Both the position numbers and the translations under genes were made by a program. A stretch of 64,000 bases of DNA from Terriglobales bacterium (lineage in GTDB: Bacteria; Acidobacteriota; Terriglobia; Terriglobales; Acidobacteriaceae): NCBI GenBank assembly GCA_025936825.1, contig JAICSO010000001.1:744001-808000 (forward strand), in the 5' to 3' direction. Of this stretch, positions 1 through 64,000 are shown one piece after another; the first letter of the stretch is position 1; the number at the start of each line of letters is the position of its first letter. The notes beneath the pieces are model-generated. The model saw only the letters and a list, made by a program, of their open reading frames with translations, did not search any database and was not told where the DNA came from.

Positions 1-1
1 A

Positions 2-544
2 ATAGATGTTGGCAGCCTGAACGTCCGCACCTTCGGTGATCCGGCGCCACTGGTCGCTCAAATCCGGGATGCGGTGCGTAGCGGAGATCCCAAGCTGCCG
101 ATGAGCGGATCCAGCACAGTGGCAGAGGTCGTCAGCAATGGCCTTTGGGAGTATCGCCTGGTTGCACGCCTGACCTCGATTTTTGGTGGACTGGCGCTTG
201 CGCTAGCCTGCTTAGGTGTTTATGGCGTGTTGTCGTACAACGTCGCGAGGCGTACTTCCGAGCTTGGAATTCGCATGGCGCTGGGCGCGTCACGCGTGGC
301 GGTGCTCTCGCTAGTTTTGAGCAATGCGCTGCTTGTGATCGGAATGGGCGTGCTGATTGGTTTAGCGCTTTCATTCGCCAGCCTTCGCGCGATCAGCAGC
401 TTGCTGTTCGGGCTTAGTCCGTACGATCCGACAACAATGTTTGGCGCTGTTGCCGTACTCATTGGAGTGTCACTAGCAGCTGGTATGAAACCCGCGTGGC
501 GCGCGGCGCATGTAGATCCGATAGAAACTTTACGTGTGGAGTAA
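2..544 (+). CDS. ABC transporter permease, FtsX/MacB (ADOP) family, C-terminal part
   Basis: Partial gene: the frame is open from base 2 and its start lies outside the window. The visible 180 residues hold the last FtsX domain: hydrophobic segments around LTSIFGGLALALACLGVYGV and two further ones, the cytoplasmic loop with RRTSELGIRMALGAS, and the tail AAHVDPIETLRVE. That DP-x-x-x-LR-x-E ending is typical of MacB-like permeases and especially of acidobacterial ADOP proteins. Such proteins sit in the inner membrane and drive export or mechanotransmission together with an ATPase. The ATPase gene starts 16 nt downstream, followed by a TolC-like gene, so an efflux pump is likely. The substrate cannot be inferred. 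Confidence 0.85.
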   Translation: MDVGSLNVRTFGDPAPLVAQIRDAVRSGDPKLPMSGSSTVAEVVSNGLWEYRLVARLTSIFGGLALALACLGVYGVLSYNVARRTSELGIRMALGASRVAVLSLVLSNALLVIGMGVLIGLALSFASLRAISSLLFGLSPYDPTTMFGAVAVLIGVSLAAGMKPAWRAAHVDPIETLRVE

Positions 545-560
545 AAAACAGGGGAACTTG

Positions 561-1268
561 ATGATTCAACTTAAGAATCTGGAACGCAGTTACAAAACAC
601 CAGCCGGGCAATTCTTTGTGCTGCGGCGCGTGAACCTGGAAATTCAGCAAGGTGAGTTCATCACCATCATGGGACCGTCGGGGGCAGGCAAGTCATCTTT
701 ATTAAATGCGCTGGCATTGCTGGATGACGCCTGGGACGGTGAGTACTGGTTTCGCGAACAAGCGGTCCACAAAATGAAGCGCAAAGAACGCGCCGACCTC
801 GCGAAGAAGAATGTCGGAATGGTTTTTCAGAGCTATCACCTGCTCGACGATCTCACGGTCCGCGAAAACATCGACCTACCTCTTTCTTACAAGGACATCC
901 CGCACAAGCTGCGGCAAGGCATGGTCGCCGACACGCTGGACCGTTTTCAGATCGTCGCCAAGAAGGATTTGTTTCCCAGCCAGCTTTCGGGCGGACAGCA
1001 GCAACTGGTGGGTGTGGCGCGCGCGGTGATTCACAAGCCGCCTCTGCTCTTGGCAGACGAGCCCACTGGGAATCTCCACTCGTCACAGGCGAAGGAGATC
1101 ATGGAACTCTTCCGCGAACTGAACCAGCAGGGAACGACCATCGTTCAGGTCACGCATTCTGAAGCCAATGCTGCGTATGGTTCGCGCGTTATCCAGTTGC
1201 GAGATGGTTGGGTGGTGAGTGATACCGCGAATCCTGAGCTTCAGCCGTACGAGGCGGTGAAGCAATGA
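561..1268 (+). CDS. ABC transporter ATP-binding protein, LolD/MacB type
   Basis: A 235-residue ATPase of the LolD/MacB group. Walker A GPSGAGKS is at residues 38-45, the signature LSGGQQQ at 142-148 and Walker B LLLADE at 162-167, followed by PTGNL. The start is the ATG at 561, preceded by GGGGAAC; an in-frame GTG at 534 lies inside the permease gene and is less likely. It should energise the permease encoded 16 nt upstream. Its TGA overlaps the ATG of the TolC-like gene (ATGA), showing translational coupling. The signature has QQQLVG where RQRVAI is usual, a modest deviation. Confidence 0.9.
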   Translation: MIQLKNLERSYKTPAGQFFVLRRVNLEIQQGEFITIMGPSGAGKSSLLNALALLDDAWDGEYWFREQAVHKMKRKERADLAKKNVGMVFQSYHLLDDLTVRENIDLPLSYKDIPHKLRQGMVADTLDRFQIVAKKDLFPSQLSGGQQQLVGVARAVIHKPPLLLADEPTGNLHSSQAKEIMELFRELNQQGTTIVQVTHSEANAAYGSRVIQLRDGWVVSDTANPELQPYEAVKQ

Positions 1269-3226
1269 GGATCCGTTCGCGAGCGGTGGGGATTCTTCAA
1301 TTCGTAGCAGTGTCTGTGATCTCGACGGTTGCGTTCGCTCAGTCAGCGGGTGAGCCGCAACAGCAACCGGGTAGCGCCGGGCTCTCCAACGCGCCTTCCA
1401 GAACCGACTATTCTGCAATCTTCACGCTCCCGAGGTCGCACAATCCGCTTAGCGCGTATTCTCCGAGTAATGCCCCCGAGCCGCAGCTGACGAATTCACC
1501 GGACCTGAACCAGCTTATTCGCGATGGAAAACTCTACTTGTCGCTGAAGGACGCGATCCGCCTGGCGCTGCAGAACAATCTCGACATCGCGATTGCGCGC
1601 TACAACCTGCCAATCGCCGACATGGACATTCTGCGCACCAAGGCAGGAGGCGTGTTCCGCGGCGTGAATGCCGGAGTCGTACAAGGAACGCCGGGCGGCG
1701 GTGTCGGCGGGTTTGGTACAGGTGCTCCGGGTGCAGGCGCGGGAGGAACCACCGCCGGTGCGGGCGGCGCAGGCGCGGGAGCGTCCGGACTCGTGCAGTC
1801 CACGTTGGGCGTGGGCAGCGCTGTTCCGTCGTACGATCCTGCTGTTATCGCCTCGATCGGGGCCGAACATCAGACTACGCAACTTGCCAACCAGAGAATC
1901 TACGGGGTTCCGCTTCTGCAACTCAACACTGGTCAAGCAAATTTCGGCGTGACACAGGCATTTGCAACGGGATCGAGCATCTCGTTCGAGTTCAACAACA
2001 ACCGGCAGACCACAAACAGTCCTTTTTTCAATTTGTCACCCGCTCTCGGCGCGATGTACCGATTCTCTTTTCAGCAGCAACTGCTCTCAGGTTTTGGCTT
2101 TGGTCCGAACCTGCGGTACCTTCGGATCGCAAACAACAACAAGAAAATTTCCAACATCGCATTCAAAGACCAGGTGATGGCGACGGTCACACAGATCGAG
2201 AACATCTATTGGGACCTGGTGAACGCCTACGAGCAGTCCCAAGTCAATGAGCAGTCGGTCGCTTTCGCGACACAGTCGTTCGAGAACGCTAAAAAGCAGC
2301 TGCAACTTGAAAGCATCCCGGCAATGGATGTGATGAGGGCTGAAGCTGAGGTATCGAGGCGCGATCAGGATTTGACGGTGGCGCGAACCAGCCTTCAACT
2401 TCAAGAACTGCTGATGAAAAACGCGATCACGAAAACCCTCGAGGATACGGTGTTGGAGGCCATCAATGTAGTGCCGACCGACACGTTGCAGTCAGCACAG
2501 ATCACCCCTTCGGAACAATCTGTTGATCAATTGATTCAGGAGGCCCTTCATCAGCGGCCGGAGCTCGCCGAGTCGGATGTGGACTTGGTCAACCGGCAGA
2601 TCAGCCGTAAGGCGGCGCGCAATGCTCTGCTGCCCTCCCTGTCTCTGGTAGGCTTTTATGGCGGGTCAGGATTGGCGGGACCTTTGAACCCTGTTTACAA
2701 CGTGCCCGGGGTGCCGAACGCGTCGAATGTCCCCACTGATTTTTCTGGCGCTCTCGCCAATGCATTCAACAATACGGCACCGGATTACTACGTCGGATTC
2801 AATTTGAATATTCCGATTCGTAATCGAGTCGCCAAGGCGGACCAGTACCGTTCTGAACTGGAGTATCGACAAGCGGAGCTTCGGCGCGAGGAGTTGCGCA
2901 AACAGATCCGCATTGAAGTCCGTAACGCGGAATACGCACTCGAGCAGACCGCGGCCAGAGTTGAAGCTGCGCGCAAGGCGAGGGACTTGGCTCAGCGCAC
3001 CTTCGAAATCACACAGAAAGAGCAAACCCTGGGCGCAGGTTCAACCTACCAAACTATGACCGCGCAACGCGATCTTGCCCTCGCAGAACTGGATCTTGTT
3101 ACCGCGATGACGGTGTACCAGAAGGCGCGAATTGAGGTCGATCGTGCGACCGCCTCGACTTTGGAACATAATGGAATCCAGATTCAGGATGCGCTAAATG
3201 GAACTGTGAGCGCCGCGAGTCCTTAA
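1265..3226 (+). CDS. TolC-family outer membrane efflux protein
   Basis: A 653-residue outer-membrane channel component. An N-terminal signal peptide ends near AFAQ (about residue 26). Two outer-membrane efflux repeats follow: long helices around IENIYWDLVNAYEQ and AKKQLQLESIPAMDVMRAEA, then IRIEVRNAEYALEQTAARVEAAR and AQRTFEITQKEQTLGAGSTY. Unusually, a stretch rich in Gly, Ala and Thr (about residues 138-178) is inserted before the first repeat, which makes the protein longer than classical TolC (about 490 residues). It overlaps the ATPase gene by 4 nt and probably completes a trans-envelope exporter with the two upstream genes. Confidence 0.9.
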   Translation: MRIRSRAVGILQFVAVSVISTVAFAQSAGEPQQQPGSAGLSNAPSRTDYSAIFTLPRSHNPLSAYSPSNAPEPQLTNSPDLNQLIRDGKLYLSLKDAIRLALQNNLDIAIARYNLPIADMDILRTKAGGVFRGVNAGVVQGTPGGGVGGFGTGAPGAGAGGTTAGAGGAGAGASGLVQSTLGVGSAVPSYDPAVIASIGAEHQTTQLANQRIYGVPLLQLNTGQANFGVTQAFATGSSISFEFNNNRQTTNSPFFNLSPALGAMYRFSFQQQLLSGFGFGPNLRYLRIANNNKKISNIAFKDQVMATVTQIENIYWDLVNAYEQSQVNEQSVAFATQSFENAKKQLQLESIPAMDVMRAEAEVSRRDQDLTVARTSLQLQELLMKNAITKTLEDTVLEAINVVPTDTLQSAQITPSEQSVDQLIQEALHQRPELAESDVDLVNRQISRKAARNALLPSLSLVGFYGGSGLAGPLNPVYNVPGVPNASNVPTDFSGALANAFNNTAPDYYVGFNLNIPIRNRVAKADQYRSELEYRQAELRREELRKQIRIEVRNAEYALEQTAARVEAARKARDLAQRTFEITQKEQTLGAGSTYQTMTAQRDLALAELDLVTAMTVYQKARIEVDRATASTLEHNGIQIQDALNGTVSAASP

Positions 3227-3259
3227 CGCCCAAGCAAGGCGCGCTGCTAGATATCAAAA

Positions 3260-4672
3260 ATGCCAACGTCAGCGAAACCGCATGAAGTCATGATTCCTGC
3301 CGCCCTGGTGAGGACTGCGGCGGTGCCACGAATTCTGGCCGCGGACGATCAGCAGCACGTGTTGGAAGCCATCGAACTTCTGCTCAAGCCACAAGGCTAC
3401 AAGGTGGACGTGGTGCGCTCGCCTGAGTTGGTGCGCGAGGCATTAAGTAGCGAACAATACGACGCCGTTCTCATCGATCTGAACTACACGCGCGATACAA
3501 CGTCGGGTCGCGAAGGTTTGGATCTGCTGTCGGAAATCATTGCGCAGGAGAGCACGCTACCGGTCATTGTTATGACTGCGTGGGGCAACGTTGAACTTGC
3601 GGTGGAGGCCATGCGCCGGGGCGCCCGCGACTTTATCCAAAAGCCGTGGGAAAACGAGCGCTTGCTTTCAATTCTGAGGACGCAAGTCGAACTGCATCGT
3701 GCGCTGCAGGAAGCGGAGCGGCTCTCAGCCGAAAATCACCTGCTCAATGCTCAGGGCAGACCAGAGTTCATCGCCACATCTTCAAGCATGATTCCAGTCC
3801 TGGAGGCGGTTACCCGTATTGCTCCATCGGATGCCAATGTTCTGGTCACCGGGGAGCACGGTACGGGCAAAGAAGTCGTCGCGCGAACCATCCACGCCCT
3901 CTCGTTGCGAAAGGATAAGCCTTTAATAGCAGTTAACACTGGTGGCCTGGCCGAAGGCGTTTTTGAAAGCGAACTATTTGGCCACGTGAAAGGCGCATTC
4001 ACCGACGCGCGTACCGACAGGATAGGACGTTTTGAACTCGCCGACCACGGGACGATTTTCCTGGACGAGATCGGCAACGTGCCTTTTCGCCAGCAAGCGA
4101 AGCTGTTGCGCGTAATCGAATCGGGAGAGATTGAAAGAGTGGGGTCGTCCCGCAGCAAGAAGATTGATGTGCGCATGATCTCGGCAACGAATAGCGATCT
4201 AAAGGCAGCATGCGAGGGCGGCGAGTTTCGCGAAGACCTCTTGTTCCGTTTAAACACGGTTGAGATCCATCTCCCGGCGCTGCGAGAAAGGAGAGAGGAC
4301 ATTGCTGCGCTCGCCATGCATTTTCTCGCTCACCACGCGTTACGCTATCGCCGCCCGGTGAAGGGGGTTGACCCGGCCGCCCTGCAATCCCTTCTTCAAT
4401 ATGCGTGGCCAGGGAACGTGCGCGAGTTGGAGCATACGATGGAGCGAGCTGTGCTGATGGCGCGTACCGACCAGATTCAAGCCGGCGATCTCGGATTAAA
4501 CTCGCAAAAAGCTCAACCCCAGAATCTGGAAGAATTGAGTCTGGAAGCAGTTGAAAGTATTCTGATCCGCAAGGCGCTGCAGCGCTTTCAGGGGAACGTC
4601 AGCCAGGCGGCAGAAGCCCTGGGGCTGAGCCGCGGCGCTCTGTATCGGCGGATGGAAAAGTATGGGCTCTAG
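3260..4672 (+). CDS. NtrC-family sigma-54-dependent response regulator
   Basis: A 470-residue regulator in three parts. The receiver has acidic DD near 29-30, phospho-acceptor D73 and K128. The AAA+ sigma-54 domain has Walker A GEHGTGKE at 198-205, the loop GAFTDA at 245-250 and Walker B IFLDE near 266-270. A C-terminal Fis-type HTH reads NVSQAAEALGLSRGALYRRM. The sigma-54 contact loop reads GAFTDA rather than the canonical GAFTGA. The next gene is an NtrY-like kinase overlapping by 11 nt, so the pair should form a two-component system that activates sigma-54 promoters, probably of the linked efflux genes. The start could be ATG 3260 or ATG 3290. Confidence 0.9.
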   Translation: MPTSAKPHEVMIPAALVRTAAVPRILAADDQQHVLEAIELLLKPQGYKVDVVRSPELVREALSSEQYDAVLIDLNYTRDTTSGREGLDLLSEIIAQESTLPVIVMTAWGNVELAVEAMRRGARDFIQKPWENERLLSILRTQVELHRALQEAERLSAENHLLNAQGRPEFIATSSSMIPVLEAVTRIAPSDANVLVTGEHGTGKEVVARTIHALSLRKDKPLIAVNTGGLAEGVFESELFGHVKGAFTDARTDRIGRFELADHGTIFLDEIGNVPFRQQAKLLRVIESGEIERVGSSRSKKIDVRMISATNSDLKAACEGGEFREDLLFRLNTVEIHLPALRERREDIAALAMHFLAHHALRYRRPVKGVDPAALQSLLQYAWPGNVRELEHTMERAVLMARTDQIQAGDLGLNSQKAQPQNLEELSLEAVESILIRKALQRFQGNVSQAAEALGLSRGALYRRMEKYGL

Positions 4673-6086
4673 CCCAAGCGTCACTGGTTCCGCAACACGC
4701 AATAAACGAAGAAGCCGGGCACCCTTCGAGCGGCGAGTCACGCGCTTTTCCGTTCTGCTTGTCATCCCCGGGCTGCTGGTCAGCGGAATCCTGATCTGGC
4801 TACAACCCTGGTCGCTTCAGTCCAAGTTGATTCTCATTGGCGCGGAGTTGCTAGCATGCCTGCTGATTGGCGCCGCACTTCACGATCACATTATCCGTCC
4901 CCTCCAAACGCTTGCGAACGTTGTCGGAGCGTTGCGGGACGAGGACTATTCCTTTCGCGCAAGGCTAGCCATTCCGAACGATGCCCTCGGGGAACTCTCG
5001 CTGGAGGTGAACGCCCTCGCCGACTTGCTGGCGAAACACCGTACAGGCGCTATCGAGGCTGCCGCTCTGCTGCAGCGCGTAGTCGAAGAGGTAGATATTC
5101 CAATCTTTGCGCTAGATCCAGCCAACAGGTTGCGTCTGGTGAATTCGGCAGGAGAGAAGCTTCTAAGTCAGCCACAATCTCAGTTGATGGGTAGAACAGC
5201 AGTGGACCTCAACCTGGAAAAATGTCTCTCCTGTGAAAATGAATCGCTCGTCGATCTGCATTTTGGGACTGATGCGCGTTGGTTCGTTCGCCGCAGCACA
5301 TTCCGTCAACAGGGCATTCCGCACACGCTGATCATTCTCTCCGACGTGAGCCGCGCATTGCGGGAGGAAGAACGACGGGCTTGGCAGCGCCTGATTCGCG
5401 TGCTCGGGCATGAGCTCAATAACTCGCTCGCTCCGATCAAATCGATTGCGGGAAGTCTGAATGCCAGGCTTTCTGGCAGTGGAATTCGAGAAGACGAGCA
5501 GCAGGATTTCGAGCGCGGGTTAAGCATTATCGAGAGTCGCGCGGCGTCGCTGAATCGCTTCCTGCAAGGCTATCGTCAATTGGCGCAAATGCCACCTCCC
5601 GTTCTGCGAACATGCTCGATTACCGCCATTGCTAAGCGGGTGACCGCACTGGAAACACGTGTGCCGATTTCGCTGATCCCAGGGCCCGACGTAGACTTCC
5701 ACGCCGATCCTGATCAACTTGAACAGATGCTGATTAATCTATTGAAAAACGCCGCCGAGGCGGTCTTGCAGGTCGAAAGTGGCGGAAGCAATTCAAATGG
5801 CTGCAAACAGCCCGCGTCTACAGAGCAGGTGCAACTATCTTGGAAAACGAATGGTGATGAGTTGATCCTCTTCATCGAGGACAACGGTCCGGGGCTAATG
5901 AACCCCAGCAACGCCTTCGTTCCTTTCTACACTACCAAGCCGTCCGGGAGTGGTATTGGCCTCGTGCTCGCGCGTCAGATTGCCGAGGCACACGGTGGTT
6001 CGCTGGAGTTAGACAACCGCACTGATGGCCGCGGCTGTGTCGTAAGAATTACGTTGCCTGCCAACTCAACGGTCAAGCAAAGCTGA
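4662..6086 (+). CDS. NtrY-like sensor histidine kinase
   Basis: A 474-residue membrane kinase. It has two transmembrane helices (about 29-47 and 54-73), a HAMP-like segment starting at HIIRPLQTLANVV, a PAS-like region near 140-235 with a CLSC pair, a DHp helix with H250 in LGHELNNSLAP, and a GHKL ATPase domain with N-box LINLLKNAAEAV, G1 DNGPGL and G2 GSGIGLVLAR. The short spacing between helices leaves almost no periplasmic sensor, so the signal is probably read in the membrane or by the PAS domain. The start overlaps the regulator gene by 11 nt, so the two are translationally coupled. Confidence 0.9.
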   Translation: MGSSPSVTGSATRNKRRSRAPFERRVTRFSVLLVIPGLLVSGILIWLQPWSLQSKLILIGAELLACLLIGAALHDHIIRPLQTLANVVGALRDEDYSFRARLAIPNDALGELSLEVNALADLLAKHRTGAIEAAALLQRVVEEVDIPIFALDPANRLRLVNSAGEKLLSQPQSQLMGRTAVDLNLEKCLSCENESLVDLHFGTDARWFVRRSTFRQQGIPHTLIILSDVSRALREEERRAWQRLIRVLGHELNNSLAPIKSIAGSLNARLSGSGIREDEQQDFERGLSIIESRAASLNRFLQGYRQLAQMPPPVLRTCSITAIAKRVTALETRVPISLIPGPDVDFHADPDQLEQMLINLLKNAAEAVLQVESGGSNSNGCKQPASTEQVQLSWKTNGDELILFIEDNGPGLMNPSNAFVPFYTTKPSGSGIGLVLARQIAEAHGGSLELDNRTDGRGCVVRITLPANSTVKQS

Positions 6087-6426
6087 GTTTCCAAAAGTTC
6101 TTATGAACGGCCATCAGCATATGGAAAGTTGAACGGCGGTAAATGTGAACTGCCGGATCATACTCGAAGATTGGCCATCTCACGAATCGCAATAGCACTC
6201 ATAGTTACATCAATAACTTCTAAACACCTTTAGTCGCTTAGTCGCTGCTTATGCGTGATCAGGAACGATTTCATAAGGCAGAGGGCACGTCATGACCGCG
6301 ATGGAGAAGCCCGCGATGTGAAAAGCAGCTCACGAGCAACCAGACAGCAATTGGCCACTAATTCGAGCCTTTGACGAGATGTCAGGACCGTAAGGTCAAC
6401 AATCAAATGGGGTAGAATGAAGCGAG
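6087..6426. other. Intergenic region left of the integrated element
   Basis: 340 nt with no convincing gene. The only recognisable signal is the -10-like TAGAAT at 6413-6418, placed 8 nt before the first base of the tRNA fragment; it is presumably the remaining chromosomal promoter of tRNA-Thr. No clear -35 box at proper spacing was seen, and no terminator hairpin after the kinase gene. Confidence 0.4.
6413..6418 (+). promoter_or_regulatory. Putative original -10 box of tRNA-Thr
   Basis: TAGAAT followed by GAA, 8 nt upstream of the first tRNA base at 6427. The same pattern TAAAAT-GAA occurs 10 nt upstream of the intact tRNA at 17491. I read this one as the chromosomal promoter now separated from the functional tRNA by the integrated element. 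No good -35 is visible. Confidence 0.3.
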
Positions 6427-6466
6427 GCCGACGTAGCTCAGTTGGTAGAGCAGCCGATTCGTAATC
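6427..6466 (+). pseudogene. attL: 5' half of tRNA-Thr(CGT)
   Basis: Forty bases identical to nucleotides 1-40 of the intact tRNA at 17491: acceptor strand, D arm, and anticodon arm up to AATC. Identity starts exactly at tRNA base 1 and stops in the 3' side of the anticodon stem. The following bases (attgcggatcggc) do not continue the tRNA, so no T arm or 3' acceptor strand is present and the copy cannot be functional. This is the original chromosomal 5' half left behind by integration. Confidence 0.85.
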
Positions 6467-6702
6467 ATTGCGGATCGGCTTTCGCTTTATGGAATCACGA
6501 AGTTAGAGTTCCCCAAATGGCTCAATTTCTACCCGTTCCCCGTTTGAGTAGCCCGTTTTGTGGAGCGAAAATGGAGCACTCTCAGAAGCTCGTGTGCTAT
6601 TCACTTGGGACCCATTTTTAGACTGTTGTTAGAGGATCGCACCTCCGAGGCGAGTTCAACAGAAACACAGGGATTTCTCTTAGCAAACATGGGCACAAGG
6701 AC

Positions 6703-9288
6703 TCATAGCGTGACCTTCCGCACCGGTTCGCCCGGCTTGAGGGGTGCGTTGAGGCTTTCGTTGAAGTCCCTCCACCTGGCCACCGAAACTGCGCCTTTGA
6801 TGGATCGCACATCCTCCGAAATGCCAGTCGCTGCCGTAATTGAGATTAGGTCTTTATAGCGAGAACTTGGTATTTTTGGCCTGCCGTGTTCTCCCCAAAT
6901 TTCACGAAGGCTTTCTATTTGCGACCCATCGAGAAACTTAGCAGGAGGCGTATTGATCGCGTCAGCATCTCGTCGTTTCCACATAAGCACCAAGGTCGTA
7001 TCCTTTCCCACGCCAACAGCATGTTCCGCTGCAAATTTGGCCGAAGCAACCGTATAGATCGTGTCCTCTAGTCTCTGGTTGCGGTTCTGCCCAAGAAGGA
7101 GCATCTGCGAGACTGCTGTCGGTCCACCACTTCCAATCGCACAGAGACCAGTAAATGCGTGAGAAGCTGATCCTTGCCAATTTTCCTCGTGCATCAACGC
7201 GCTCAAGGGGGATTTCCCCCAGCCAACCAGCAGAATTTGATCTGCGAACTCCTGAGAACGACGCTTAATTTCTCCCGACATCTCAGATGCTAATGTCTCC
7301 CCGAACATAGCTGCCCCTTGTTTCTTGAATTCATCAATATCCAGGTCGAAGGGGGAGAGTACAGGGTCAGAGGACCAGCGCGATAGATGTCTCCTGAAAG
7401 CCCTATGGAGCGTCTTCCTGATTTGCTGACGAGAAAAGCATTCTTTGTCATCTTGAGCGATTAGCCTCATTTCCTCGGCAATGAGGTCGGCATTGCTCGG
7501 ATCACCGGAGAACATAAGAAACCAATCGTTGAACCACCAGCCCTTAGAAACGCCCGTGTCGCAAGTTATTCCTCCATAGGACAAAGCTCCGTCCATCGCG
7601 GAGACGATCACGTTACCGTGCTCACAGGTTGCGGCAATACATACCGTCATGAGGTATTCCTCCCGATGCAATCCTAACCCTCCCCGCTTGAGTTCAATTA
7701 TGAGAATCTTTCGGATTCCAGACACTTCGCCTTTCGTGAACTCGTCTGCGGCATAGAAACCGATGGAACTATCTGGAATAACGACAAAGTCCGGTCGTGA
7801 GCGAGATGCATCAATTCCTTTTTTCTGGAACAAGTTCCGCACAACGCTATTCATGCTTCGATTTGAAGTGAATTCAACGGCTTCATACTCTGGGCCAAAC
7901 ATCCACAAACCCCGGTGAAATAGCGGTTGTAACTCATGAAGCTCATCCGCACCTTTGTCACGAATTAACTCTTGTAGTTCCTTCAAGACCCGCAGTCGTC
8001 TCTCTAGTTCACCAAGAACAATTTCTGCGTTCGTTGCGGACCAACGCAACATTAAAGAGTTCCACTTGTCCAGATCGTTCGGTGAACAAGTAGCCAGTTG
8101 CCGCAACAGGTCGTAGCCGGAGCGACTCTGTTCCAACTTGCTTAGAATCTCAGTTGTTTGGGAGAGTTCCTTTGCGGTCAAACCAGGACATTTTTCTTGA
8201 AGCTCATCAATGAACCTCCCGACCTGCCGCCTTGAAGCTGGCGGAAGTTGCGCTATCAATGCTCGGTTGTGTTGAATAGCATCTTTCTTTATTGCCTTGC
8301 GATCGTCCGCCATCAATTCACGTAGCTCTTTCGTGATAAACGAATGGACGCCCTTCCGCACTGCCCTCACCTTTTCCGAATCCTTGAATCCAGTCCAATC
8401 GGGGTACTTTTCGTCTTTCAGAATGTCAGCTTCTACAACGAAGCTGAAGCGTCGTGCTTCCGCGCTGCGTCCGTCCAAGTATTGTCCTGGGCCATCTAGC
8501 CCCTCCCACGATGGTTCGCCAATCATGCGCCTATTCACCCACCACGCAATGCCTTTCAGCTTGGTAGTCCGCTCTTGCCTCAAAGGGTCAAGTCTATGCA
8601 CAATAACTGTGCCGTATGGATCTATTTGAACTTCTTCCGTCGATTTCCGAGCAAGGCTGAGGAGCTTCACTGTTTCGTTGTTGAGGTTCACAACAAAGCT
8701 GGGATCAACGGCAAATTTGAAACCTATCAGCTCACACACTGAGGGACTTGGGAGCACATTTCGTCGAGCCACGAGAGAAATGGACGTGCCATGACCTGAC
8801 CTTTTCTTTTCGCTGAGAACATCGCACCGAAATGGGAGTGGACCTCCGTTGGTGAGTTGAACTATTGCTGTGGTGCAATGCCCATCTTTCCAGGTCTCGA
8901 CTTGGTATTCATCCGCAAAGCAAAGCGGACTGAATCTCCCTTTGCCGTTGTGACCAAATGCGGTCCTTTGTTTCTTAAGCACGGTAGAGGGAAATACAAC
9001 TTCCGTGCCCTGCTCTGCAATGCGGTTATATCGCAGCGTTCGCCAGCGGGTCTCAAATTCCTTTCTTGTCATGCCCGTTCCGTTGTCGGTGATTGACAGC
9101 GAATCGCCCACGAGGGCGGGCCATTTTATTTCGACTTGGTTCGCCCCTGCGTCATAGCAATTCGCAACGAGTTCAAGAATTGCCACAGTGGGTTCTTGAA
9201 TAATTTGGCCTACATGGTCTTGGAGAAAGTCCGTCCCGAAAAGGAACTGACCATTGTTCCCTCTTGTTGCCAACGCTGCGTTCGTCAT
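6703..9288 (-). CDS. GHKL ATPase - truncated PD-(D/E)XK (Shedu-like) nuclease - proteasome-like Ntn hydrolase fusion
   Basis: An 861-residue open frame with three parts. Residues 15-200: Hsp90/MORC-type GHKL ATPase with N-box ELVANCYDA (39-47), G1 DNGTGM (68-73), lid GHNGKGRFS (112-120) and HGTSIS (166-171). Residues 445-545: a DUF4263/Shedu-like nuclease, with FGPEYEAVEFTSNRS, D500 in SRPDFVV and E532-x-K534 in IIELKRGG. This domain stops abruptly at HREEY instead of continuing about 100 residues. From M547 a different family begins, MTVCIAATCEHGNVIVSAMD, with the look of proteasome-like Ntn hydrolases in which Thr after the initiator Met is the nucleophile. A good internal ribosome-binding site precedes M547, so two products are possible. 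Proteins with ATPase plus DUF4263 domains often occur in anti-phage settings; a defence role here is inference from family and island location. Confidence 0.75.
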   Translation of the reverse strand: MTNAALATRGNNGQFLFGTDFLQDHVGQIIQEPTVAILELVANCYDAGANQVEIKWPALVGDSLSITDNGTGMTRKEFETRWRTLRYNRIAEQGTEVVFPSTVLKKQRTAFGHNGKGRFSPLCFADEYQVETWKDGHCTTAIVQLTNGGPLPFRCDVLSEKKRSGHGTSISLVARRNVLPSPSVCELIGFKFAVDPSFVVNLNNETVKLLSLARKSTEEVQIDPYGTVIVHRLDPLRQERTTKLKGIAWWVNRRMIGEPSWEGLDGPGQYLDGRSAEARRFSFVVEADILKDEKYPDWTGFKDSEKVRAVRKGVHSFITKELRELMADDRKAIKKDAIQHNRALIAQLPPASRRQVGRFIDELQEKCPGLTAKELSQTTEILSKLEQSRSGYDLLRQLATCSPNDLDKWNSLMLRWSATNAEIVLGELERRLRVLKELQELIRDKGADELHELQPLFHRGLWMFGPEYEAVEFTSNRSMNSVVRNLFQKKGIDASRSRPDFVVIPDSSIGFYAADEFTKGEVSGIRKILIIELKRGGLGLHREEYLMTVCIAATCEHGNVIVSAMDGALSYGGITCDTGVSKGWWFNDWFLMFSGDPSNADLIAEEMRLIAQDDKECFSRQQIRKTLHRAFRRHLSRWSSDPVLSPFDLDIDEFKKQGAAMFGETLASEMSGEIKRRSQEFADQILLVGWGKSPLSALMHEENWQGSASHAFTGLCAIGSGGPTAVSQMLLLGQNRNQRLEDTIYTVASAKFAAEHAVGVGKDTTLVLMWKRRDADAINTPPAKFLDGSQIESLREIWGEHGRPKIPSSRYKDLISITAATGISEDVRSIKGAVSVARWRDFNESLNAPLKPGEPVRKVTL
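7648..7664 (-). promoter_or_regulatory. Internal ribosome-binding site and ATG for the Ntn-hydrolase part
   Basis: On the minus strand GGGAGGA (7658-7664) lies 7 nt before an ATG (7650-7648) inside the large frame, exactly where the protein family changes. Translation from here would give a free-standing protein of about 315 residues (6703-7650) starting MTVCIAA, the usual start of its relatives as I recall them. It suggests that a downstream gene was joined in frame to a truncated upstream gene and may still be translated on its own. Confidence 0.6.
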
Positions 9289-9586
9289 ATGAGTTGACCC
9301 TGAAGCCTAAATAGTATTCGTGTGAAGGCGAATAGAAAGCGAACACATTATACTCCGATGGTGAATGAGGGCAAGCGTGTTCTGCTGATTGCTGCCGCAA
9401 TTTTAGCAGTACGGAATAGGCCAATTATGAAGTATCCCGAATGACGGGACCTCATACCTTTGAATTTGTGGGGACTTTGGGAGCTTTGGATTCTGCTTCT
9501 TTGAATCGCCGGATATCGGTTAGCCAGGGCGGAGTAGATCTAGCCCGATGTTATGGACTCCCGGTTGGGAACGAAAGCTGAGAAGG
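9289..9586. other. Region upstream of the ATPase gene
   Basis: About 300 nt between the divergently read ATPase start and the end of the zinc-ribbon gene. It should hold the ATPase promoter, but I see no convincing -35/-10 pair and no gene. Confidence 0.3.
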
Positions 9587-9802
9587 TTAGCGACTTGGCG
9601 TTACATCTTTAACGTTCTGAAATGCCCTCCCACAATTAGGGCAGACACTCTGGGCAAGGAAAATCGTATCCAGCGGGGAGCCGAGAACCGTGAGGTGGCA
9701 ATGCGGGCAGGTGGTCTCTCGCTCTCTTCGTGGGACGCGCAACACTTTCACGCTGTTGTGAGGCGGCTTTTCCGCTGCTATTTTACGTCGTCCTTTTGGC
9801 AC
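9587..9802 (-). CDS. Small zinc-ribbon protein
   Basis: 71 residues from a GTG start, reading PKGRRKIAAEK at the N-terminus. Two metal-binding knuckles, TCPHC and VCPNC, are about 25 residues apart, a standard zinc-ribbon layout, preceded by a basic segment. No specific family is recognised. Small zinc-ribbon proteins in islands may bind nucleic acids or partner proteins, but nothing in the sequence decides this. The gene stands alone on the minus strand. Confidence 0.55.
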   Translation of the reverse strand: MPKGRRKIAAEKPPHNSVKVLRVPRRERETTCPHCHLTVLGSPLDTIFLAQSVCPNCGRAFQNVKDVTPSR

Positions 9803-10213
9803 GCATCTGGGATGCAGACGAGAGTTGAATGGTGAAGTGTGCAGGAGGCAGGCAGTTTGGGCACCCGCTCTCCTGATACCGATAATACTGGCGAATGTCC
9901 TTAACTTAGCAACAGTCTAAAAACGGGTCACACTTTCGTCAGTTTGCGCCCCCAAGGGATACTGCCAGAATGTGAATCACTACTCGGTCATTCGTTTCCT
10001 GCCATGATTTTCAATCCGTCTGGTTGTCAGGACTGCGGGTGCAATGAAGCGTATCGTTCTCGGCCCGCAATAGTTTTGAAAAAACGTGCTCCCGTTGTTC
10101 TTTCTCCAGCCCGTACGTTGTGCGAATTGTTTTCGGAGGAGAACCTCGTTCTCATTCAGCGTTCGCTCCACGTGGGCCTAGCGACTTCAAAATTACCGCA
10201 GGTTGTGCAAACA

Positions 10214-10246
10214 AAAAAGCCGCCATTGTTGTGCAACGGCGGCCTT
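10214..10246 (-). terminator. Intrinsic terminator, leftward
   Basis: On the minus strand GCCGCCGTTG pairs with CAATGGCGGC (10 bp, one G-U) across a 5-nt loop, followed directly by TTTTTTG. This is a strong factor-independent terminator for leftward transcripts. No good leftward gene directly upstream was found, so it may serve a lost gene or a small RNA. Confidence 0.7.
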
Positions 10247-10256
10247 CTCCCCCTGA

Positions 10257-10291
10257 CCCGCTAGAGCCTCAAAGCTAGCGGGACGTTTTTT
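10257..10291 (+). terminator. Intrinsic terminator, rightward
   Basis: CCCGCTAG (10257-10264) pairs with CTAGCGGG (10274-10281) around a 9-nt loop, then ACG and seven T. It would stop rightward transcripts. It sits immediately beside the leftward terminator, so the pair insulates the two halves of the island from each other. Confidence 0.7.
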
Positions 10292-10545
10292 TCATCATCC
10301 GAAAACTAGAATCACGAAAACAACTACCGCCAGAACGCCTGCGACTACTCGGATCAGAGTGACGTGTTCATTCAGAAGCGCACTGACGAACGCGCGTGGA
10401 ACGGCCCGCAAAAGCCAAGAAGCCCGCCTCATTTGTGGTTATCAGAAGAAAGGAATAGACTCAATCTTGTCTATTTCACATCCTTCCGACGCGCCTGACG
10501 GGTGCCGGTTCCTTGTGCGACAGATGTCCACAGGAGGCCGTGAAA

Positions 10546-10779
10546 ATGGCAGACCCGTTCGTCCCTCGACACCAAAACACCCCCGACGCATCCCCGTATT
10601 GTTCTGACCCGAATTGTGAGAGCTGCAAACAATTGAGAGAAACTCAGGAAGCGATCAGGTTGCGCTTACCGCTCCCGTCAGAAAAAGAATTAGACCGCCG
10701 CTTAGAGCGCCGCTATTTGGAACGGCGCCGTCGCGCTCAATATCAGCAGCGCAGGGCAGGCAATGGGCAGAAGCAGTAA
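10546..10779 (+). CDS. Small cysteine-containing, highly charged protein
   Basis: 77 residues from ATG 10546, chosen because AGGAGG lies 8 nt upstream. The N-terminal half has YCSDPNCESCKQL, a possible metal site (three Cys). The C-terminal half is very rich in Arg and Glu (LDRRLERRYLERRRRAQYQQRR), probably one basic helix. No family is recognised; the arrangement is compatible with a small nucleic-acid-binding protein. Confidence 0.5.
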   Translation: MADPFVPRHQNTPDASPYCSDPNCESCKQLRETQEAIRLRLPLPSEKELDRRLERRYLERRRRAQYQQRRAGNGQKQ

Positions 10780-10920
10780 AGAAGTTCGCAATAGCGCACT
10801 GTGTGCTGAACCTGCGAAAAACTAATTTGCGTGGCCAATCTCACCCGTTCACAGCAAAGTCCGACAGAAAACAACAAACCATCCGCTCACCGCTTCTTGC
10901 TAGACTGGGGTCCGCGAATC

Positions 10921-11112
10921 ATGCTTGCACTGATCCCCAGGGACTCCCAAAACCAAAATGCGGTTTGGATATGTTCGGATTGTGATGCTCTCTTCGTGGC
11001 ACCACATCCAAGAGACCAGTTGGCCCCAATAGAAATTGCCCGAGTAAATACAACCCTTTCTTCATCATTGCCGACGCCATCATCGCAGAAGCGTCATCCT
11101 CCTCTTTCCTGA
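10921..11112 (+). CDS. Hypothetical small protein with one CxxC
   Basis: 63 residues if begun at ATG 10921; a GTG at 10831 in the same frame would add 30 residues of low-quality sequence. The only notable part is NAVWICSDCDALFVAPHP, which resembles half a zinc ribbon. The C-terminal part is Ser/Pro-rich and unstructured-looking. No ribosome-binding site of quality is seen, so this is a weak call. Confidence 0.25.
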   Translation: MLALIPRDSQNQNAVWICSDCDALFVAPHPRDQLAPIEIARVNTTLSSSLPTPSSQKRHPPLS

Positions 11113-11181
11113 ACCTAATGACCCGTCGCTCTTTGGCTGGCTGATGCGAATTGTTGAGTGGCTGAGGCGTCAGGTCGGGTG

Positions 11182-11400
11182 ATGTCCGATGAAGTCCTCC
11201 GAAAAATTGAGAATCAGTACCGAGAATCCTTAGAGCAAGCCCAGAAAATGCGATCCATGATCGCTCTTGCTCCGACAGAGGAACAGGCCGAGCTTTACCG
11301 CCAACAATTCAATTTTGAGATGCTCAAAGCAGAAGGCTACCGTAAACAGCTACGGTCCGTTTCACAACAACTAAAAGAAAGACCCACTGAGCAGCAGTGA
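11182..11400 (+). CDS. Hypothetical coiled-coil small protein
   Basis: 72 residues from ATG 11182 (an in-frame GTG at 11158 is the alternative). The sequence is almost wholly helical and charged: VLRKIENQYRESLEQAQKM, then EEQAELYRQQFNFEMLKAEGY. That suggests a short coiled coil. No family is recognised. It lies in a run of small plus-strand genes within the island. Confidence 0.4.
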   Translation: MSDEVLRKIENQYRESLEQAQKMRSMIALAPTEEQAELYRQQFNFEMLKAEGYRKQLRSVSQQLKERPTEQQ

Positions 11401-12592
11401 GCCGCCTGCGTAGGGATGCAGCGCAAACCTAATTTCGTTGTGCAATCTCGCGGCTCTTGCGCAGCAATTCAGCCATGCGAAGGATTCGGCGGAAAATGCA
11501 TCCCTTTCAGCCTCTGGCCGTCGTCCACGATATGTCGCAGCCAACATCAACGTTCGGAGCGAGATGAGTTCTGCCCGCAGTTGCAGCACAAAACGATTTT
11601 ACCCTTGTGCATTAACTAAAATCCGTTGACCGTAGATCAAAGGGCCTCGATGAAAGCTTTGTATCGGGTGACACGGGCTGGTTCAAGGCAGCATCAACGG
11701 GCAGCCTGAAGAAAAAATTAGGCCAGCCTGGAGACCCTAAGCTGGCCAAAGTGGAGAGCGGTTCAAAACCCACGCCTTCCCCCAGAAGGCGCACCTTCAA
11801 CCTAACGTCGTATCCATGCGCGGTCAATTCCCCAAACGGTGTAGAACAATAGACCAAAGTCACCTCGGATTGCGCCGTGAAGGAACTGGAAAGGCCCGCC
11901 CATTTTCCCTGTATGGTGCCGAGCGACTCAACATGAATCAGCGGGCCTCGCGTGGGGCCTGTCAGGATAAGCCGATCAGTCCTTTTCTTCTTCTATTGGA
12001 TGCGCAAGAGCCAAGTCGGCAAGTTTAATGTAGTGGCTCAGTTTTTCCGCGTGCTGCACCTTTTCCTCTTCATCGGCCAAAGGTATAAGGCGCGGGCCTT
12101 CGTCTCGGGCTTCCGGCTGTGCAATCAAATGACCTTCAATAAGGCGGGCCGGGCGCGGTTTGGGAAGAAAAGTGGGACGCTAGGTAAGGGGCAATGTCAA
12201 GAACCCTTTATGGGGCAAGTGTCTCGCCCATTTCTAGCGTCCCAGACAACCACTATCTAACAACGCCGCATGAGTTGTAATCGGGTCCCGAGGGTATTTC
12301 TAGCGGCATCGCGGGATGCGATAGTAAGGCCCGCCCGAGATTCTTTCGCAGTCGGGCCACGCCGGTAACGCCCCTCAAGACGCCAGAACTACAGGCGTGC
12401 GGGAGTTTAACCATTGGCCGATTTTCGCCGGGGCAGCACGTTCCAACGGCTGCAAATGCGCCTTTACATGTCTGTGACATCACCATTCCTTTGTGAGCAA
12501 CCTCGGTAGATCAATCTTGACCAGACTTGTGAGGTCCCGAATGCCACGATTGCTCATATCCCGGAACTCCAGTCAGGGGAATAGGAGGCAAC
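11401..12592. other. Long stretch without a convincing gene
   Basis: About 1.2 kb. All frames on both strands give only short, low-quality readings. One minus-strand terminator-like hairpin (11711-11748) is present. The region probably represents decayed island DNA; the promoter of the receiver gene at 12593 must lie in its right part. Confidence 0.35.
11711..11748 (-). terminator. Putative intrinsic terminator, leftward
   Basis: On the minus strand GGCCAGC (11747-11741) and GCTGGCC (11727-11721) form a 7-bp stem with a 13-nt loop, followed by TAATTTTTT. No intact leftward gene precedes it, which fits a decayed region. Confidence 0.45.
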
Positions 12593-13315
12593 ATGCCTGC
12601 CCCGTTAAAGCACCACATCCTTGTGGTAGACGACGATGAGAGCGTTCGTGAAGTATTCATGCTGACGCTACAACAAGAGGGCTACGAGGTAATCGTAGCC
12701 AGCAACGGTTTTGACGCCCTGCTGAAGCTGAAAGATTTGGTCCCGGAGGTAATTATCTCTGACCTCAATATGCCAGAGATGTCTGGGTTTGAATTTCTGT
12801 CGGTAGTTCGCCGCCGTTTTCCAAACATTTCAGTGATCGCCAGCAGCGGAGCCTATGGAAGTAAAGTTGTACCTAGTGGAGTGTTGGCCGATGCGTTTTA
12901 CGCAAAGGGGCAGGACGGTGCTGAAACGCTTCTAAGCACTGTGGCCTCACTGATTGAGACTTCCGCCCAACAGGCGAGGTCGCATCGCAATGCCTCTGCT
13001 CCAGTGTGGATTCCGCGTAACGGAAAAGACTCGAACGGGATCCCATATATCGTGATTACCTGCACCGAATGTCTGCGATCTTTTCCCCTAAATGTGACCA
13101 CCGAAGAGAACCCGGAGGTGCTGGAAACAGAATGTCTGTTCTGCTCAAACACCGTCAGGTACATCATTGACTTTTCTCTTTCTGTGTTCTCACCAACGAA
13201 GGTGAAGATTACTCCTGTTACCCGAACGGACATAGGCTGCTCAGGACCTGCGAAAGGACCTAGGAACGTGAGCATTAATGACCATTCGAGGCGTCTACTC
13301 TTGCGCGACAATTGA
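12593..13315 (+). CDS. Receiver-domain protein with C-terminal zinc ribbon
   Basis: 240 residues. Residues 7-120 form a CheY-like receiver: DDD at 13-15, phospho-acceptor D57 (ISDLNMPEMSG), Ser in place of Thr (VIASSG) and K105. After a linker, C157-x-x-C160 and C181-x-x-C184 form a zinc ribbon in place of a usual output domain. The start has the good site AGGAGG 5 nt before the ATG. Its end overlaps the start proposed for the Crp/Fnr gene by 38 nt, so the two are probably co-transcribed. Output is unknown; binding of nucleic acid or protein by the ribbon is possible. Confidence 0.8.
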   Translation: MPAPLKHHILVVDDDESVREVFMLTLQQEGYEVIVASNGFDALLKLKDLVPEVIISDLNMPEMSGFEFLSVVRRRFPNISVIASSGAYGSKVVPSGVLADAFYAKGQDGAETLLSTVASLIETSAQQARSHRNASAPVWIPRNGKDSNGIPYIVITCTECLRSFPLNVTTEENPEVLETECLFCSNTVRYIIDFSLSVFSPTKVKITPVTRTDIGCSGPAKGPRNVSINDHSRRLLLRDN

Positions 13316-14156
13316 TGGGAGCCAAGAGAAAAGACCAGCCTTGTTGAAACAACCTGCTACCGCGTCAAAAAGACCTGAATTCAATCCGCTGGTCTTTCTT
13401 TCAACCACTGGAAAGGGCAGAGAGATGATGTCTTTCCAGAAGAAGGACACAATCTACACTCAGGGCGATTCAACGGATGGCCTCTTCTTCATTCAGAGGG
13501 GGAAGGTCAGACTCAGCGTGGTATCGGAACGGGGCAAGGAAGCAACCCTTGCCATTTTGGGCGACCGAGATTTCTTCGGAGAAAGCGGCCTTGCTGGCCA
13601 GCTTCTGCGCACGTCGTCTGCAACGGCGATGACCTTTTGCATCGTCCTGCATGTAGAAAAGAAGGCCATGATGCTAGCGATGAGTGTGGAACCAAAGCTG
13701 TCAGCCATGTTCGTCAAATACCTATTAACGCGAAACATACGTTACCAGGACGATTTGGTGGATCAGCTTTTCAATTCTAGTGAAAAGCGGCTTGCGCGAG
13801 TCCTTCTCCTGATGGCCCGTTTCGGTAAGGAGGGTGCATCCGAAATGTCGGTACCAAGACTAAGCCAGGAAACGTTAGCCGAGATGGTGGGAACGACCCG
13901 GTCGCGGGTTAGTTTTTTCATGAACCGGTTCAGGAAGCTCGGTTTCATCAAGTACGATGTGGGCGACAATCTGAATGTTCACAGTTCACTCCTGAATGTG
14001 GTTCTTAACGATGAATCGGTAGGGACTCCGGATATAGTTAAACGTAATTCACGCAATAAGAGAGTTCCAAAAACACCCTCAAGGCACGGCGGCCCTCCTG
14101 ACGATGAGAGAGCCAAGCGGCCCCCTCTTCCCAGTATCAAACAACGCTCGAATTGA
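13278..14156 (+). CDS. Crp/Fnr-family transcription regulator
   Basis: 292 residues. A cNMP-binding fold starts near residue 38 (FNPLVFLSTTGKGR) and continues through KKDTIYTQGDSTDGLFFIQRGKVRLSV and GDRDFFGESGLAGQ. A C-terminal winged HTH has LSQETLAEMVGTTRSRVSFFMNRFRKLG. The ligand pocket is not diagnostic and there are no Fnr-type cysteines, so the signal is unknown. The ATG at 13278 overlaps the receiver gene; a start nearer 13342 (TTG) would also keep the whole domain. About 60 C-terminal residues are basic and look disordered. Confidence 0.8.
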   Translation: MTIRGVYSCATIDGSQEKRPALLKQPATASKRPEFNPLVFLSTTGKGREMMSFQKKDTIYTQGDSTDGLFFIQRGKVRLSVVSERGKEATLAILGDRDFFGESGLAGQLLRTSSATAMTFCIVLHVEKKAMMLAMSVEPKLSAMFVKYLLTRNIRYQDDLVDQLFNSSEKRLARVLLLMARFGKEGASEMSVPRLSQETLAEMVGTTRSRVSFFMNRFRKLGFIKYDVGDNLNVHSSLLNVVLNDESVGTPDIVKRNSRNKRVPKTPSRHGGPPDDERAKRPPLPSIKQRSN

Positions 14157-14425
14157 GCCGCAATCAATGCGGATTATGATTGTGGCTTACATGCCACGAA
14201 ACATTCTTGAAGTCATTCACTCAATCAGCGAGGACAAGACTTTCCCGCCTTCGCACAATCTGGCTCAAATCAGTCGAATCGCCAAGGGCTTTGCTCCAAT
14301 GTTGACAACAATTCTGAAAGATTACATTGAGCAGAACACTTCTGTGGCTGCAATGGCTGTCAGAAGTGCAACAGTCGTCGATTTTAGATTCCGATGAGTA
14401 GCAGCAAACGTTCAGGGCAAGCGCA
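14157..14425. other. Intergenic remnant region
   Basis: No gene supported. Short readings on both strands lack family features. It lies downstream of the broken minus-strand receiver gene and may be its decayed remainder. Confidence 0.3.
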
Positions 14426-14581
14426 TCACGGGGTGGCGTCAGCAAATGGGACTTCAATTGCTTCCGAGACCGTGGCGGTAACGGTCACCGCGAAGCCATA
14501 TTTGCGAAGGATTACAGGTAGGGTTTGCCGGATACCCGGCTCGTCATCGACGAACAGAAGGCGCTGTCTAACGAGGGACAT
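14426..14581 (-). pseudogene. Truncated response-regulator receiver gene
   Basis: On the minus strand, ATG 14581 begins MSLVRQRLLFVDDEPGIRQT, then LPVILRKYGFAVTVTATVSEAIE, and a TGA stop follows after 51 codons. This is clearly the first third of a CheY-like receiver (acidic DDE pocket, beta1-alpha1-beta2), lacking the phospho-acceptor Asp and everything after it. It resembles the N-terminus of the receiver protein at 62864-63691. I call it a broken gene. Confidence 0.65.
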
Positions 14582-14761
14582 GGATTTTTGAAACCTTCAG
14601 AGGTCCTAAAACGAGTTCGATACAGTACATTCCCGATGAGGAGTTCTCGGTTTTATGAATCTTATTTCACTCGACGAGACCCACCTCCAACATCAATGAG
14701 TGCTAAACCCCTGTTTTGGCGTCAAACCTGTGCGATAGTCTTTTGGAGGGAAGCTCTCGGA

Positions 14762-15397
14762 GTGAATCATACCCAAGAACTCGCCATTGACCGAGCTAGT
14801 CTGGCTCGACAGGGCCGCAGGCTCGAATACTTCACGATTGTATGGAACGCTCTGGAAGGTCTCGTCGCGGTTTTTGCAGGAATGCTTGCTGGCAGCATAT
14901 CTCTGGTGGGATTTGGGATCGACAGTTTTATTGAAGTAACGTCTGGTGGCGCCCTGCTATGGCGCATGAGTGTCGATGCGGATGCCGAGCGCCGCGAAGC
15001 AAACGAGCGAATCGCGCTCCGTGTCGTCGGCCTGTGCTTTCTTGCGTTGGCAGTCTATGTCGCCGCTGAGTCAATCGTTGACTTGGTTCGACGACACGCA
15101 CCTGAGCACAGTATTCCTGGTATTGTCCTCGCTTGCTTTTCACTGGTTGTGATGCCGTTGCTTTCGCGTGCCAAGCGGAAGGTGGGGGATGCTCTAGGAA
15201 GTGCCGCAATGCACGCCGATGCCACTCAGACCGATTTCTGCGTGTACCTGTCCGCTGTGCTGTTGTGCGGGCTGGTTCTCAACGCTCTCTTCGGTTTGTG
15301 GTGGGCTGATCCCGCAGCAGCACTACTTATGACGCCATTCATCGCTAAGGAAGGCTTGGAGGGCATTCATGGAGAGTCGTGCTGTGATCGCTCATGA
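14762..15397 (+). CDS. Cation diffusion facilitator-like membrane protein
   Basis: 211 residues from GTG 14762, with a GGAGG-like site upstream; in-frame codons farther upstream (14695) cannot be excluded. Several membrane helices are visible: NALEGLVAVFAGMLAGSISLVGFGIDSFIEV, LRVVGLCFLALAVYVAAES, GIVLACFSLVVMPLL and YLSAVLLCGLVLNALF. Asp and His residues in GIDSFIE and HADATQTD match cation-efflux transporter positions, so metal export is likely. It ends GESCCDRS, a Cys pair typical of this short subgroup. No C-terminal cytoplasmic domain is present. No metal regulator is adjacent apart from the Crp/Fnr gene. Confidence 0.75.
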   Translation: MNHTQELAIDRASLARQGRRLEYFTIVWNALEGLVAVFAGMLAGSISLVGFGIDSFIEVTSGGALLWRMSVDADAERREANERIALRVVGLCFLALAVYVAAESIVDLVRRHAPEHSIPGIVLACFSLVVMPLLSRAKRKVGDALGSAAMHADATQTDFCVYLSAVLLCGLVLNALFGLWWADPAAALLMTPFIAKEGLEGIHGESCCDRS

Positions 15398-15445
15398 CCT
15401 AACTGCTAGATTGACCCGCAAACCCGAAATTTCTTGAATTTCCAC

Positions 15446-15484
15446 CCTCGTCCCTCCTTGCATATTAGAAAAGGCAGCCCCGCG
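15446..15484 (-). repeat. 3'-flank repeat, copy 1
   Basis: On the minus strand GGGGCTGCCTTTTCTAAT-x-TGCAAGGAGGGACGAG lies just after the small gene at 15503-15787. A closely similar block lies after the neighbouring gene at 15861-15901. The G-rich then T-rich composition suggests a terminator-like or co-duplicated 3' element. Confidence 0.5.
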
Positions 15485-15502
15485 TGGATTTTGGAGAACT
15501 CT

Positions 15503-15787
15503 CTAAAGCCGGAATCCGTTTTCCCAAAGCACCTTCTGCTCTACGAATCTGGAAGAGAACTGTAGCTGTTTGCCTTGGCTCACCTGTGAAAGCAGTTTTA
15601 GTACCGTATCGACTTCTTGTGGATCAATGCCTATGGCGATCAACACTTGGCGTGCCGCGCTGGTACTTGAGTACGTCTGAATAGATACGTTCGAGGATTG
15701 CGGAGGGCCAATTCGCACCTGCACAGCGCCATCATCCGTGGAGTTCAGAGAGACATTGACGAGCACGCTCCCATTTCTAGCGGTCAA
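15503..15787 (-). CDS. Hypothetical protein
   Basis: 94 residues from a TTG at 15787; the true start may lie a few codons upstream, as the frame stays open to a TAA near 15835. The sequence is well composed (VLVNVSLNSTDDGAVQVRIG, then ARQVLIAIGIDPQEVDTVLKLL) and looks like one small alpha/beta domain. No family or catalytic motif is recognised. It is followed by one copy of a duplicated 3' element and lies in a minus-strand pair with the gene at 15928. Confidence 0.5.
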   Translation of the reverse strand: MTARNGSVLVNVSLNSTDDGAVQVRIGPPQSSNVSIQTYSSTSAARQVLIAIGIDPQEVDTVLKLLSQVSQGKQLQFSSRFVEQKVLWENGFRL

Positions 15788-15860
15788 AACAATTTTTGCT
15801 CTTTTCTTCTCAATGGAGGCTCGTTGCCTTTATGGGGGAACCGATATTTTTAATTTTTCA

Positions 15861-15901
15861 GTCTCGTCCCTCCTGACCCATTAAAAAAGGCCACCCCCCG
15901 G
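15861..15901 (-). repeat. 3'-flank repeat, copy 2
   Basis: On the minus strand GGGGGGTGGCCTTTTTTAAT-GGGTCAGGAGGGACGAG lies directly downstream of the basic-protein gene at 15928-16110. It shares spacing and most bases with copy 1. Six T after GGCC suggest transcription stop. Confidence 0.5.
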
Positions 15902-15927
15902 GCGATAAGCCAAAACCTCAGGAGAAA

Positions 15928-16110
15928 TCATTTCTTTGGCTTCTCTTTCTTGGACCATCTTGCTTTCGCTGCTTCAGTGGCAATTTGCTTGCGACGCTTC
16001 GCAGAAACCTTTTTCAGTCTTGCCTCGGCTCCCATCTTTCCACCCTTCCGCCCCTGTTCAACGAAGAACGCCCTGGCCTCTGGCGATAGGCTCGACTGTT
16101 CCTTCGGCAT
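15928..16110 (-). CDS. Small basic protein with GGKxGA motif
   Basis: 60 residues. The sequence contains EQGRKGGKMGAEARLKK and KRRKQIATEAAKARW, a pattern found in many short, very basic bacterial proteins of unknown role, sometimes linked with DNA binding. No zinc site or enzyme motif. It lies between the integrase and the hypothetical gene at 15503, on the opposite strand from the integrase. Confidence 0.55.
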   Translation of the reverse strand: MPKEQSSLSPEARAFFVEQGRKGGKMGAEARLKKVSAKRRKQIATEAAKARWSKKEKPKK

Positions 16111-16305
16111 GGAAAGAGCTTATCTCTGCTACACCCCCTGAGGCAAACAGGAAACGCACCAGGAATTACTTGACATGCTATACCCCCTAAAGCATAAATT
16201 GTTACGGATGCATCGAGCAAAGATGGAGCGGGCAAGTTTGCATCCGAGTTATCAATCAATTGCAGATGACTAGCCGATCACTGATCGGCTTACCAAGGAG
16301 GAAAG

Positions 16306-17472
16306 ATGGCAAGAATTCAGAAGGGATACATCAAGAAGTCCCACGGTGCGTGGTTTGGAATTTGGTATCAGGATGAGCTGAAGGATGGCACGATCAAACG
16401 AGTGCAGAAGTCGAAGAAGCTGGCGACGTGCGGAGGAAGGTATCGGTGCAAGCGAGATGTCAAACCGCTCTTGGATGAAATCCTAGAACCACTCAACAGT
16501 GGAAGGTGCGATGTACGATCCACCATGTCCCTTTGTGAGTTCGTGGAGAATGATTGGCTTCCACACTGTGAGCGAGAATTGCGTCCGGCGACCATCAGGG
16601 GCTACAAGGACGTTTGGAATCGCCACATGAAGCCGTACATTGGCCAGCTTTCTCTCAGAGAGATTCAGGCCGTCACTGCCACAGACCTCCTTGCAAGATT
16701 GCGACAAAGGGGGGTCGGCCATCGGACACTCCGTTACGTGAAGGCACTAGGTTCGGCAATTTGCTCCAGGGCACTAGCGTATAGCATCTTGCACGGTTCA
16801 AATCCGTTTGCGTTAGCCGAACTGCCGAAATGTCGGGGGAAGCGATTGGCGAAGCCTCAGAGCACGATTCAGGATGTCTGGGCGATGCTTCAGGTACTGA
16901 AAGACGTGAAGGCACGAGCGGCAATTGCATTGACGTTCTTCGGTGGACTGGTGCCATCAGAAGCAAGGGGAACGCTCTGGGAGAACTACGACGGCAATAC
17001 ATTGAAGATCAGTCAGAGTGTTTGGCGGACCCATGCCGGACCCGTGAAGACGGAAGCACGAGAAGCTCCAATCCCTATTGTTGAGCCGTTGCGCGGGATT
17101 CTCATTGAACTGAGAAGGATTGACGGTAGCCCTGCCTCAGGACCAATCCTCAGGGGTAAGAGGGGCAGACCACTGAACCTGGACAATCTGAATCGTCGCG
17201 TGATCGCTCCTACGCTCAAAGGAGCTGGCATTCCGTGGCATGGTTTTAGGCCAAATCGAACCGGTGTGAGCACTATTGCGACGGCTCTAGCCAAGGACAA
17301 CGGCCTAGCCGCGAAGGGGCTGCTCCGTCATTCGCAATTGGCAACCACGGAGCGAAACTACATTCAGACTGTGCCGGATGAAACACTGGCTGCCATGAAT
17401 GCGTTAGAGCGTCAGTTTGCGGAGTATGGAGCAAAGATGGAGCAAGCTGCACTGGCCACTATTCCGAATTAG
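16306..17472 (+). CDS. Tyrosine-type site-specific integrase
   Basis: 388 residues. An N-terminal SAM-like core-binding domain (about 72-165, with TIRGYKDVWNRHMKPYIG) is followed by the catalytic domain: R221 (PSEARGTLW), K248 as likely lysine, H312-x-x-R315 (HGFRPN), H342 (LLRHSQ) and nucleophile Y352 (ERNYIQ). AAGGAGGAAAG precedes the ATG. The gene ends 18 nt before the intact tRNA-Thr, the usual place for an integrase that uses the tRNA as attachment site, so it is almost certainly the recombinase of this element. All catalytic positions are present, so it may be active. Confidence 0.92.
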   Translation: MARIQKGYIKKSHGAWFGIWYQDELKDGTIKRVQKSKKLATCGGRYRCKRDVKPLLDEILEPLNSGRCDVRSTMSLCEFVENDWLPHCERELRPATIRGYKDVWNRHMKPYIGQLSLREIQAVTATDLLARLRQRGVGHRTLRYVKALGSAICSRALAYSILHGSNPFALAELPKCRGKRLAKPQSTIQDVWAMLQVLKDVKARAAIALTFFGGLVPSEARGTLWENYDGNTLKISQSVWRTHAGPVKTEAREAPIPIVEPLRGILIELRRIDGSPASGPILRGKRGRPLNLDNLNRRVIAPTLKGAGIPWHGFRPNRTGVSTIATALAKDNGLAAKGLLRHSQLATTERNYIQTVPDETLAAMNALERQFAEYGAKMEQAALATIPN

Positions 17473-17474
17473 TT

Positions 17475-17480
17475 TAAAAT
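17475..17480 (+). promoter_or_regulatory. Element-borne -10 box for tRNA-Thr
   Basis: TAAAAT followed by GAA, 10 nt before tRNA base 1 and just after the integrase stop codon. It mimics TAGAAT-GAA at the left, displaced copy. The matching -35 would fall inside the 3' end of the integrase gene and is not convincing, so tRNA transcription may also depend on read-through from the integrase. Confidence 0.35.
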
Positions 17481-17490
17481 GAATCATCAA

Positions 17491-17530
17491 GCCGACGTAG
17501 CTCAGTTGGTAGAGCAGCCGATTCGTAATC
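17491..17530. repeat. attR core, 40-nt direct repeat
   Basis: Identical to 6427-6466. It includes the near-palindrome GCCGATT-CGT-AATCGGC of the anticodon arm (the left copy matches only as far as AATC), which is a natural symmetrical crossover site for a tyrosine integrase. Confidence 0.85.
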
Positions 17531-17566
17531 GGCAGGTCATCGGTTCAAGTCCGATCGTCGGCTCCA
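17491..17566 (+). tRNA. tRNA-Thr(CGT)
   Basis: Complete 76-nt cloverleaf with encoded CCA. Acceptor GCCGACG pairs with CGTCGGC; D stem GCTC/GAGC; anticodon stem GCCGA/TCGGC around loop TTCGTAA, giving anticodon CGT (threonine, ACG codons); T stem ATCGG/CCGAT with loop TTCAAGT; discriminator T then CCA at 17564-17566. Its 5' half up to base 40 comes from the integrated element and its 3' half from the chromosome. Confidence 0.95.
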
Positions 17567-17632
17567 TAATAACTCCTTTCAAGTGCCCAGCTTACAGATC
17601 TGGACATTCCGCCCGACAGGCTTTTTATCCCG

Positions 17633-17827
17633 TCACTGCCCCGAATGCCCTGAGCGCCATTTCTGGTTCGAAAATCTGCTCATTGCTGCTATCGCGTCTT
17701 CAGATTGTGGTTTGATGTAGTAGCCAAGCGTGGCGCTCACGTTCGAGTGCCGCAGGATTGCTTGGATCACCTTGTCCGGAACGCCGAGGCGGTAAAAGAT
17801 GGGCGCCTGGCCCACGCCGTGCGGCAT
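17633..17827 (-). pseudogene. C-terminal remnant of a second tyrosine integrase
   Basis: About 65 codons on the minus strand. YRLGVPDKVIQAILRHSN, then VSATLGYYIKPQSEDAIAAM match the end of a tyrosine recombinase catalytic domain: RHS with the second His, and the nucleophile Tyr in GYY. The rest of the gene is missing. It lies 66 nt beyond the tRNA 3' end, so the tRNA has been a target more than once. Confidence 0.7.
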
Positions 17828-18044
17828 GCCTTCATCTCTAAGGTAGGCAATTGTCAGGCTCGAAGTTGTGACCTTGCTTTGTGCTCATTGCTCTGGGTAC
17901 ATCACGGGATTGAGAAGATGGCTCTTCCCTCTAGCCGCGGGGATCAAAAAACGATCATGAGTCCCAACGATTTCTTCAGTGGTGCAATTCAATACAGGCA
18001 TGTGCTAGAACAGACCGATTGTTCTTGTCGCCCGCTTGTGGTAG

Positions 18045-19415
18045 ATGAAGGGAATGATTTCCTTGAGAGAATGGACCCACGGTTTATGGGCAGCACTGTT
18101 AATCGCGTTCTTTGCGGGCGGAGCCTTGCAGAACGCCAGCGCAGAAGACAATGGTGTCGAGCGCACACCCGTTCTCGGCTGGAGTAGCTGGAGCTTTCTT
18201 CGCAAACAGCCTACGGCCGACAAAATGAAAGCCCAGGCGTTTGCCCTGCATAATTCCGGATTGCAGAAGCTCGGGTACGAATATATAAACCTCGACGACT
18301 TTTGGTATCAGTGTCCGGGACCCCAAGGTCCCAACGTCGACCGTTATGGCCGCTGGATAACAGACTCGTCGATATTTCCGCCTCAAGGAGATTCCGACGG
18401 CATGAAGGTGGTCGCCGACTACATCCACAGTCTCGGGATGAAATTCGGAATTTACGTGACGCCGGGCCTCTCGAAGCAGGCTGTCAATCAGAACACGCCC
18501 ATTAAGGGCACATCGTACACGGCTGCCCAGATTGCGGAACCGTCTGTAAAGGAGAACAACTACAACTGCAAGGGCATGGTCCGCATTGACTACAACAAAC
18601 TGGGAGCGCAGGAGTATACGAATTCATGGGTCGAAATGCTTGCGTCCTGGGGGGTCGATTACATCAAGATCGACGGCATGCAAGACAGCAACGCCGCCGA
18701 CGTAAAGGCGTGGTCGGATGCGATACGGCAAAGCGGGCGGCCCATGGTTCTCGACGTCACGCAGGGAGACTATACAACCACTCTCGCTCCTACGTTGATG
18801 AAGTATGCCAATCAATGGGAGTTCGCGCCCGATGTTGAATGCTATCGCTGCGAAAAGGGCGGCAGCAGCTATCCGCTGACTAGTTGGGCCGACGTTTCCA
18901 ACCGGTTCAACTACGTGGCGGAGTGGCAGCCTTACGCTGGTCCAGGCGGCTTCAACGACTATGATTCCGTCGAGATAGGAAATGGCAGCAACGACGGGCT
19001 GACTCCGGCGGAACGACAAACTCAGATCAGCCTTTGGGCGCTTGGAGCCTCACCCCTCCTCCTGGGTGTCGATCTTACTCACCTCGACGAAGCGGACGTG
19101 CAGAAGTACCTGAAGAACACCGACGTCCTTGCTGTTGATCAAGATTCAATCGCGGCAAAACGAGTGCTGAATTCCGGCAACCAGCAAGTCTTTGCCAAGA
19201 GGGAACCGAACGGGGACGCAATCGTCGGTTTGTTCAACACGGGCGACAAGGCAGAGGAGGTCTCCGTTCCAGCCTCCGCCGTATCCTTGGCTGAAAACAA
19301 AAGCGGCTATTCCTTACAGGACTTGTGGACCGGCGTGACCAAGAAAACAAACGGCACCATCAGTGGTGATGTTCCAGCGCATGGAGTTGTGCTGTATCGC
19401 GTCAAGGGACTTTAG
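18045..19415 (+). CDS. Alpha-galactosidase, glycoside hydrolase family 27
   Basis: 456 residues. Signal peptide to about ASA-E (residue 33), then a GH27 TIM barrel starting TPVLGWSSWS, with GYEYINLDDFW, GMKFGIYVTPG and the nucleophile motif WGVDYIKIDG (D210). The acid/base is probably D263 (EFAPDVE). The usual C-terminal beta domain follows (NSGNQQVFAKREPNGDAIVGLFN). It should release terminal alpha-linked galactose (or a related sugar) from plant or microbial glycans in the periplasm or outside. ATG 18045 or ATG 18054 may be the start. It faces the convergent Tat-protein gene and opens a block of exported enzymes. Confidence 0.88.
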   Translation: MKGMISLREWTHGLWAALLIAFFAGGALQNASAEDNGVERTPVLGWSSWSFLRKQPTADKMKAQAFALHNSGLQKLGYEYINLDDFWYQCPGPQGPNVDRYGRWITDSSIFPPQGDSDGMKVVADYIHSLGMKFGIYVTPGLSKQAVNQNTPIKGTSYTAAQIAEPSVKENNYNCKGMVRIDYNKLGAQEYTNSWVEMLASWGVDYIKIDGMQDSNAADVKAWSDAIRQSGRPMVLDVTQGDYTTTLAPTLMKYANQWEFAPDVECYRCEKGGSSYPLTSWADVSNRFNYVAEWQPYAGPGGFNDYDSVEIGNGSNDGLTPAERQTQISLWALGASPLLLGVDLTHLDEADVQKYLKNTDVLAVDQDSIAAKRVLNSGNQQVFAKREPNGDAIVGLFNTGDKAEEVSVPASAVSLAENKSGYSLQDLWTGVTKKTNGTISGDVPAHGVVLYRVKGL

Positions 19416-19460
19416 AACTACTCCGTTACTGACAGCCCATGTGAATTGCGGGTCTGGACT

Positions 19461-20957
19461 TCAACTCGATAACTTGAACTCTCGTACGGCTTCACCCGCG
19501 CCGCCGAGATTTGCCAGCTTCATTTCGGAATATTTGCGAGACAGAATTACGCCGGGTGCGCCTGCGCGAAACGCGGCCGCAACCGCTTCTTTCACGCTTT
19601 GCGGTGTGCACTTGCTGTGACCTGGCTCGGTTGGGATGTCAATGTCGATGCCCGGCCATATCTGCGTCCTGCTTCCGGCGACTCCTTCCAGGGCGCGCTT
19701 CGTTTCCCGAAAGACATAATCAGGCGAGAGGCCCGTGCGCGGCAGTTGCTGATAGCCGGCTTCGTGGTACCCCATCACCTCGTAGGTGAAATCCGTCAAT
19801 TGCTGTTTGGTGAGATCGGCGTAGAGCGTTGAGCCAATGTTGTCGATATATAACGCCATGCGCTCTCCGCCGCAGTTGTTGTACATCACGACTTTGATGA
19901 AATCAGAGTATTTCGAGAGCTCCTGCCAATCTTGTTCCGCACGATAGATCGGATTGAAGGAGTCGTTATGCCAGATATGCCAGCCGACCGGGATTGTCGC
20001 CTTAGCGGTTTTCACGGTCTTGTAGAGGCGTGCATAAGTCTCGCGCAATCCGTCGGTAAACATCATTTCCCAAGCGGCGAGTTCGGGATAGCGCAAGAGA
20101 ATTCGCCAGAACTGAACAAAATATCCGTCCGACGGACGTTTGCCGCTGCGCGAGGCGCGCACGAATGTTTCTAATTCAAGAAACCCCTGCTTGGCGCGAT
20201 CAGGGTTGATTCCACGTTCCCTCGCCTTCTTGTAACAAAACTCGCAGAAGCAGGTCACCTCGCCAGGATCAATCGGCGGAGTGTCATGCGTAGCGCCAAG
20301 GCTATCGCCAAGTGCACCTTGCCGCTCCGATCCCCACATGATGCCGTCGACATCGTACGAACGCGCAAAGTCTTCAACCAAGCCTGACAGGAAATTCCCG
20401 TAATTCGGATTATTGACGCAGAGCGTTTCCTGATTCCGCCCGTACAAGTCCCGCTCCTGCACTTGTTCGATGTTGGGGAGATCTTTGCGGAACACATCCT
20501 CCATCCAACAGATGACTTTGATGCCGCGCTTTTTCGCCGCCGGAAGGACTTCTTCGAGGATGTCGAGATTGCCGTGGTCGGGAGCGTGCTGAGGCTGGAT
20601 AACCGTGTTCTTGTAGTACTGAGGATGAGGTGTGGCGAAGTTCCCGCCGTGAAAGTTCAAATCGTAAACCTGTTTGCCGTGATCGGGCAGCGGGTAGCCG
20701 GGAATTTGCCTGCCCGCGATGCCGCGACCATAAGTGAACACGGCAAGGAAGAGCGTATTCACACCCGCCCGTTCCTGGAGGATGTCGAGCACTTGTTCTG
20801 TGCCCTCATCCACGAATGAAATCGCTCCGATTTGAATGCCGACCATTTTGTCGCCCGGAGTAATGGCACCCTCTGAGAGCGATGGCATGGCGAGAGCTGC
20901 GCCGGCTCCAGCGGCGAGCTTCATGAATGTGCGGCGGCCTACTTCTGAATTGTGCAT
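19461..20957 (-). CDS. Tat-exported TIM-barrel protein, probable glycoside-hydrolase-like
   Basis: 498 residues. A twin-arginine signal GRRTFMKLAAGAGAAL opens the protein. The body alternates strands and helices like a TIM barrel: VNTLFLAVFTYGRG, KRGIKVICWMEDVF, VDGIMWGSERQG and IPVGWHIWHNDS. The CFCEFCYKKARE segment (three Cys) may bind metal, as in some GH42-like or putative GH proteins. Paired acids in WMEDV and WGSERQG could be catalytic, but no family is certain. Its start overlaps the end of the beta-helix gene by 19 nt, so they probably form one minus-strand transcript. Confidence 0.6.
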   Translation of the reverse strand: MHNSEVGRRTFMKLAAGAGAALAMPSLSEGAITPGDKMVGIQIGAISFVDEGTEQVLDILQERAGVNTLFLAVFTYGRGIAGRQIPGYPLPDHGKQVYDLNFHGGNFATPHPQYYKNTVIQPQHAPDHGNLDILEEVLPAAKKRGIKVICWMEDVFRKDLPNIEQVQERDLYGRNQETLCVNNPNYGNFLSGLVEDFARSYDVDGIMWGSERQGALGDSLGATHDTPPIDPGEVTCFCEFCYKKARERGINPDRAKQGFLELETFVRASRSGKRPSDGYFVQFWRILLRYPELAAWEMMFTDGLRETYARLYKTVKTAKATIPVGWHIWHNDSFNPIYRAEQDWQELSKYSDFIKVVMYNNCGGERMALYIDNIGSTLYADLTKQQLTDFTYEVMGYHEAGYQQLPRTGLSPDYVFRETKRALEGVAGSRTQIWPGIDIDIPTEPGHSKCTPQSVKEAVAAAFRAGAPGVILSRKYSEMKLANLGGAGEAVREFKLSS

Positions 20958-22470
20958 GATCGCTCCTGCCTCTGATAGCAGCCGAGATCGATTCTTCCGG
21001 AATTAATTCGCGGCGAGTCGTCCAGGTCGAGGTCTCCCGTCGGCAATTCATCGACGGTGGCGGCGGCGAGGGCGGGCGAACCAGATTGCAGATGAAAATT
21101 GTGTCCGGCTGCATCCACAAATTTCGGATCGAGGAAGCGTGAATGCTGATCATTCCCCGTGGACTTCACGTAAGTCTTGAACCCTTTGATTGTGCCGGAA
21201 ACTTCTGCCCATGTGCTGGCCTCAGCACCGCCCGCGCAGTAATAAAGGTTGTGGTCAATGAGGGCCGGCGGTTGATTCTCCTTCACCTCGGTTTTGGTCA
21301 GTGAAATCAGGCAGTGCGGGCCGGCGTAAACGACGTTGTTAGCAAAGACGTTGTCCGACATATTCCATTGCATCTGGAATTCGCCGCTGCCGGTCGACGA
21401 GGTATCGTTTTCAAACAGCGTATTGTTGATCACCGTCGCGTGCTCGGTATGTCCACGGTCGGGGCATAACCGCCGATCGAAACACCAGCGGTGTGGCAGT
21501 GATAAATGAGATTGTTGCGGGCGGTGATGTAGCTGGTCGCCCGGTCCTTGTGCTCACTGGCCAGTTCGATCCCGAAATCCACATCATGAATCGTGTTCTG
21601 CTCGATGAGGACTCTGGTCCCGCCATCCACGTAAATTCCGTCGGACGATTGATCGTTTCCGTATGCGGGATTCCCGCGTGAGGTGATGTTGTAAACCAGA
21701 TTGTGACTCACAACTCCATCGTGGGCCTGGTCCACTGCGGGATCGGACGCAGTACGCTCAAAGCCGATGACATCGATCCCGATATTGTTATTGTCGTGAA
21801 CCTTGTTGTGGGTGATACGAAAATTCGTGACGTTCCCGTTTACGACCAGCGACTCGCTTGATCCGGTCTTGAGGTGGTGCACCTCATTGCCATCAATGAT
21901 CAGGTCTGTGATGGGAGCTTGTGCGTTCGTGCCATAAACGGCGATGCCAAATCCGTTGCCGCCGCTTCCCGGCTTATCGCGGCCTGGGAAGGTCTGCTGT
22001 ATGTCATGGACGTTGTTGTTAAGCAATTCGATATGCGAGCCCGAGCCGATGACGTTGATACCCATCGGGGTGAGGTGATGTTCGGCCGTGCGGAAATTGC
22101 GGATTTCAAGCCTCTCGATACGGACGTAGGACTGATCCTGAATCGTGAGCACGCCTTGTCTGCCTTGCGGGGGGAACCTGGAGGCGTCCATTACAGCTAC
22201 TTCGCCCGGGTAGCTTCTGAACGTAATAAAACCGTGGTTTGCGTTTCCGGAAACATTGATGCGCACCCGTTCCCCGTAAGTCCCACCGCGTATGTTCACC
22301 GTGCTGCCGGCGCGGGCAGTGTCGGCTGCATGTTGAATCGTTTTCCATGGCTCGGATTGAGAGCCCGGTCCGGAATCGTTGCCAGTCGTGGCCACATAAT
22401 AAGAGGTATTGGGTTGGGCCGCGGCGGCCGAGATCCATACAAACAAAACCAAAACGGTTAAGAATTTCAC
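20939..22470 (-). pseudogene. Right-handed parallel beta-helix protein, interrupted by a frameshift
   Basis: Two consecutive minus-strand pieces belong to one gene. The first (22470-21430) has a signal peptide (FLTVLVLFVWISAAAAQP), then DUF1565-like YYVATTGNDSGPGSQSEPW and many beta-helix rungs (LLNNNVHDIQ, LIIDGNEVHHL, VSHNLVYNIT). It ends after GGYAPTVDIPSTRR. In another frame the helix continues HTEHATVINNTLFEND to 20939. The shift falls at a run of four C (21461-21464 on the plus strand); five would restore the frame. Such proteins are often polysaccharide lyases or hydrolases. Whether the shift is real or a sequencing error cannot be told. Confidence 0.75.
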
Positions 22471-22578
22471 ACTTACGCTCCTTGCCTTGGTGTGAGCGTC
22501 GCAGAGACAGAAAAAAGAACCAAGTAATCACAGAAGGCCGGAGTTCCAACCCCGACCACGAGCCCGGCAAAGTTGAAT

Positions 22579-23721
22579 TTACGTTCGCAGCGAAGCCAAG
22601 AGTCTCGCCGCGTTATCGCGATATACCTTGCGCAAGGTTTCGTCCGAAAGTCCGAAGCCATTCAGGCTCCAGTGGTAGCCAAACTGCTCCGTCTCATAGA
22701 AGTGCTCGTCCTGGGTCTCGAGAACTCTGAAAGTAATTCGATACATGGGCTTGTCAAATCCCATGTCGGTGCCGTAAACCAAGCGGTCGCCGTACTTTTC
22801 ATAAAATTTGGCGGCGAAGCGTGGGATGGGCGCGGTTTCGGCATACCGCGCCGCAATATCGGCATGTAGATTGGGATGAGCATCGAGTACTTGCCCTAGG
22901 CGTCCCAGATCATAGTCGAGGTTGGCGAAGTGGCAAGCGATGAAAGTTGTATTCCTATGTTTCTGGACGGTGCGCTCCAGGATGTCAACCATCCCGGAAA
23001 GCTTGACGATCCCGGGTTGGTTGTCCAACCGCCAATCGTAGGCATTCATAAGGCCATCATTGGTGTTGTCCATAGGTTGATACATCCAGATCGGGTCGGC
23101 CACGTGAATGTTTACCGGCATGCCCAACTGGCCGCAGCGCTCAAACAGCGGATCCATGCGAGCATCGTCAGGATGCATGCCAAGAGCCTGCACCGTACTT
23201 GAAGTGAGCCCCTTTCCTTTGTCATGAAGCTCTCCAACGCCGCGCGCGCCGATGTCATGACACTGCTCCAGGGCCTTGACGGCACGGGAATCGAATCCAG
23301 GCTGGTCGTAACCCCTGTAGTCAAAGCCGCACCAGATCTCGAAACGGTCAGGGTGCGCGGAATATTTTCGATAGATCTCAGAGAAGTTCTCTCCTGTGGC
23401 CATCGCCAGAATGATCGTCTTCTCGATGCCGACCTCGTCCATATTCCTGACCCACTCGGCGATTTCCTGCGACGTTTTGGCGTAGGGATGGGAGTGCATG
23501 TCTATGGCGGGAAACTTCGCCTTGGGGACCTCTGTAATGGGAATCTTGTAAATGGATTTCGGCCTGTAGTCTTTCAGCAGAATGTTTTCAGGGGAAGATG
23601 TTGTGGATGCCTTGCTGGTGGAGGCCTGGTGATTTGCATCTTGCGGCACACTCCACGCGGGGATGGCCCCCGCCATCACGCCAGCTGCCCCGGCGGTCTT
23701 CAAAAAAGAGCGGCGTTTCAT
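22579..23721 (-). CDS. Tat-exported metal-dependent amidohydrolase (amidohydrolase_2 family)
   Basis: 380 residues with twin-arginine signal KRRSFLKTAGAAGVMAG. Metal-site motifs of amidohydrolase-2 TIM barrels are visible: AIDMHSHPYA (HxH), MPVNIHVADP, FIACHFANLDYDLGRLG and YGTDMGFDKPMYRI (Asp ligand). The ending NAARLL is typical. The substrate is unknown; relatives act on lactones or aromatic carboxylates. It lies in the block of exported enzymes, 108 nt upstream of the beta-helix gene on the same strand. Confidence 0.8.
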   Translation of the reverse strand: MKRRSFLKTAGAAGVMAGAIPAWSVPQDANHQASTSKASTTSSPENILLKDYRPKSIYKIPITEVPKAKFPAIDMHSHPYAKTSQEIAEWVRNMDEVGIEKTIILAMATGENFSEIYRKYSAHPDRFEIWCGFDYRGYDQPGFDSRAVKALEQCHDIGARGVGELHDKGKGLTSSTVQALGMHPDDARMDPLFERCGQLGMPVNIHVADPIWMYQPMDNTNDGLMNAYDWRLDNQPGIVKLSGMVDILERTVQKHRNTTFIACHFANLDYDLGRLGQVLDAHPNLHADIAARYAETAPIPRFAAKFYEKYGDRLVYGTDMGFDKPMYRITFRVLETQDEHFYETEQFGYHWSLNGFGLSDETLRKVYRDNAARLLASLRT

Positions 23722-23919
23722 ATGTTCTCCTTGGAATCGTTTTCCATACTCAGAATGAATGCGAGTCTACTCTGAAGGCCGTGACTGCCCAACGAGCCCA
23801 TCATCGAACTCTCCTCCGTTCGAGGCATCACGGGATGAGTTCTCTATATCGTCGTTGCGGCACGGGGCCTTCTCAGTGGGATGACTAGAAGTGTTCGTCA
23901 TTTACGGACTGATAGAAGC

Positions 23920-26900
23920 TTATTCTTCGTTTTCACCTGTCTCTTGTTGGCGAGGAGGCAAGTCGAGACGGATTTCCGGCTTGCCAGATAAGTGCAACTG
24001 CCGGTTGAAACCTGCTAACTGTTTTTCCTTGAAGCTTTCCCACTCGCCGGTCGCCAGCGAAAGTTGGCGCGCGACTATGGCAGATGCGTTTCGCTGGGCC
24101 GCGGTGGGCGCTGCATCGGATTTTTCAACATCTTTGTAGAGATCAATTGCATTTTGATTTGCGGTTTTGAGCGTGGTTGCATCGGTTTCTTTATCTGCAC
24201 CCTCCAGAATGGCTGTGACACTTTGAGCCAGTTTCTTGGCAGAATCGCCACTGGAAGACTCCCGTGTTTTCGACAGATTGGTCAATTGTTCCTGCACCGA
24301 GCGCGCCTGCGACACCGCTTGCGAACTTCGCGACACATCTGTCGCGAGTTGCATGGCTAGATCGAATTGGGCACTCAGCCGGGCGGTCGTAGTTTTGATC
24401 CTAGGATCCATCTTCACGCTGATCTCTGCGGTTTGGGTCTGGCCGTTTGCTATCAGCCGAACGGTATATGTTCCCGGCAAAACCAATGGACCGACCGGAT
24501 AGCGAGGAGTCCGATGAGGAACGGCGGAAATCGGATACTCGTGCAGGGTTGATGTCGGCGGAGCGTGGCGTAAGTCCCAGATCCAGCGATGCATGCCGGA
24601 CTCGGCAGAAAGGACCTGCTCCGGTTTGAGCCAGTAAAGCGGGATGAGTTGTTTCTCAAGCTCAGCCTGCGTTTGCTCCGGCTTGTCGTCGCTCGAATAC
24701 CGCCTCACGAGCTTGCCCTGAGCGTCGCGGATTTCGAGGGCGAGCGGTCCGGAGCCTGATTTGGATAAATAGTAGTCAATCACTGCGCCATCCGGTGGAT
24801 TTTCGCCGACGGGTTCATCGGCTGGAAGTGGTGTATCAGTATTAGTGTCGCGTCGAACCCGAATGGCTGGCGCAGGAGCGAACAAATGCACATCAGAAGC
24901 GGCGATCTCCGAGTTGATTTGTCGCAGGGGCGTGATGTCGTCGAGAATCCAAAATGACCGGCCATGTGTCGCCACGATGAGATCATCATCGTGAATCCAG
25001 AGATCGCGCATCGAGCTATGCGGAAGATTCAATTGCAGTGATTGCCAGTGATCGCCATCATCAAAGGATACCGAAACGGATGTCTCTGTTCCGGCAAACA
25101 ACAGTCCCTTGCGAACAGGATCTTCGCGCACAGTGTTTACAGGGGAGTTTTCGAACAAGCCGCCGCTAATGTCTTGCCAGGTCTTTCCACCGTCGTGGGT
25201 GCGGAAAATATGCGGCCGCAGATCGTCAATGCGGAAACGATTCACAGCCACATATGCCGATTGGTCATCAAAGTGGGACGCGCTGATCTGGGAGATCTTG
25301 CTCCAACGCGTGACCGCAGGAGGAGTGATCTCTGTCCAGTTCGCGCCGCCATCGCGCGTAATCCAGATAAGACCGTCGTCGGTTCCCGCCCAAATGACTT
25401 TAGTGCTGTGGAATGATGGAGCGACAGCGTAAATTGCGCCGCGCTGCTTCGCCGCGTCGGGATTCAATTTGGCCTGATCGCCGACACCTGCAGGAACTGC
25501 GGGTTCCTTGCGGGTCAGGTCGGGACTGACTTGCCGCCACGATTGGCCGCGATCATTGGTTTCAAATAGGACATTGGTCGCGTAAAACAATGCGTGGGGA
25601 TCTGCGGGCGAAAAGACAATCGGTCCCGTGCGATCCGTCCGGTATCGATCAGCCTCGCCCTTTTCTTCTGGTGACTGTTGTTCCTGCGCTGTTTCGCCCC
25701 GGTCAGTTGCCGCAAATCCGATTGGAATCGGCGTGACATTCTCCACCTGCCCGGTGCTCCAATGAAACCGGGAAACTTCACTGCGGCCAGCACCGAAAAC
25801 AGTGTCGGGATCAAAAGGATCGGGTGCCACATAGCCGTACTCAATTGTGCCCACCGGATGCCAGTCGCGGAACGTGATTGCGCCGTCGTTGCCGCGGCTG
25901 GAGATGCAAACGGAGCCGCTCTCCTGTTGGCCGCCGCAGACTTTGTAAGGAAAATCATTGGTGGTTATCGCGTGATACAGCTGGGCTGTGGGCTGGTTGT
26001 ACCAGGAACTCCAACTTTGGCCGCCATTGACGCTAACCAGCGCACCTTGGTCGGAAACAAGAAGAATAATGTTGGGATTATCAGGATTGATCCACAAATT
26101 CTGGTAGTCATCGCCGCCCGGGGCGCCGCGAAGGCTCTCCCACACCTTGCCTCCGTCTTTTGAGCGCATCGTAACGATGCTCGCGCTGTAAACCACATCG
26201 GGGTTTCTAGGATCAACCTTCGCTACCGCCAGATCGCCTCCGCCTATCTTCATGGCTGGACGTGGGTCATTCGTGACTCGGTACCAGCTTTCGCCCGCAT
26301 CATCGGACCGATAGAAACCGAGGCCTTTGTCCGTCGCGTAGGCAGTCGGCTCCGTCGTTGCTATGGTTGCGTAGAGGCGGTTCGTCTGGCTTGGTGCGAT
26401 TGCCACGTCAATCTGTGCCAGATTTGCGGGTAATCCTTTCGTCAGCTTGCGCCAGGTGTTGCCGCCATCGGTCGACTTAAACAGACCGCCATTCGTGCCC
26501 TGCAACTGGTTCTTGTCTTCCCACGGGCCCAGGCGCGACTGCCACAAAGAGGCGTACACGATCTTGGGATTCGCAGGATCGATCTCCACGTCTGAGCCGC
26601 CGGTGTCGTCATCTTTATAGAGCACCTTTTGCCAGGTTGTGCCTCCATCGGTCGAGCGAAATATGCCGCGTTCGGAGTTTGGACCATACGGATGTCCTAG
26701 CACGGCGGCAAAAATTCGATTCGCATCGCTGGGATCTATGGCGAGCGCTGGGATTTGTTCGCCGTCAGTTAGGCCGAGATGTGCCCAAGTTTTTCCACCG
26801 TTGCTAGATTTGTAGATCCCGTTTCCGACCGAGAGATCAGGACGCTGAAGGCCTTCGCCGCTCGCGACGAAAAGAGTGTTTGGGTCCGAGGGAGCAACAG

Positions 26901-27174
26901 CGATTGCGCCGATCGATTGCGTAGGTTGGTCGTCGAAAATGGGAGTCCATGTGCGGCCATAGTCGTTGGATCTCCATACCCCTCCGTTGACAGCGCCCAT
27001 GTAGAAGACGTTCGGTTGGCTGGGCACGCCGGCTACAGCTCGCGTCCTGCCGCCCCGGAACGGCCCGATCATGCGCCAGGACATGTCCTGATACAAACGC
27101 GGAGAGTATTGCTGAGCAGCTGTTGAAGGACAACAAGATGAAGCTACAAGCGTGAGAAGCAGCAGTTTATCCAT
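23920..27174 (-). CDS. Large exported BNR/Asp-box beta-propeller protein (VPS10/sortilin-like)
   Basis: 1084 residues from ATG 27174, chosen because it starts a clear signal peptide (KLLLLTLVASSCCPSTAAQQ); the frame is open farther upstream. At least ten Asp-box repeats S-x-D/N-x-G-x-x-W are visible (SNDYGRTW, SSNGGKTW, STDGGTTW, STDGGNTW, SDDAGESW, SKDGGKVW, SVNGGQSW, TNDRGQSW, TRDGGANW, THDGGKTW), forming one or two propellers up to about residue 740. The C-terminal 300 residues have a beta domain (LVLPGTYTVRLIANGQ) and a helical end. Related proteins are common in Acidobacteriota and often called glycosyl hydrolases, but no catalytic residues are evident. It may act as a binding protein. 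Confidence 0.8.
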   Translation of the reverse strand: MDKLLLLTLVASSCCPSTAAQQYSPRLYQDMSWRMIGPFRGGRTRAVAGVPSQPNVFYMGAVNGGVWRSNDYGRTWTPIFDDQPTQSIGAIAVAPSDPNTLFVASGEGLQRPDLSVGNGIYKSSNGGKTWAHLGLTDGEQIPALAIDPSDANRIFAAVLGHPYGPNSERGIFRSTDGGTTWQKVLYKDDDTGGSDVEIDPANPKIVYASLWQSRLGPWEDKNQLQGTNGGLFKSTDGGNTWRKLTKGLPANLAQIDVAIAPSQTNRLYATIATTEPTAYATDKGLGFYRSDDAGESWYRVTNDPRPAMKIGGGDLAVAKVDPRNPDVVYSASIVTMRSKDGGKVWESLRGAPGGDDYQNLWINPDNPNIILLVSDQGALVSVNGGQSWSSWYNQPTAQLYHAITTNDFPYKVCGGQQESGSVCISSRGNDGAITFRDWHPVGTIEYGYVAPDPFDPDTVFGAGRSEVSRFHWSTGQVENVTPIPIGFAATDRGETAQEQQSPEEKGEADRYRTDRTGPIVFSPADPHALFYATNVLFETNDRGQSWRQVSPDLTRKEPAVPAGVGDQAKLNPDAAKQRGAIYAVAPSFHSTKVIWAGTDDGLIWITRDGGANWTEITPPAVTRWSKISQISASHFDDQSAYVAVNRFRIDDLRPHIFRTHDGGKTWQDISGGLFENSPVNTVREDPVRKGLLFAGTETSVSVSFDDGDHWQSLQLNLPHSSMRDLWIHDDDLIVATHGRSFWILDDITPLRQINSEIAASDVHLFAPAPAIRVRRDTNTDTPLPADEPVGENPPDGAVIDYYLSKSGSGPLALEIRDAQGKLVRRYSSDDKPEQTQAELEKQLIPLYWLKPEQVLSAESGMHRWIWDLRHAPPTSTLHEYPISAVPHRTPRYPVGPLVLPGTYTVRLIANGQTQTAEISVKMDPRIKTTTARLSAQFDLAMQLATDVSRSSQAVSQARSVQEQLTNLSKTRESSSGDSAKKLAQSVTAILEGADKETDATTLKTANQNAIDLYKDVEKSDAAPTAAQRNASAIVARQLSLATGEWESFKEKQLAGFNRQLHLSGKPEIRLDLPPRQQETGENEE

Positions 27175-27475
27175 AGTGAAAACCGTCGGTAATCTGCCCG
27201 AAACAGCAACGTGCGGAGCATGCGTGATATCAGCGTGCGAGATAAGATACTGAGCCGCGCGGACCTTGGTCCGCAACCTACTTTCAACAAGTGCGACTGG
27301 AGCAAGTCGCTGTGAAGTGTGCCATTCTACTCCATTCTTTTCGAGCTTCGCGGTTGCACCATGGTGCTCGACAGACCAGAGGGTGTACTCTCAGTGGACA
27401 AGTTCCAGGTGATGCGATTGGCGTTGGCAGCAAGAATTGCAATCGCCAGTTGGCGGGTAGCGCAGCGGAGAATGA

Positions 27476-28975
27476 ATGGCACAGTACATCGGTGCGATTG
27501 ATCAGGGCACGACAAGTTCGCGGTTTATTGTTTTCAACCGAGCTGGCGAGATCGTCAGCAGCGCGCAAGAGGAGCACGAGCAGATCTATCCCAAGCCAGG
27601 CTGGGTGGAACATGATGCGGATGAGATCTGGCGCAAGACGACGAGCGTGATCGAGCGCGCAATCGCTGCCGCGAAAATGAAAAGCACCGATCTTGCCGCG
27701 ATCGGCATTACCAATCAGCGCGAGACGACGGTTGTGTGGAATCGAAAAACGGGGAAACCTGTTTACAACGCTATCGTATGGCAAGACACGCGGGTTGCAG
27801 ATGATGTGGCGGAGTTCTCGAAGCGGGGCGGCCAAGATCGTTATCGTGCGAAAACTGGATTGCCGCTGGCATGCTATTTCAGCGCGCTGAAAATCCGCTG
27901 GATTCTCAACAACGTTCCCCGTCTGCGTCAGCAGGCGGAGGCAGGCGACGTTATCTGCGGGACCATTGACAGCTTTCTTGTCTGGAAACTCACCGGAGGA
28001 CCAGATGGCGGGCTGCATCTCACGGATGTCACCAACGCAAGCCGTACCCAATTGATGGATCTGGCTACATTGCAATGGGACCCGAAAATTCTGAGCGATT
28101 TTGGCATTCCGGCGCAGATGCTGCCGAAGATTGTCTCCAGCAGCGAGGTGTACGGCGAGGCCACGCATCCGACGCTGCAAGGGCTTCCAATTGCCGGGGT
28201 ACTCGGAGACCAGCAAGCAGCTCTGGTTGGACAAGCGTGCTTCAAGTCCGGTGAGGCAAAGAACACCTATGGAACCGGGTGCTTCATGCTGATGAATACC
28301 GGCACGCGTCCGGTACTTTCAAAATGTGGGCTGCTGACAACGGTGGCTTACCGCTTCGGTTCGGAACCCACGAACTATGCGCTCGAAGGTAGCATCGCCA
28401 TCACCGGTGCGCTGGTGCAGTGGCTGCGCGACAATCTGGGATTGATTCAAGCGAGTGCCGATATCGAGAAGCTTGCGACCACAGTTCAAGACAATGGTGG
28501 TGTGTATTTCGTGCCGGCATTTTCGGGTCTGTATGCGCCTTATTGGAAAGACAACGCCCGCGGTGTAATTGCGGGGCTAACGCGATATGCAAACAGGGGG
28601 CATATCGCCCGCGCCGCACTGGAAGCGACAGCGTTTCAAGTGCGCGAAGTCGTCGAGGCGATGACCCAGGACTCCGGCGTGAACGCAGATGTCCTTCGCG
28701 TAGATGGCGGCATGGTCGTGAACGAACTGCTGATGCAGTTTCAGTCCGACATACTCTCCATTCCGGTGGTGCGTCCGAGAGTGGCCGAGACCACGGCCCT
28801 GGGTGCCGCGTATGCTGCCGGACTGGCCGTCGGATTTTTTAAGAACACAGATGAAGTGGCGGCAAACTGGGCGATGGATCGGCGCTGGGAACCAAAGATG
28901 GACTCCGCTCGTCGCCAGAATTTGTATAAATTTTGGAAGAAGGCGGTTCAGCGCAGTTTCGATTGGACGGAATAG
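27476..28975 (+). CDS. glpK: Glycerol kinase
   Basis: 499 residues, the usual length. ATP-dependent phosphorylation of glycerol to sn-glycerol 3-phosphate. FGGY-kinase features: [17 protein letters not shown] at the N-terminus, NQRETTVVW and WQDTR substrate-side segments, [11 protein letters not shown] in the ATP-binding half and [12 protein letters not shown] near the C-terminus. First gene of a glycerol operon: the MIP channel gene starts 26 nt downstream and glpD follows. No glpR-like regulator is present. Confidence 0.96.
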
Positions 28976-29001
28976 GCGGCGAACTTCGGAAGGGGAGGAC
29001 A

Positions 29002-29733
29002 ATGCACGGACCAGTCTTTGGCGAGTTCATGGGCACAATGGTGCTTGTCGTACTTGGCGATGGTGTGGTCGCTAATGTTCTGCTGAAGAAATCGAAAGGC
29101 GAAAATTCTGGCTGGATCGTAATTGCGACCGCATGGGGGCTGGCGGTGGTGGCGGGTATCTGCACCGCAGTCGCGTGCGGAAGTCCAGGAGCGCACATCA
29201 ATCCGGCGATCACCCTGGCGGTTGCCATTCTCTCAAATAAGTGGGCGAATGTCGGTCCGTTTTGGATGGCGCAAATCCTGGGCGCCTTCACAGGCGCGAT
29301 TCTGGTGTGGTTGGTTTATTTACCGCACTGGAAAGAGACGCCAGATACTTCGGCAAAGCTGGGCATCTTCTGCACAATTCCTGCGATTCGAAAGCTGCCG
29401 ACAAACTTTCTCTGCGAAATGATCGTTACCATCCTTCTGGTTGTGGTCGGTTTCAGTTTCGGAAGCAAGGAACTGGCGCCGGCCGGGCTCGCGCCAGGAT
29501 TCAGTCCGTGGTTCTGGGGAGTGTTGGTGTGGGTGTTGGGATTGAGTTTAGGCGGTCCCACCGGGTACGCAATCAACCCTGCGCGTGATCTTGGGCCTCG
29601 TCTTGCGCACGCGGTCCTGCCCATCAGCGGCAAGGGCGGATCGGATTGGGGTTATGCTCTCATTCCCCTTGTTGCTCCCCTGGTCGGAGGAGCGCTGGCC
29701 GCTGGTATCGTTAAAATTGCGGGCATCAGCTAG
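29002..29733 (+). CDS. glpF: Glycerol uptake facilitator (MIP/aquaglyceroporin)
   Basis: 243 residues from ATG 29002, preceded by GGGGAGGA; upstream in-frame codons lie inside glpK. Six membrane helices with both MIP half-helix motifs: INPAITLAV (first NPA) and INPARDLGPR (second NPA). The D after the second NPAR is the glycerol-channel hallmark and separates it from water-only aquaporins. It lets glycerol enter for the kinase encoded just upstream. Confidence 0.95.
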   Translation: MHGPVFGEFMGTMVLVVLGDGVVANVLLKKSKGENSGWIVIATAWGLAVVAGICTAVACGSPGAHINPAITLAVAILSNKWANVGPFWMAQILGAFTGAILVWLVYLPHWKETPDTSAKLGIFCTIPAIRKLPTNFLCEMIVTILLVVVGFSFGSKELAPAGLAPGFSPWFWGVLVWVLGLSLGGPTGYAINPARDLGPRLAHAVLPISGKGGSDWGYALIPLVAPLVGGALAAGIVKIAGIS

Positions 29734-29748
29734 CGGAATCCACGAACA

Positions 29749-31311
29749 ATGAATCGGGCAGAAATGTGGGGCCGAGTCAGGCAGCATCGCGGCCCTTGGG
29801 ACATGATTGTTGTCGGTGGCGGTGCGACGGGAGTAGGGATCGCGATCGATGCTGCATCGCGTGGCTACGACGTGTTGCTGCTCGAGCAGAGCGACTTCTG
29901 CAAAGGAACGTCCAGTCGCAGTACCAAACTCGCGCACGGTGGTGTGCGGTACCTGGAAAAAGGTGACATCGGCCTGGTCATGGAGGCGCTGAAGGAGCGC
30001 GGGTTGTTGCTGCAAAACGCCCCTCACCTGGTTCGCGACCTCGCGTTCATCGTTCCCAATTACGAGTGGTGGGAAGCGCCATTTTACGGCCTTGGACTGA
30101 AGCTGTATCAAGTGCTCGCGGGAAAGTACGGATTCGGTAAGTCTCGCCTTCTTTCGCGCGAAGAAACGCTCGAGCATCTCCCCACGTTGAAAACCGAGGG
30201 CCTGCGCGGCGGTGCGATTTATTACGACGGTCAGTTTGACGATGCGCGGCTGCTGATTCACATGGTGTTCACTGCGTTTGAACAAGGCGCGACATTGTTG
30301 AATTATGTGCAGGTCACCGGGGTGACGAAAGATTCACAGGACTTCGTGGATGGAGTGATCGCCCGCGATATTGAAACCGGTGGAGAGTTTCGCGCCGCGG
30401 CCCGGGTGGTGATCAATGCGACGGGGGCCTTTGGAGATGCGCTCCGGCGGACCGCCGACACCAATGCCAAGCCCATGATTGCGCCGAGTCAGGGAATTCA
30501 TCTGGTATTCCGGCCGGAGTTTCTTCCCGGCAACAGCGCCATTATGGTGCCGCACACCAGCGATGGCCGCGTGTTGTTCGCGATCCCATGGCATGGGCAC
30601 GTGCTGGTGGGTACAACCGACACGCCAGTTCCTTCTCCAACGTTGGAGCCAGTCGCTATGGAACAGGAGATTGAGTTCATCCTCGGGACTGCGAGCCAAT
30701 ATCTTGCGAAGGCGCCGACTCGAGATGATGTGCTGAGTATCTTCGCGGGAATCCGGCCGCTGATGAAGGCGGAAGGCGCGGTGAGTACCGCCGCGCTGTC
30801 ACGAGATCACGTAATTCACATCGACAGCTCCGGGTTGATGACCATTTGCGGCGGCAAATGGACTACCTATCGACACATGGCCGAAGACTGCGTCGACCAA
30901 GCGATCACCTTGGCACAGTTATCCGAAAGGCCTTGCGTAACGCGCAATCTGCGCATCCATGGGTTCAGTTCGGGATCGCAGCCGCGTGAGCCATTCGCCG
31001 TTTATGGTTCCGACGCCAACAATATTCAGGCTCTGATCGCGGGCGATCCGGCGCTGGGCGAGGGCCTTCATGCCGCGCTCCCGTATGTTAAGGCCGAGGT
31101 GGTTTGGGCCGTGCGCGAAGAAATGGCGAGGACCCTTGAGGATGTTCTGGCAAGACGGACTCGCGCACTATTCCTGAATGCTGCCGCCGCGCTCGAGATG
31201 GCGCCAATTGTCGCCCAGCTTTTAGCGAGAGAGCTTGCTTGGGACGATCAGAAAATTCATGATCAGCTCTCCGACTTTCGCGAGGTTGCGCGAAACTACC
31301 TTCCCACCTGA
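29749..31311 (+). CDS. glpD: Aerobic glycerol-3-phosphate dehydrogenase
   Basis: 520 residues, FAD-dependent, membrane-associated oxidation of glycerol 3-phosphate to dihydroxyacetone phosphate with electrons to quinone. FAD-binding motif GGGATGVGIAIDAASRG near residue 24, followed by SSRSTKLAHGGVRYLE, the family signature; WKTYRHMAED-like GGKWTTYRHMAED and a C-terminal helical domain (VVWAVREEMARTLEDVLARRTR) are also present. It begins 15 nt after glpF, so glpK-glpF-glpD is one operon for glycerol use. Confidence 0.95.
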   Translation: MNRAEMWGRVRQHRGPWDMIVVGGGATGVGIAIDAASRGYDVLLLEQSDFCKGTSSRSTKLAHGGVRYLEKGDIGLVMEALKERGLLLQNAPHLVRDLAFIVPNYEWWEAPFYGLGLKLYQVLAGKYGFGKSRLLSREETLEHLPTLKTEGLRGGAIYYDGQFDDARLLIHMVFTAFEQGATLLNYVQVTGVTKDSQDFVDGVIARDIETGGEFRAAARVVINATGAFGDALRRTADTNAKPMIAPSQGIHLVFRPEFLPGNSAIMVPHTSDGRVLFAIPWHGHVLVGTTDTPVPSPTLEPVAMEQEIEFILGTASQYLAKAPTRDDVLSIFAGIRPLMKAEGAVSTAALSRDHVIHIDSSGLMTICGGKWTTYRHMAEDCVDQAITLAQLSERPCVTRNLRIHGFSSGSQPREPFAVYGSDANNIQALIAGDPALGEGLHAALPYVKAEVVWAVREEMARTLEDVLARRTRALFLNAAAALEMAPIVAQLLARELAWDDQKIHDQLSDFREVARNYLPT

Positions 31312-31382
31312 GAAAGTACGAAACCCATTTCAGCCGCTGCGTACCGAAGAAGAGCCTGCGGCGGCGTAGGTTCGTAGAGATA

Positions 31383-31434
31383 GAAAAATGCCCGCCGTAG
31401 AATCTCTGCCGGAGGCTCTAGACAGCGGGCTTTC
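31383..31434. terminator. Bidirectional terminator between glpD and the Cas2-like gene
   Basis: GCCCGC (31390-31395) pairs with GCGGGC (31425-31430), with GT/AC extension. Leftward reading is followed by ATTTTTC, rightward by TTTC. It sits between convergent glpD and the gene at 31572, so it can serve both. Confidence 0.55.
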
Positions 31435-31571
31435 GATGCCACCAACCGGAGGCGTGGGAGCTTCCTTTTAGGTGGTCGAGTGCAGTTTAGCCGACAATCG
31501 CTTTGGCGAATGTCAGGTTTTGTAAGGTTTTGTCTAAAAGTTGCAGAGTGTGATGAGAAGCGGTTCAGACC

Positions 31572-31820
31572 TCAAATTTCGCCGAGAGGATGTTTCAGGT
31601 TTGTACCTACGGCCGAACCAACAAGGCACACGAGCAAGGCGTCATTTGTATCGATGTGGGCGCGAATTCCCTGGTATACGGCGTCGCGGGTGGCGCCACT
31701 GCGCACCATCCATTGCGAGTCAAGCAGACGCCGTGCCCCGATCAGGTGCAGATACTCGAGCAGTTGCGGGTAGTGTTGCTCCGGCTTGCTCAGGTCGTAA
31801 CTGACCACGTACAAGGCCAT
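31572..31820 (-). CDS. Small Cas2-like (ferredoxin-fold) protein
   Basis: 82 residues from ATG 31820. ALYVVSYDLSKPEQHYPQLL is the typical first strand and loop of Cas2-fold proteins, followed by LLDSQWMVRSGATRDAVYQGI and a last strand DALLVCLVGSAVG. There are no other cas genes and no CRISPR array in the window, so it belongs to the stand-alone Cas2-like/SinR-type group of unknown role. It follows the small membrane protein gene by 5 nt, probably in one transcript. Confidence 0.65.
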   Translation of the reverse strand: MALYVVSYDLSKPEQHYPQLLEYLHLIGARRLLDSQWMVRSGATRDAVYQGIRAHIDTNDALLVCLVGSAVGTNLKHPLGEI

Positions 31821-31825
31821 TTTCG

Positions 31826-32014
31826 TTAGTGATGCGACAGGATGTAGAGCAGGCCCGTGACCGAGATGAGTATCAGGCCGATGCAGAGCGCATCGAGCAG
31901 ATAGTCTCCCCAACTGCGATTGCGTGGCGGCAATTCCATCCTGGGATTTCTTCCCGCCGAAGCGCCGGATTGCTCCAGCGCTTGGCGGAACGGGCCAGTG
32001 GTCGTGCGAGACAC
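31826..32014 (-). CDS. Small single-pass membrane protein
   Basis: 62 residues from 32014, or 37 from the internal ATG at 31939. The C-terminal half is one hydrophobic helix (YLLDALCIGLILISVTGLLYIL) ending in SHH; the N-terminal part is polar. No family is recognised. It ends 5 nt before the Cas2-like gene, suggesting co-transcription and perhaps joint function. Confidence 0.5.
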   Translation of the reverse strand: MSRTTTGPFRQALEQSGASAGRNPRMELPPRNRSWGDYLLDALCIGLILISVTGLLYILSHH

Positions 32015-32135
32015 TTGCCCTGAAGTGGGAGGAGTATAGCACGCGAGTACAACTTAAGTTGTATAAAACTACAACTTTTGTTGCAAACTGTGGTGCGACA
32101 TAGCACAAAAGTGGTATGTACGCCCCACTTTGTGG

Positions 32136-32822
32136 CTAGGTCAGAGCCGACACAGAGGTTGGACTGGGGAGTAAGTCAGCATAGAAGAATTGATCGCGTT
32201 GGACGACCTCTCCACTCTCTATGTAGATCGGTTCGCTGAACATTGGCCCGGCGTAAACAAATGAGTGGAACTCGCCGTTTTCGCCGCACGGATCTGCAGA
32301 GCTGGGCAAGTCAGAAAGCAGTCGGGCGTCAAACTCACGGCCGGCAAACTGGGGATCGATCTGTGCGGAGTCAACGCAGGTGAGCTTGGCGCGAATTCCT
32401 GAGGCGATCATTTGACGCGCCAGCGTGGCAGTGGGGATCGCCCACACAGGAAACAACGGCTCAAGTCCGGTGCCGCTTAGCTGCTTCTCGCGATAGGCGC
32501 GGATGTCCGACAGAAAGAGATCTCCGAAGGCCAAGCACTCTACTCCGTTCTGTAGAGCACGTTCACAGGCTGACTTCATTGCACGTTCGTACTGCTCGTT
32601 TGAGCAGGGCCACGGCAGTTCAACTTCCCAAAGAGGAAGATTCGCGGCCTCAGCTTGTGCGCGCACCAACGACCGCCGGACCCCATGCATTGCCACGCGA
32701 TCTGCCGATTCGTTAAAGGTGGTTAGCAACCCGACGACTTCGTATTCGTGCATTTTGCGCAGGAGGTGAAGCGCCCACGCGCTGTCTTTGCCGCTGCTCC
32801 AGGAAAGTAGTATGCGTTTCAT
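32136..32822 (-). CDS. PP-loop ATPase of the diphthine-ammonia ligase (Dph6) family
   Basis: 228 residues from ATG 32822 (open sequence upstream is low quality). The adenine nucleotide alpha-hydrolase PP-loop is LLSWSSGKDSAWAL near the N-terminus, then VVGLLTTFNESADRVAMHGV, GVECLAFGDLFLSDIRAYRE and a C-terminal DPCGENGEFHSFVYAGPMF signature. In archaea and eukaryotes this family amidates diphthine on EF-2. Bacteria lack diphthamide, so the bacterial substrate is unknown. Single gene on the minus strand, 74 nt downstream of the zinc-ribbon membrane protein. Confidence 0.85.
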   Translation of the reverse strand: MKRILLSWSSGKDSAWALHLLRKMHEYEVVGLLTTFNESADRVAMHGVRRSLVRAQAEAANLPLWEVELPWPCSNEQYERAMKSACERALQNGVECLAFGDLFLSDIRAYREKQLSGTGLEPLFPVWAIPTATLARQMIASGIRAKLTCVDSAQIDPQFAGREFDARLLSDLPSSADPCGENGEFHSFVYAGPMFSEPIYIESGEVVQRDQFFYADLLPSPTSVSALT

Positions 32823-32895
32823 TGGGTAATGAATATACAGGATGAGCAAAAATGAAAAGCGGGTGAGCAGTGCGCACCGCTGAGAAGAATATTCT

Positions 32896-33408
32896 CTAGG
32901 CTGCGTTGGCAGCTCTGTAGTGATCGTACTCGGCTTCAGAGTTCGCGGGTAGCAAAACCCAAAGCGTATACACGCCCAAGGCAGTTCCGATCGGCACGTG
33001 GATGAGCGCGATAAATCCAAGCACCAGCGCTAATACACGTCCCCAAGGTTCGCGATTCAGCAATCCCCAGCCAGCGAGAAACCCAGCGGCGGCTTTTGCG
33101 AGAACGAAGAGCGAGACGACGGTCATGAGCGGACGTAGAAATCCGAGGGGTGACCCGTCCGCACCTGCCTCTGCCGCCGCCCGCTGGGCAATGTGCGCAA
33201 AAAGAGTGTTCGAGAGGATTATCAGAACAAGGCCGCCAACGACTTCGAACGCCGAAAATGCGAACCACAAGATTGCCAGCAGGCGTACATGTTCTTGAAT
33301 CCGGCTGCGGCGGGGATATCCGATGATCGTCCCACTAATCGCCTTCCCACATCCGCTGCAATACTGCTGGTTGGTTTGCAACTGAGTACCGCATGCGTCA
33401 CAAAACAT
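32896..33408 (-). CDS. Zinc-ribbon membrane protein
   Basis: 170 residues from ATG 33408, chosen for the site CGGAGGCAAC and because the zinc ribbon then starts at residue 2: FCDACGTQLQTNQQYCSGCG (two CxxC). After a basic linker come four hydrophobic segments (LLAILWFAFSAFEVVGGLVLIIL, LMTVVSLFVLAKAAAGFLAGWGLL, VLALVLGFIALIHVPIGTALGVYTLWVLL). This architecture is common among uncharacterised acidobacterial proteins; function unknown. Confidence 0.8.
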   Translation of the reverse strand: MFCDACGTQLQTNQQYCSGCGKAISGTIIGYPRRSRIQEHVRLLAILWFAFSAFEVVGGLVLIILSNTLFAHIAQRAAAEAGADGSPLGFLRPLMTVVSLFVLAKAAAGFLAGWGLLNREPWGRVLALVLGFIALIHVPIGTALGVYTLWVLLPANSEAEYDHYRAANAA

Positions 33409-33461
33409 GTTGCCTCCGAGTAACTGAAGAAAGATACGGCCTTTGCCGCGGGAAGGTTCCA

Positions 33462-33503
33462 GCAAACGAAAAGACCGCCCGGCAAAAGGCGGCCTCTTCT
33501 TTA
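33462..33503 (-). terminator. Putative terminator, leftward
   Basis: On the minus strand GGCCGCC pairs with GGCGGTC (one G-U) around a short loop, followed by TTTTCGTTT. It lies between the DUF6599-like gene and the zinc-ribbon gene and should end transcription of the former. On the plus strand it is followed by TCTTCTTT. Confidence 0.5.
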
Positions 33504-33695
33504 AGGGAGAATAGTTCCAACGGAGGGTTAATACCGTCAAAACTTTCTGGCGAAATCTTATGAGCCGCGAACTGGGGTGTCAAGAAACTTTTTGGGAAAT
33601 AAACATCGTGTTTTCAATGGGTTGTACACAGGCGGGAAGCCTTGCACAGAAGGCTCATTTTGAGACATTCACCCCGTTTCAAGCCACGAAGTGCC

Positions 33696-34898
33696 CTAGT
33701 TTGTGAGCTTTACACCCGGATCGTCGGTCTTCTCCGCAGGTTCGGAGAGGTGCAGTGCGATGAGTTCAATTTGCTCAGGACGATCGAATACCTTATTGGG
33801 GAACAAACGCTGCATCAGGACGCGGAACCCTCCGAACGCGATGCTGGCGACGACCGCGATTACGATCAGGGCACCCGCAAGCATGATGATGCCGAGCATC
33901 ATGTGGCCTACGGCGCGCTGGCTGGACCCGGTGTCCTGGTTCCAGGTGATGTCGGCGTCATAGTTCACATGGTCGAGGAACGCCTTGGCATTTTGCTCGG
34001 TAGTGGCGCTGGCGAGAACGGCGACAATTGGTCCGGTACGGCGAGTCGTGATGTCACTTGTTAGTTGATGCGCCTGCTTGGCCTTATTAATTACGTCCAA
34101 CTGCGCAGCAGCAATCTGCGGAGTTGGGTAGCCGATAAGCATCAGCGTGGAGGGCGTCGCATTAATGTTGTATTCGGCGGTGACGACCTCTGCGCCTTTG
34201 CTGAAATCCACCAGTTGCCCTGGAATTGGCGCGTGCACCTGCTGCAATCCAACAGGGCCGACGATGTAATTCGATGTGCTGACGTTCAGTCCGCTCTTGG
34301 GAAGGTAATTCGGCAGGGTGGGCAGATTTGCCGATGTACCCCCTGCGCGGGGGAGATCTGAGGCCAGTTCGCGCAATTCCGCCGCCGACATCATCGAGAG
34401 GCGCTCGAAGTTGGCGTCTACCAAGGTATCGCCGCGAAAGAAGAGCACGCGGTTGTTGAGCGAGAAGGCCTGGTCACCAATGTCCTGTGTCAACATCTCA
34501 GGAGCTTTGTAGAAAGTGAAAGCGCCGTAAGCACCGCTGGCATCGTCAAAACGCGCAGCCTTGATCTTCAGCGTGCGCCCGTCATCGCGCGTGTAGGTTG
34601 CGGACTCAAGATCGGTGAACCCGTATTCCTTGAGCAGAGCAGCGTTCGAAGGATCCGCGACGGCGGGATCTTTGCTGAACTGTGGTGTGCCTTGGATGGT
34701 CCAGCCGGCAAAGGTCTTGGGCAAAATATCGCCCGACTTTACTGACGGTTGCGCAAACTGCGCGGGAGAAGCCAGATGCGTAACGTGTTCGTTCGGTCCC
34801 GGCGGAGCGGTATTCGGCGGCTCAGGCGTTTGCTGGGCGAGCACTAGAGGCGCTGCGAAGGCCAGAATTGGAAGAAGGATACCGCGCAAGGTTCTCAT
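33696..34898 (-). CDS. DUF6599-type exported, membrane-anchored protein
   Basis: 400 residues from ATG 34898 (a TTG five codons upstream is the alternative). A signal peptide ends near VLAQQ. The body carries FAGWTIQGTPQFSKDPAVAD and YGFTDLESATYTRDDGRTL, typical of a family widespread in Acidobacteriota, followed by a second alpha/beta part and one C-terminal membrane helix (HMMLGIIMLAGALIVIAVVASIAFGG) with a short cytoplasmic tail. No enzyme motif. Role unknown, probably in the cell envelope. Confidence 0.7.
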   Translation of the reverse strand: MRTLRGILLPILAFAAPLVLAQQTPEPPNTAPPGPNEHVTHLASPAQFAQPSVKSGDILPKTFAGWTIQGTPQFSKDPAVADPSNAALLKEYGFTDLESATYTRDDGRTLKIKAARFDDASGAYGAFTFYKAPEMLTQDIGDQAFSLNNRVLFFRGDTLVDANFERLSMMSAAELRELASDLPRAGGTSANLPTLPNYLPKSGLNVSTSNYIVGPVGLQQVHAPIPGQLVDFSKGAEVVTAEYNINATPSTLMLIGYPTPQIAAAQLDVINKAKQAHQLTSDITTRRTGPIVAVLASATTEQNAKAFLDHVNYDADITWNQDTGSSQRAVGHMMLGIIMLAGALIVIAVVASIAFGGFRVLMQRLFPNKVFDRPEQIELIALHLSEPAEKTDDPGVKLTN

Positions 34899-34986
34899 GA
34901 AAAGGGACAACAACCCTGTTTATTAGACTATAGGGAGGGCGGGAAAGTTTCCAGCGACGAAGGGGACAAGAGCTGAGATCTGCCGC

Positions 34987-37149
34987 CTAATTCGCCGAGG
35001 CTTTCTCAAGTTTGCTGGCGACTTTGACCCCGCCGAGACCGTTCACGTAGCGGGAAATACCGCGGTACAAAGATTCGGCAATGCGCTGCCGATAATCCGG
35101 GGTCTTCAGGCGCTTTTCATCGCCCGGATTGCTCAGGAAGGAAATCTCAGCAAGGATCGATGGCATATTCGCGCCGATCAAAACTACAAACGGCGCCTTC
35201 TTCACGCCACGATCGCGCAGTCCCGAAGTCTTTACTGACAAGCCTGCATGCAAGGACTGCTGAACGTCCGAAGCAAACTCACGGGACTCCTCAATCTTTT
35301 CTTTGAGGGCGATAGTTTTGACCAAGTCCTGTAGTTCGTGAATGGACTTGTCAGAGGCGGCGTTCTCGCGGGCCGCAACTTCTAGGGCCTCTGGGGACGA
35401 AGTGAAATTCAGGTAATAGGTTTCAACCCCGCGCGCGTCGGGGTCGCGGCTGGAATTCGCGTGCACCGAGACGAACAGGTCCGCCTGCTCCTGGTTCGCG
35501 ATGGAAGTGCGGGTCTCGAGGGGAATGAACGTATCATCGTTGCGGGTGAAAACCACTTCAGCGCCTAGTCGCGATTGCAGCAACTTCCCGAGGCGCTTGC
35601 TCACGTCCAGGACCAGGTCTTTCTCATACAGGCCATGAGGGCCGATAGTGCCGGTGTCGTGCCCGCCGTGTCCCGGATCGATGACGATTTTGCCAATTCT
35701 CAAGCCTAGCGTCCGGATGAGCGAGCGGTCGCCGTCAGAGGTTGGCTGCGCCTCGCGCAGGCTATGCGACGCCGAGCGCACTCTTCTGGTTCGCGTGGTG
35801 GGCTTCGATTGTGCAACCGTATCGGGATCGGAACTCTTCGCCACTGATTTCCTGGAATCTCCGTCGGTGTCGTCATCGTCGTCAGCTTCGACAATCACTT
35901 TTTTCGGACCGGTGGATTGCGCCGAATTCGAAGGCTGATCAGAAGCTTTGTTTAGCGTTGCGGCTTGCGTGTTTGCCCGCGGATAAGACGAGGCGGTTTT
36001 GGATGAGTCGGATTCGCTAGAAGAGTCGCTGCTCTTGGCTTCTGTTGAGGTTGCCTTGGTGCGGTTCGTTGTAGCGGAAGTTGCCGTTTGGTTCTCGTCG
36101 CTGTGGACGTCGATCACCAGGCGTGGCGGATTCAACACAATGGATGCGGTGTAGGTAGCGTGGTTGTCGGTCTCGACAACAACTCGCGCGCGTCCAGGCT
36201 TGTATTGCGCAACCCGCACCTTCTTCACGACACCGTCATCGATATCAAAGCTCTGACCCATTAAGTGCGACGCAAGCTTGGCGTTGGTCAGATCGAAGTA
36301 GAGGCGGTCCGGATTGTCGAGGCGCTGCGATTGGAATTGCGCGTCGTGATCCAGGTCAACGGCAATGCGTGTGTATTCCGCCGTCGACCAATACCGGACG
36401 TTCTTCACACGCACAGGTTTGTCGCTCGTTGACTCAGGTCCCGACTTCTTCGCCTGAATTACGGGCTTCGTGCCGGATTGCTTGCTGGACACGGCAGAGT
36501 TGTCATCCGCGTCCAGTGAGTCGTCGGTTTGCTCGTCGTCGGATTCGTTATTCGAAAGTTTTGCGCTCGCGTTTTGTGGCGAACCGGCTGCCAGTTCGGC
36601 TTTGGCTTCCTTTACCAGTTCACTATGCGGATAGCGGCGAATCACTTCTTCGAAGGCCGCGCGGGCTTCGGTTTCGTCGCCGAGGTCGTTCTTGTAAATT
36701 TCTCCGATGGCGAGCAATGCCTCGATACGGTGCTTGCTGCCGGGATATTCGCGGCGCAAAAACTTGTATTCGCGTACCGCCGCATAGAGAGCCATGTCAT
36801 CCTTGAAGTGACGGCCCATTTCCGCGGTAAGTTGGGCGACCAGGAAGGCGCTGCCATCGGCCTTGGACGAGGTTGGAGCTTCAAGAACGATTCGCCGATA
36901 GGAAGCGATCACCGTCTGATATTCGCGCTTTCTACGAGACTGCTCGGAGTGGCCGTTCAGGGTCTCGCGTTGGCCTTCAGCTTTTGAGAACTGGGTGTCA
37001 GCCCATGCCTGAGAACGGTGTATACGGGCCTGAGCCAGTGTGCAGAGAGTCAGCGCGCACGACAATATCGCGGTGAGCTTTCCGAGAGAAACACCACTCC
37101 CTGCGGCTCCCCACGAATTCAAGCCGTTGCCGTAAACAGAACGATTCAA
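34987..37149 (-). CDS. N-acetylmuramoyl-L-alanine amidase with TPR and AMIN domains
   Basis: 720 residues. After an N-terminal hydrophobic segment come tetratricopeptide-like helices (about 75-195: AAVREYKFLRREYPGS, AFEEVIRRYPHSELVKEAKA). A low-complexity Ser/Asp-rich linker and an AMIN domain follow (about 240-350, VRVKNVRYWSTAEYTRIAV), then a second Ser-rich linker. A C-terminal amidase_3 domain starts near residue 485 with IVIDPGHGGHDTG (Zn-binding His), GLYEKDLVLD (Glu) and ADLFVSVHANSS (His). It cleaves the amide bond between MurNAc and the stem peptide during cell separation. The TPR region is an unusual addition compared with AmiC. The lytic transglycosylase gene lies just upstream. 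Confidence 0.88.
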   Translation of the reverse strand: MNRSVYGNGLNSWGAAGSGVSLGKLTAILSCALTLCTLAQARIHRSQAWADTQFSKAEGQRETLNGHSEQSRRKREYQTVIASYRRIVLEAPTSSKADGSAFLVAQLTAEMGRHFKDDMALYAAVREYKFLRREYPGSKHRIEALLAIGEIYKNDLGDETEARAAFEEVIRRYPHSELVKEAKAELAAGSPQNASAKLSNNESDDEQTDDSLDADDNSAVSSKQSGTKPVIQAKKSGPESTSDKPVRVKNVRYWSTAEYTRIAVDLDHDAQFQSQRLDNPDRLYFDLTNAKLASHLMGQSFDIDDGVVKKVRVAQYKPGRARVVVETDNHATYTASIVLNPPRLVIDVHSDENQTATSATTNRTKATSTEAKSSDSSSESDSSKTASSYPRANTQAATLNKASDQPSNSAQSTGPKKVIVEADDDDDTDGDSRKSVAKSSDPDTVAQSKPTTRTRRVRSASHSLREAQPTSDGDRSLIRTLGLRIGKIVIDPGHGGHDTGTIGPHGLYEKDLVLDVSKRLGKLLQSRLGAEVVFTRNDDTFIPLETRTSIANQEQADLFVSVHANSSRDPDARGVETYYLNFTSSPEALEVAARENAASDKSIHELQDLVKTIALKEKIEESREFASDVQQSLHAGLSVKTSGLRDRGVKKAPFVVLIGANMPSILAEISFLSNPGDEKRLKTPDYRQRIAESLYRGISRYVNGLGGVKVASKLEKASAN

Positions 37150-37193
37150 CTTGCCACCTGAGAGACTCTGTTACGTACTACTCTGAGATGCCC

Positions 37194-38030
37194 CTAGTCG
37201 GTATTGCTGATGTAAAGGACACCCCGCTCATCCCTTTGTACCTTTACGGGATCACGAGAAACACCAAAGAAGTAGTTGCTTCCGAGGTTCCCGTCATACA
37301 AGTTGGTGATTCTGCGGACATAATTCTGGGTTTCGGAGTACCTGGGAATGCCACGACTGCGGCTCACCGCGCCGCTTCCGGCGTTGTAGGCCGCAAGGCT
37401 CAGACGGACATCGCCGTTGTAGCTATCGAGCAACTGCTTCAAATGGCGGACGCCGGCATCGATGTTCTGCTGCGGATCGAAGGGGTTCTTCAGATTCAAT
37501 TGGCGCGCCGTTTGTGGCATGAGCTGCATGAGTCCCATAGCGCCTTTGCGCGAAACCGCATTGGGATTGAAGTTCGACTCTACCTTAACCAGGGCACGCA
37601 CCAGGTTCGGATCCACGTTGTGGCGCGAGGCGGCCTGATCGATGGCAGCATCAATCTCTCGTTGTGTGAACCCGGCGCGCGCGCTAGAGTTCTGCGACGT
37701 TGGCGATTTTCCTAAGTAGCTGTTGACCTCGGCCGCCGCGGATTGCGCGGCCTGAACGTTGGCATGCGGCACAGTCTTCCAGCGATGTTGGGTGCTGCTC
37801 CAATACACCAGACGGTTCTGTTGCGAACGGAAGATCTGCGCCGGGGCCGCGGGGGTCGTGCTGCTGGCCTGAGAACGGCTGGCGGCAGGTGCCGCATCGT
37901 TGGTGTAGATTTTGCGGCCCGCGTCATCAGTCGTCGGGGTGATCGAAGTCGAGCCCCCATGAACTGCAGGCGCAAGAGAAAAAGAGGTCGCAAGAGCGGC
38001 CATCAAGGCGATTTTCAGGTTCCTGAACAT
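37194..38030 (-). CDS. Lytic transglycosylase (SLT domain)
   Basis: 278 residues with a signal peptide (IALMAALATSFSLAPAVHG). N-terminal DUF4124-like part (GRKIYTNDAAP and QNRLVYWSSTQHRW). From about residue 122 a Slt domain: AASRHNVDPNLVRALVKVES with catalytic E151, GAMGLMQLMPQTA, and LAAYNAGSGAV with YVRRI. It cuts peptidoglycan strands forming 1,6-anhydroMurNAc. It precedes the amidase gene by 44 nt on the same strand, a likely cell-wall remodelling pair. Confidence 0.88.
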   Translation of the reverse strand: MFRNLKIALMAALATSFSLAPAVHGGSTSITPTTDDAGRKIYTNDAAPAASRSQASSTTPAAPAQIFRSQQNRLVYWSSTQHRWKTVPHANVQAAQSAAAEVNSYLGKSPTSQNSSARAGFTQREIDAAIDQAASRHNVDPNLVRALVKVESNFNPNAVSRKGAMGLMQLMPQTARQLNLKNPFDPQQNIDAGVRHLKQLLDSYNGDVRLSLAAYNAGSGAVSRSRGIPRYSETQNYVRRITNLYDGNLGSNYFFGVSRDPVKVQRDERGVLYISNTD

Positions 38031-38702
38031 ATCGAGGCAGTGCTTGGCAAAGCATCGGTCCCCACTTCCTCCGCGAACGGGAGAAATGGGGCACCCAAGA
38101 TGTCTTTGCGCCTACCTTCCCGGAACCTGACGGAGACTTTCCTACCAGAGCTACGTAATTATAGGTCGCGAAAACCGGGTCAACAATTACCCGAAGGGGA
38201 ATTGAACCACGGTGGTAATGCAAGCCAAATTTATGAAATTGCGCGATTTGTGGTAGGTAATCAATTTGAAGAGGTTACCAGGGCAAACTGGCATCGAGAC
38301 GGGCCCAGAAAAAACTTGCGAAATCTGCAGGAAGTCCATTTGCATGCCTCTCTGTGCAAGCAAGAAATGACATTTCGAAGGCTAACTCGATACTTTGCCA
38401 TTCATAAAGCGAATTACTCGCATTCGCCATTTGTGTGATGGCGAACGAAGCGACTGTAAGTACGCCTTTGTTTTCATTGTTTAAAAACATTACTTATCCA
38501 CCCGATAAATTCCTCTTTTCAAAATTCCGCTAATCGCCGCGAAAAAAACAATCAATTGGACGCCCTCACCAGAACGCAATACTTTTGCAACCAATTAGTC
38601 GCGACGCATCGTGGGCGGGGCGACGACGAAGTTCGTGAAGAGCTCCACGCTAAAGAGCTACCGAGTTGGATCAACAAAAAGCTTTCAAAAAGGAGATTAA
38701 CT
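38031..38702. other. Long divergent intergenic region
   Basis: 672 nt between the divergent transglycosylase and outer-membrane barrel genes. No convincing gene; the frame open from 38556 gives poor sequence before the signal peptide and may be a leader. The region is AT-richer than its surroundings and must hold promoters for both sides. A small inverted repeat GGTAA/GTTACC surrounds 38258-38281. Confidence 0.35.
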
Positions 38703-39914
38703 TTGCGCATCACATCGCTGAGTTTCCTCGCTGTCTTCTTGGTTGGGCTGGCAGCGCTTCCGTCTGTTGGGCAGACCAGTTCTTCGGATCCGCAAGCCGC
38801 GCCTAGTTCCACGTCCACGAGTAGCACGCCGGCCGCGAGTTCCGCTCCGGCGGCACCGTCCCCACTGCCGATGCCTTCCATGTCAGGCCCGCTGCAAAGC
38901 GCGCCGCCGCATACGTTTGAAAACGGGCTAGCGGTGAACGGGGTTCTGAGCGGCATCCTTTGGACGGAAGGAAACCATATTCCCGGCGACAACGCGACAC
39001 ACTATGACGTCAGCAACGCTCAAATCTTCGTCCAAAAGACCACTGGCTGGTGGCAGTTCTATCTACAGGGCGGCGCATATAACCTGCCCGCCATCGGAGT
39101 GCCATTCCTCTCAACGTCCGACACGATGAAGAACATCTATGGTCCGTTTCCGCAAGGCTACCTGGAGCTTGTAAAGAAGACCTTCGATGTGAAGATCGGA
39201 GCGTTGCCGACGCTGATTGGCGCCGAGTACACGTTCAGTTTCGAAAACATGAACGTCGAACGCGGCCTCCTCTGGAACCAGGAGAACGCGGTCAATCGCG
39301 GAATCCAGATTGACGACACATACAAGAAACTTACCCTGTCGCTGAGTTGGAACGACGGGTTCTATTCGAACCGTTACACGTGGTTCTCGGGCGCGGCAAC
39401 CTATGCGTTTAACTCTGCAAACACCCTGGCTTTTATCGGCGGCGGCAATGCCGGTTCTTACGCCAAGAGCACTCTTGCAACGCCTCTGACTCTGAACAAT
39501 TCAGAGATCTACAACCTCATCTATACCTACAACAAAAATGGGTGGGTTATTCAACCCTATTTCCAGTACACCAATGTACCGACAAATGCGAACATCGGGA
39601 TCCTGCAAGGTGCGAGCACGAAGGGCGGAGCGCTGTTATTAACTCGCAACTTCAAGCACGGCTTCTCGCTGGCAGCGCGGCCGGAATACATCAAGAGCTC
39701 AGGAGGCGTTACCGCCGTCAACCTCCTCTACGGCCCCGGGAGCGGTGCTTTTGGATTCACCGTCACGCCGACGTATAGGAAGGATGCGTTCTTCCTCCGC
39801 GGCGACTTGGCGATCGTGCACGCGACCAACATGACGCCAGGTGCGGGTTTCGGAACCGCGGGTTTGGACACAAACCAGCCGCGCGGCGTAATCGAAGCAG
39901 GCTTTATGTTCTAA
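38703..39914 (+). CDS. Outer-membrane beta-barrel porin-like protein
   Basis: 403 residues from TTG 38703, preferred because AGGAG lies upstream and a proper signal peptide begins there (RITSLSFLAVFLVGLAALPSVGQ). A Ser/Ala/Pro-rich linker (about 25-60) is followed by alternating strands typical of an outer-membrane barrel (ATHYDVSNAQIFVQKTTGWW, LTLSLSWNDGFYSNRY, WVIQPYFQYTNV), ending in GVIEAGFMF with a terminal Phe, the usual barrel-insertion signal. It resembles the putative beta-barrel porin-2 group. An APC amino acid permease follows 282 nt downstream; joint uptake of the same nutrient is possible but unproven. Confidence 0.8.
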   Translation: MRITSLSFLAVFLVGLAALPSVGQTSSSDPQAAPSSTSTSSTPAASSAPAAPSPLPMPSMSGPLQSAPPHTFENGLAVNGVLSGILWTEGNHIPGDNATHYDVSNAQIFVQKTTGWWQFYLQGGAYNLPAIGVPFLSTSDTMKNIYGPFPQGYLELVKKTFDVKIGALPTLIGAEYTFSFENMNVERGLLWNQENAVNRGIQIDDTYKKLTLSLSWNDGFYSNRYTWFSGAATYAFNSANTLAFIGGGNAGSYAKSTLATPLTLNNSEIYNLIYTYNKNGWVIQPYFQYTNVPTNANIGILQGASTKGGALLLTRNFKHGFSLAARPEYIKSSGGVTAVNLLYGPGSGAFGFTVTPTYRKDAFFLRGDLAIVHATNMTPGAGFGTAGLDTNQPRGVIEAGFMF

Positions 39915-40029
39915 CGGATTTCGTGGTGCAGCCGTCAGGTCCGGCGGCTGCGCTTGACGCGGACTGGCTTGGAGCGCGCAACCTCCTGCCATGACCACGA
40001 TGGTTTTCAAGCCAGTCCGCTCCACAAAG

Positions 40030-40120
40030 CAGTAGCTAGTTGTTAGTGGCTAAGTTGGCAGCGGGTGTAAGAATCGCCACGGATCTAGCAACTGACAACT
40101 AGCTACTAGCCACTTGAGAA
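40030..40120. repeat. Intergenic CTAG-rich inverted repeat, copy 1
   Basis: The arms TAGCTAGTTGTTAGTGGCTA (40033-40052) and GACAACTAGCTACTAGCCAC (40097-40116) are roughly inverted. Similar elements occur at 45107-45222 and 60563-60678, each between genes. Confidence 0.6.
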
Positions 40121-40196
40121 GGAGCATCCACGTCGATGCCGTCAGTACATTCCGACCGCAAGATCCTTACAAAACTCCCGAGGAGAAAAAACTAAA

Positions 40197-41999
40197 ATGG
40201 CCGACGCATCCGTTGAAATGAAACCGACGTTAGGTTTGACCGGGTTGACGATGAATGCTATGGCGCTCATCGCACCGGGCGCCTTCTTATGGCTCACCTT
40301 CGCTGGACAATCCGCTGCTGGCGCAACCGCGCCTGCCATGTGGATTGGCATCCTGTTTGCCACCGTCCTTTGTTTGGCGACCGCGGTCTGTTACGCCGAG
40401 ATGGCGAAACTGTACCCCGGCACCGGCAGTTCGTATTACTTCGCCGAGCAATCATTTCTGAACCACCAGAACGCGTGGCCGTATGCACGTCTGGCAAAGT
40501 TCATCGTCGGATGGGGCTCGCACCTCTATTACTGGATCTATCCCGGCGTGATGGTGGGCGTGATCGGCGTGATCTCCGGTTACCTGGTGGGGACATTGTG
40601 GCCGAACTTCATGAGCGCGACCAACCCAGGGCCGATGTTCATGATGCTGGTTGCGATCTTCTTCTCGTTCGCAGTCGCGTACATCGCGCACCGCGGCGTC
40701 AACGGATCCACGGCGGTCAACATTGCGATTAACGTGATTCAGATTAGTGCTCTGCTGGTGTTCTCGGTGGCAGCGCTCAGCTACCGAATCAATCATCCGG
40801 CGGGCAGCCACGCGCGGCAATTCGATCCGCAGACCAGCGCGTCTTACGACTACGAGTACGCCACCACCACGACAATGGTGAACGGTACTGCGACCGACAC
40901 CATTGTTCGCGACGCGAACGGCGTGCCGCAGCCGAAGCTGGACGCGTCCGGCAAGCCGGTGCCATACACCGTGAGCTATCCGGAAAAAGACTCGAGCGGA
41001 ACGTTTGTTAGCCATCCCGCGCCCTCCTCCGTGATCAAGATGCACAACTTCGGCTGGATGTTCGTGCAAGCGACGATCGCGATTCTGATCCTGGTGGGAT
41101 TTGAGTCGGTAACATCAATGGGTGGCGAAGCCAAGAACGCCAAACGTGATGTTCCGATTGCGGTGGTCACTTCGTTGCTGGTGCAAGGTTGCTTCTGCTA
41201 TCTCTTCGAGTACTTTGCAGCAAACTATGTGCTGAGCAGCGGGTACACGATGTCGATGGCAGGTGGTTCGGCCGCGCCCATCGGCGATCTCATGGTGATG
41301 GTTGGAGACGCGCTGTTCAACGGACATGGGCGAGCCTTCATGTTGATTGAGGCGGCCACCGTGTTCCTTGCTCTGATCGGAACCACGCTTTCCTGCATGA
41401 ACACCGCGGCACGCGTGACTTATGCCATGGGCAAGGATCAGGAACTCCCCGACTCCATGGGCGCTCTGCACAAGACGAACCTCACGCCACACAAAGCGAT
41501 TTGGACTCTGGCGGTGATCACCGCGGTGGTGGGATGCCTGACCTGCGTGATGTACTTCGGCGATGCTTCGGCTCCTCAGGACTCAGCCATTGCGGCCCTG
41601 CCACACGGCTTCTTGTCCAGCGTTGGATACCTCACACATGACAAGATGGCAGCCCTACCAAACTCTTTCCTGACCATGACGCTGGCTTCGAACTTCGGCA
41701 CGTTCCTGCTGTACATGTTGAGCTGCTTAACTTGCATTGTTTGTTTCCACAATCACCCAAACTTCAGCTTTCTCCGTCACCTTGTGATTCCGGTGTTCGG
41801 ACTACTGGCGAATCTGGCTTGCATGGCGTTCTACATCATCGGACCGTTTATGGGCTACGGCACGAAGATGGAGCCGCTGCTGGCCTTGGGAATCGCTCTG
41901 GTCTGGGCGATCTACGGCGGGGTTTACTTCCTGCGATCGAGCAAGGCGAGTGGCCGGACGACTCTGGTCACGAGCCGAGCGAATGCAGGAGCAGCGTAA
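40197..41999 (+). CDS. APC-superfamily amino acid permease with large external loop
   Basis: 600 residues. Membrane helices typical of APC transporters: MALIAPGAFLWLTFAGQ, MWIGILFATVLCLATAVCYAEMAKLYP with the conserved GTGSSYYFAEQ segment, then ten or so more. Between helices near residues 200-285 sits a polar segment of about 80 residues (from RINHPAGSHARQ to APSSVIKMHNFG), rich in Thr, Asp, Tyr and Pro, that most relatives lack. It carries amino acids or amines across the inner membrane; the substrate is not known. Start ATG 40197 has AGGAG upstream. Confidence 0.85.
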   Translation: MADASVEMKPTLGLTGLTMNAMALIAPGAFLWLTFAGQSAAGATAPAMWIGILFATVLCLATAVCYAEMAKLYPGTGSSYYFAEQSFLNHQNAWPYARLAKFIVGWGSHLYYWIYPGVMVGVIGVISGYLVGTLWPNFMSATNPGPMFMMLVAIFFSFAVAYIAHRGVNGSTAVNIAINVIQISALLVFSVAALSYRINHPAGSHARQFDPQTSASYDYEYATTTTMVNGTATDTIVRDANGVPQPKLDASGKPVPYTVSYPEKDSSGTFVSHPAPSSVIKMHNFGWMFVQATIAILILVGFESVTSMGGEAKNAKRDVPIAVVTSLLVQGCFCYLFEYFAANYVLSSGYTMSMAGGSAAPIGDLMVMVGDALFNGHGRAFMLIEAATVFLALIGTTLSCMNTAARVTYAMGKDQELPDSMGALHKTNLTPHKAIWTLAVITAVVGCLTCVMYFGDASAPQDSAIAALPHGFLSSVGYLTHDKMAALPNSFLTMTLASNFGTFLLYMLSCLTCIVCFHNHPNFSFLRHLVIPVFGLLANLACMAFYIIGPFMGYGTKMEPLLALGIALVWAIYGGVYFLRSSKASGRTTLVTSRANAGAA

Positions 42000-42006
42000 A
42001 TCAATT

Positions 42007-42143
42007 GCTTGTCATTCCGAACGAAGAGGCTCATCCGCCTTTAGCGGATGAGCCTCACAGTCGAGGAATCTGCTTTCCGGCCAACAGCATCGATGCAGCA
42101 ACAGAAAAGCGGTTCCTCGTCGCATCGCTCCTCGGAATGACAA
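42007..42143. repeat. Intergenic inverted repeat (CATTCCGA family) with nested hairpin
   Basis: Outer arms TTGTCATTCCGA and TCGGAATGACAAA enclose inner matches CGAGGAA/TTCCTCG. Inside the left arm, GAGGCTCATCCGC (42026-42038) and GCGGATGAGCCTC (42044-42056) form a perfect 13-bp hairpin with a 5-nt loop. It lies between the permease and the phosphatase genes. Confidence 0.7.
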
Positions 42144-42173
42144 ACCAGGATTTTGCCTCACCCACATGGGGCC

Positions 42174-43049
42174 ATGGTACAAATCAACACACGAACGACT
42201 TTCGGTGCCGCCAGTCGAGACGCTGGCGGCCAACCCTTTTTGGGGAGTGGCATGCTCGAACTCGAGTTCGCGGAACTCACCGATGTAGGCAAGGTCCGCG
42301 ACCACAATGAAGACTTCTTAGGACACGCTTCCCCGACTGATCGCGCGGGAGGACACCAGGGCTGGCTCTTTGCTGTAGCGGACGGCGTCGGCGGTCAGGA
42401 CAGTGGGGAAGTGGCCTCAAGGCTTGCAGTCGAGACGCTCCAGTCCGGATTCCGCGAATTTCGGTCAAATGAAGCTCCAAGCGCGTGTTTGCAGCGGCTG
42501 GTGCAAGCGGCGAACCTGAAGATTTACGAAACGGCTGCTGCGACAGGGCACGGCGGCAGCAACATGTGCACGACCATCGTTGCCTGCCTGGTTCGCTACG
42601 ACCGGGTTGCTGTGGCGCACGTGGGGGATTCGCGCTGCTATCTGATCCGGCGCGGGCAAGCTGAGCGTTTGACGCAGGATCACAGCCTCGTTGCCGAGCA
42701 GGTGCGCATGGGAATTCTCAGCGAAGAAGAAGCTGCTAGCTCAGACCGCCGTCACGTTTTGAGCCGCTCCCTTGGCGCGAATATGTTCGTGAACGTCGAG
42801 TTGAATGAACATCAAGTGTTACCTGGGGACGTACTGCTCCTATCGAGCGACGGCTTGCACGGATCAGTCACGCCTCCGGAAATCGCGAGCTTGGTGGGTC
42901 AGAACAACAGCCTTAATGATGCCGCGCAAAAATTGGTGGCGCTCGCGCTGCAGAAAGATGGCGGTGACAATACCACTGTCCAGTTGATCCGAATTAAGTC
43001 TGTCGAGCGCATGGGAATGTACCGCGGACGACCGTACAAACTGCGGTGA
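42174..43049 (+). CDS. PP2C-type Ser/Thr protein phosphatase
   Basis: 291 residues from ATG 42174; ATG 42252 (MLELEFAELTDVG) is the alternative and would keep the whole domain. All PPM motifs are present: VRDHNEDFLG (metal-binding Asp), VADGVGGQDSGEVAS, VAHVGDSRCYLIR, HVLSRSLG, LLLSSDGLHG and GGDNTTVQL. It removes phosphate from Ser/Thr with Mn or Mg. A Ser/Thr kinase gene follows 336 nt downstream in the same direction, the usual bacterial pairing, so it probably opposes that kinase. Confidence 0.9.
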   Translation: MVQINTRTTFGAASRDAGGQPFLGSGMLELEFAELTDVGKVRDHNEDFLGHASPTDRAGGHQGWLFAVADGVGGQDSGEVASRLAVETLQSGFREFRSNEAPSACLQRLVQAANLKIYETAAATGHGGSNMCTTIVACLVRYDRVAVAHVGDSRCYLIRRGQAERLTQDHSLVAEQVRMGILSEEEAASSDRRHVLSRSLGANMFVNVELNEHQVLPGDVLLLSSDGLHGSVTPPEIASLVGQNNSLNDAAQKLVALALQKDGGDNTTVQLIRIKSVERMGMYRGRPYKLR

Positions 43050-43385
43050 CGATTTGTCACCAAATAGTAGTCGCAAGAGTTTCTATTCTGACACCTCATC
43101 CTGAGCCAAGCCGTTCTTCAGGCGGAACGAAGGATCTCGCCTGGATCGTCGATGCTGCACGCGAGATCCCCATTCGACGTGTTCCGGCTCCGCCGTCACT
43201 TGCTCAGGGCAGGCTCTTGCCCGGCTCAAAGCGCCGGAGCTTCGAGATGATGCCGCCCTCAAATTGAGGGAAGGTTGAAGGCCAGCCGAACCGCCGAATT
43301 TATGTACCCTTTATGCCGGTTCTGGCATTATTGAGATAAGCGAAACTGTCGAGGACCGATTGCAGGGGCGTCGCGTTCTCTCATC
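43050..43385. other. Intergenic region with a CATCCTGAGC-family repeat
   Basis: 336 nt between the phosphatase and the kinase. 43092-43212 holds an inverted repeat with outer arms ATCCTGAGC/GCTCAGG and inner arms GGATCTCG/CGAGATCC. No gene. The kinase promoter must lie in the last 150 nt, but no clear boxes are seen. Confidence 0.5.
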
Positions 43386-44357
43386 ATGAGCCAACTTCAT
43401 ACCGGCGATAAACTCGACCACTACACCATTCAGAACGTTGCGGCGCGCAGCGGCATGGCGTCGATTTTTCGCGCAACCGATGACCGTACGGGCGAGACGG
43501 TGGCGATCAAGGTGCCTCATCCGGAGATGGAGGCAGACCCACTTTTCTATGATCGCTTCCTGCGCGAGCAGGAAATAGGGGTGAAACTCGACCATCCAAA
43601 CGTGATGAAGGTGTTTCCCAACGGGGATCATAGCCAGCTCTACATGGCGATGGAGTGGGTGGATGGCCGGCTGCTACGGCAAATTCTGAACGACCAGAAA
43701 GAGTTTCCGCCCGAGCGCGCACTCAACATCGCACTGCAGATCGCATTGGCGCTTGAGTACATCCATTCGAAAGGAGTGGTTCACCGCGACCTGAAGCCCG
43801 AAAACATCATGGTGAACGGGATGGATGGGATCAAGCTGATTGATTTCGGTATCGCGGCCAATGTGGGCTCGAAGCGGCTGACATTTGCCAAGTTTTCGCA
43901 AACCATGGGCACGCCCGACTACATCTCGCCAGAGCAAGTGAAGGGTAAGCGCGGCGACGGGCGCAGCGATATCTACGCGCTCGGCGTGATGCTATACGAA
44001 ATGCTGACCGGCAAGGTGCCCTTCACCGGCGCGAATGCGTTCATCATCATGAACGACCGTTTGCTGAATAATCCGGTGCCGCCGCGGGAGATCGATCCCT
44101 CGATTTCGCCGCAGTTGCAGGAGATTATTTATCGCGCGATGGAACGCGAGCCCGCGAAACGCTATCAGTCGGCGCGCGAATTCGTGCACGACCTGCAACA
44201 TCCCGAGCAGGTAGGCGTGGCCGATGACCGCGAAGAATTAACGAATTGGAAAGTTCGCAAGCAGCCCCGCACGCGACAAATTCTCTTCTACGTCGCTATG
44301 GCGCTGATCCCAATCGTGATTTTCGGGATATTGCTGTGGGTGGCGAAGCATACCTAG
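43386..44357 (+). CDS. Membrane-anchored Ser/Thr protein kinase
   Basis: 323 residues. Kinase domain about 12-275: catalytic lysine K42 (VAIKVPHP), E62, HRDLKPEN with D135, DFG at 153-155, activation segment MGTPDYISPEQ and RSDIYALGVMLYEML. The glycine-rich loop reads ARSGMAS and lacks the usual first glycine. After the domain, one membrane helix (ILFYVAMALIPIVIFGILLWV) ends the protein with a very short outside tail, so there is no extracellular sensor. Likely counterpart of the upstream PP2C phosphatase. Substrates unknown. Confidence 0.9.
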   Translation: MSQLHTGDKLDHYTIQNVAARSGMASIFRATDDRTGETVAIKVPHPEMEADPLFYDRFLREQEIGVKLDHPNVMKVFPNGDHSQLYMAMEWVDGRLLRQILNDQKEFPPERALNIALQIALALEYIHSKGVVHRDLKPENIMVNGMDGIKLIDFGIAANVGSKRLTFAKFSQTMGTPDYISPEQVKGKRGDGRSDIYALGVMLYEMLTGKVPFTGANAFIIMNDRLLNNPVPPREIDPSISPQLQEIIYRAMEREPAKRYQSAREFVHDLQHPEQVGVADDREELTNWKVRKQPRTRQILFYVAMALIPIVIFGILLWVAKHT

Positions 44358-44359
44358 GC

Positions 44360-44457
44360 GTCAGCCTTCAGGCGCCAGGCTTCAGGAACATCTGCCTCGA
44401 TCGCACGATGCTTTGTGCTAGCGTTCCTGAAACCTGAAACCTGACTCCTGAAGCCGC
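44360..44457. repeat. Intergenic CCTGAAACCTGAA-type inverted repeat
   Basis: GTCAGCCTTCAGGCGCCAGG and CTTCAGGAAC on the left face GTTCCTGAAACCTGAAACCT and CTCCTGAAG on the right. A related sequence lies at 47452-47484. It separates the kinase and KdsC-like genes. Confidence 0.55.
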
Positions 44458-44474
44458 TTTGCTACAATCGCCCC

Positions 44475-45110
44475 ATGCCCGACGCCAAGTCCCGCGCCAA
44501 GAAAATTAAACTGATTCTCTTCGACGTTGATGGAGTCCTGACTGACGGAAAGCTGTTTTTCTTTCCAAAACCTGAAGGCGCGGAACTGACGACCCAGCAG
44601 CACGCCGAGAAGCACGGCGGTGAAGGCGGCTTCGGGCTCTATAGCCAGACCACGATCGAAGCGAAGGGATTCCACGCACACGACGGCACGGCGATCTCCT
44701 TGGCGCGATTGGCGGGGCTGAAGACCGGGCTGATCACCAAACGAATTTCAGAGACTGTCGCACTCCGGGCACGCGATCTCAAGCTCGAGTACGTCTATCA
44801 GGGGATCCAGGATAAGCTCACGGCGTTCAAAGAGATTTTGAAGTCGGCCCATCTTTCTGCGGTGGAAGCCTGTTTTGTGGGCGATGACGTGATTGATCTG
44901 CCCGTCATGTGGAACTGCGGGTTCGCGGTTGCGGTGGCCAACGCTCGGGATGAAGTGAAGCGCGACGCGCATTATGTGACTAAGCATTCTGGTGGCAATG
45001 GCGCCGCGCGCGATGCGATCGAGTTCATTTTGAAAGCTCAAGGCAAGTGGAAGAAGGTTGTGACGGACTATATTGGGGAGCGCAGTCCGGGGAATGCGAG
45101 GGATCAGTAG
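44475..45110 (+). CDS. KdsC-like HAD phosphatase
   Basis: 211 residues of the HAD superfamily, closest in pattern to 3-deoxy-D-manno-octulosonate-8-phosphate phosphatase: ILFDVDGVLTDG (nucleophile D17, acid/base D19), LGLKTGLITKR-like GLKTGLITKRIS, VYQGIQDKLTAFKEIL and CFVGDDVIDLPVM. A loop of about 30 residues after DGKLFFF (PEGAELTTQQHAEKHGGEGG) is longer than in standard KdsC. Together with KdsD encoded 118 nt downstream it would supply Kdo for lipopolysaccharide, so KdsC is the best reading, although the longer loop leaves some doubt on substrate. Confidence 0.82.
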   Translation: MPDAKSRAKKIKLILFDVDGVLTDGKLFFFPKPEGAELTTQQHAEKHGGEGGFGLYSQTTIEAKGFHAHDGTAISLARLAGLKTGLITKRISETVALRARDLKLEYVYQGIQDKLTAFKEILKSAHLSAVEACFVGDDVIDLPVMWNCGFAVAVANARDEVKRDAHYVTKHSGGNGAARDAIEFILKAQGKWKKVVTDYIGERSPGNARDQ

Positions 45111-45222
45111 TTAGCAGGCAGTTGCTAGTTGCTAGTTGTGAGTTGCCAGTTCCCCAACGGGGTGCGGTGGACAGTGACAGCTAGCAACTAAAAACTAGCC
45201 ACTAGCTACTGGCTGCTAGCAA
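45107..45222. repeat. Intergenic CTAG-rich inverted repeat, copy 2
   Basis: AGTTAGCAGGCAGTTGCTAG, TTGCTAGTTGTGAG on one side and CTAGCAACTAAAAACTAGCC, ACTAGCTACTGGCTGCTAGC on the other. Same family as 40030-40120 and 60563-60678. It fills almost the whole gap between kdsC and kdsD. Confidence 0.6.
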
Positions 45223-45228
45223 CTTTTC

Positions 45229-46272
45229 ATGCACAACATCGGCGAAAATGTCGTGCGCATCGAAGCGCAGGCGCTGAAGGACCTCGCAGACCGCCTTGCC
45301 GGCGCGATGGCGGAAGACTTCAACCGTGCCGTCGAACTGCTTTACTGCTGCGCGGGACGCGTGGTTGTCACAGGCATCGGGAAGAGCGGCATCATTGCCC
45401 GCAAGATTGCGGCAACGCTCAGTTCGACGGGCACACCGTCGTTGTACATGCACCCGGTGGAAGCTTTGCACGGCGACCTCGGGATGTTGGCGCAGGGCGA
45501 CGTCGTAATCGCGCTTTCAGCCAGTGGCGAAACGGAAGAGATTCTGCAGTTACTGGCAACGATCAAGCGCCTACGCATTCCCCTGATTGCGATTACCTGT
45601 GACCCTATGGCGGTGGAGGCGCGGGCGTCCTCGCCCGTGCTAGACAAAGCTTCTGCACGGGCGGGGACGTCCTCGCCCCGGACAGCTTCCACTCTCGCGT
45701 CGTCTGCCGAGATCGCGTTGAGCTGTGCGGTGGCGCAAGAGGCCTGCGGCCTCGGTCTCGCGCCGACAGCTTCAACAACGACAATGCTGGCGCTGGGTGA
45801 CGCAATCGCCGTAGCTTTGGCAGAGCGGAAGGGATTTAAAGAAGAAGATTTCGCCAGCCTCCATCCTGGAGGCAAGCTGGGCAAGCGCCTCGCGCGCGTG
45901 GAAAGCCTCATGCACTCAGGGGACGCGGTGCCGCGGGTTTCGGCGCAGACCAAAATGCCCGACGTGATCTACGAGATGTCGCGCAAGAAGCTGGGCGTCA
46001 CGACCGTTGTCGAAGGCGACAAACTGCTCGGCATCATTAGCGACGGTGATTTGCGACGTCTACTCGAACTCCGTGGCAAGGACGCGCTCGATATTACCGC
46101 CGGAGAATGCATGACGCGCGATCCCAAGACAATTTCCGCTTCCGAATTCGCAGCAAGTGCGTTGGCAATCATGGAAGAACGCAAGATCACCTCCCTGGTT
46201 GTGGTGGACGAACAGCGGCGGGTTCAGGGTATCGTTCACCTGCACGATCTGTGGGGAACAGAGATGGTGTAA
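45229..46272 (+). CDS. kdsD: Arabinose-5-phosphate isomerase with in-frame repeat insertion
   Basis: 347 residues. SIS domain (about 35-200): VVVTGIGKSGIIARKIAATL, SSTGTPSLYMHPVEALHGDLG, IALSASGETEEI and QEACGLGLAPTASTTTMLALGDAIAVAL. Then two CBS domains (about 225-340: ECMTRDPKTISASEFAASA). It converts ribulose 5-phosphate to arabinose 5-phosphate, the first step to Kdo. Relatives have about 325 residues; here about 28 extra residues (127-155, DNA about 45607-45691) sit between AITCDP and the SAEIALSCAV strand, and their DNA is a palindromic repeat also found between genes. The site is a surface region, so the enzyme may remain active. Confidence 0.9.
   Translation: MHNIGENVVRIEAQALKDLADRLAGAMAEDFNRAVELLYCCAGRVVVTGIGKSGIIARKIAATLSSTGTPSLYMHPVEALHGDLGMLAQGDVVIALSASGETEEILQLLATIKRLRIPLIAITCDPMAVEARASSPVLDKASARAGTSSPRTASTLASSAEIALSCAVAQEACGLGLAPTASTTTMLALGDAIAVALAERKGFKEEDFASLHPGGKLGKRLARVESLMHSGDAVPRVSAQTKMPDVIYEMSRKKLGVTTVVEGDKLLGIISDGDLRRLLELRGKDALDITAGECMTRDPKTISASEFAASALAIMEERKITSLVVVDEQRRVQGIVHLHDLWGTEMV
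45611..45690. repeat. Palindromic GCACGGGC-family repeat inside kdsD
   Basis: CGTCCTCGCCCGTGC and GCACGGGCGGGGACG are inverted (15 bp, one G-T) about a short spacer. The reverse strand reads GCACGGGCGAGGACGCCCGC then GCCTCCACCGCC, matching the intergenic copy at 46310-46342 and the copy in proS at 52353-52392. Confidence 0.65.
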
Positions 46273-46309
46273 GCGCAAAGTCTGCGCCCCCCCCCGCGAG
46301 CGTTGCTCC

Positions 46310-46342
46310 GCCGGACGGGCAACGGCGCCCGTCCCCACCGCT
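46310..46342. repeat. GCACGGGC-family repeat, intergenic copy
   Basis: GCCGGACGGGCAACGGCGCC then CGTCCCCACCGCT, between kdsD and fabI. ACGGGC/GCCCGT form a hairpin around AACGGC. Same family as the copies within kdsD and proS. A run of nine C lies just upstream (46287-46295). Confidence 0.6.
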
Positions 46343-46354
46343 ACTTGCCGCTCT

Positions 46355-47125
46355 CTAGAACCCCATGATGTTGTAGCCGCAATCCACGTAGATGGTTTCG
46401 CCAGTAATACCGGAACTGGCGTCGGAAGCGAGGAACACGCCAGTGTCGCCGACTTCGTTCACTTCCACGTTGCGCTTGAGAGGGGAGCGCTCGGCATGGG
46501 ATTTCAGCATTTCTCCGAGGCCGGAGATGCCGCGCGCGGCAAGTGTCTTGATCGGGCCGGCTGAAATCGCATTCACCCGAATCTTCTTCGGTCCGAGATC
46601 GCTTGCGAGGTAGCGCACGGTGCACTCTAACGCCGCTTTCGCAACTGCCATGACGTTGTACTTCGGCACGACTTTCTCTGCGCCGTAATAGGTCATCGTC
46701 ATAATGCTACCGCCGTCGGTCATCAGCGGAGCAGCGGCTCGAGACACAGCAATCAACGAGTAGACACTCACGTCGTGCGCGATACGGAAGCCTTCGCGCG
46801 TGGTGTTAATGAACTCGCCTCGTAGTTCCTCAGGGGGTGCGAAGGCAACGCTGTGTACGAGTACATCGAGCTTGCCATATTTTTCTTTCAGGTTCGCAAA
46901 CAGCCGATCAATTTCCTCGTCTTTGGAAACATCGCACATCAAGGCCTCGGCCCCGGGAAGCGAGAGAATCAGGTCCTTGGCTTCTTGTTCCAACCGTTCG
47001 TTCTGATAGGTGATGGCGAGACGGGCGCCGGCCTCGTGCAAACCCTGCGCAATGGACCAGGCGATGCTGCGTTTATTAGCGACTCCAAACACGACGGCCA
47101 CTCGGCCATCGAGGCTGAAAGGCAT
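46355..47125 (-). CDS. fabI: Enoyl-[acyl-carrier-protein] reductase (NADH)
   Basis: 256 residues, standard length. Last step of fatty-acid elongation in the cytosol. SDR-type nucleotide loop GVANKRSIAWSIAQGLHEAG (FabI form, without the usual TGxxxGIG), LVHSVAFAP, active-site MTYYGAEKVVPKYNVMAVAK with Tyr and Lys six residues apart, and GPIKTLAARGI. Alone on the minus strand with GGAGGAAG before the ATG. It is the likely target site for triclosan-type inhibitors by family. Confidence 0.93.
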   Translation of the reverse strand: MPFSLDGRVAVVFGVANKRSIAWSIAQGLHEAGARLAITYQNERLEQEAKDLILSLPGAEALMCDVSKDEEIDRLFANLKEKYGKLDVLVHSVAFAPPEELRGEFINTTREGFRIAHDVSVYSLIAVSRAAAPLMTDGGSIMTMTYYGAEKVVPKYNVMAVAKAALECTVRYLASDLGPKKIRVNAISAGPIKTLAARGISGLGEMLKSHAERSPLKRNVEVNEVGDTGVFLASDASSGITGETIYVDCGYNIMGF

Positions 47126-47390
47126 TCTTCCTCCTGGAAAGCTGTTGCGGAAAGAGAAAAGGATACCAGCGGCGCGGGATTACGCGCCAGTTCTAGAAGG
47201 CTGGCAATTACAACGCGCCCTGACCGGCCGCGCTGCTTGGGGCCTTGCTCGGGTTGGCGGCCGGTGGGCGTGTTGGCTTCTGCTTAGAATCCAACCCGGC
47301 GTTGCGCTGGGAGTTTCGGGGATTGTGAGGAAATTGTAAGTAGAAGCTCGCGCCTGGAATGTTGTTCCGGTTGGGTGATAGAAGATCGGT

Positions 47391-47414
47391 CCCGCGGCTT
47401 GCGCCGCGGGCTTT
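47391..47414. terminator. GC-rich hairpin, possible terminator or repeat
   Basis: CCCGCGGC (47391-47398) and GCCGCGGG (47403-47410) form a perfect 8-bp stem with TTGC loop, followed by CTTT on the plus strand. No plus-strand gene ends here, so it may be another palindromic intergenic repeat rather than a true terminator. Confidence 0.4.
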
Positions 47415-47451
47415 ACTCTGGCGCCGCTTCACGGCTTACAAATGCGACAGA

Positions 47452-47484
47452 CACTGAAGCCTGAGGCCTGAAACCTGAAACCTA
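47452..47484. repeat. CCTGAAACCTGAA-type repeat, half element
   Basis: ACTGAAGCCTGAGGCCTGAA then ACCTGAAACCT, directly after the TPR gene stop region. Matches the right arm of the element at 44360-44457. Confidence 0.5.
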
Positions 47485-47486
47485 CC

Positions 47487-48305
47487 CTACTCCGGCAGTG
47501 GCGCCGGGCGTTCCTTCATCAACTCGGTGAAACGGGCGTCTTTTCTCAATTCGGCAAACTCCGGATCTTTATAGGCGTCGTCCACCTTCTTGTAGCCCTC
47601 TTCCAATGCTTTGCGAAGGTATTGCAGCGAACGATCAGAGTCACCCATCTTGGCGTACAGCTTGGCAAGAACGTAGGAGTAGTGAGCGCGGTCTTGCGGT
47701 GAAGACATTTGCGCAGTGATGCCCATCCTCGAGCTGTGTTCGAAAATCTCGGGATCGAGCCTGACCGCCTCGGCGTATTCTTTCGTGGCTTCCTCGAATT
47801 TCTTTTGCGCGAAGTAAGCAGCGCCTAAATTGGAATGGAACGAAGCGGAATCGGGATCCACTTCCAGCGCCTTCTTGTATTGCTTGATCGCGCCACGATA
47901 CTTCTTGCGCTCGTAGTTCACGACGCCTAAGTTGTTGTAAGCCTCTGCGAGTTTGCGATCTTTCTTGATCGCGGTTTCGAAGTGCTTGCCGGCTTCACGG
48001 AAGCGCTGCAGCATAAGTTCCGAGATGCCGATCTTGTTATAGAGTGTCGCGTTGTTCGGATCCTTCTTTATCGCTGCTTCGAAGTAATCGATTGCGTCAA
48101 TGTACGCCTTTTGCGATCGAAGTTGGTCGGCTTGGCGTTCGAGTTCCTTGGCGGTCGCATCGGGCGACGGTGGCGGAACCTGTCGCATGGGAGGAGCCAC
48201 CTGTATCTGATCCAGTTGCGAAAGCTGCGCGCGCGAAGGCAAGGTTGCAGCAAAGATGAGTAAGAAAGCGAACGGAACGGCGGAACGATATAGCGGACGA
48301 GCCAT
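47487..48305 (-). CDS. Exported tetratricopeptide-repeat protein
   Basis: 272 residues from ATG 48305, chosen for CAGGAG 8 nt upstream. Signal peptide (SAVPFAFLLIFAATLPSRAQ). Five or more TPR units: AIDYFEAAIKKDPNNATLYNK, AGKHFETAIKKDRKLAEAYN, AIKQYKKALEVDPDSASFHS, ATKEYAEAVRLDPEIFEHSS, and a last one SLQYLRKALEEGYKKVDDAY. A periplasmic protein-interaction scaffold; partner unknown. It lies 60 nt downstream of the penicillin-binding protein gene on the same strand and may be co-expressed. Confidence 0.85.
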   Translation of the reverse strand: MARPLYRSAVPFAFLLIFAATLPSRAQLSQLDQIQVAPPMRQVPPPSPDATAKELERQADQLRSQKAYIDAIDYFEAAIKKDPNNATLYNKIGISELMLQRFREAGKHFETAIKKDRKLAEAYNNLGVVNYERKKYRGAIKQYKKALEVDPDSASFHSNLGAAYFAQKKFEEATKEYAEAVRLDPEIFEHSSRMGITAQMSSPQDRAHYSYVLAKLYAKMGDSDRSLQYLRKALEEGYKKVDDAYKDPEFAELRKDARFTELMKERPAPLPE

Positions 48306-48365
48306 GGCCCACGCTCCTGAGCAAACACCTCTATCGATGGACACCGCCGAAGCTTGGAAAGTTCC

Positions 48366-50900
48366 TTAATGCGCAGAAGAGTCCGGCGGCTTGGGCGGAG
48401 GCGCCGACTGTTTGTCATCCTTAAAAATACCAGCAATTTTGCCGAAAAAGCCCTTTTTCTTTTGGTCGGGCTGTTGCTGTTGAGCGGTATTAGGCGGCTG
48501 AGGCTGCGCGTTCCCTAAGCTGAAGATCTTTGAAAGTACTCCGCGGATACCGGTTGCCTGATCGCAAGTCGTAGTCGGCTCAGTGCCGGTAACAAACGCC
48601 GCTGTGTAAGTTTCAGGGCAAGTAGGAGTTGCGAGTAAGTTGGTTACTTTGTCGAGTTGGACGTCGACCACCCCCGAGGGTTGAGAGAATGACTTCATGT
48701 CCGAGTAACGATCGAGGGCGGAAGCCTTCTTCATGAACTCGGTCCAGATGGGCGCGGCAGTCTGGGCGCCGCTGAGATGCAGGTCGCTGTAATCGTCGAA
48801 TCCGACCCAGACGATACAAAGCAAGTTACTCGTGTATCCCGCAAACCATCCGTCATGCGAACTGCCAGTTTTACCGGCGGCAGGCTCGGTGAAGCCTCGA
48901 ACGCGTACCGCGGAATAGCCGAGGCCGTTGTTGATAACGCCTTCCATCATGTCGGTCATTACGTAAGCGACCCGGGGATCCAAGACCTGTTTGGTTTCCG
49001 AACTGAAATTCAACACGGGATCGCCCGCTGCAGTGCGGACCGATTTCACCATAGTTGGCGAGATGCGAATTCCATTGTTCGAGAATACGGTGTACGCGGC
49101 TGCCATTTCGAGCGGAGTGGCGTCATACGAGCCGAGGGCCATGGCTGGCGTCGGCTTTACGGACGTGATACCCGCGGCTTTAGCGAGGTCGGCAACTTTG
49201 TCGTAACCTACTTCTTCCGCAAGTTTCACAGTCGCGTTGTTCAGCGACATGGCCAGGGCGTAACGAAGGGTTACGTCGCCGTGGTATTCCTCTTTGTAGT
49301 TGCGCGGCTCGTAGATCTGATCGCCATAGGCAAACGTGCTCGGCTGGTCGGCTACGATGCTGGCGGGCGTAAGTACGGGGTTGGTGCCATCAAGGGCCGT
49401 ATTCATTGCTGCGGCGTAAACAAATGGCTTGAAAATGGAACCTGTTGGCCGTTTCGCTACCGCATGATTCAACTGGCTCCAGGCGTAGTTGCGTCCTCCT
49501 ACTAAGGCCAGAACCTCGCCGGTATGTGGATTCAAAGCTACGAGCGCAACCTGCGCTTGTGGGCCAGACTCAACGTGGGTTTCGTACTTTCCTTTTGCAA
49601 TTCTGACGCGCTTCGTGCGGCGTTTCGTCACCTGTTCGTCCACTAACTTGATGCCTGCATCCACAGCTTGCGCAGCGGCGCGCTGTAGATCGGGATCGAG
49701 CGTGGTGTAGATGCGATAAGCCTGCTCATTGACTTCCCGCTCCGGCACCTTGGCGGTGACCGTGTCGCGAACCAAGTCGACAAAATAGGGAGCGTCACTG
49801 GCTTCTACGTTGGGTGGTGCCAGTTTCAGCGGTGTCGCCTTAGCCTTGTCGCCCTGTTCCTTGGTGATGGCATGGGTTTCAACCATGCTGTCGAGCACCA
49901 GGTTGCGGCGGGCCAGAGCTCGCTCGGGATGTCGGTAAGGCGAGAGCCAACTAGGGCCCTGGATGATACCTGCCAAGAGCGCGGCTTCGGGCAGCGTGAG
50001 GTCCTTGATGTCCTTGTTGAAATAGGCACGGGAGGCCTCGGCCAAGCCACTGATAGCAAAGGATCCGCGTTGCCCAAGAGGCACCCAGTTCGCGTAAAAC
50101 TCGAAAATCTGCTGCTTGGTGAACTTCTGCTCGAGCTCGGTAGCGATCAACATCTCCGTCAGCTTGCGTTTCAGGGTTTTCTCCGGAGTCAGGAAGAACC
50201 CACGCGAAAGCTGCATGGTGATGGTGGAGCCCCCTTGCTCATGCCGCTGGCGGGTGATGTCGATCCATGCTGCTTCGGCGAAGCGAACGAAGTTGACTCC
50301 GCTGTGCTCAAAAAACCGGCGGTCCTCGATCGCGAGCACGGCGTCCACCATGATTTTCGGCATTTCGTTGTAGTGGACGACTTGCCGCTTGGCGCGTTGG
50401 TCGCCCTCGAACAGGGAAGTCACCATTTCTGGTTCGAGTTCGTACGCTCCCAGCTGAGCACCAGAGGCCGCGGTGATGCTCTCGACATGCCCATCATGAA
50501 CGCGAATGGTCGCGGGTTCGGGACTGTGATAAGAACTTGGCCCAGGCTGGATTTCCAGGGTGCTCCCGGATAGGTGATAGCTGCCCATGGAAGCTTCTCC
50601 GCTCTTGTCGGAGTACCCGGCGTGACGGAGGTCGGCGGCGATCAGCTTCAAATCAGCTTTTTCGCCCACGGAAACCGTCTGTGGGGCAGCGTAAATCTTG
50701 GCCGCATTCGCGAACACTGGACCCTTGAACCGGTGCTCGATAATGCGATCGTATTTGACGTAGAAGTACGAAAAGGCCACCACGAAGGCGATTGCCAGCA
50801 CGCCGAACGCGGCCAATGCGAATCGAAACACCGGGTCACGGAAGCCGCGCTTGTTAACGTTGCTGGCCTTGCGGTGCGGAATTCTAACTTTAATAGCCAC
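48366..50900 (-). CDS. Class A penicillin-binding protein (PBP1-type)
   Basis: 844 residues. Short basic cytoplasmic head, one membrane helix (FALAAFGVLAIAFVVAFSYFYV), a UB2H-like region (about 60-150), then a GT51 glycosyltransferase with catalytic E192 (AIEDRRFFEHSG) and GGSTITMQLSR. The transpeptidase domain has S488-x-x-K491 (GSIFKPF), S552-L-N554 and K677-T-G679. It polymerises and cross-links peptidoglycan at the inner membrane. The UB2H-like part suggests PBP1B rather than PBP1A. The C-terminal tail is Gln/Pro/Lys-rich and probably disordered. Confidence 0.92.
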   Translation of the reverse strand: MAIKVRIPHRKASNVNKRGFRDPVFRFALAAFGVLAIAFVVAFSYFYVKYDRIIEHRFKGPVFANAAKIYAAPQTVSVGEKADLKLIAADLRHAGYSDKSGEASMGSYHLSGSTLEIQPGPSSYHSPEPATIRVHDGHVESITAASGAQLGAYELEPEMVTSLFEGDQRAKRQVVHYNEMPKIMVDAVLAIEDRRFFEHSGVNFVRFAEAAWIDITRQRHEQGGSTITMQLSRGFFLTPEKTLKRKLTEMLIATELEQKFTKQQIFEFYANWVPLGQRGSFAISGLAEASRAYFNKDIKDLTLPEAALLAGIIQGPSWLSPYRHPERALARRNLVLDSMVETHAITKEQGDKAKATPLKLAPPNVEASDAPYFVDLVRDTVTAKVPEREVNEQAYRIYTTLDPDLQRAAAQAVDAGIKLVDEQVTKRRTKRVRIAKGKYETHVESGPQAQVALVALNPHTGEVLALVGGRNYAWSQLNHAVAKRPTGSIFKPFVYAAAMNTALDGTNPVLTPASIVADQPSTFAYGDQIYEPRNYKEEYHGDVTLRYALAMSLNNATVKLAEEVGYDKVADLAKAAGITSVKPTPAMALGSYDATPLEMAAAYTVFSNNGIRISPTMVKSVRTAAGDPVLNFSSETKQVLDPRVAYVMTDMMEGVINNGLGYSAVRVRGFTEPAAGKTGSSHDGWFAGYTSNLLCIVWVGFDDYSDLHLSGAQTAAPIWTEFMKKASALDRYSDMKSFSQPSGVVDVQLDKVTNLLATPTCPETYTAAFVTGTEPTTTCDQATGIRGVLSKIFSLGNAQPQPPNTAQQQQPDQKKKGFFGKIAGIFKDDKQSAPPPKPPDSSAH

Positions 50901-51069
50901 GTTGGATGAGGTTTGTCTTCAGGAGCCCGTTACCCTTCCGACAAAGTTATGACACTGCATGTGAGATGAGGCGGCGCGAGAAATCGTTTCCAAAGCGAGT
51001 TCCCGGAGAAACTACTGCAGGTATTCTAAATGATTCCTGCTGAAGTCGGGTGCTGAGCCAGATTCCGGC

Positions 51070-51426
51070 CTAGAACACGCCACTATTCTGAGTAGACGCG
51101 TCGAAATGCAAGTCCATGGGATAGCCGGGCAGATCCACGTGTACCACGTAAGGCGCCTGAATAATTACTGTGCCATTGTTCTGTGCCCCGAAGCGAGTCA
51201 CTTTAATGCCGTCCTCGGTTAGGGGAATGTCAAGGTCTTGCGCTTTGCGCAGGACGGCGGCTCGAATGTCGGACTCCGGACGAGTCGAATAGCTGTCGTG
51301 CGTGGCCTCGTCCTTAAGCCAGTCCTGGAATTGATAGTTGTTGAAATACGGGGGAATCAGCTTGATCGACCCATAAATCCCGCCCACGATCACTAAGACC
51401 CCGAGAAACATTCGAATTCTGCCCAT
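51070..51426 (-). CDS. Small membrane-anchored protein (DUF4845-like)
   Basis: 118 residues. One N-terminal membrane helix (MFLGVLVIVGGIYGSIKLIPPYF) then an alpha/beta domain: FQDWLKDEATHDSY, LRKAQDLDIPLTEDGIKVTR and TVIIQAPYVVHVDLPGYPMDLHF. The layout resembles DUF4845 proteins. Function unknown. Between PBP1 and ProS genes on the same strand with gaps of 170 and 55 nt. Confidence 0.65.
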   Translation of the reverse strand: MGRIRMFLGVLVIVGGIYGSIKLIPPYFNNYQFQDWLKDEATHDSYSTRPESDIRAAVLRKAQDLDIPLTEDGIKVTRFGAQNNGTVIIQAPYVVHVDLPGYPMDLHFDASTQNSGVF

Positions 51427-51480
51427 AGCGCTCCCATTCCCACGCCAATGGCGCCGAGGAATTTCAGGCCCCGGGTTTTG

Positions 51481-53259
51481 TCAGGTTCGACGCCCCGGGC
51501 CCAGGTTCTGCCGGAAGTAATCCGTTATTGCGGCGATGCTAACATCCTGACTCTGGCGGGTCGAGCGCTGAACGACTTCCACCCTATCTTCGGTAACTTT
51601 CTTTCCCACGTTCACCCGGAAGGGTATGCCCACAAGGTCAGCATCCTTAAACTTGACCCCTGGCCGTTCGTCCCTGTCGTCTAGTAACACGTCGTAGCCA
51701 GCTGATTCGAGCGATTGGGCGATGGACTCCGCAGTGACACGGATCTTCTCATCGGATACGTTCGTAGCGGTGACGACGACTTCAAATGGAGCGATTTGGG
51801 GCGGCAGCCAAAAGCCGTTCTCGTCATTGCTTTGCTCAATGGCGGCGGTCAAGATGCGCTCAATGCCGATCCCGTAGCAACCCATGATCGGCATGACTTC
51901 CTTCCCGTTCTTGTCGAGGACGCGGGCATTCATTGACTCCGCGTATTTGTATCCCAGCTTGAAAATGTGCCCAACTTCAACGGCGGTGTCCATGCGTAGC
52001 GGCGAACCGCAATTGGGGCAGGGATCGCCAGTGGCGACGCTGCGGAGATCGGCATATCCAGTCGGCTGGAAGTCCTTGCCAGGCGTGATGTTCTTGACGT
52101 GGTAGTCCTCTTTGTTTGCCCCAGCGATCAAATTCGCCCGGCCCTGGAGGGCGGTGTCAACCAGAAGGATCGGCTTTGCAACGTCGTCGAGCCCCTTCGA
52201 CCAGTCGATCCCAAGCGGGCCCAGAAATCCTGCCGGCGATTTGAAGAGCTGGCGGATTTCTTCTTCCTGCATCGGACGCGTTTCTTTTCCCGCCAGTGCG
52301 GTGGAAAGCTTGGCTTCGTTCAGTTGATGATCTCCGCGCATGAGAACCACTACGCCACGGGATGTGGAGGCATGGGCGCCATTGCCCGTGCTTCCGTCGA
52401 TCATGAGCGCCAATGTCTTGATCTTGTTCTTCGGCGAGACGCCGAGGTAGCGCGCGACTTCCTCAATGGTCTTCTGACCCGGCGTGTGGACTTCGAGTGG
52501 CTTGCCATCGCCTTCGGGTGCGAGTTCTTGCACCGCTTCGAGTTTCGAAGTCGCCTTCTCAAGGTTCGCAGCGTACTTGCAACTGGCGCAGCTGACCACC
52601 TGGTCCTCGCCCGCAGGCGTGTAAACCATGAACTCCTCCGATTGCGATCCACCCATTGCGCCGGAGTGGGCCTCGATGATGAGGTAGTTCAGCCCGCAGC
52701 GGTCGAAGATGCGGCAGTACGTAGCGCGGTGCTTTCGATAGGAGACCTCAAGGCCCGCGTCATCGATATCGAAGGAATACGAATCTTTCATCATGAACTG
52801 GCGCACGCGCAACAATCCGGAGCGCGGACGAGGTTCATCCCGGAACTTCGACTGAATCTGGTACCAGATCTGCGGCAACTGCTTGTAGCTGCGTAGTTCC
52901 TTGCGCGCAATCTCGGTCATGTTTTCTTCGTGGGTCATGCCCAGGCAGAGGTCGGCGCCCTTGCGGTCCTTCAAGCGGAACAAATTGTCGCCCATTACCG
53001 TCCAGCGGCCGCTGGCCTCCCACAATTCCCGCGGATGCAGCGCGGGGAGATAAAACTCCTGGCCAATGCGGTCCATTTCTTCGCGAACAATCGCCATGAC
53101 CTTGTTCAACGAACGCTGCCCGAGGAATAGGTACGAATAGAGCCCTGCGGCTAACTGGCGAATGTATCCCGCCCGAACCAGGTATTTGTGGCTCGCGACT
53201 TCGGCGTCGGCGGGCGCTTCGCGCAATGTGGGAATAAACAGCTGTGACCAGCGGTGCAT
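51481..53259 (-). CDS. proS: Prolyl-tRNA synthetase with small in-frame repeat insertion
   Basis: 592 residues, bacterial type with editing domain. Class II motifs: motif 1 near [21 protein letters not shown], motif 2 [21 protein letters not shown], and motif 3 [13 protein letters not shown] near 470. The editing insertion spans about 225-395 (KTLALMIDG ... [14 protein letters not shown]). Within it, residues 289-301 ([16 protein letters not shown] 52357-52395) are extra and coded by a palindromic repeat also present at 46310-46342. The C-terminal anticodon-binding domain ends [13 protein letters not shown]. It charges tRNA-Pro. The insertion lies between strands, so editing may be unaffected. 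Confidence 0.93.
52353..52392. repeat. GCACGGGC-family repeat inside proS
   Basis: On the coding (minus) strand GCACGGGCAATGGCGCCCAT then GCCTCCACATCCCGTG. It aligns with the intergenic copy near 46310 and with the reverse strand of the copy in kdsD. Its inverted arms are GGGC-x-x-x-x-GCCC. Confidence 0.6.
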
Positions 53260-53322
53260 AGTAGGAGTCCCAGAGGAAAGAGGAATTTTTTATTGTAGCA
53301 GGGGATTTCTAGAGCTTCGGGT

Positions 53323-53763
53323 TTATGACCTGACGAGCAGTATTCGATCGTTTTCTCCGGTACGCTCGATCGCAATCTCCAAATCGCGCTCGCGCTGAAA
53401 GCGCGGAAACTTCTCGCCCCATTCGATCAGGAGAATACTGTTCTCGCCCATAAGATCGTCCAGTCCGAGGGTCTCCAGTTCGCGTTGAGTATCCACGCGG
53501 TAGAGATCAATGTGGTAGAGCGTGACTTGGGGACCACGGTACTCATGAATGAGAGTGAAGGTTGGACTGGTGACGTCATCTTCGGAAGCAGCTTCGAAGG
53601 CTTGTGCGATACCTTTGACTAAAGTAGTTTTGCCGGCGCCGAGGTCGCCTCGCAGGACGACGAGTTTCGCTGGACGCAGTAAGGGCGCGAGTTCGCGGCC
53701 TAGAGCAATCGTCTCTTCCGGTGAGGATGTGGTGAACTCGCGAGCTTTGCTGGAAACCGCCAC
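53323..53763 (-). CDS. tsaE: tRNA threonylcarbamoyladenosine biosynthesis ATPase
   Basis: 146 residues. P-loop RGDLGAGKTTLVKGIAQ, then SPTFTLIHEYRG (the characteristic segment of TsaE), DLYRVDTQRELETLGLDD and LLIEWGEKFP. It works with TsaB and TsaD to form t6A at position 37 of tRNAs reading ANN codons, including the tRNA-Thr in this window. It lies upstream of proS on the same strand (63 nt gap), so a translation-linked transcript is plausible. Confidence 0.93.
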   Translation of the reverse strand: MAVSSKAREFTTSSPEETIALGRELAPLLRPAKLVVLRGDLGAGKTTLVKGIAQAFEAASEDDVTSPTFTLIHEYRGPQVTLYHIDLYRVDTQRELETLGLDDLMGENSILLIEWGEKFPRFQRERDLEIAIERTGENDRILLVRS

Positions 53764-53774
53764 ACCGAAGTATA

Positions 53775-53844
53775 GCCGGAGGGGCAGACCACGACTTGGA
53801 GAGGGCTGCCTTGGTCGCGGGGATATCCGCCCCTTCGCGGCTAA
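53775..53844. repeat. Intergenic palindromic element
   Basis: CGCGGGGATATCCGCCCCTT then CGCG forms a hairpin (CGCG/CGCG and GGGG/CCCC arms) between tsaE and the PilZ-like gene. Such elements recur between genes in this genome region. Confidence 0.4.
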
Positions 53845-54228
53845 CTAGAATTTCGTCGCCCAGTAATCCGAAAATCCCAAGAAGCTGCGGTGATTGGACG
53901 ACTCGATCAGTTCGTGCAGGATTCGGTGATGGTCGTCGTCGAGCGCGATGAACCGAAACGGCTGGTAAACGACATCGGCCCCGCGACGCACGGGTTTAAG
54001 CATCTCCGCCATCCCTTGTACATTGCCTGACTGGGTCTCGAATGTGACCTCGATAAAGTCGCCTTCAGCCAGCGCTTTCGCAACCTGCAGAAGACCGCCA
54101 GTAGTTGAGATGGTCTGCAACTTGGCCTTGGCCCACTTGCCATTGCCAAGGGTTAGTTGGGCTTGTGTGGTTGTGAGTTGAATACGAGTTGCGCGATGCA
54201 GGGCATTGATTTGGGGATAGTGTGTCAT
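53845..54228 (-). CDS. PilZ-like domain protein
   Basis: 127 residues from ATG 54228; the open frame upstream has poor sequence and overlaps the nnr gene. HRATRIQLTTTQAQLTL, KLQTISTTGGLLQVAKALAEGDFIEVTFET and the final VYQPFRFIALDDDHHRIL follow the strand order of PilZ domains. The c-di-GMP motif RxxxR is weak and D/NxSxxG reads STTGG, so nucleotide binding is doubtful. Function unknown. Confidence 0.6.
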   Translation of the reverse strand: MTHYPQINALHRATRIQLTTTQAQLTLGNGKWAKAKLQTISTTGGLLQVAKALAEGDFIEVTFETQSGNVQGMAEMLKPVRRGADVVYQPFRFIALDDDHHRILHELIESSNHRSFLGFSDYWATKF

Positions 54229-54329
54229 GCCGGGATCACTATCGCACCGCAGCGCGTCGCGGGCGAGATTACCGAAGCCAATGGCCAGATTCGCGGAGTG
54301 GCGTAGGGCGAATTCGCCTCTCAATGAGA

Positions 54330-56039
54330 TCAGTCCACGAGGATGTTGGTCTTGAGCTTGGAATGTCTGATGCTTCTTGCGCCGTACCGCACTGAGCTGT
54401 TCTCGGCGTCTAGCCGGGTCTTCCGGAAGGCTAGCGAAAATGCGGTGATCAAATCGGTTGCAACCAGGCATTGCTCGTTGATTGGCGCCGAATAGTAGCC
54501 GTTGCAGGCCAAATCTCCAGCAAGGCCGTGCAAATAAACGGCTGCGATGACTGCCTCGAACGCGCGTTGCGGAAATTGTGCGAGCATACCCGCGACCATC
54601 CCGGTGAGGACGTCACCCGTGCCACCGGTTGCCATGCCGGGATTGCCAGTGGGATTAACCCAGGTTTCAGCGTTCGGACCAGCGACAATGGTGCGATCGC
54701 CTTTGAGGACGAGAATGACTCCGTGCTCTTTAGCGAAGTTGCGGGCGACGTTGATCCGATCTCGCTGAATCTGTGCTGTTGTCAGCCCGGTGAGGCGTGA
54801 CATCTCACCGGGATGGGGAGTGAGAACGAGCGTGCGGCCGTTGCCCTGTAATTCATTTCGGGAGTGCTCAAAAGCGTTCAGGCCGTCGGCATCGAGAACC
54901 ATAGGAACATCTGAGTTCGCAACGATCGTTCGGACTACATTCGCGGTTTCTTCGTTCCGCGAGATTCCGGGACCAATGGCCAAAACTGTTTTCTTCGCAG
55001 CAAGTTGCTCGATGGCTTGCCGAGCATGATTCGAAATTGTTCCCTCGCCGGTTTCTTCCAGCGGTTCCGTCATCAGTTCGGGATGAAAGCTCGCGACAGT
55101 AGGCAGCACCGAACGTGGAGTCGCCACGGTGACTAGGCCAGTTCCCGCACGCAGAGCGGAAAACCCAGCCATGGCCGCGGCACCGGCCTTTCCGAGCGAT
55201 CCGCCAACGACGAGCACGTGGCCGTACATGCCCTTGTTGGAATCGCGTGGCCGCGGAGCGAGCAGTGGCGCAACCTCTTTGGCCGTAATCAGGTTCAGGT
55301 TTAACGAGGATTGAATCGCCTCATCAGGCGAGCCGATCGGCGCTATGGTGATGGGCCCAGACGTTAAATAGCCAAAAACATGCGCAGGGCGCGGAGCGGT
55401 AAACGTGACGATCGCGTCGGCACGAGCCACAGTTCCCGTCTGGTTTCCCATAATGTCGGCATCGGCTCCTGATGGAATGTCGACGGCGATTACCGGGGCG
55501 CTCGAGGCACTGATTTGCTGGATTGCTTCCGCGTACAGGCCGCTGACCGGAGGTCGAAATCCGGTGCCGAGAATCGCATCAATCAGCACGTCACTGCCAA
55601 GCACGTTCTTGGCAGACGCAGACTCCAGTTCTTCAGGGGTTGTCGCCGAAAACACTGCAATTGCACTGTCATCAAACTCGGAGGTCCCGGCGTGAAAGCT
55701 TACGGCACGGGGCGTTTTGTCTTTCGCGGGCTGCAGATTCCCCAGTCTCTTGAAATTGGCTGCAGCATCACCTCTTAATTCGGCCGGATCTGCGAGCAAC
55801 AGTAGGCGAACATTTCTACCAGCTTCCCTGAGCCTACGCGCGACGACAAATCCGTCGCCGCCGTTATTACCTTTGCCACAGATGACGCCAAAGCTGGTTC
55901 GCGGCCCTCGGTAATGCGAAAGCACAAATTCCGCAACAGCCGATCCAGCGTTCTCCATAAGCGTGAGCGATGGAACGCCGAAGCGCTCACTGGTGACGCG
56001 ATCGATCTCGCGCATCTCGGAAGCGGTGACGATTTTCAT
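54330..56039 (-). CDS. nnr: Bifunctional NAD(P)H-hydrate epimerase / ADP-dependent dehydratase
   Basis: 569 residues. N-terminal epimerase (YjeF_N, about 1-215): TLMENAGSAVAEF, ICGKGNNGGDGFVVARRL, DAILGTGFRPPVSG and AVDIPSGADADIMG. C-terminal ADP-dependent dehydratase (about 240-515): KGMYGHVLVVGGSLGKAGAAAM, VLAIGPGISRNEET, LTPHPGEMSRL, and ATGGTGDVLTGMVAGMLAQ. It repairs hydrated NADH and NADPH. About 40 C-terminal residues beyond the domain are unlike the family and probably an extension. In the flank upstream lies a cluster of short repeats. Confidence 0.92.
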   Translation of the reverse strand: MKIVTASEMREIDRVTSERFGVPSLTLMENAGSAVAEFVLSHYRGPRTSFGVICGKGNNGGDGFVVARRLREAGRNVRLLLLADPAELRGDAAANFKRLGNLQPAKDKTPRAVSFHAGTSEFDDSAIAVFSATTPEELESASAKNVLGSDVLIDAILGTGFRPPVSGLYAEAIQQISASSAPVIAVDIPSGADADIMGNQTGTVARADAIVTFTAPRPAHVFGYLTSGPITIAPIGSPDEAIQSSLNLNLITAKEVAPLLAPRPRDSNKGMYGHVLVVGGSLGKAGAAAMAGFSALRAGTGLVTVATPRSVLPTVASFHPELMTEPLEETGEGTISNHARQAIEQLAAKKTVLAIGPGISRNEETANVVRTIVANSDVPMVLDADGLNAFEHSRNELQGNGRTLVLTPHPGEMSRLTGLTTAQIQRDRINVARNFAKEHGVILVLKGDRTIVAGPNAETWVNPTGNPGMATGGTGDVLTGMVAGMLAQFPQRAFEAVIAAVYLHGLAGDLACNGYYSAPINEQCLVATDLITAFSLAFRKTRLDAENSSVRYGARSIRHSKLKTNILVD

Positions 56040-56043
56040 TGGA

Positions 56044-56222
56044 AGCTGTCAGCAATCAACCGTCAGCCATCAGCTTAAACCGAGGTTCGGATCAGGACAA
56101 ACTTGACTTTCGCGCAGAAATGAAGGTTGTTGTTCTCGCGATGAGCGATGAGCGATGAGCGATGAGCGGTGAGCAGCGAGCTAAGAACCGAAAACCAATA
56201 ACCAACAACCAACAACCAAGAG
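56044..56222. repeat. Cluster of short intergenic repeats
   Basis: Three motifs in one gap: GTCAGCAATCAACCGTCAGC with CATCAGC (56047-56074), GCGATGAGC in tandem (about 56138-56172, GATGAGC four times, then GGTGAGC and CAGCGAGC), and ACCAATAACCAACAACCAAC (56192-56215). The first recurs at 57226-57255. Confidence 0.6.
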
Positions 56223-56229
56223 CTGCGTC

Positions 56230-57219
56230 CTATCCCGCGGCCTGCTCCAACTGCCGCAACTGCGTGGGCTGACCCATCGCGATCAGGGTATCTCCGGGTT
56301 GAATGATGTCGTCCGGGGAAGGGTTGAAGCGCATGCCTTGCTCGCGCTTGATGGCAAGAATAATGACGCCGCGCTCCTGGCGAATGCGTGAACTCCCAAC
56401 TGTTTTGCCGGCAAAGTCGGAGTTCGCACGCACCGAGACTTCGCCGATCTCGAGGTCCATGCCAAGGTGCGTCGTCGCCGTGTCGAGAAAGCTGACTACG
56501 TGTGGACGAAGAAATGATTGCGCGATACGCTGGCCCGCAAATGAGTAAGGCGAGACCACTGCATCCGCGCCTGCCTTGAGCAAATGTTTTTCCGCATCTT
56601 CTTCACTCGCGCGGGCGATGATCTTCAGCTTGGGATTCAGATTGCGCGCGGTGAGAACGATATACAGGTTCGTAGCGTCGGTGGTGGTTGCGGCTACTAA
56701 TCCGCTGGCTCGCTCGATATGCAATTGGCGAAGAGTCTGTTCCTGGGTGGCGTCGCCAACATGCATCAGCCAGTCATTCGCGAAGCGTGCAGCCTTGGCT
56801 TCATTCTGCTCGACGATGACAAATGGCGCGGGCTTACGCGCCAGTTCGCGCGCTGCACTGCGTCCAACGCGTCCGGCTCCGCAGATGATGTAGTGCCCGC
56901 TGAGCCGATCGATGTCGCGTTCCATTTTTCGCCGTCCGAAAAAGCTGCGAAGCGAGAATTCTAGCAAAGCCTGGGTGAGCGACCCTATGCCCAGAAACAC
57001 AAGCGAAACGCCGACCATGATCAGGCCGACGTTGAAAACACGTCCCGCATGCGAGAGCGGATGGACCTCTTGATATCCGATCGTCGTAAATGTGGTGATG
57101 GCCATGTAGAAGCCGTCGAACCACGTCCAACCTTCGATGTAGTGGAAGCCCGCCATGCCGATGATGGTGAGCACGGCGAGGGCGAGCGCGATCAGTCTGA
57201 GGTGGCGGAAGATGCGCAT
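56230..57219 (-). CDS. Potassium channel with RCK (TrkA-N/TrkA-C) domains
   Basis: 329 residues. TM1 (LIALALAVLTIIGMAGFHYI), pore helix and filter ITTFTTIGYQEV (TIGYQE instead of TVGYGD), TM2 (VGLIMVGVSLVFLGIGSLTQAL). RCK N domain with HYIICGAGRVGRSAARELA (GxGxxG) and LVAATTTDATNLYIVLTAR; C-terminal TrkA-C domain (VGSSRIRQERGVIILAI, ending GDTLIAMG). It should conduct K+ gated by nucleotide or ions on the cytoplasmic ring. Confidence 0.9.
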   Translation of the reverse strand: MRIFRHLRLIALALAVLTIIGMAGFHYIEGWTWFDGFYMAITTFTTIGYQEVHPLSHAGRVFNVGLIMVGVSLVFLGIGSLTQALLEFSLRSFFGRRKMERDIDRLSGHYIICGAGRVGRSAARELARKPAPFVIVEQNEAKAARFANDWLMHVGDATQEQTLRQLHIERASGLVAATTTDATNLYIVLTARNLNPKLKIIARASEEDAEKHLLKAGADAVVSPYSFAGQRIAQSFLRPHVVSFLDTATTHLGMDLEIGEVSVRANSDFAGKTVGSSRIRQERGVIILAIKREQGMRFNPSPDDIIQPGDTLIAMGQPTQLRQLEQAAG

Positions 57220-57225
57220 GGGAGC

Positions 57226-57255
57226 CGTCAGCTATCAGCTGTCGCCATCAGCTTA
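57226..57255. repeat. GTCAGCTATCAGC repeat
   Basis: GTCAGCTATCAGCTGTCGCC then ATCAGC upstream of the K+ channel gene. Same motif family as 56047-56074 downstream of that gene. Confidence 0.45.
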
Positions 57256-57376
57256 CGCCTGAGAAGGTGAAAGTGAAATTGCGAGAGGCTAAGGAATTAG
57301 GTGCGCAGCATTTCGTGCCGTAGCACGGACGTCGAGAGACGCAGCTTCCAGCATTCACGAGCAAGCTGATGGCTGC

Positions 57377-58993
57377 CTAGTCCGCCATACTGGGAGCCGT
57401 TTTCGTCGAGGCCTGTTGCATCGCCTGCACTCGGCTGTGATGGCGGCTGTACATGAAATAGACGACCAGACCAATTACCAGCCAGATGAACAATCGGGCC
57501 CAGTTCACCCAGCCCAGCTTGTACATCATGAAGCCATTGGCTATCACACCGAGAATTGGTACGACGGGTACCCAAGGCGTTCGGAAGGGCCGCGGCAGAT
57601 CCGGATTCGTGCGGCGTAGGACAAGAACGGCGATTGAGACAATGACGAATGCCAGAAGGGTTCCGATGTTAACCATCTTTCCAATGTCGTCGATTGGCGT
57701 AAGGCTTCCGACTATGGCTGCGAGCACGCCTACCAGGATTGTGTTCTTCCACGGTGTCCGATATTTCGGGTGGACATCGGCAAAGAATTTCTTCGGCAGC
57801 AGGCCATCATTGGCCATGGCGTAGAGCACGCGGGTCTGTCCTAGCAACATCACCAGCATGACGCTCGTCAGTCCAGCGAGCGCGCCGAGAGTAATGATGT
57901 GCGATGCGGTCGTCAGGCCGCGATCGAGAAACGCGCGTGCTATCGGAGCTTCGATGTTGATATCACGCCACGGCACCATCCCGGTGAGGACGGCAGCAAC
58001 CAAGATGTACAAGACGGTGCAAACCAGAAGTGAGGCGATGATGCCAATTGGCAGATCCCGCTGGGGATTTTTCGCCTCCTGCGCCGTCGTAGAAACTGCG
58101 TCGAATCCGATATAAGCGAAGAATATGTAAGCGGCGCCGGCCCCGATGCCTGAGAAGCCATATGGAGCGAAACTCGACCAATTCGTTCCCCAATTGCCGC
58201 GGTTCACGTAGGCGAACCCCAGACCAATGACGAACAGCACCACCGAAACCTTGACCACGACGATTGTCGCGTTGAATCGCGCGCTCTCCTTAATCCCGAT
58301 CGCCAGGACCGCCGTGATGATCATGGCGATTATGAAAGCGGGCACGTTAACTCCGATTTCGTGACCGAAAATCGTCGGCGCTCCGAGCAACTCATGGGCT
58401 CGCCTGACCAATTCCGGAGGCTGCGCGCTGATGATAGCGGCCACTTTGGTGAGGAATGCTTGAGTCCCTGGCACGAGCGAAGAGTCGGACGCCTGGGCCA
58501 TCTGCCGGGCGATGATGTTTTCGGCTTGGCGAAGTCCCGTCCAATGGTCGTAAGCAAGCCACAGCGGCATCTTCAGATGAAAGATGTCGAGCAATTCGAT
58601 GAAGTGGTTAGACCAGCCGGATGAAACCGTGCTGGCGCCCATCGCGTACTCCAGGGTCAGGTCCCAGCCGATGATCCACGCGAAAATTTCACCAAGGGTT
58701 GCGTAGGCATAGGTGTAAGCGCTGCCTGCCAACGGGATCATGGCGGCGAACTCGGCATAGCAAAGACCGGCGAATGCGCAGCCTAACCCTGAGAGAACGA
58801 ACGACAACATCAGGCCAGGGCCAGCATAGTGCGCACCCAATCCGGAGAAGACAAAGATTCCGGCGCCGATAATCGCGCCAACACCCAGTGCGCTCAACTG
58901 AAAAGCGGTTAAGGTTCGCTTCAGGCTGTGCTCACCCGCCTCCTCCGCTTCGGACATGAGCAGGTTGAGCGGTTTCTTGGCGAAAAGTCCCAT
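57377..58993 (-). CDS. APC-superfamily amino acid permease (CAT-like)
   Basis: 538 residues from ATG 58993, chosen for GAGGAGAAC just upstream. LKRTLTAFQLSALGVGAIIGAGIFVFSGLG begins the first helix with the GxGIxAGIF substrate-binding motif. About 12-14 helices follow; an extended loop at about 150-215 (KMPLWLAYDHWTGLRQAENI) lies outside. EAKNPQRDLPIGIIASLLV is the conserved cytoplasmic APC segment. It ends with helices typical of the cationic amino acid transporter (CAT/YfnA) group. It starts 7 nt after the stop of the second permease gene, so the two are co-transcribed. Confidence 0.88.
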   Translation of the reverse strand: MGLFAKKPLNLLMSEAEEAGEHSLKRTLTAFQLSALGVGAIIGAGIFVFSGLGAHYAGPGLMLSFVLSGLGCAFAGLCYAEFAAMIPLAGSAYTYAYATLGEIFAWIIGWDLTLEYAMGASTVSSGWSNHFIELLDIFHLKMPLWLAYDHWTGLRQAENIIARQMAQASDSSLVPGTQAFLTKVAAIISAQPPELVRRAHELLGAPTIFGHEIGVNVPAFIIAMIITAVLAIGIKESARFNATIVVVKVSVVLFVIGLGFAYVNRGNWGTNWSSFAPYGFSGIGAGAAYIFFAYIGFDAVSTTAQEAKNPQRDLPIGIIASLLVCTVLYILVAAVLTGMVPWRDINIEAPIARAFLDRGLTTASHIITLGALAGLTSVMLVMLLGQTRVLYAMANDGLLPKKFFADVHPKYRTPWKNTILVGVLAAIVGSLTPIDDIGKMVNIGTLLAFVIVSIAVLVLRRTNPDLPRPFRTPWVPVVPILGVIANGFMMYKLGWVNWARLFIWLVIGLVVYFMYSRHHSRVQAMQQASTKTAPSMAD

Positions 58994-59000
58994 GTTCTCC

Positions 59001-60563
59001 TCAGGCGGTCTGGGCGTCGGTGCCCGGACGTCGCGCGTGCCACGCAAAATATACCGGAATTCCCAGCAATACGATAATCAGGCCTGGCCATGTGAACTGC
59101 GGCTTATACCGCAGGAGCACGATATCGATAAAGATCGCCATGGCTATGTAGATCAGCGGTAGCACCGGATATCCGAAGGCTTTATAGGGCCGCGGTGCAT
59201 CGGGCCGGGTGCGCCGCAGAACGAAAATGCCCACGATCGTCAGAATGTAAAAGACCAGCACCGCGAACACCACGTAGTCGAGCAACTGGCTATACGTCCC
59301 CGAAAGGCAGAGGATACAAATCCAGACCATCTGGACCATGAGGGAAGCTGCCGGAGTCTTGTAGGTGGGATGCAGTTTGCCCGCTTTGCGGAAGAACAAT
59401 CCATCCTTTGCCATGGCGTAGTAGACGCGGGCGCCAGAGAGAATCAAGCCGTTATTGCAGCCGAACGTGGAAATCAGGATGGCCACGGCCATCAAGCCGG
59501 CGCCGATGCTGCCGAACATCTGCGACAGCGCGGCCGTCGCAACGCGATCTTCGGTGGCATGCTGGATTCCGCGGTGCAAGATTGTCGCACCGTCGGCGCT
59601 GCCCGCTAGAGGAAGAATGTTCAGGTAGACAAAGTTGCATGCCACGTAAAGAGCGATCACCGTGCCGGTTCCAATCGCTAACGAAAGTGGAAGGTTGCGC
59701 TTAGGATTGATAACCTCGCCGGCGGTGAAGGTCACGTTATTCCATGCGTCCGCCGAAAAGAGAGATCCGGTTTGCGCCACAGCAACAATGGTGAGCGCTC
59801 CCACCATTGCGATCGGGCCATTGCTCCCGACCTGCAGGGCGTGCATCCCATGCACGTTTTGCCAGAAGTTTGCGCCAAAATTCGCGGCGAGGGCGACGGC
59901 TTCGCGGCCTTTGAACAATCCCACCAGAATGAGCCCAAGCAGTGCGGCCACCTTCGCCGAAGTGAAGATGTTCTGGATGGCTGCGCCGGTCTTCACTCCG
60001 AATATGTTGATGATCGAAAGAGCAATCACTAGAAGAATCGCCATCAGGTTCTGGCTGTTCAAGCCGACATCCATGCCACCCAGCACCATCGGTCCGATAT
60101 GCCACCTGGGTGCTACCCAATGCAGGCTGGCGATCCAAGTGTGAGAAGAAATGGAAGGGAAGAAGACGCCAAGGAACTTGCCGAAGGCCACGCCGACGGC
60201 GGCAATGGTACCGGTTTGAATTACCAGGAACAAGGTCCATCCGTAGAGGAAGCCCCACAACGGACCGAGTGCCTCGCGGAGGTAAACGTATTGGCCGCCG
60301 ACGCGAGGCATCATGGCGGCGAGTTCGCCATAGCTGAGTGCGGCCGTGATAGTCATGAATCCGGTCACCAGCCACGCTGCAATCAGCAGAGCAGGAGACT
60401 CGACATCGCGCGCGATTTCGGCGGACACCAGGAAAATGCCGGAGCCGATCATCGAGCCCATGACCAGCATGGTCGAACTGGTCAGGCCAAGGCCTTTGAC
60501 GAATTCGCGATCAGCAGTGTCGTCGGTTGCTTGCACGAGAGCCGGTTTGGTGTCGACAGGCAT
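59001..60563 (-). CDS. APC-superfamily amino acid permease (LAT/YkbA-like)
   Basis: 520 residues. GLTSSTMLVMGSMIGSGIFLVSAEIARDVE gives helix 1 with the GSGIF motif; AALSYGELAAMMPRVGGQYVYLREALGP and AGEVINPKRNLPLSLAIGTG are APC signatures. About 12 helices with a final FAWHARRPGTDAQTA tail. It precedes the CAT-like permease gene by 7 nt, so both may handle related amino acids. Not the same subfamily as its partner. Confidence 0.88.
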   Translation of the reverse strand: MPVDTKPALVQATDDTADREFVKGLGLTSSTMLVMGSMIGSGIFLVSAEIARDVESPALLIAAWLVTGFMTITAALSYGELAAMMPRVGGQYVYLREALGPLWGFLYGWTLFLVIQTGTIAAVGVAFGKFLGVFFPSISSHTWIASLHWVAPRWHIGPMVLGGMDVGLNSQNLMAILLVIALSIINIFGVKTGAAIQNIFTSAKVAALLGLILVGLFKGREAVALAANFGANFWQNVHGMHALQVGSNGPIAMVGALTIVAVAQTGSLFSADAWNNVTFTAGEVINPKRNLPLSLAIGTGTVIALYVACNFVYLNILPLAGSADGATILHRGIQHATEDRVATAALSQMFGSIGAGLMAVAILISTFGCNNGLILSGARVYYAMAKDGLFFRKAGKLHPTYKTPAASLMVQMVWICILCLSGTYSQLLDYVVFAVLVFYILTIVGIFVLRRTRPDAPRPYKAFGYPVLPLIYIAMAIFIDIVLLRYKPQFTWPGLIIVLLGIPVYFAWHARRPGTDAQTA

Positions 60564-60678
60564 TCGAAAGTGGCTAGTGGTTAGTGACTAGTGGCTAGAA
60601 AAAAGTCGTTCAATCAGAGACCCACGAGTGATCTCGGCGATTCTTCGGCTAGTCACTAATCACTAGTCACTAGCCACT
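60563..60678. repeat. Intergenic CTAG-rich inverted repeat, copy 3
   Basis: AAGTGGCTAGTGGTTAGTGA with CTAGTGGCTAG on the left is nearly the reverse complement of CTAGTCACTAATCACTAGTC with ACTAGCCACT on the right, about 50 nt apart. A strong stem-loop between thiE and the permease gene. Related to 40030-40120 and 45107-45222. Confidence 0.7.
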
Positions 60679-60687
60679 CGATGCACT

Positions 60688-61320
60688 TTACCCCAGAATG
60701 CGCAAAAATTCCTCTGCTGATTTGCGGGGGTCCAGTGTCAGATCGGATATCACCGCGACCGAATCGGCTCCGGCCTCAATTACCTCGGAGCAATTTGTAC
60801 GCGTAATCCCGCCAATTGCAACGAGGGGTTTCGACGTCAGTTCTCGCGCTTCGCGTACCCCTTCCAAACCCACGACGGGGTCGGGATTCACCTTGCTTGC
60901 GGTTCCAAACACGGGGCCAATCGCGATGTAGTCCGCAGAAGTCTCGTCCGCCTCGATCACTTGGGCGTTATTGTGGGTGGAAACCCCCAGCCAGCGGTTC
61001 GGGCCAACGATCTTGCGAGCGCTCGCCGGCGAAAGATCATCCTGACCAACATGAAGTCCCTCGAAATCTGCTGCGAGGCAGAGGTCTGCGCGGTCGTTCA
61101 TGATGAGCGTGACGGAATCGCCGCTCTCCGAGTACAGCACTCGTTGCCGGAGTTCGCGAGCGTCGATCAGCATTCGCGCAGCGTCGCCAGACTTGTTGCG
61201 ATATTGGAGGATGCGGGCGCCGGCAGCAACCATTTGTTCTGCGGCCCTCAGCAAAGCCTCCGACGTCGCGAAACAACCTGCATCCAGAATGGGATAGAAG
61301 CGCGGAAGAGAGATGATCAT
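60688..61320 (-). CDS. thiE: Thiamine phosphate synthase
   Basis: 210 residues. TIM barrel with ARILQYRNKSG, LIMNDRADLCLAADFEGLHVGQDD (diphosphate-binding), WLGVSTHN, YIAIGPVFGTASK and LVAIGGITRTN. It joins HMP-PP and the thiazole phosphate to make thiamine monophosphate. No other thi gene is adjacent. The upstream gap of 80-140 nt has no TPP-riboswitch core that I can recognise. Confidence 0.92.
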   Translation of the reverse strand: MIISLPRFYPILDAGCFATSEALLRAAEQMVAAGARILQYRNKSGDAARMLIDARELRQRVLYSESGDSVTLIMNDRADLCLAADFEGLHVGQDDLSPASARKIVGPNRWLGVSTHNNAQVIEADETSADYIAIGPVFGTASKVNPDPVVGLEGVREARELTSKPLVAIGGITRTNCSEVIEAGADSVAVISDLTLDPRKSAEEFLRILG

Positions 61321-61463
61321 CGGCAGTTGTCAATATATAGAAATACGCTTGATTCTGCGGGCGATTTGCCTGTGACGACGCTCACAACACTCCCACTTTT
61401 GCGATGCTAAACTCCCTAGCCGAAGCGAACCTTCTGGTTGCCTTAGAAGTTGCGGAGGCGCAT

Positions 61464-62132
61464 ATGCGCAAATGGGGTCTGGTCGTCTCGGTGTTCTACG
61501 CGGGGGCGGTGATTTTGCTTCTGGTTCCGTTAGTGGTTGCTCTCGTCGGAGATTGGCACAGCGTGGGGGACCTGCACAGGCACATCGTCGAGGCTTACGG
61601 CTACTGGGCAACGTGGTTGTTTGTGGGCGTTTTCATCGCTGGGCAGGTCCTGCTGCTCGTGCTGAGTGTTGACGTCACGGAGCGACGGCTGAAGCCCCGT
61701 ACGCATATACTCCTTTCCGCCCTTGTTGCAGGGTTGTTTCTGGCGGTGCTGACCTCCGCCGCCGTTCTGTCGATCGCCGCAGCGCTTCGCGGCGATAATC
61801 TCTCCGAGTGGATGGCTCATATTTTGCGCTGGCTGCCTCCAGTCGCATGGATTCTGTGGGGCGTCGTTTTCTACCGGTACTCGAGGGGAGAGGACGACTC
61901 GGTGAACCGGGCTGTGTCGTGGCTGCTGCGTGGAAGCGTGCTGGAGTTGCTGATTGCCGTGCCCTCCCATGTAATTGTGAGGCGACGTGACGATTGCTGC
62001 GCGCCTCTTGGTACCGGCATCGGAATCGCCAGCGGTTTAGCCATCATGCTGCTGTCGTTTGGGCCTAGCGTAGTGTTCCTCTACAAGCGGCGAATGGACG
62101 GCCTGAAAGCCAAAGCTGCGGCTGCCGAGTAG
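61464..62132 (+). CDS. Hypothetical membrane protein
   Basis: 222 residues from ATG 61464, chosen for GCGGAGG upstream; in-frame ATG 61404 is the alternative. Six hydrophobic segments: VVSVFYAGAVILLLVPLVVALV, ATWLFVGVFIAGQVLLLVLSV, ILLSALVAGLFLAVLTSAAVL, WLPPVAWILWGVVFYRYS, LLRGSVLELLIAVPSHVIV with RRRDDCCAPLGTG, and GLAIMLLSFGPSVVFLYKRR. The CC in the last loop may be functional. No family is recognised. Confidence 0.65.
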   Translation: MRKWGLVVSVFYAGAVILLLVPLVVALVGDWHSVGDLHRHIVEAYGYWATWLFVGVFIAGQVLLLVLSVDVTERRLKPRTHILLSALVAGLFLAVLTSAAVLSIAAALRGDNLSEWMAHILRWLPPVAWILWGVVFYRYSRGEDDSVNRAVSWLLRGSVLELLIAVPSHVIVRRRDDCCAPLGTGIGIASGLAIMLLSFGPSVVFLYKRRMDGLKAKAAAAE

Positions 62133-62231
62133 GCAGTCGGTGCGAGCCGATTTCGCTTGGCGGTTCCTGCATTGGTAGTTCCCGATCGCTGACTCCAACA
62201 TCTTACGAAGCCGTGGTTTAAAATACAGACG

Positions 62232-62795
62232 ATGGCAAACGCACTGGATTTTGGCCCTTACGTAGACATCGAAAACGGCAAGCGCGTTGTGAGAGAGCTG
62301 GAGTATGGCAATCCCACGCCTGAGGGCGTGGTGCTCACGACCGTGGACAACGTTGTCAACTGGATGCGCAAGAACTCGATTTGGCCGATGACGTTTGGTC
62401 TCGCCTGTTGCGCGATTGAAATGATGTCGATGGGAGCGTCGCGGTTCGATATCGCCCGCTTTGGCGCCGAAGTTTTTCGGCCGTCACCGCGGCAATCAGA
62501 CCTGATGATTATTGCCGGCCGTGTATCCAACAAAATGGCGCCAGTCATCCGCCAGTTGTGGGAACAGATGCCCGAACCGAAGTGGGTCATATCGATGGGC
62601 GCGTGTGCGACCTCTGGCGGCGTCTTCAATAATTACGCTCTGGTTCAGAGCGTGAATCAGGTGATTCCAGTAGATATTTACGTTCCTGGGTGCCCGCCGC
62701 GTCCGGAACAGTTGATTTATTCCATAACCCTCCTGCAGCAAAAAATCCAGGCCGAGCGTGGAACGATGAAGCGGGCGCTCAATATCGGTTCTTAG
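62232..62795 (+). CDS. nuoB: NADH-quinone oxidoreductase subunit B
   Basis: 187 residues. Binds the N2 [4Fe-4S] cluster with C59-C60 ([11 protein letters not shown]), C125 ([10 protein letters not shown]) and C154 ([11 protein letters not shown]). It links to the quinone site in complex I at the inner membrane. Only this subunit is present: the gene before it is a membrane protein unrelated to NuoA and the gene after it is on the other strand, so nuoB stands apart from the other nuo genes. A terminator follows directly. Confidence 0.92.
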
Positions 62796-62819
62796 GGATT
62801 CTCGCAGGTGCGAAGCCAG

Positions 62820-62847
62820 CCCACGGTACATCCGTGGGTTTTGTTTT
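62820..62847 (+). terminator. Intrinsic terminator of nuoB
   Basis: CCCACGG (62820-62826) and CCGTGGG (62832-62838) form a perfect 7-bp stem with TACAT loop, followed by TTTTGTTTT. Located 25 nt after the nuoB stop codon. The T tract runs into the duplicated end of the convergent receiver gene. Confidence 0.75.
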
Positions 62848-62879
62848 ATGCCCTCTTTTTGTTTTATGCCCTCTTTTTG
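62844..62879. repeat. 18-bp tandem duplication at the receiver gene end
   Basis: TTTTATGCCCTCTTTTTG occurs twice in direct succession (62844-62861 and 62862-62879). On the minus strand each copy encodes NKKRA followed by TAA, so the receiver gene carries two in-frame stops 18 nt apart. Confidence 0.85.
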
Positions 62880-63691
62880 TTGTTGGCGGGTTCCAGAAAG
62901 GCGCTCATCGACTCCTCCAACAACTTCTGGATGGTCTGGTTGATCGTGATGATATCGGGAATCAAGTAGCTGATCTCTATTGAAAGCAGGTTGTCCTGCA
63001 TGCACTTGGCGATCACGTCATGCAGCAGTCTGGTTTCACGCAGTAGCAGCGGAATGGTGAAGCCCTGTTTGCGACGTATGATTCCATGGTCACGCGCCGC
63101 GCTCAATTCAATTTCTGGGATGTTCTTTCCACGAGAGATGCGGAGGGCTACGTCGAGTACCCGCGGAATGTGGTCGGTACGGGCTTCATCGCTGATGTCG
63201 ATCGCGCCCAGCATGGGATCGGTACGCGACTCATCCAGCCACGCTTCTGTGATTTGAGGGATGTGAGCCGCCACAATCTCCGTCAGCCGCTTGCTCTGAA
63301 CGTGCTGTTCCCGCTTAGGTTCAGCGAGTTTTGCGCGGATTTTGCCGGCGAGTGTCTCTGTGTCGGTTGGTTTCGTGATGTAGTCATCAACTTGGAGTCG
63401 AATCGCTTCCAGAGCGGTTTCGAAGGCAGGGTAGCCGGTGAGAATGAATGTGACGGCACGCGGTTGAGTGCGGCGCATGGCGCTAACTACCGTGAACCCG
63501 TCTCCCGCCTGTCCTACATTGAGGTCTGCAATCAGCACGTCGAATTTTTGTTCGCTGATCAGCTTTAACGCTTCAGGAACTGTAGCTGCGGGAGTCACCG
63601 AAAAGCCTTGGTCGTCGAGGTACATCCCGAGCGTAAGCCGGATGTTGGGTTCATCGTCGACGAAAAGGACTCTGGGGCGGTTTTCTGACAT
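62864..63691 (-). CDS. Response regulator with RsbRD-like C-terminal domain
   Basis: 275 residues. Receiver at 7-120: FVDDEPNIRLTL with the DD pair, D56 (IADLNVG), T83-type Thr in FILTGYP, K in ITKPTD. The C-terminal part (about 130-268) is helical: IPQITEAWLDESRTDP, DHIPRVLDVALRISRG, QGFTIPLLLRETRLLHDVI. This matches the RsbRD/RsbT co-antagonist N-terminal type helical domain rather than a DNA-binding one. It probably acts by protein contact. The terminal codons and stop are duplicated. It is convergent with nuoB. Confidence 0.8.
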   Translation of the reverse strand: MSENRPRVLFVDDEPNIRLTLGMYLDDQGFSVTPAATVPEALKLISEQKFDVLIADLNVGQAGDGFTVVSAMRRTQPRAVTFILTGYPAFETALEAIRLQVDDYITKPTDTETLAGKIRAKLAEPKREQHVQSKRLTEIVAAHIPQITEAWLDESRTDPMLGAIDISDEARTDHIPRVLDVALRISRGKNIPEIELSAARDHGIIRRKQGFTIPLLLRETRLLHDVIAKCMQDNLLSIEISYLIPDIITINQTIQKLLEESMSAFLEPANNKKRA

Positions 63692-63795
63692 ACCTGCCAG
63701 CCTGTGCTGTGGTGCTTGGATGCCGCGAATGCTCAGGTCGTGCGCTGGGCAGGGGTGTCATATAATTCCGCAATTCACGAGTTTTTGCCCAAAGA

Positions 63796-64000
63796 ATGAA
63801 CAAGACCAACCTCTCACCTTCAGGGCCGGCGATTGTGGCCAAAGCACCCTGCCGCGCCGACCTTGCCGGCGGCACCATTGACCTCTGGCCTTTGTACCTA
63901 TTCCATAGCGGCGCAATGACGCTGAATTTCGCGGTCAACATCCAGACCACCTGCCGGATTGTTCCGCTGAAGGGACGGGGTATTCACCTGCGGTCTTTGG
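63796..64000 (+). CDS. GHMP-family kinase, N-terminal part
   Basis: Partial gene: 68 codons from ATG 63796 run off the end. APCRADLAGGTIDLWPLYLF is the N-terminal GHMP kinase signature, and SGAMTLNFAVNIQTTCRIV continues the first strand. GHMP kinases include sugar kinases (galactokinase, heptose kinases) and mevalonate-type kinases. The ATP-binding loop PxxxGLGSSA lies beyond the window, so the substrate cannot be assigned. Confidence 0.75.
   Translation, partial: MNKTNLSPSGPAIVAKAPCRADLAGGTIDLWPLYLFHSGAMTLNFAVNIQTTCRIVPLKGRGIHLRSL

What the first reader, a model, noticed from the sequence alone, without database searches (positions are those of the whole stretch)
6703..9288. In-frame fusion of a GHKL ATPase, a cut-short Shedu-like nuclease and a proteasome-like Ntn hydrolase
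Seen: one uninterrupted 861-codon frame whose family changes abruptly at residue 546/547. Known: ATPase plus DUF4263 (PD-(D/E)XK) proteins continue well past the ExK motif; Ntn hydrolases starting MTVCIAA occur as separate proteins. Inferred: a deletion joined two neighbouring genes, or this is a new three-part protein. The nuclease keeps D500 and E532-x-K534 but lacks its C-terminal part. If the fusion is functional, an ATPase would gate both a nuclease and a peptidase-like domain in one chain, an arrangement I do not know from described defence systems.
Basis: partly seen in the sequence, partly recalled or inferred. Interest (0 to 1): 0.75.

Follow-up and report, generated by a model that had tools for sequence, protein, structure and literature searches.

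The report
Broken defence gene joined to protease gene
One bacterial genome has lost the end of a probable anti-phage gene and joined the rest in frame to a complete proteasome-like enzyme gene of a kind that, in relatives, travels on jumping DNA elements; the join looks like wreckage that may still make the enzyme separately, rather than a new three-part machine.

Summary
The 861-codon frame is real (window 6703-9288, minus strand) and has no internal stop. Residues 1 to 538-544 are a GHKL ATPase plus the start of a PD-(D/E)XK nuclease (VcSduA/paraMORC3 layout). All 14 stop-free full-length relatives aligned carry about 100 more residues, including invariant Q547 and Y551, which this protein lacks. 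Residues 547-861 are a complete proteasome-like Ntn hydrolase with the Thr/Asp/Lys/Gly active-site set. No other genome searched had both halves in one frame. Met547 has its own Shine-Dalgarno, the best of 16 in-frame ATGs; its CGGGAG also precedes the start in the two nearest stand-alone relatives.

I read this as two genes joined by deletion: a nuclease gene that is probably dead, and a hydrolase gene that can still be translated from its own start, exposing the catalytic Thr.

Unexpectedly, the hydrolase's nearest relatives are passengers of IS1595-family transposons. Six elements of 2.0-2.4 kb have paired terminal repeats and 8-bp target duplications (exact in five, 7 of 8 in one). I found no report of this in the library searched. 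The window copy has lost that transposon and lies in an 11-kb tRNA-Thr island.

The parts
6703..9288 (-). whole 861-codon fused frame (stop codon included)
8299..9288 (-). residues 1-330: GHKL ATPase and transducer region
   Evidence: HATPase_c_3 E 4.7e-14; model of intact relative L032 matches MORC3 at Z 22.3, rmsd 2.9, 288 aligned
7675..8298 (-). residues 331-538: helical middle region and cut-short PD-(D/E)XK nuclease with D500, E532, K534
   Evidence: alignment to 14 intact relatives
7651..7674 (-). residues 539-546: joint; most likely the former 5' leader of the hydrolase gene
   Evidence: DNA homology to L003 ends just upstream; CGGGAG shared with L004 and L116 leaders
7659..7664 (-). 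Shine-Dalgarno GGGAGG, 8 nt before the ATG of Met547
   Evidence: -10.3 kcal/mol, best of 16 in-frame ATGs; 0 of 50 background internal ATGs reach it
6703..7650 (-). residues 547-861: complete proteasome-like Ntn hydrolase; T548, D566, K582, G595 = T2, D20, K36, G49 of the free protein
6427..6466 (+). 40-bp copy of the 5' half of tRNA-Thr: left end of an 11-kb island
17491..17530 (+). identical 40 bp inside the intact tRNA-Thr (17491-17566): right end of the island
16306..17472 (+). phage-type integrase next to the tRNA
   Evidence: PF14659 (integrase N-terminal SAM-like) E 7.2e-7
6606..6631 (+). left arm of a 26-nt inverted repeat that encloses the fused gene
   Evidence: 88% complementary; 0 of 30 shuffles give such a pair
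9907..9932 (-). right arm of the 26-nt inverted repeat

Best explanation
The frame is a private, probably young, in-frame join of two unrelated genes. The upstream gene encoded a GHKL-ATPase/PD-(D/E)XK nuclease of the VcSduA/paraMORC3 layout (VcSduA is a one-gene anti-phage nuclease in V. cholerae). A deletion or illegitimate recombination removed its last 100 or so codons, including the helix with the invariant Gln and Tyr and the strands that complete the nuclease core, so it is most likely dead as a nuclease (shown: the part is missing; inferred: loss of activity). The downstream gene is a whole proteasome-like Ntn hydrolase of the type carried as a passenger by IS1595-family transposons (shown in its two nearest relatives). 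The join kept the hydrolase's Shine-Dalgarno and start; the leader and transposon end that relatives have upstream are absent. The hydrolase is therefore most likely translated from Met547 on mRNA driven by the upstream gene's promoter; Met aminopeptidase then exposes Thr548 as the nucleophile (inferred). The 861-residue read-through chain may also be made, but its hydrolase domain should be inactive unless the chain is cleaved before Thr548 (inferred).
For: Intact relatives: 14 without stops, 633-651 aa by the start used, all with the C-terminal part; the invariant residues beyond 544 (Q547, Y551, G573, A602, R605, D623, V629) belong to the missing part, and in the model of intact L032 that part holds most of helix 542-557, strands 566-573 and 588-594 and two further helices. 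In residues 1-544 the window keeps 93 of 94 invariant residues, and codons changed on its branch are 21 amino-acid-changing to 87 silent versus 10 to 62 for the sister (Fisher p 0.42), so decay is not visible: the join is young or the ATPase is still kept. Met547 has the strongest Shine-Dalgarno of 16 in-frame ATGs, -10.3 against -3.8 kcal/mol for the first ATG and -6.9 for the next best; CGGGAG precedes the hydrolase start in both nearest relatives. Thr/Asp/Lys/Gly are invariant in the six rows of alignment A5, and the free hydrolase model matches 20S proteasome beta at Z 19.7. Proteasome-like homologs other than proteasome beta and HslV have no propeptide (PMC8665760, section 13 read), so a 546-residue one would be odd. 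Both clade mates of the hydrolase (support 100/99) lie in IS1595 elements with paired terminal repeats and target duplications.
Against: No expression or protein data. The retained nuclease part shows no relaxed selection, which a long-dead gene should show. The frame stayed open and in phase across the joint (chance about 1 in 3). The window has no IS1595 transposase and no such terminal repeat near the gene, so its arrival on such an element is inferred from kin at 37-41% identity. Ribosome-binding strength was computed with a recalled anti-Shine-Dalgarno sequence, not one read from this genome. Not every passenger relative keeps the nucleophile: of 26 rows 22 have Thr at position 2, L097 has Ser, L132 (a complete element) has Ala by the start assumed, and two N-termini (L131, L133) are unresolved.
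Confidence: 0.77

Rival explanations
1. A working new three-part (or, with the nuclease dead, two-part) protein: the ATPase clamp senses phage DNA or protein and switches on the C-terminal hydrolase, which replaced the nuclease as effector, perhaps after self-cleavage before Thr548.
For: Open frame across the joint; catalytic residues of the hydrolase and 93 of 94 invariant residues of the first part are kept; no sign of relaxed selection. Shedu proteins are known to vary their N-terminal sensor domains (PMC12137116, passages seen).
Against: Found in one genome only; the hydrolase keeps its own Shine-Dalgarno and start; its nucleophile is mid-chain; the half-removed nuclease core would be a poor linker.
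Confidence: 0.12
2. Assembly or binning chimera at about 7650-7675.
For: No reads available; the genome is in 141 contigs.
Against: The joint lies inside a long contig, falls just upstream of the hydrolase start with the ribosome-binding site kept, and the gene sits within a tRNA-bounded stretch of lower GC (0.516 against 0.555 for the window).
Confidence: 0.06
3. An ancestral two-gene operon (ATPase-nuclease plus hydrolase) whose neighbours were fused.
Against: No hydrolase found in 16 of 16 ATPase-nuclease loci, 15 of which hold at least 3.9 kb downstream of the gene; no ATPase-nuclease gene found in 33 of 33 hydrolase contexts, some of them short.
Confidence: 0.05

Closest known systems
VcSduA, GHKL-ATPase Shedu (type I-D; earlier name paraMORC3), PMC12137116
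   Same: N-terminal GHKL ATPase, middle region and C-terminal PD-(D/E)XK nuclease in one chain (paper: passages seen). Of 16 loci the neighbours of three were scanned: intact relative L032 lies beside a type I restriction operon, L033 beside type III restriction genes and a DrmD-like helicase, L039 beside a BrxH/HmaA-like helicase and a methylase-like gene.
   Different: The window protein lacks the last 100 or so residues of the nuclease and ends in a hydrolase instead. The VcSduA sequence itself was not compared.
Proteasome-like family (20S proteasome, HslV, Anbu, BPH, connectase and 22 further homologs), PMC8665760
   Same: Fold (Z 19.7 to 20S beta) and Thr/Asp/Lys/Gly active-site set.
   Different: No Pfam hit at E<=1 for the window domain; two relatives reach PF00227 Proteasome only below its cut-off. 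Preceded in frame by another protein; nearest kin ride on IS1595 elements, which that paper does not mention (0 occurrences of 'transpos' in its main text). Which of its named subfamilies this is was not tested.
IS1595-family (ISXO2-like) insertion sequences with passenger genes (MTnSag1 and tISCpe8 are named in PMC5704250, passages seen)
   Same: Relatives of the hydrolase lie between inverted repeats with a PF12762/PF12760 transposase and 8-bp target duplications.
   Different: The window copy has neither transposase nor terminal repeat. No proteasome-like passenger turned up in the paper searches (listings only).
BbrUII/HgiDII family restriction enzymes
   Same: ATPase part matches NF050001 with 68 bits.
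   Different: Curated cut-off is 550 bits and the best stretch covers only residues 37-142.

Membership tests
VcSduA-type Shedu (GHKL ATPase + DUF4263 nuclease) | N-terminal GHKL ATPase | tested here: met
   HATPase_c_3 53 bits, cut-off 25; invariant residues of the family kept in that part except V256I
VcSduA-type Shedu (GHKL ATPase + DUF4263 nuclease) | PD-(D/E)XK residues D...ExK | tested here: met
   D500, E532, K534 in invariant columns
VcSduA-type Shedu (GHKL ATPase + DUF4263 nuclease) | recognised DUF4263/SduA domain | tested here: inconclusive
   PADLOC SduA E 3.7e-4 over residues 320-468 and 5 of 14 intact relatives at E<=0.01; no DUF4263 model among the Pfam families listed for 14 relatives at E<=1
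VcSduA-type Shedu (GHKL ATPase + DUF4263 nuclease) | complete nuclease core | tested here: not met
   everything after codon 538-544 is missing, including invariant Q547 and Y551
VcSduA-type Shedu (GHKL ATPase + DUF4263 nuclease) | anti-phage activity | not testable with these tools
   needs a plaque assay
Proteasome-like Ntn hydrolase | proteasome-type fold | tested here: met
   AlphaFold model, mean pLDDT 61 (residues 228-315 below 50); best Z 19.7, rmsd 3.3, 195 aligned to 20S beta
Proteasome-like Ntn hydrolase | Thr1, Asp17, Lys33, Gly47 set (positions from PMC8665760) | tested here: met
   T2, D20, K36, G49 invariant in 6 rows; assignment to the proteasome positions is by sequence order, not by a printed structural alignment
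Proteasome-like Ntn hydrolase | nucleophile at the free N-terminus | tested here: inconclusive
   mid-chain in the 861-residue form; N-terminal after Met removal if started at Met547, which has the best ribosome-binding site
IS1595-family transposon with hydrolase passenger (window copy) | IS1595 transposase next to the gene | tested here: not met
   no tblastn match in the window at E<=1e-3; 3 copies on other contigs of the genome
IS1595-family transposon with hydrolase passenger (window copy) | terminal repeat GATTAT(A/T)TACTTGAC | tested here: not met
   no match with up to 2 mismatches in 5901-10600
IS1595-family transposon with hydrolase passenger (relatives L090, L123, L097, L132, L116, L101) | transposase, paired terminal repeats and 8-bp target duplication | tested here: met
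   paired repeats in 6 of 6, within 2 mismatches of the motif at both ends in 5, diverged in L101; duplications exact in 5 of 6, 7 of 8 bases in L116; transposase domain by Pfam in 5 of 6, by tblastn at 37% only for L101
BbrUII/HgiDII restriction enzymes | NCBIfam NF050001 cut-off | tested here: not met
   68.2 bits against 550

The most novel reading that the evidence does not exclude
Transposons of the IS1595/IS1 group recurrently carry proteasome-like hydrolases that help the element (for example by degrading or trimming a host or transposase protein), and here such a passenger has been captured by an ATPase defence sensor as a new peptidase effector in place of its nuclease, with the hydrolase made both fused and free.
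Probability: 0.1. Interest if true: 0.8.

Novelty: new variant of a known kind. Interest (0 to 1): 0.42.

Why it matters
The fusion itself is probably wreckage, a useful caution that a long open frame joining three domains need not be one machine: the hidden second start is the clue. The larger point is the origin of the hydrolase. The survey of new proteasome homologs (PMC8665760) reported no genomic context suggestive of a function for them; here a group of such homologs sits, with clear transposon ends and target duplications, inside IS1595-family elements in four bacterial genomes and one viral-collection contig. If that holds, it gives these orphan enzymes a setting and a direct test: does the hydrolase affect transposition?

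Tried and rejected
A functional operon of the two genes was looked for and not found. The missing nuclease tail elsewhere in the genome was searched with the last 101 residues of the L003 protein: none, though an empty answer has no positive control. Hydrolase relatives in named plasmids and phages: none at E<=1e-3; by single sequence in the viral collection: none confirmed; with alignments: found. The 26-nt inverted repeat round the fused gene was tested as the end of a repeated element: its core occurs only at these two places in this genome, in 0 of 199 other family genomes at up to 1 mismatch and in 0 viral contigs; its meaning stays open. The enclosed unit has no match in plasmids by blastn. 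The joint sequence in the viral collection: none. Foldseek/VIA rows for the intact ATPase-nuclease model are filled by GHKL proteins, so they do not test the nuclease half. Apart from the window's own, G013 and G081, the matches (42 of 150 genomes) were weak, mostly short MutL-type ATPase stretches, and were not counted as relatives.

Dropped rows: L038 (one in-frame stop) and L044 (fragment) were left out of alignment A3; L049 (broken frame) was left out of A1; L102 alone stood for L102-L108 (seven loci listed with the same match figures), and L100 is the same contig as L089. Of the 33 hydrolase contexts several have little downstream sequence (L099 85 bp, L125 137 bp, L134 435 bp), and the weakest (such as L136, E 2e-5) are unsure members. 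The tree used 26 rows, 25 of the relatives and the window. The 14 genomes were picked after the adjacency had been seen in most of them.

Full report
What is there. The frame 6703-9288 (minus strand) is 861 codons with no stop and occurs once in the host genome (6.54 Mb, 141 contigs, 99.67% complete). For the whole protein Pfam passes its cut-off only for the GHKL ATPase (HATPase_c_3, 4.7e-14); PADLOC gives a weak SduA match over residues 320-468 (3.7e-4) besides restriction-enzyme matches to the ATPase.

The first part. A 150-genome search gave an 82% match to residues 1-544 in G013; a locus of the same identity and length appears in the named collection as L032, an Acidobacteriaceae MAG, with 14 further relatives, and one viral-collection relative, L052. 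Of these 16, 14 are full-length without stops (633-651 aa by the start used), L038 has one in-frame stop and L044 is a fragment. All 14 continue for about 100 residues after ExK. Their alignment has 101 invariant residues; 94 lie within 1-544, and the window keeps 93 (V256I is the exception; E544 is counted as kept but may come from the hydrolase leader). The seven beyond 544, including Q547 and Y551, belong to the missing part. In the AlphaFold model of L032 (mean pLDDT 73.9; residues 471-525 below 50) the lost part holds most of helix 542-557, strands 566-573 and 588-594, and helices 595-616 and 624-631. Plasmids also carry the intact form: 16 records match L032, and the eight best (37-40% identity) reach residue 613-639; five more rows at 22-24% end at 555-581. 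Neighbours of three of the 16 loci were scanned and all three look defence-like: L032 starts within 70 bp after a type I hsdM-hsdS-hsdR run, L033 lies by type III mod/res genes, L039 by a BrxH/HmaA-like helicase and a methylase-like gene. In the 398-genome family search 15 genomes match at E<=1e-20: 12 with the first part only (two of these distant, 24% identity), two with the hydrolase only, and the window's own with both. Of the 12, one copy is broken by stops (G207) and G959 is a 140-residue fragment, so decay of this gene is not unique to the window.

The second part. Residues 547-861 match a stand-alone protein in G081 at 41% and one in G598 at 38%. A profile of four members hits archaeal proteasome beta at 7.4e-7. 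The model of the free domain (mean pLDDT 61, tail poor) matches 20S proteasome beta at Z 19.7, rmsd 3.3 A over 195 residues. T2, D20, K36 and G49 are invariant in six rows, in the order of the Thr1, Asp17, Lys33 and Gly47 named in PMC8665760 (sections 11 and 13 read). In a wider set of 26 rows 22 have Thr at position 2, one Ser, one Ala (L132) and two are unresolved. [quoted passage not shown]

The joint. DNA similarity to the intact gene ends at about codon 538; protein similarity can be stretched to 544. Residues 539-546 contain CGGGAGG, and CGGGAG precedes the hydrolase start in both nearest relatives, L004 and L116. The duplex energy before Met547 is -10.3 kcal/mol, best of 16 in-frame ATGs; of 50 internal in-frame ATGs of seven clear genes in the window none reaches it (lowest -9.3). 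So the hydrolase gene most likely brought its own start. Codon changes on the window branch (21 replacing, 87 silent) do not differ from the sister (10, 62; p 0.42), so the join is young or the first part is still selected; this result counts somewhat against simple wreckage.

The hydrolase and transposons. In L090 (G081) and L116 (G598) a convergent IS1595 transposase (PF12762, PF12760) overlaps the end of the hydrolase gene. Of 33 hydrolase contexts, 10 have an IS1595 transposase beside the gene (one a fragment, L091), five a full IS1-like transposase (L098, L125, L129, L139, L088; PF03400 by Pfam in the two tested, L098 and L051, the latter the same place as L139), two only a partial IS1-like match (L096, and L092 at 2.3 kb), and 16 neither with these two queries. 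Six elements have paired inverted ends and, at the same distance outside, an 8-bp direct repeat: exact in L090, L123, L097, L132 and L101, 7 of 8 in L116; 2.0-2.4 kb long. In five of them both ends lie within 2 mismatches of GATTAT(A/T)TACTTGAC; the ends of L101, from the viral collection, have diverged. L131 and L126 show one such end (L126 is cut by its contig) and L133 imperfect ends. Fourteen genomes, most picked because the adjacency had been seen, hold 0-15 IS1595 copies each; a rough estimate of chance adjacency gives 0.007 of 18 loci against 9 seen. In a tree of 26 rows the window domain groups with L090 and L116 at 100/99, and IS1595-borne members fall in several other branches, so the association is either old or repeated. 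No paper in the library holds both 'IS1595' and 'proteasome'; the main text of PMC8665760 has no 'transpos' and says that no genomic contexts suggestive of a function were found. Subscription papers, including the IS1595 family review by Siguier and others (seen only in a reference list), were not available, so novelty is not proven.

The window copy. It has no IS1595 transposase and no such terminal repeat nearby; no IS1595 transposase was found in the 16 ATPase-nuclease loci either. The gene lies in an 11-kb stretch bounded by identical 40-bp copies of the 5' half of tRNA-Thr (6427-6466 and 17491-17530) with an integrase at the right end and lower GC (0.516 against 0.555). A 26-nt inverted repeat (6606-6631, 9907-9932) encloses the fused gene; 0 of 30 shuffles give such a pair.

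Mechanism and verdict. Shown: the truncation, the complete hydrolase, the second ribosome-binding site, the absence of the fusion in the other genomes searched, the transposon context of kin. Inferred: deletion as the cause, dead nuclease, separate translation and Thr exposure by Met removal. The three-part machine is possible but unlikely (about 0.12). The interesting by-product is a proteasome-like hydrolase as a recurrent transposon passenger.

Changes made on checking against the calls: the number of ATPase-nuclease loci with long downstream sequence was recounted (15 of 16), the two genes were also searched for in the wider contexts, the plasmid count was restated by where matches end, the restriction operon is now said to precede the gene closely instead of overlapping it, and the exceptions at the nucleophile position and in the L101 ends were added.

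Noticed in passing
L090:5888-7974, L123:3877-6186, L097:5900-7915, L132:3612-6027, L116:2208-4336, L101:4932-7080: IS1595-family transposons of 2.0-2.4 kb carrying a proteasome-like Ntn hydrolase as passenger, with paired ends and 8-bp target duplications.
   Followed up: yes
L139, L098, L088, L125, L129: IS1-like transposase genes next to members of the same hydrolase family; element ends not mapped.
   Followed up: partly
L132 hydrolase, start at about 3713: A complete IS1595 element whose hydrolase has Ala at the nucleophile position (by the assumed GTG start): perhaps an inactive enzyme or a different start.
   Followed up: no
window 6427-6466 and 17491-17566: 11-kb island ending in tRNA-Thr(CGT), with a duplicated 5' half of the tRNA (the more usual case, from recall, is the 3' half) and an integrase; carries a response regulator, a Crp-like regulator and a cation-efflux protein.
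   Followed up: partly
window 6606-6631 and 9907-9932: 26-nt inverted repeat, 88% complementary, enclosing the fused gene; its core was not found in 199 other family genomes or the viral collection.
   Followed up: partly
L032:3938-11935: Intact ATPase-nuclease gene directly follows type I restriction genes (hsdM, hsdS, hsdR), suggesting a joint defence locus.
   Followed up: partly
L117 (G207) and L118 (G959): Broken copies of the ATPase-nuclease gene in related genomes: one with in-frame stops, one a 140-residue fragment.
   Followed up: no
L091, L092, L097 upstream of the hydrolase: A short conserved stretch (RPADWG) is encoded just before the hydrolase start in three members; leader peptide, earlier start or DNA signal.
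   Followed up: no
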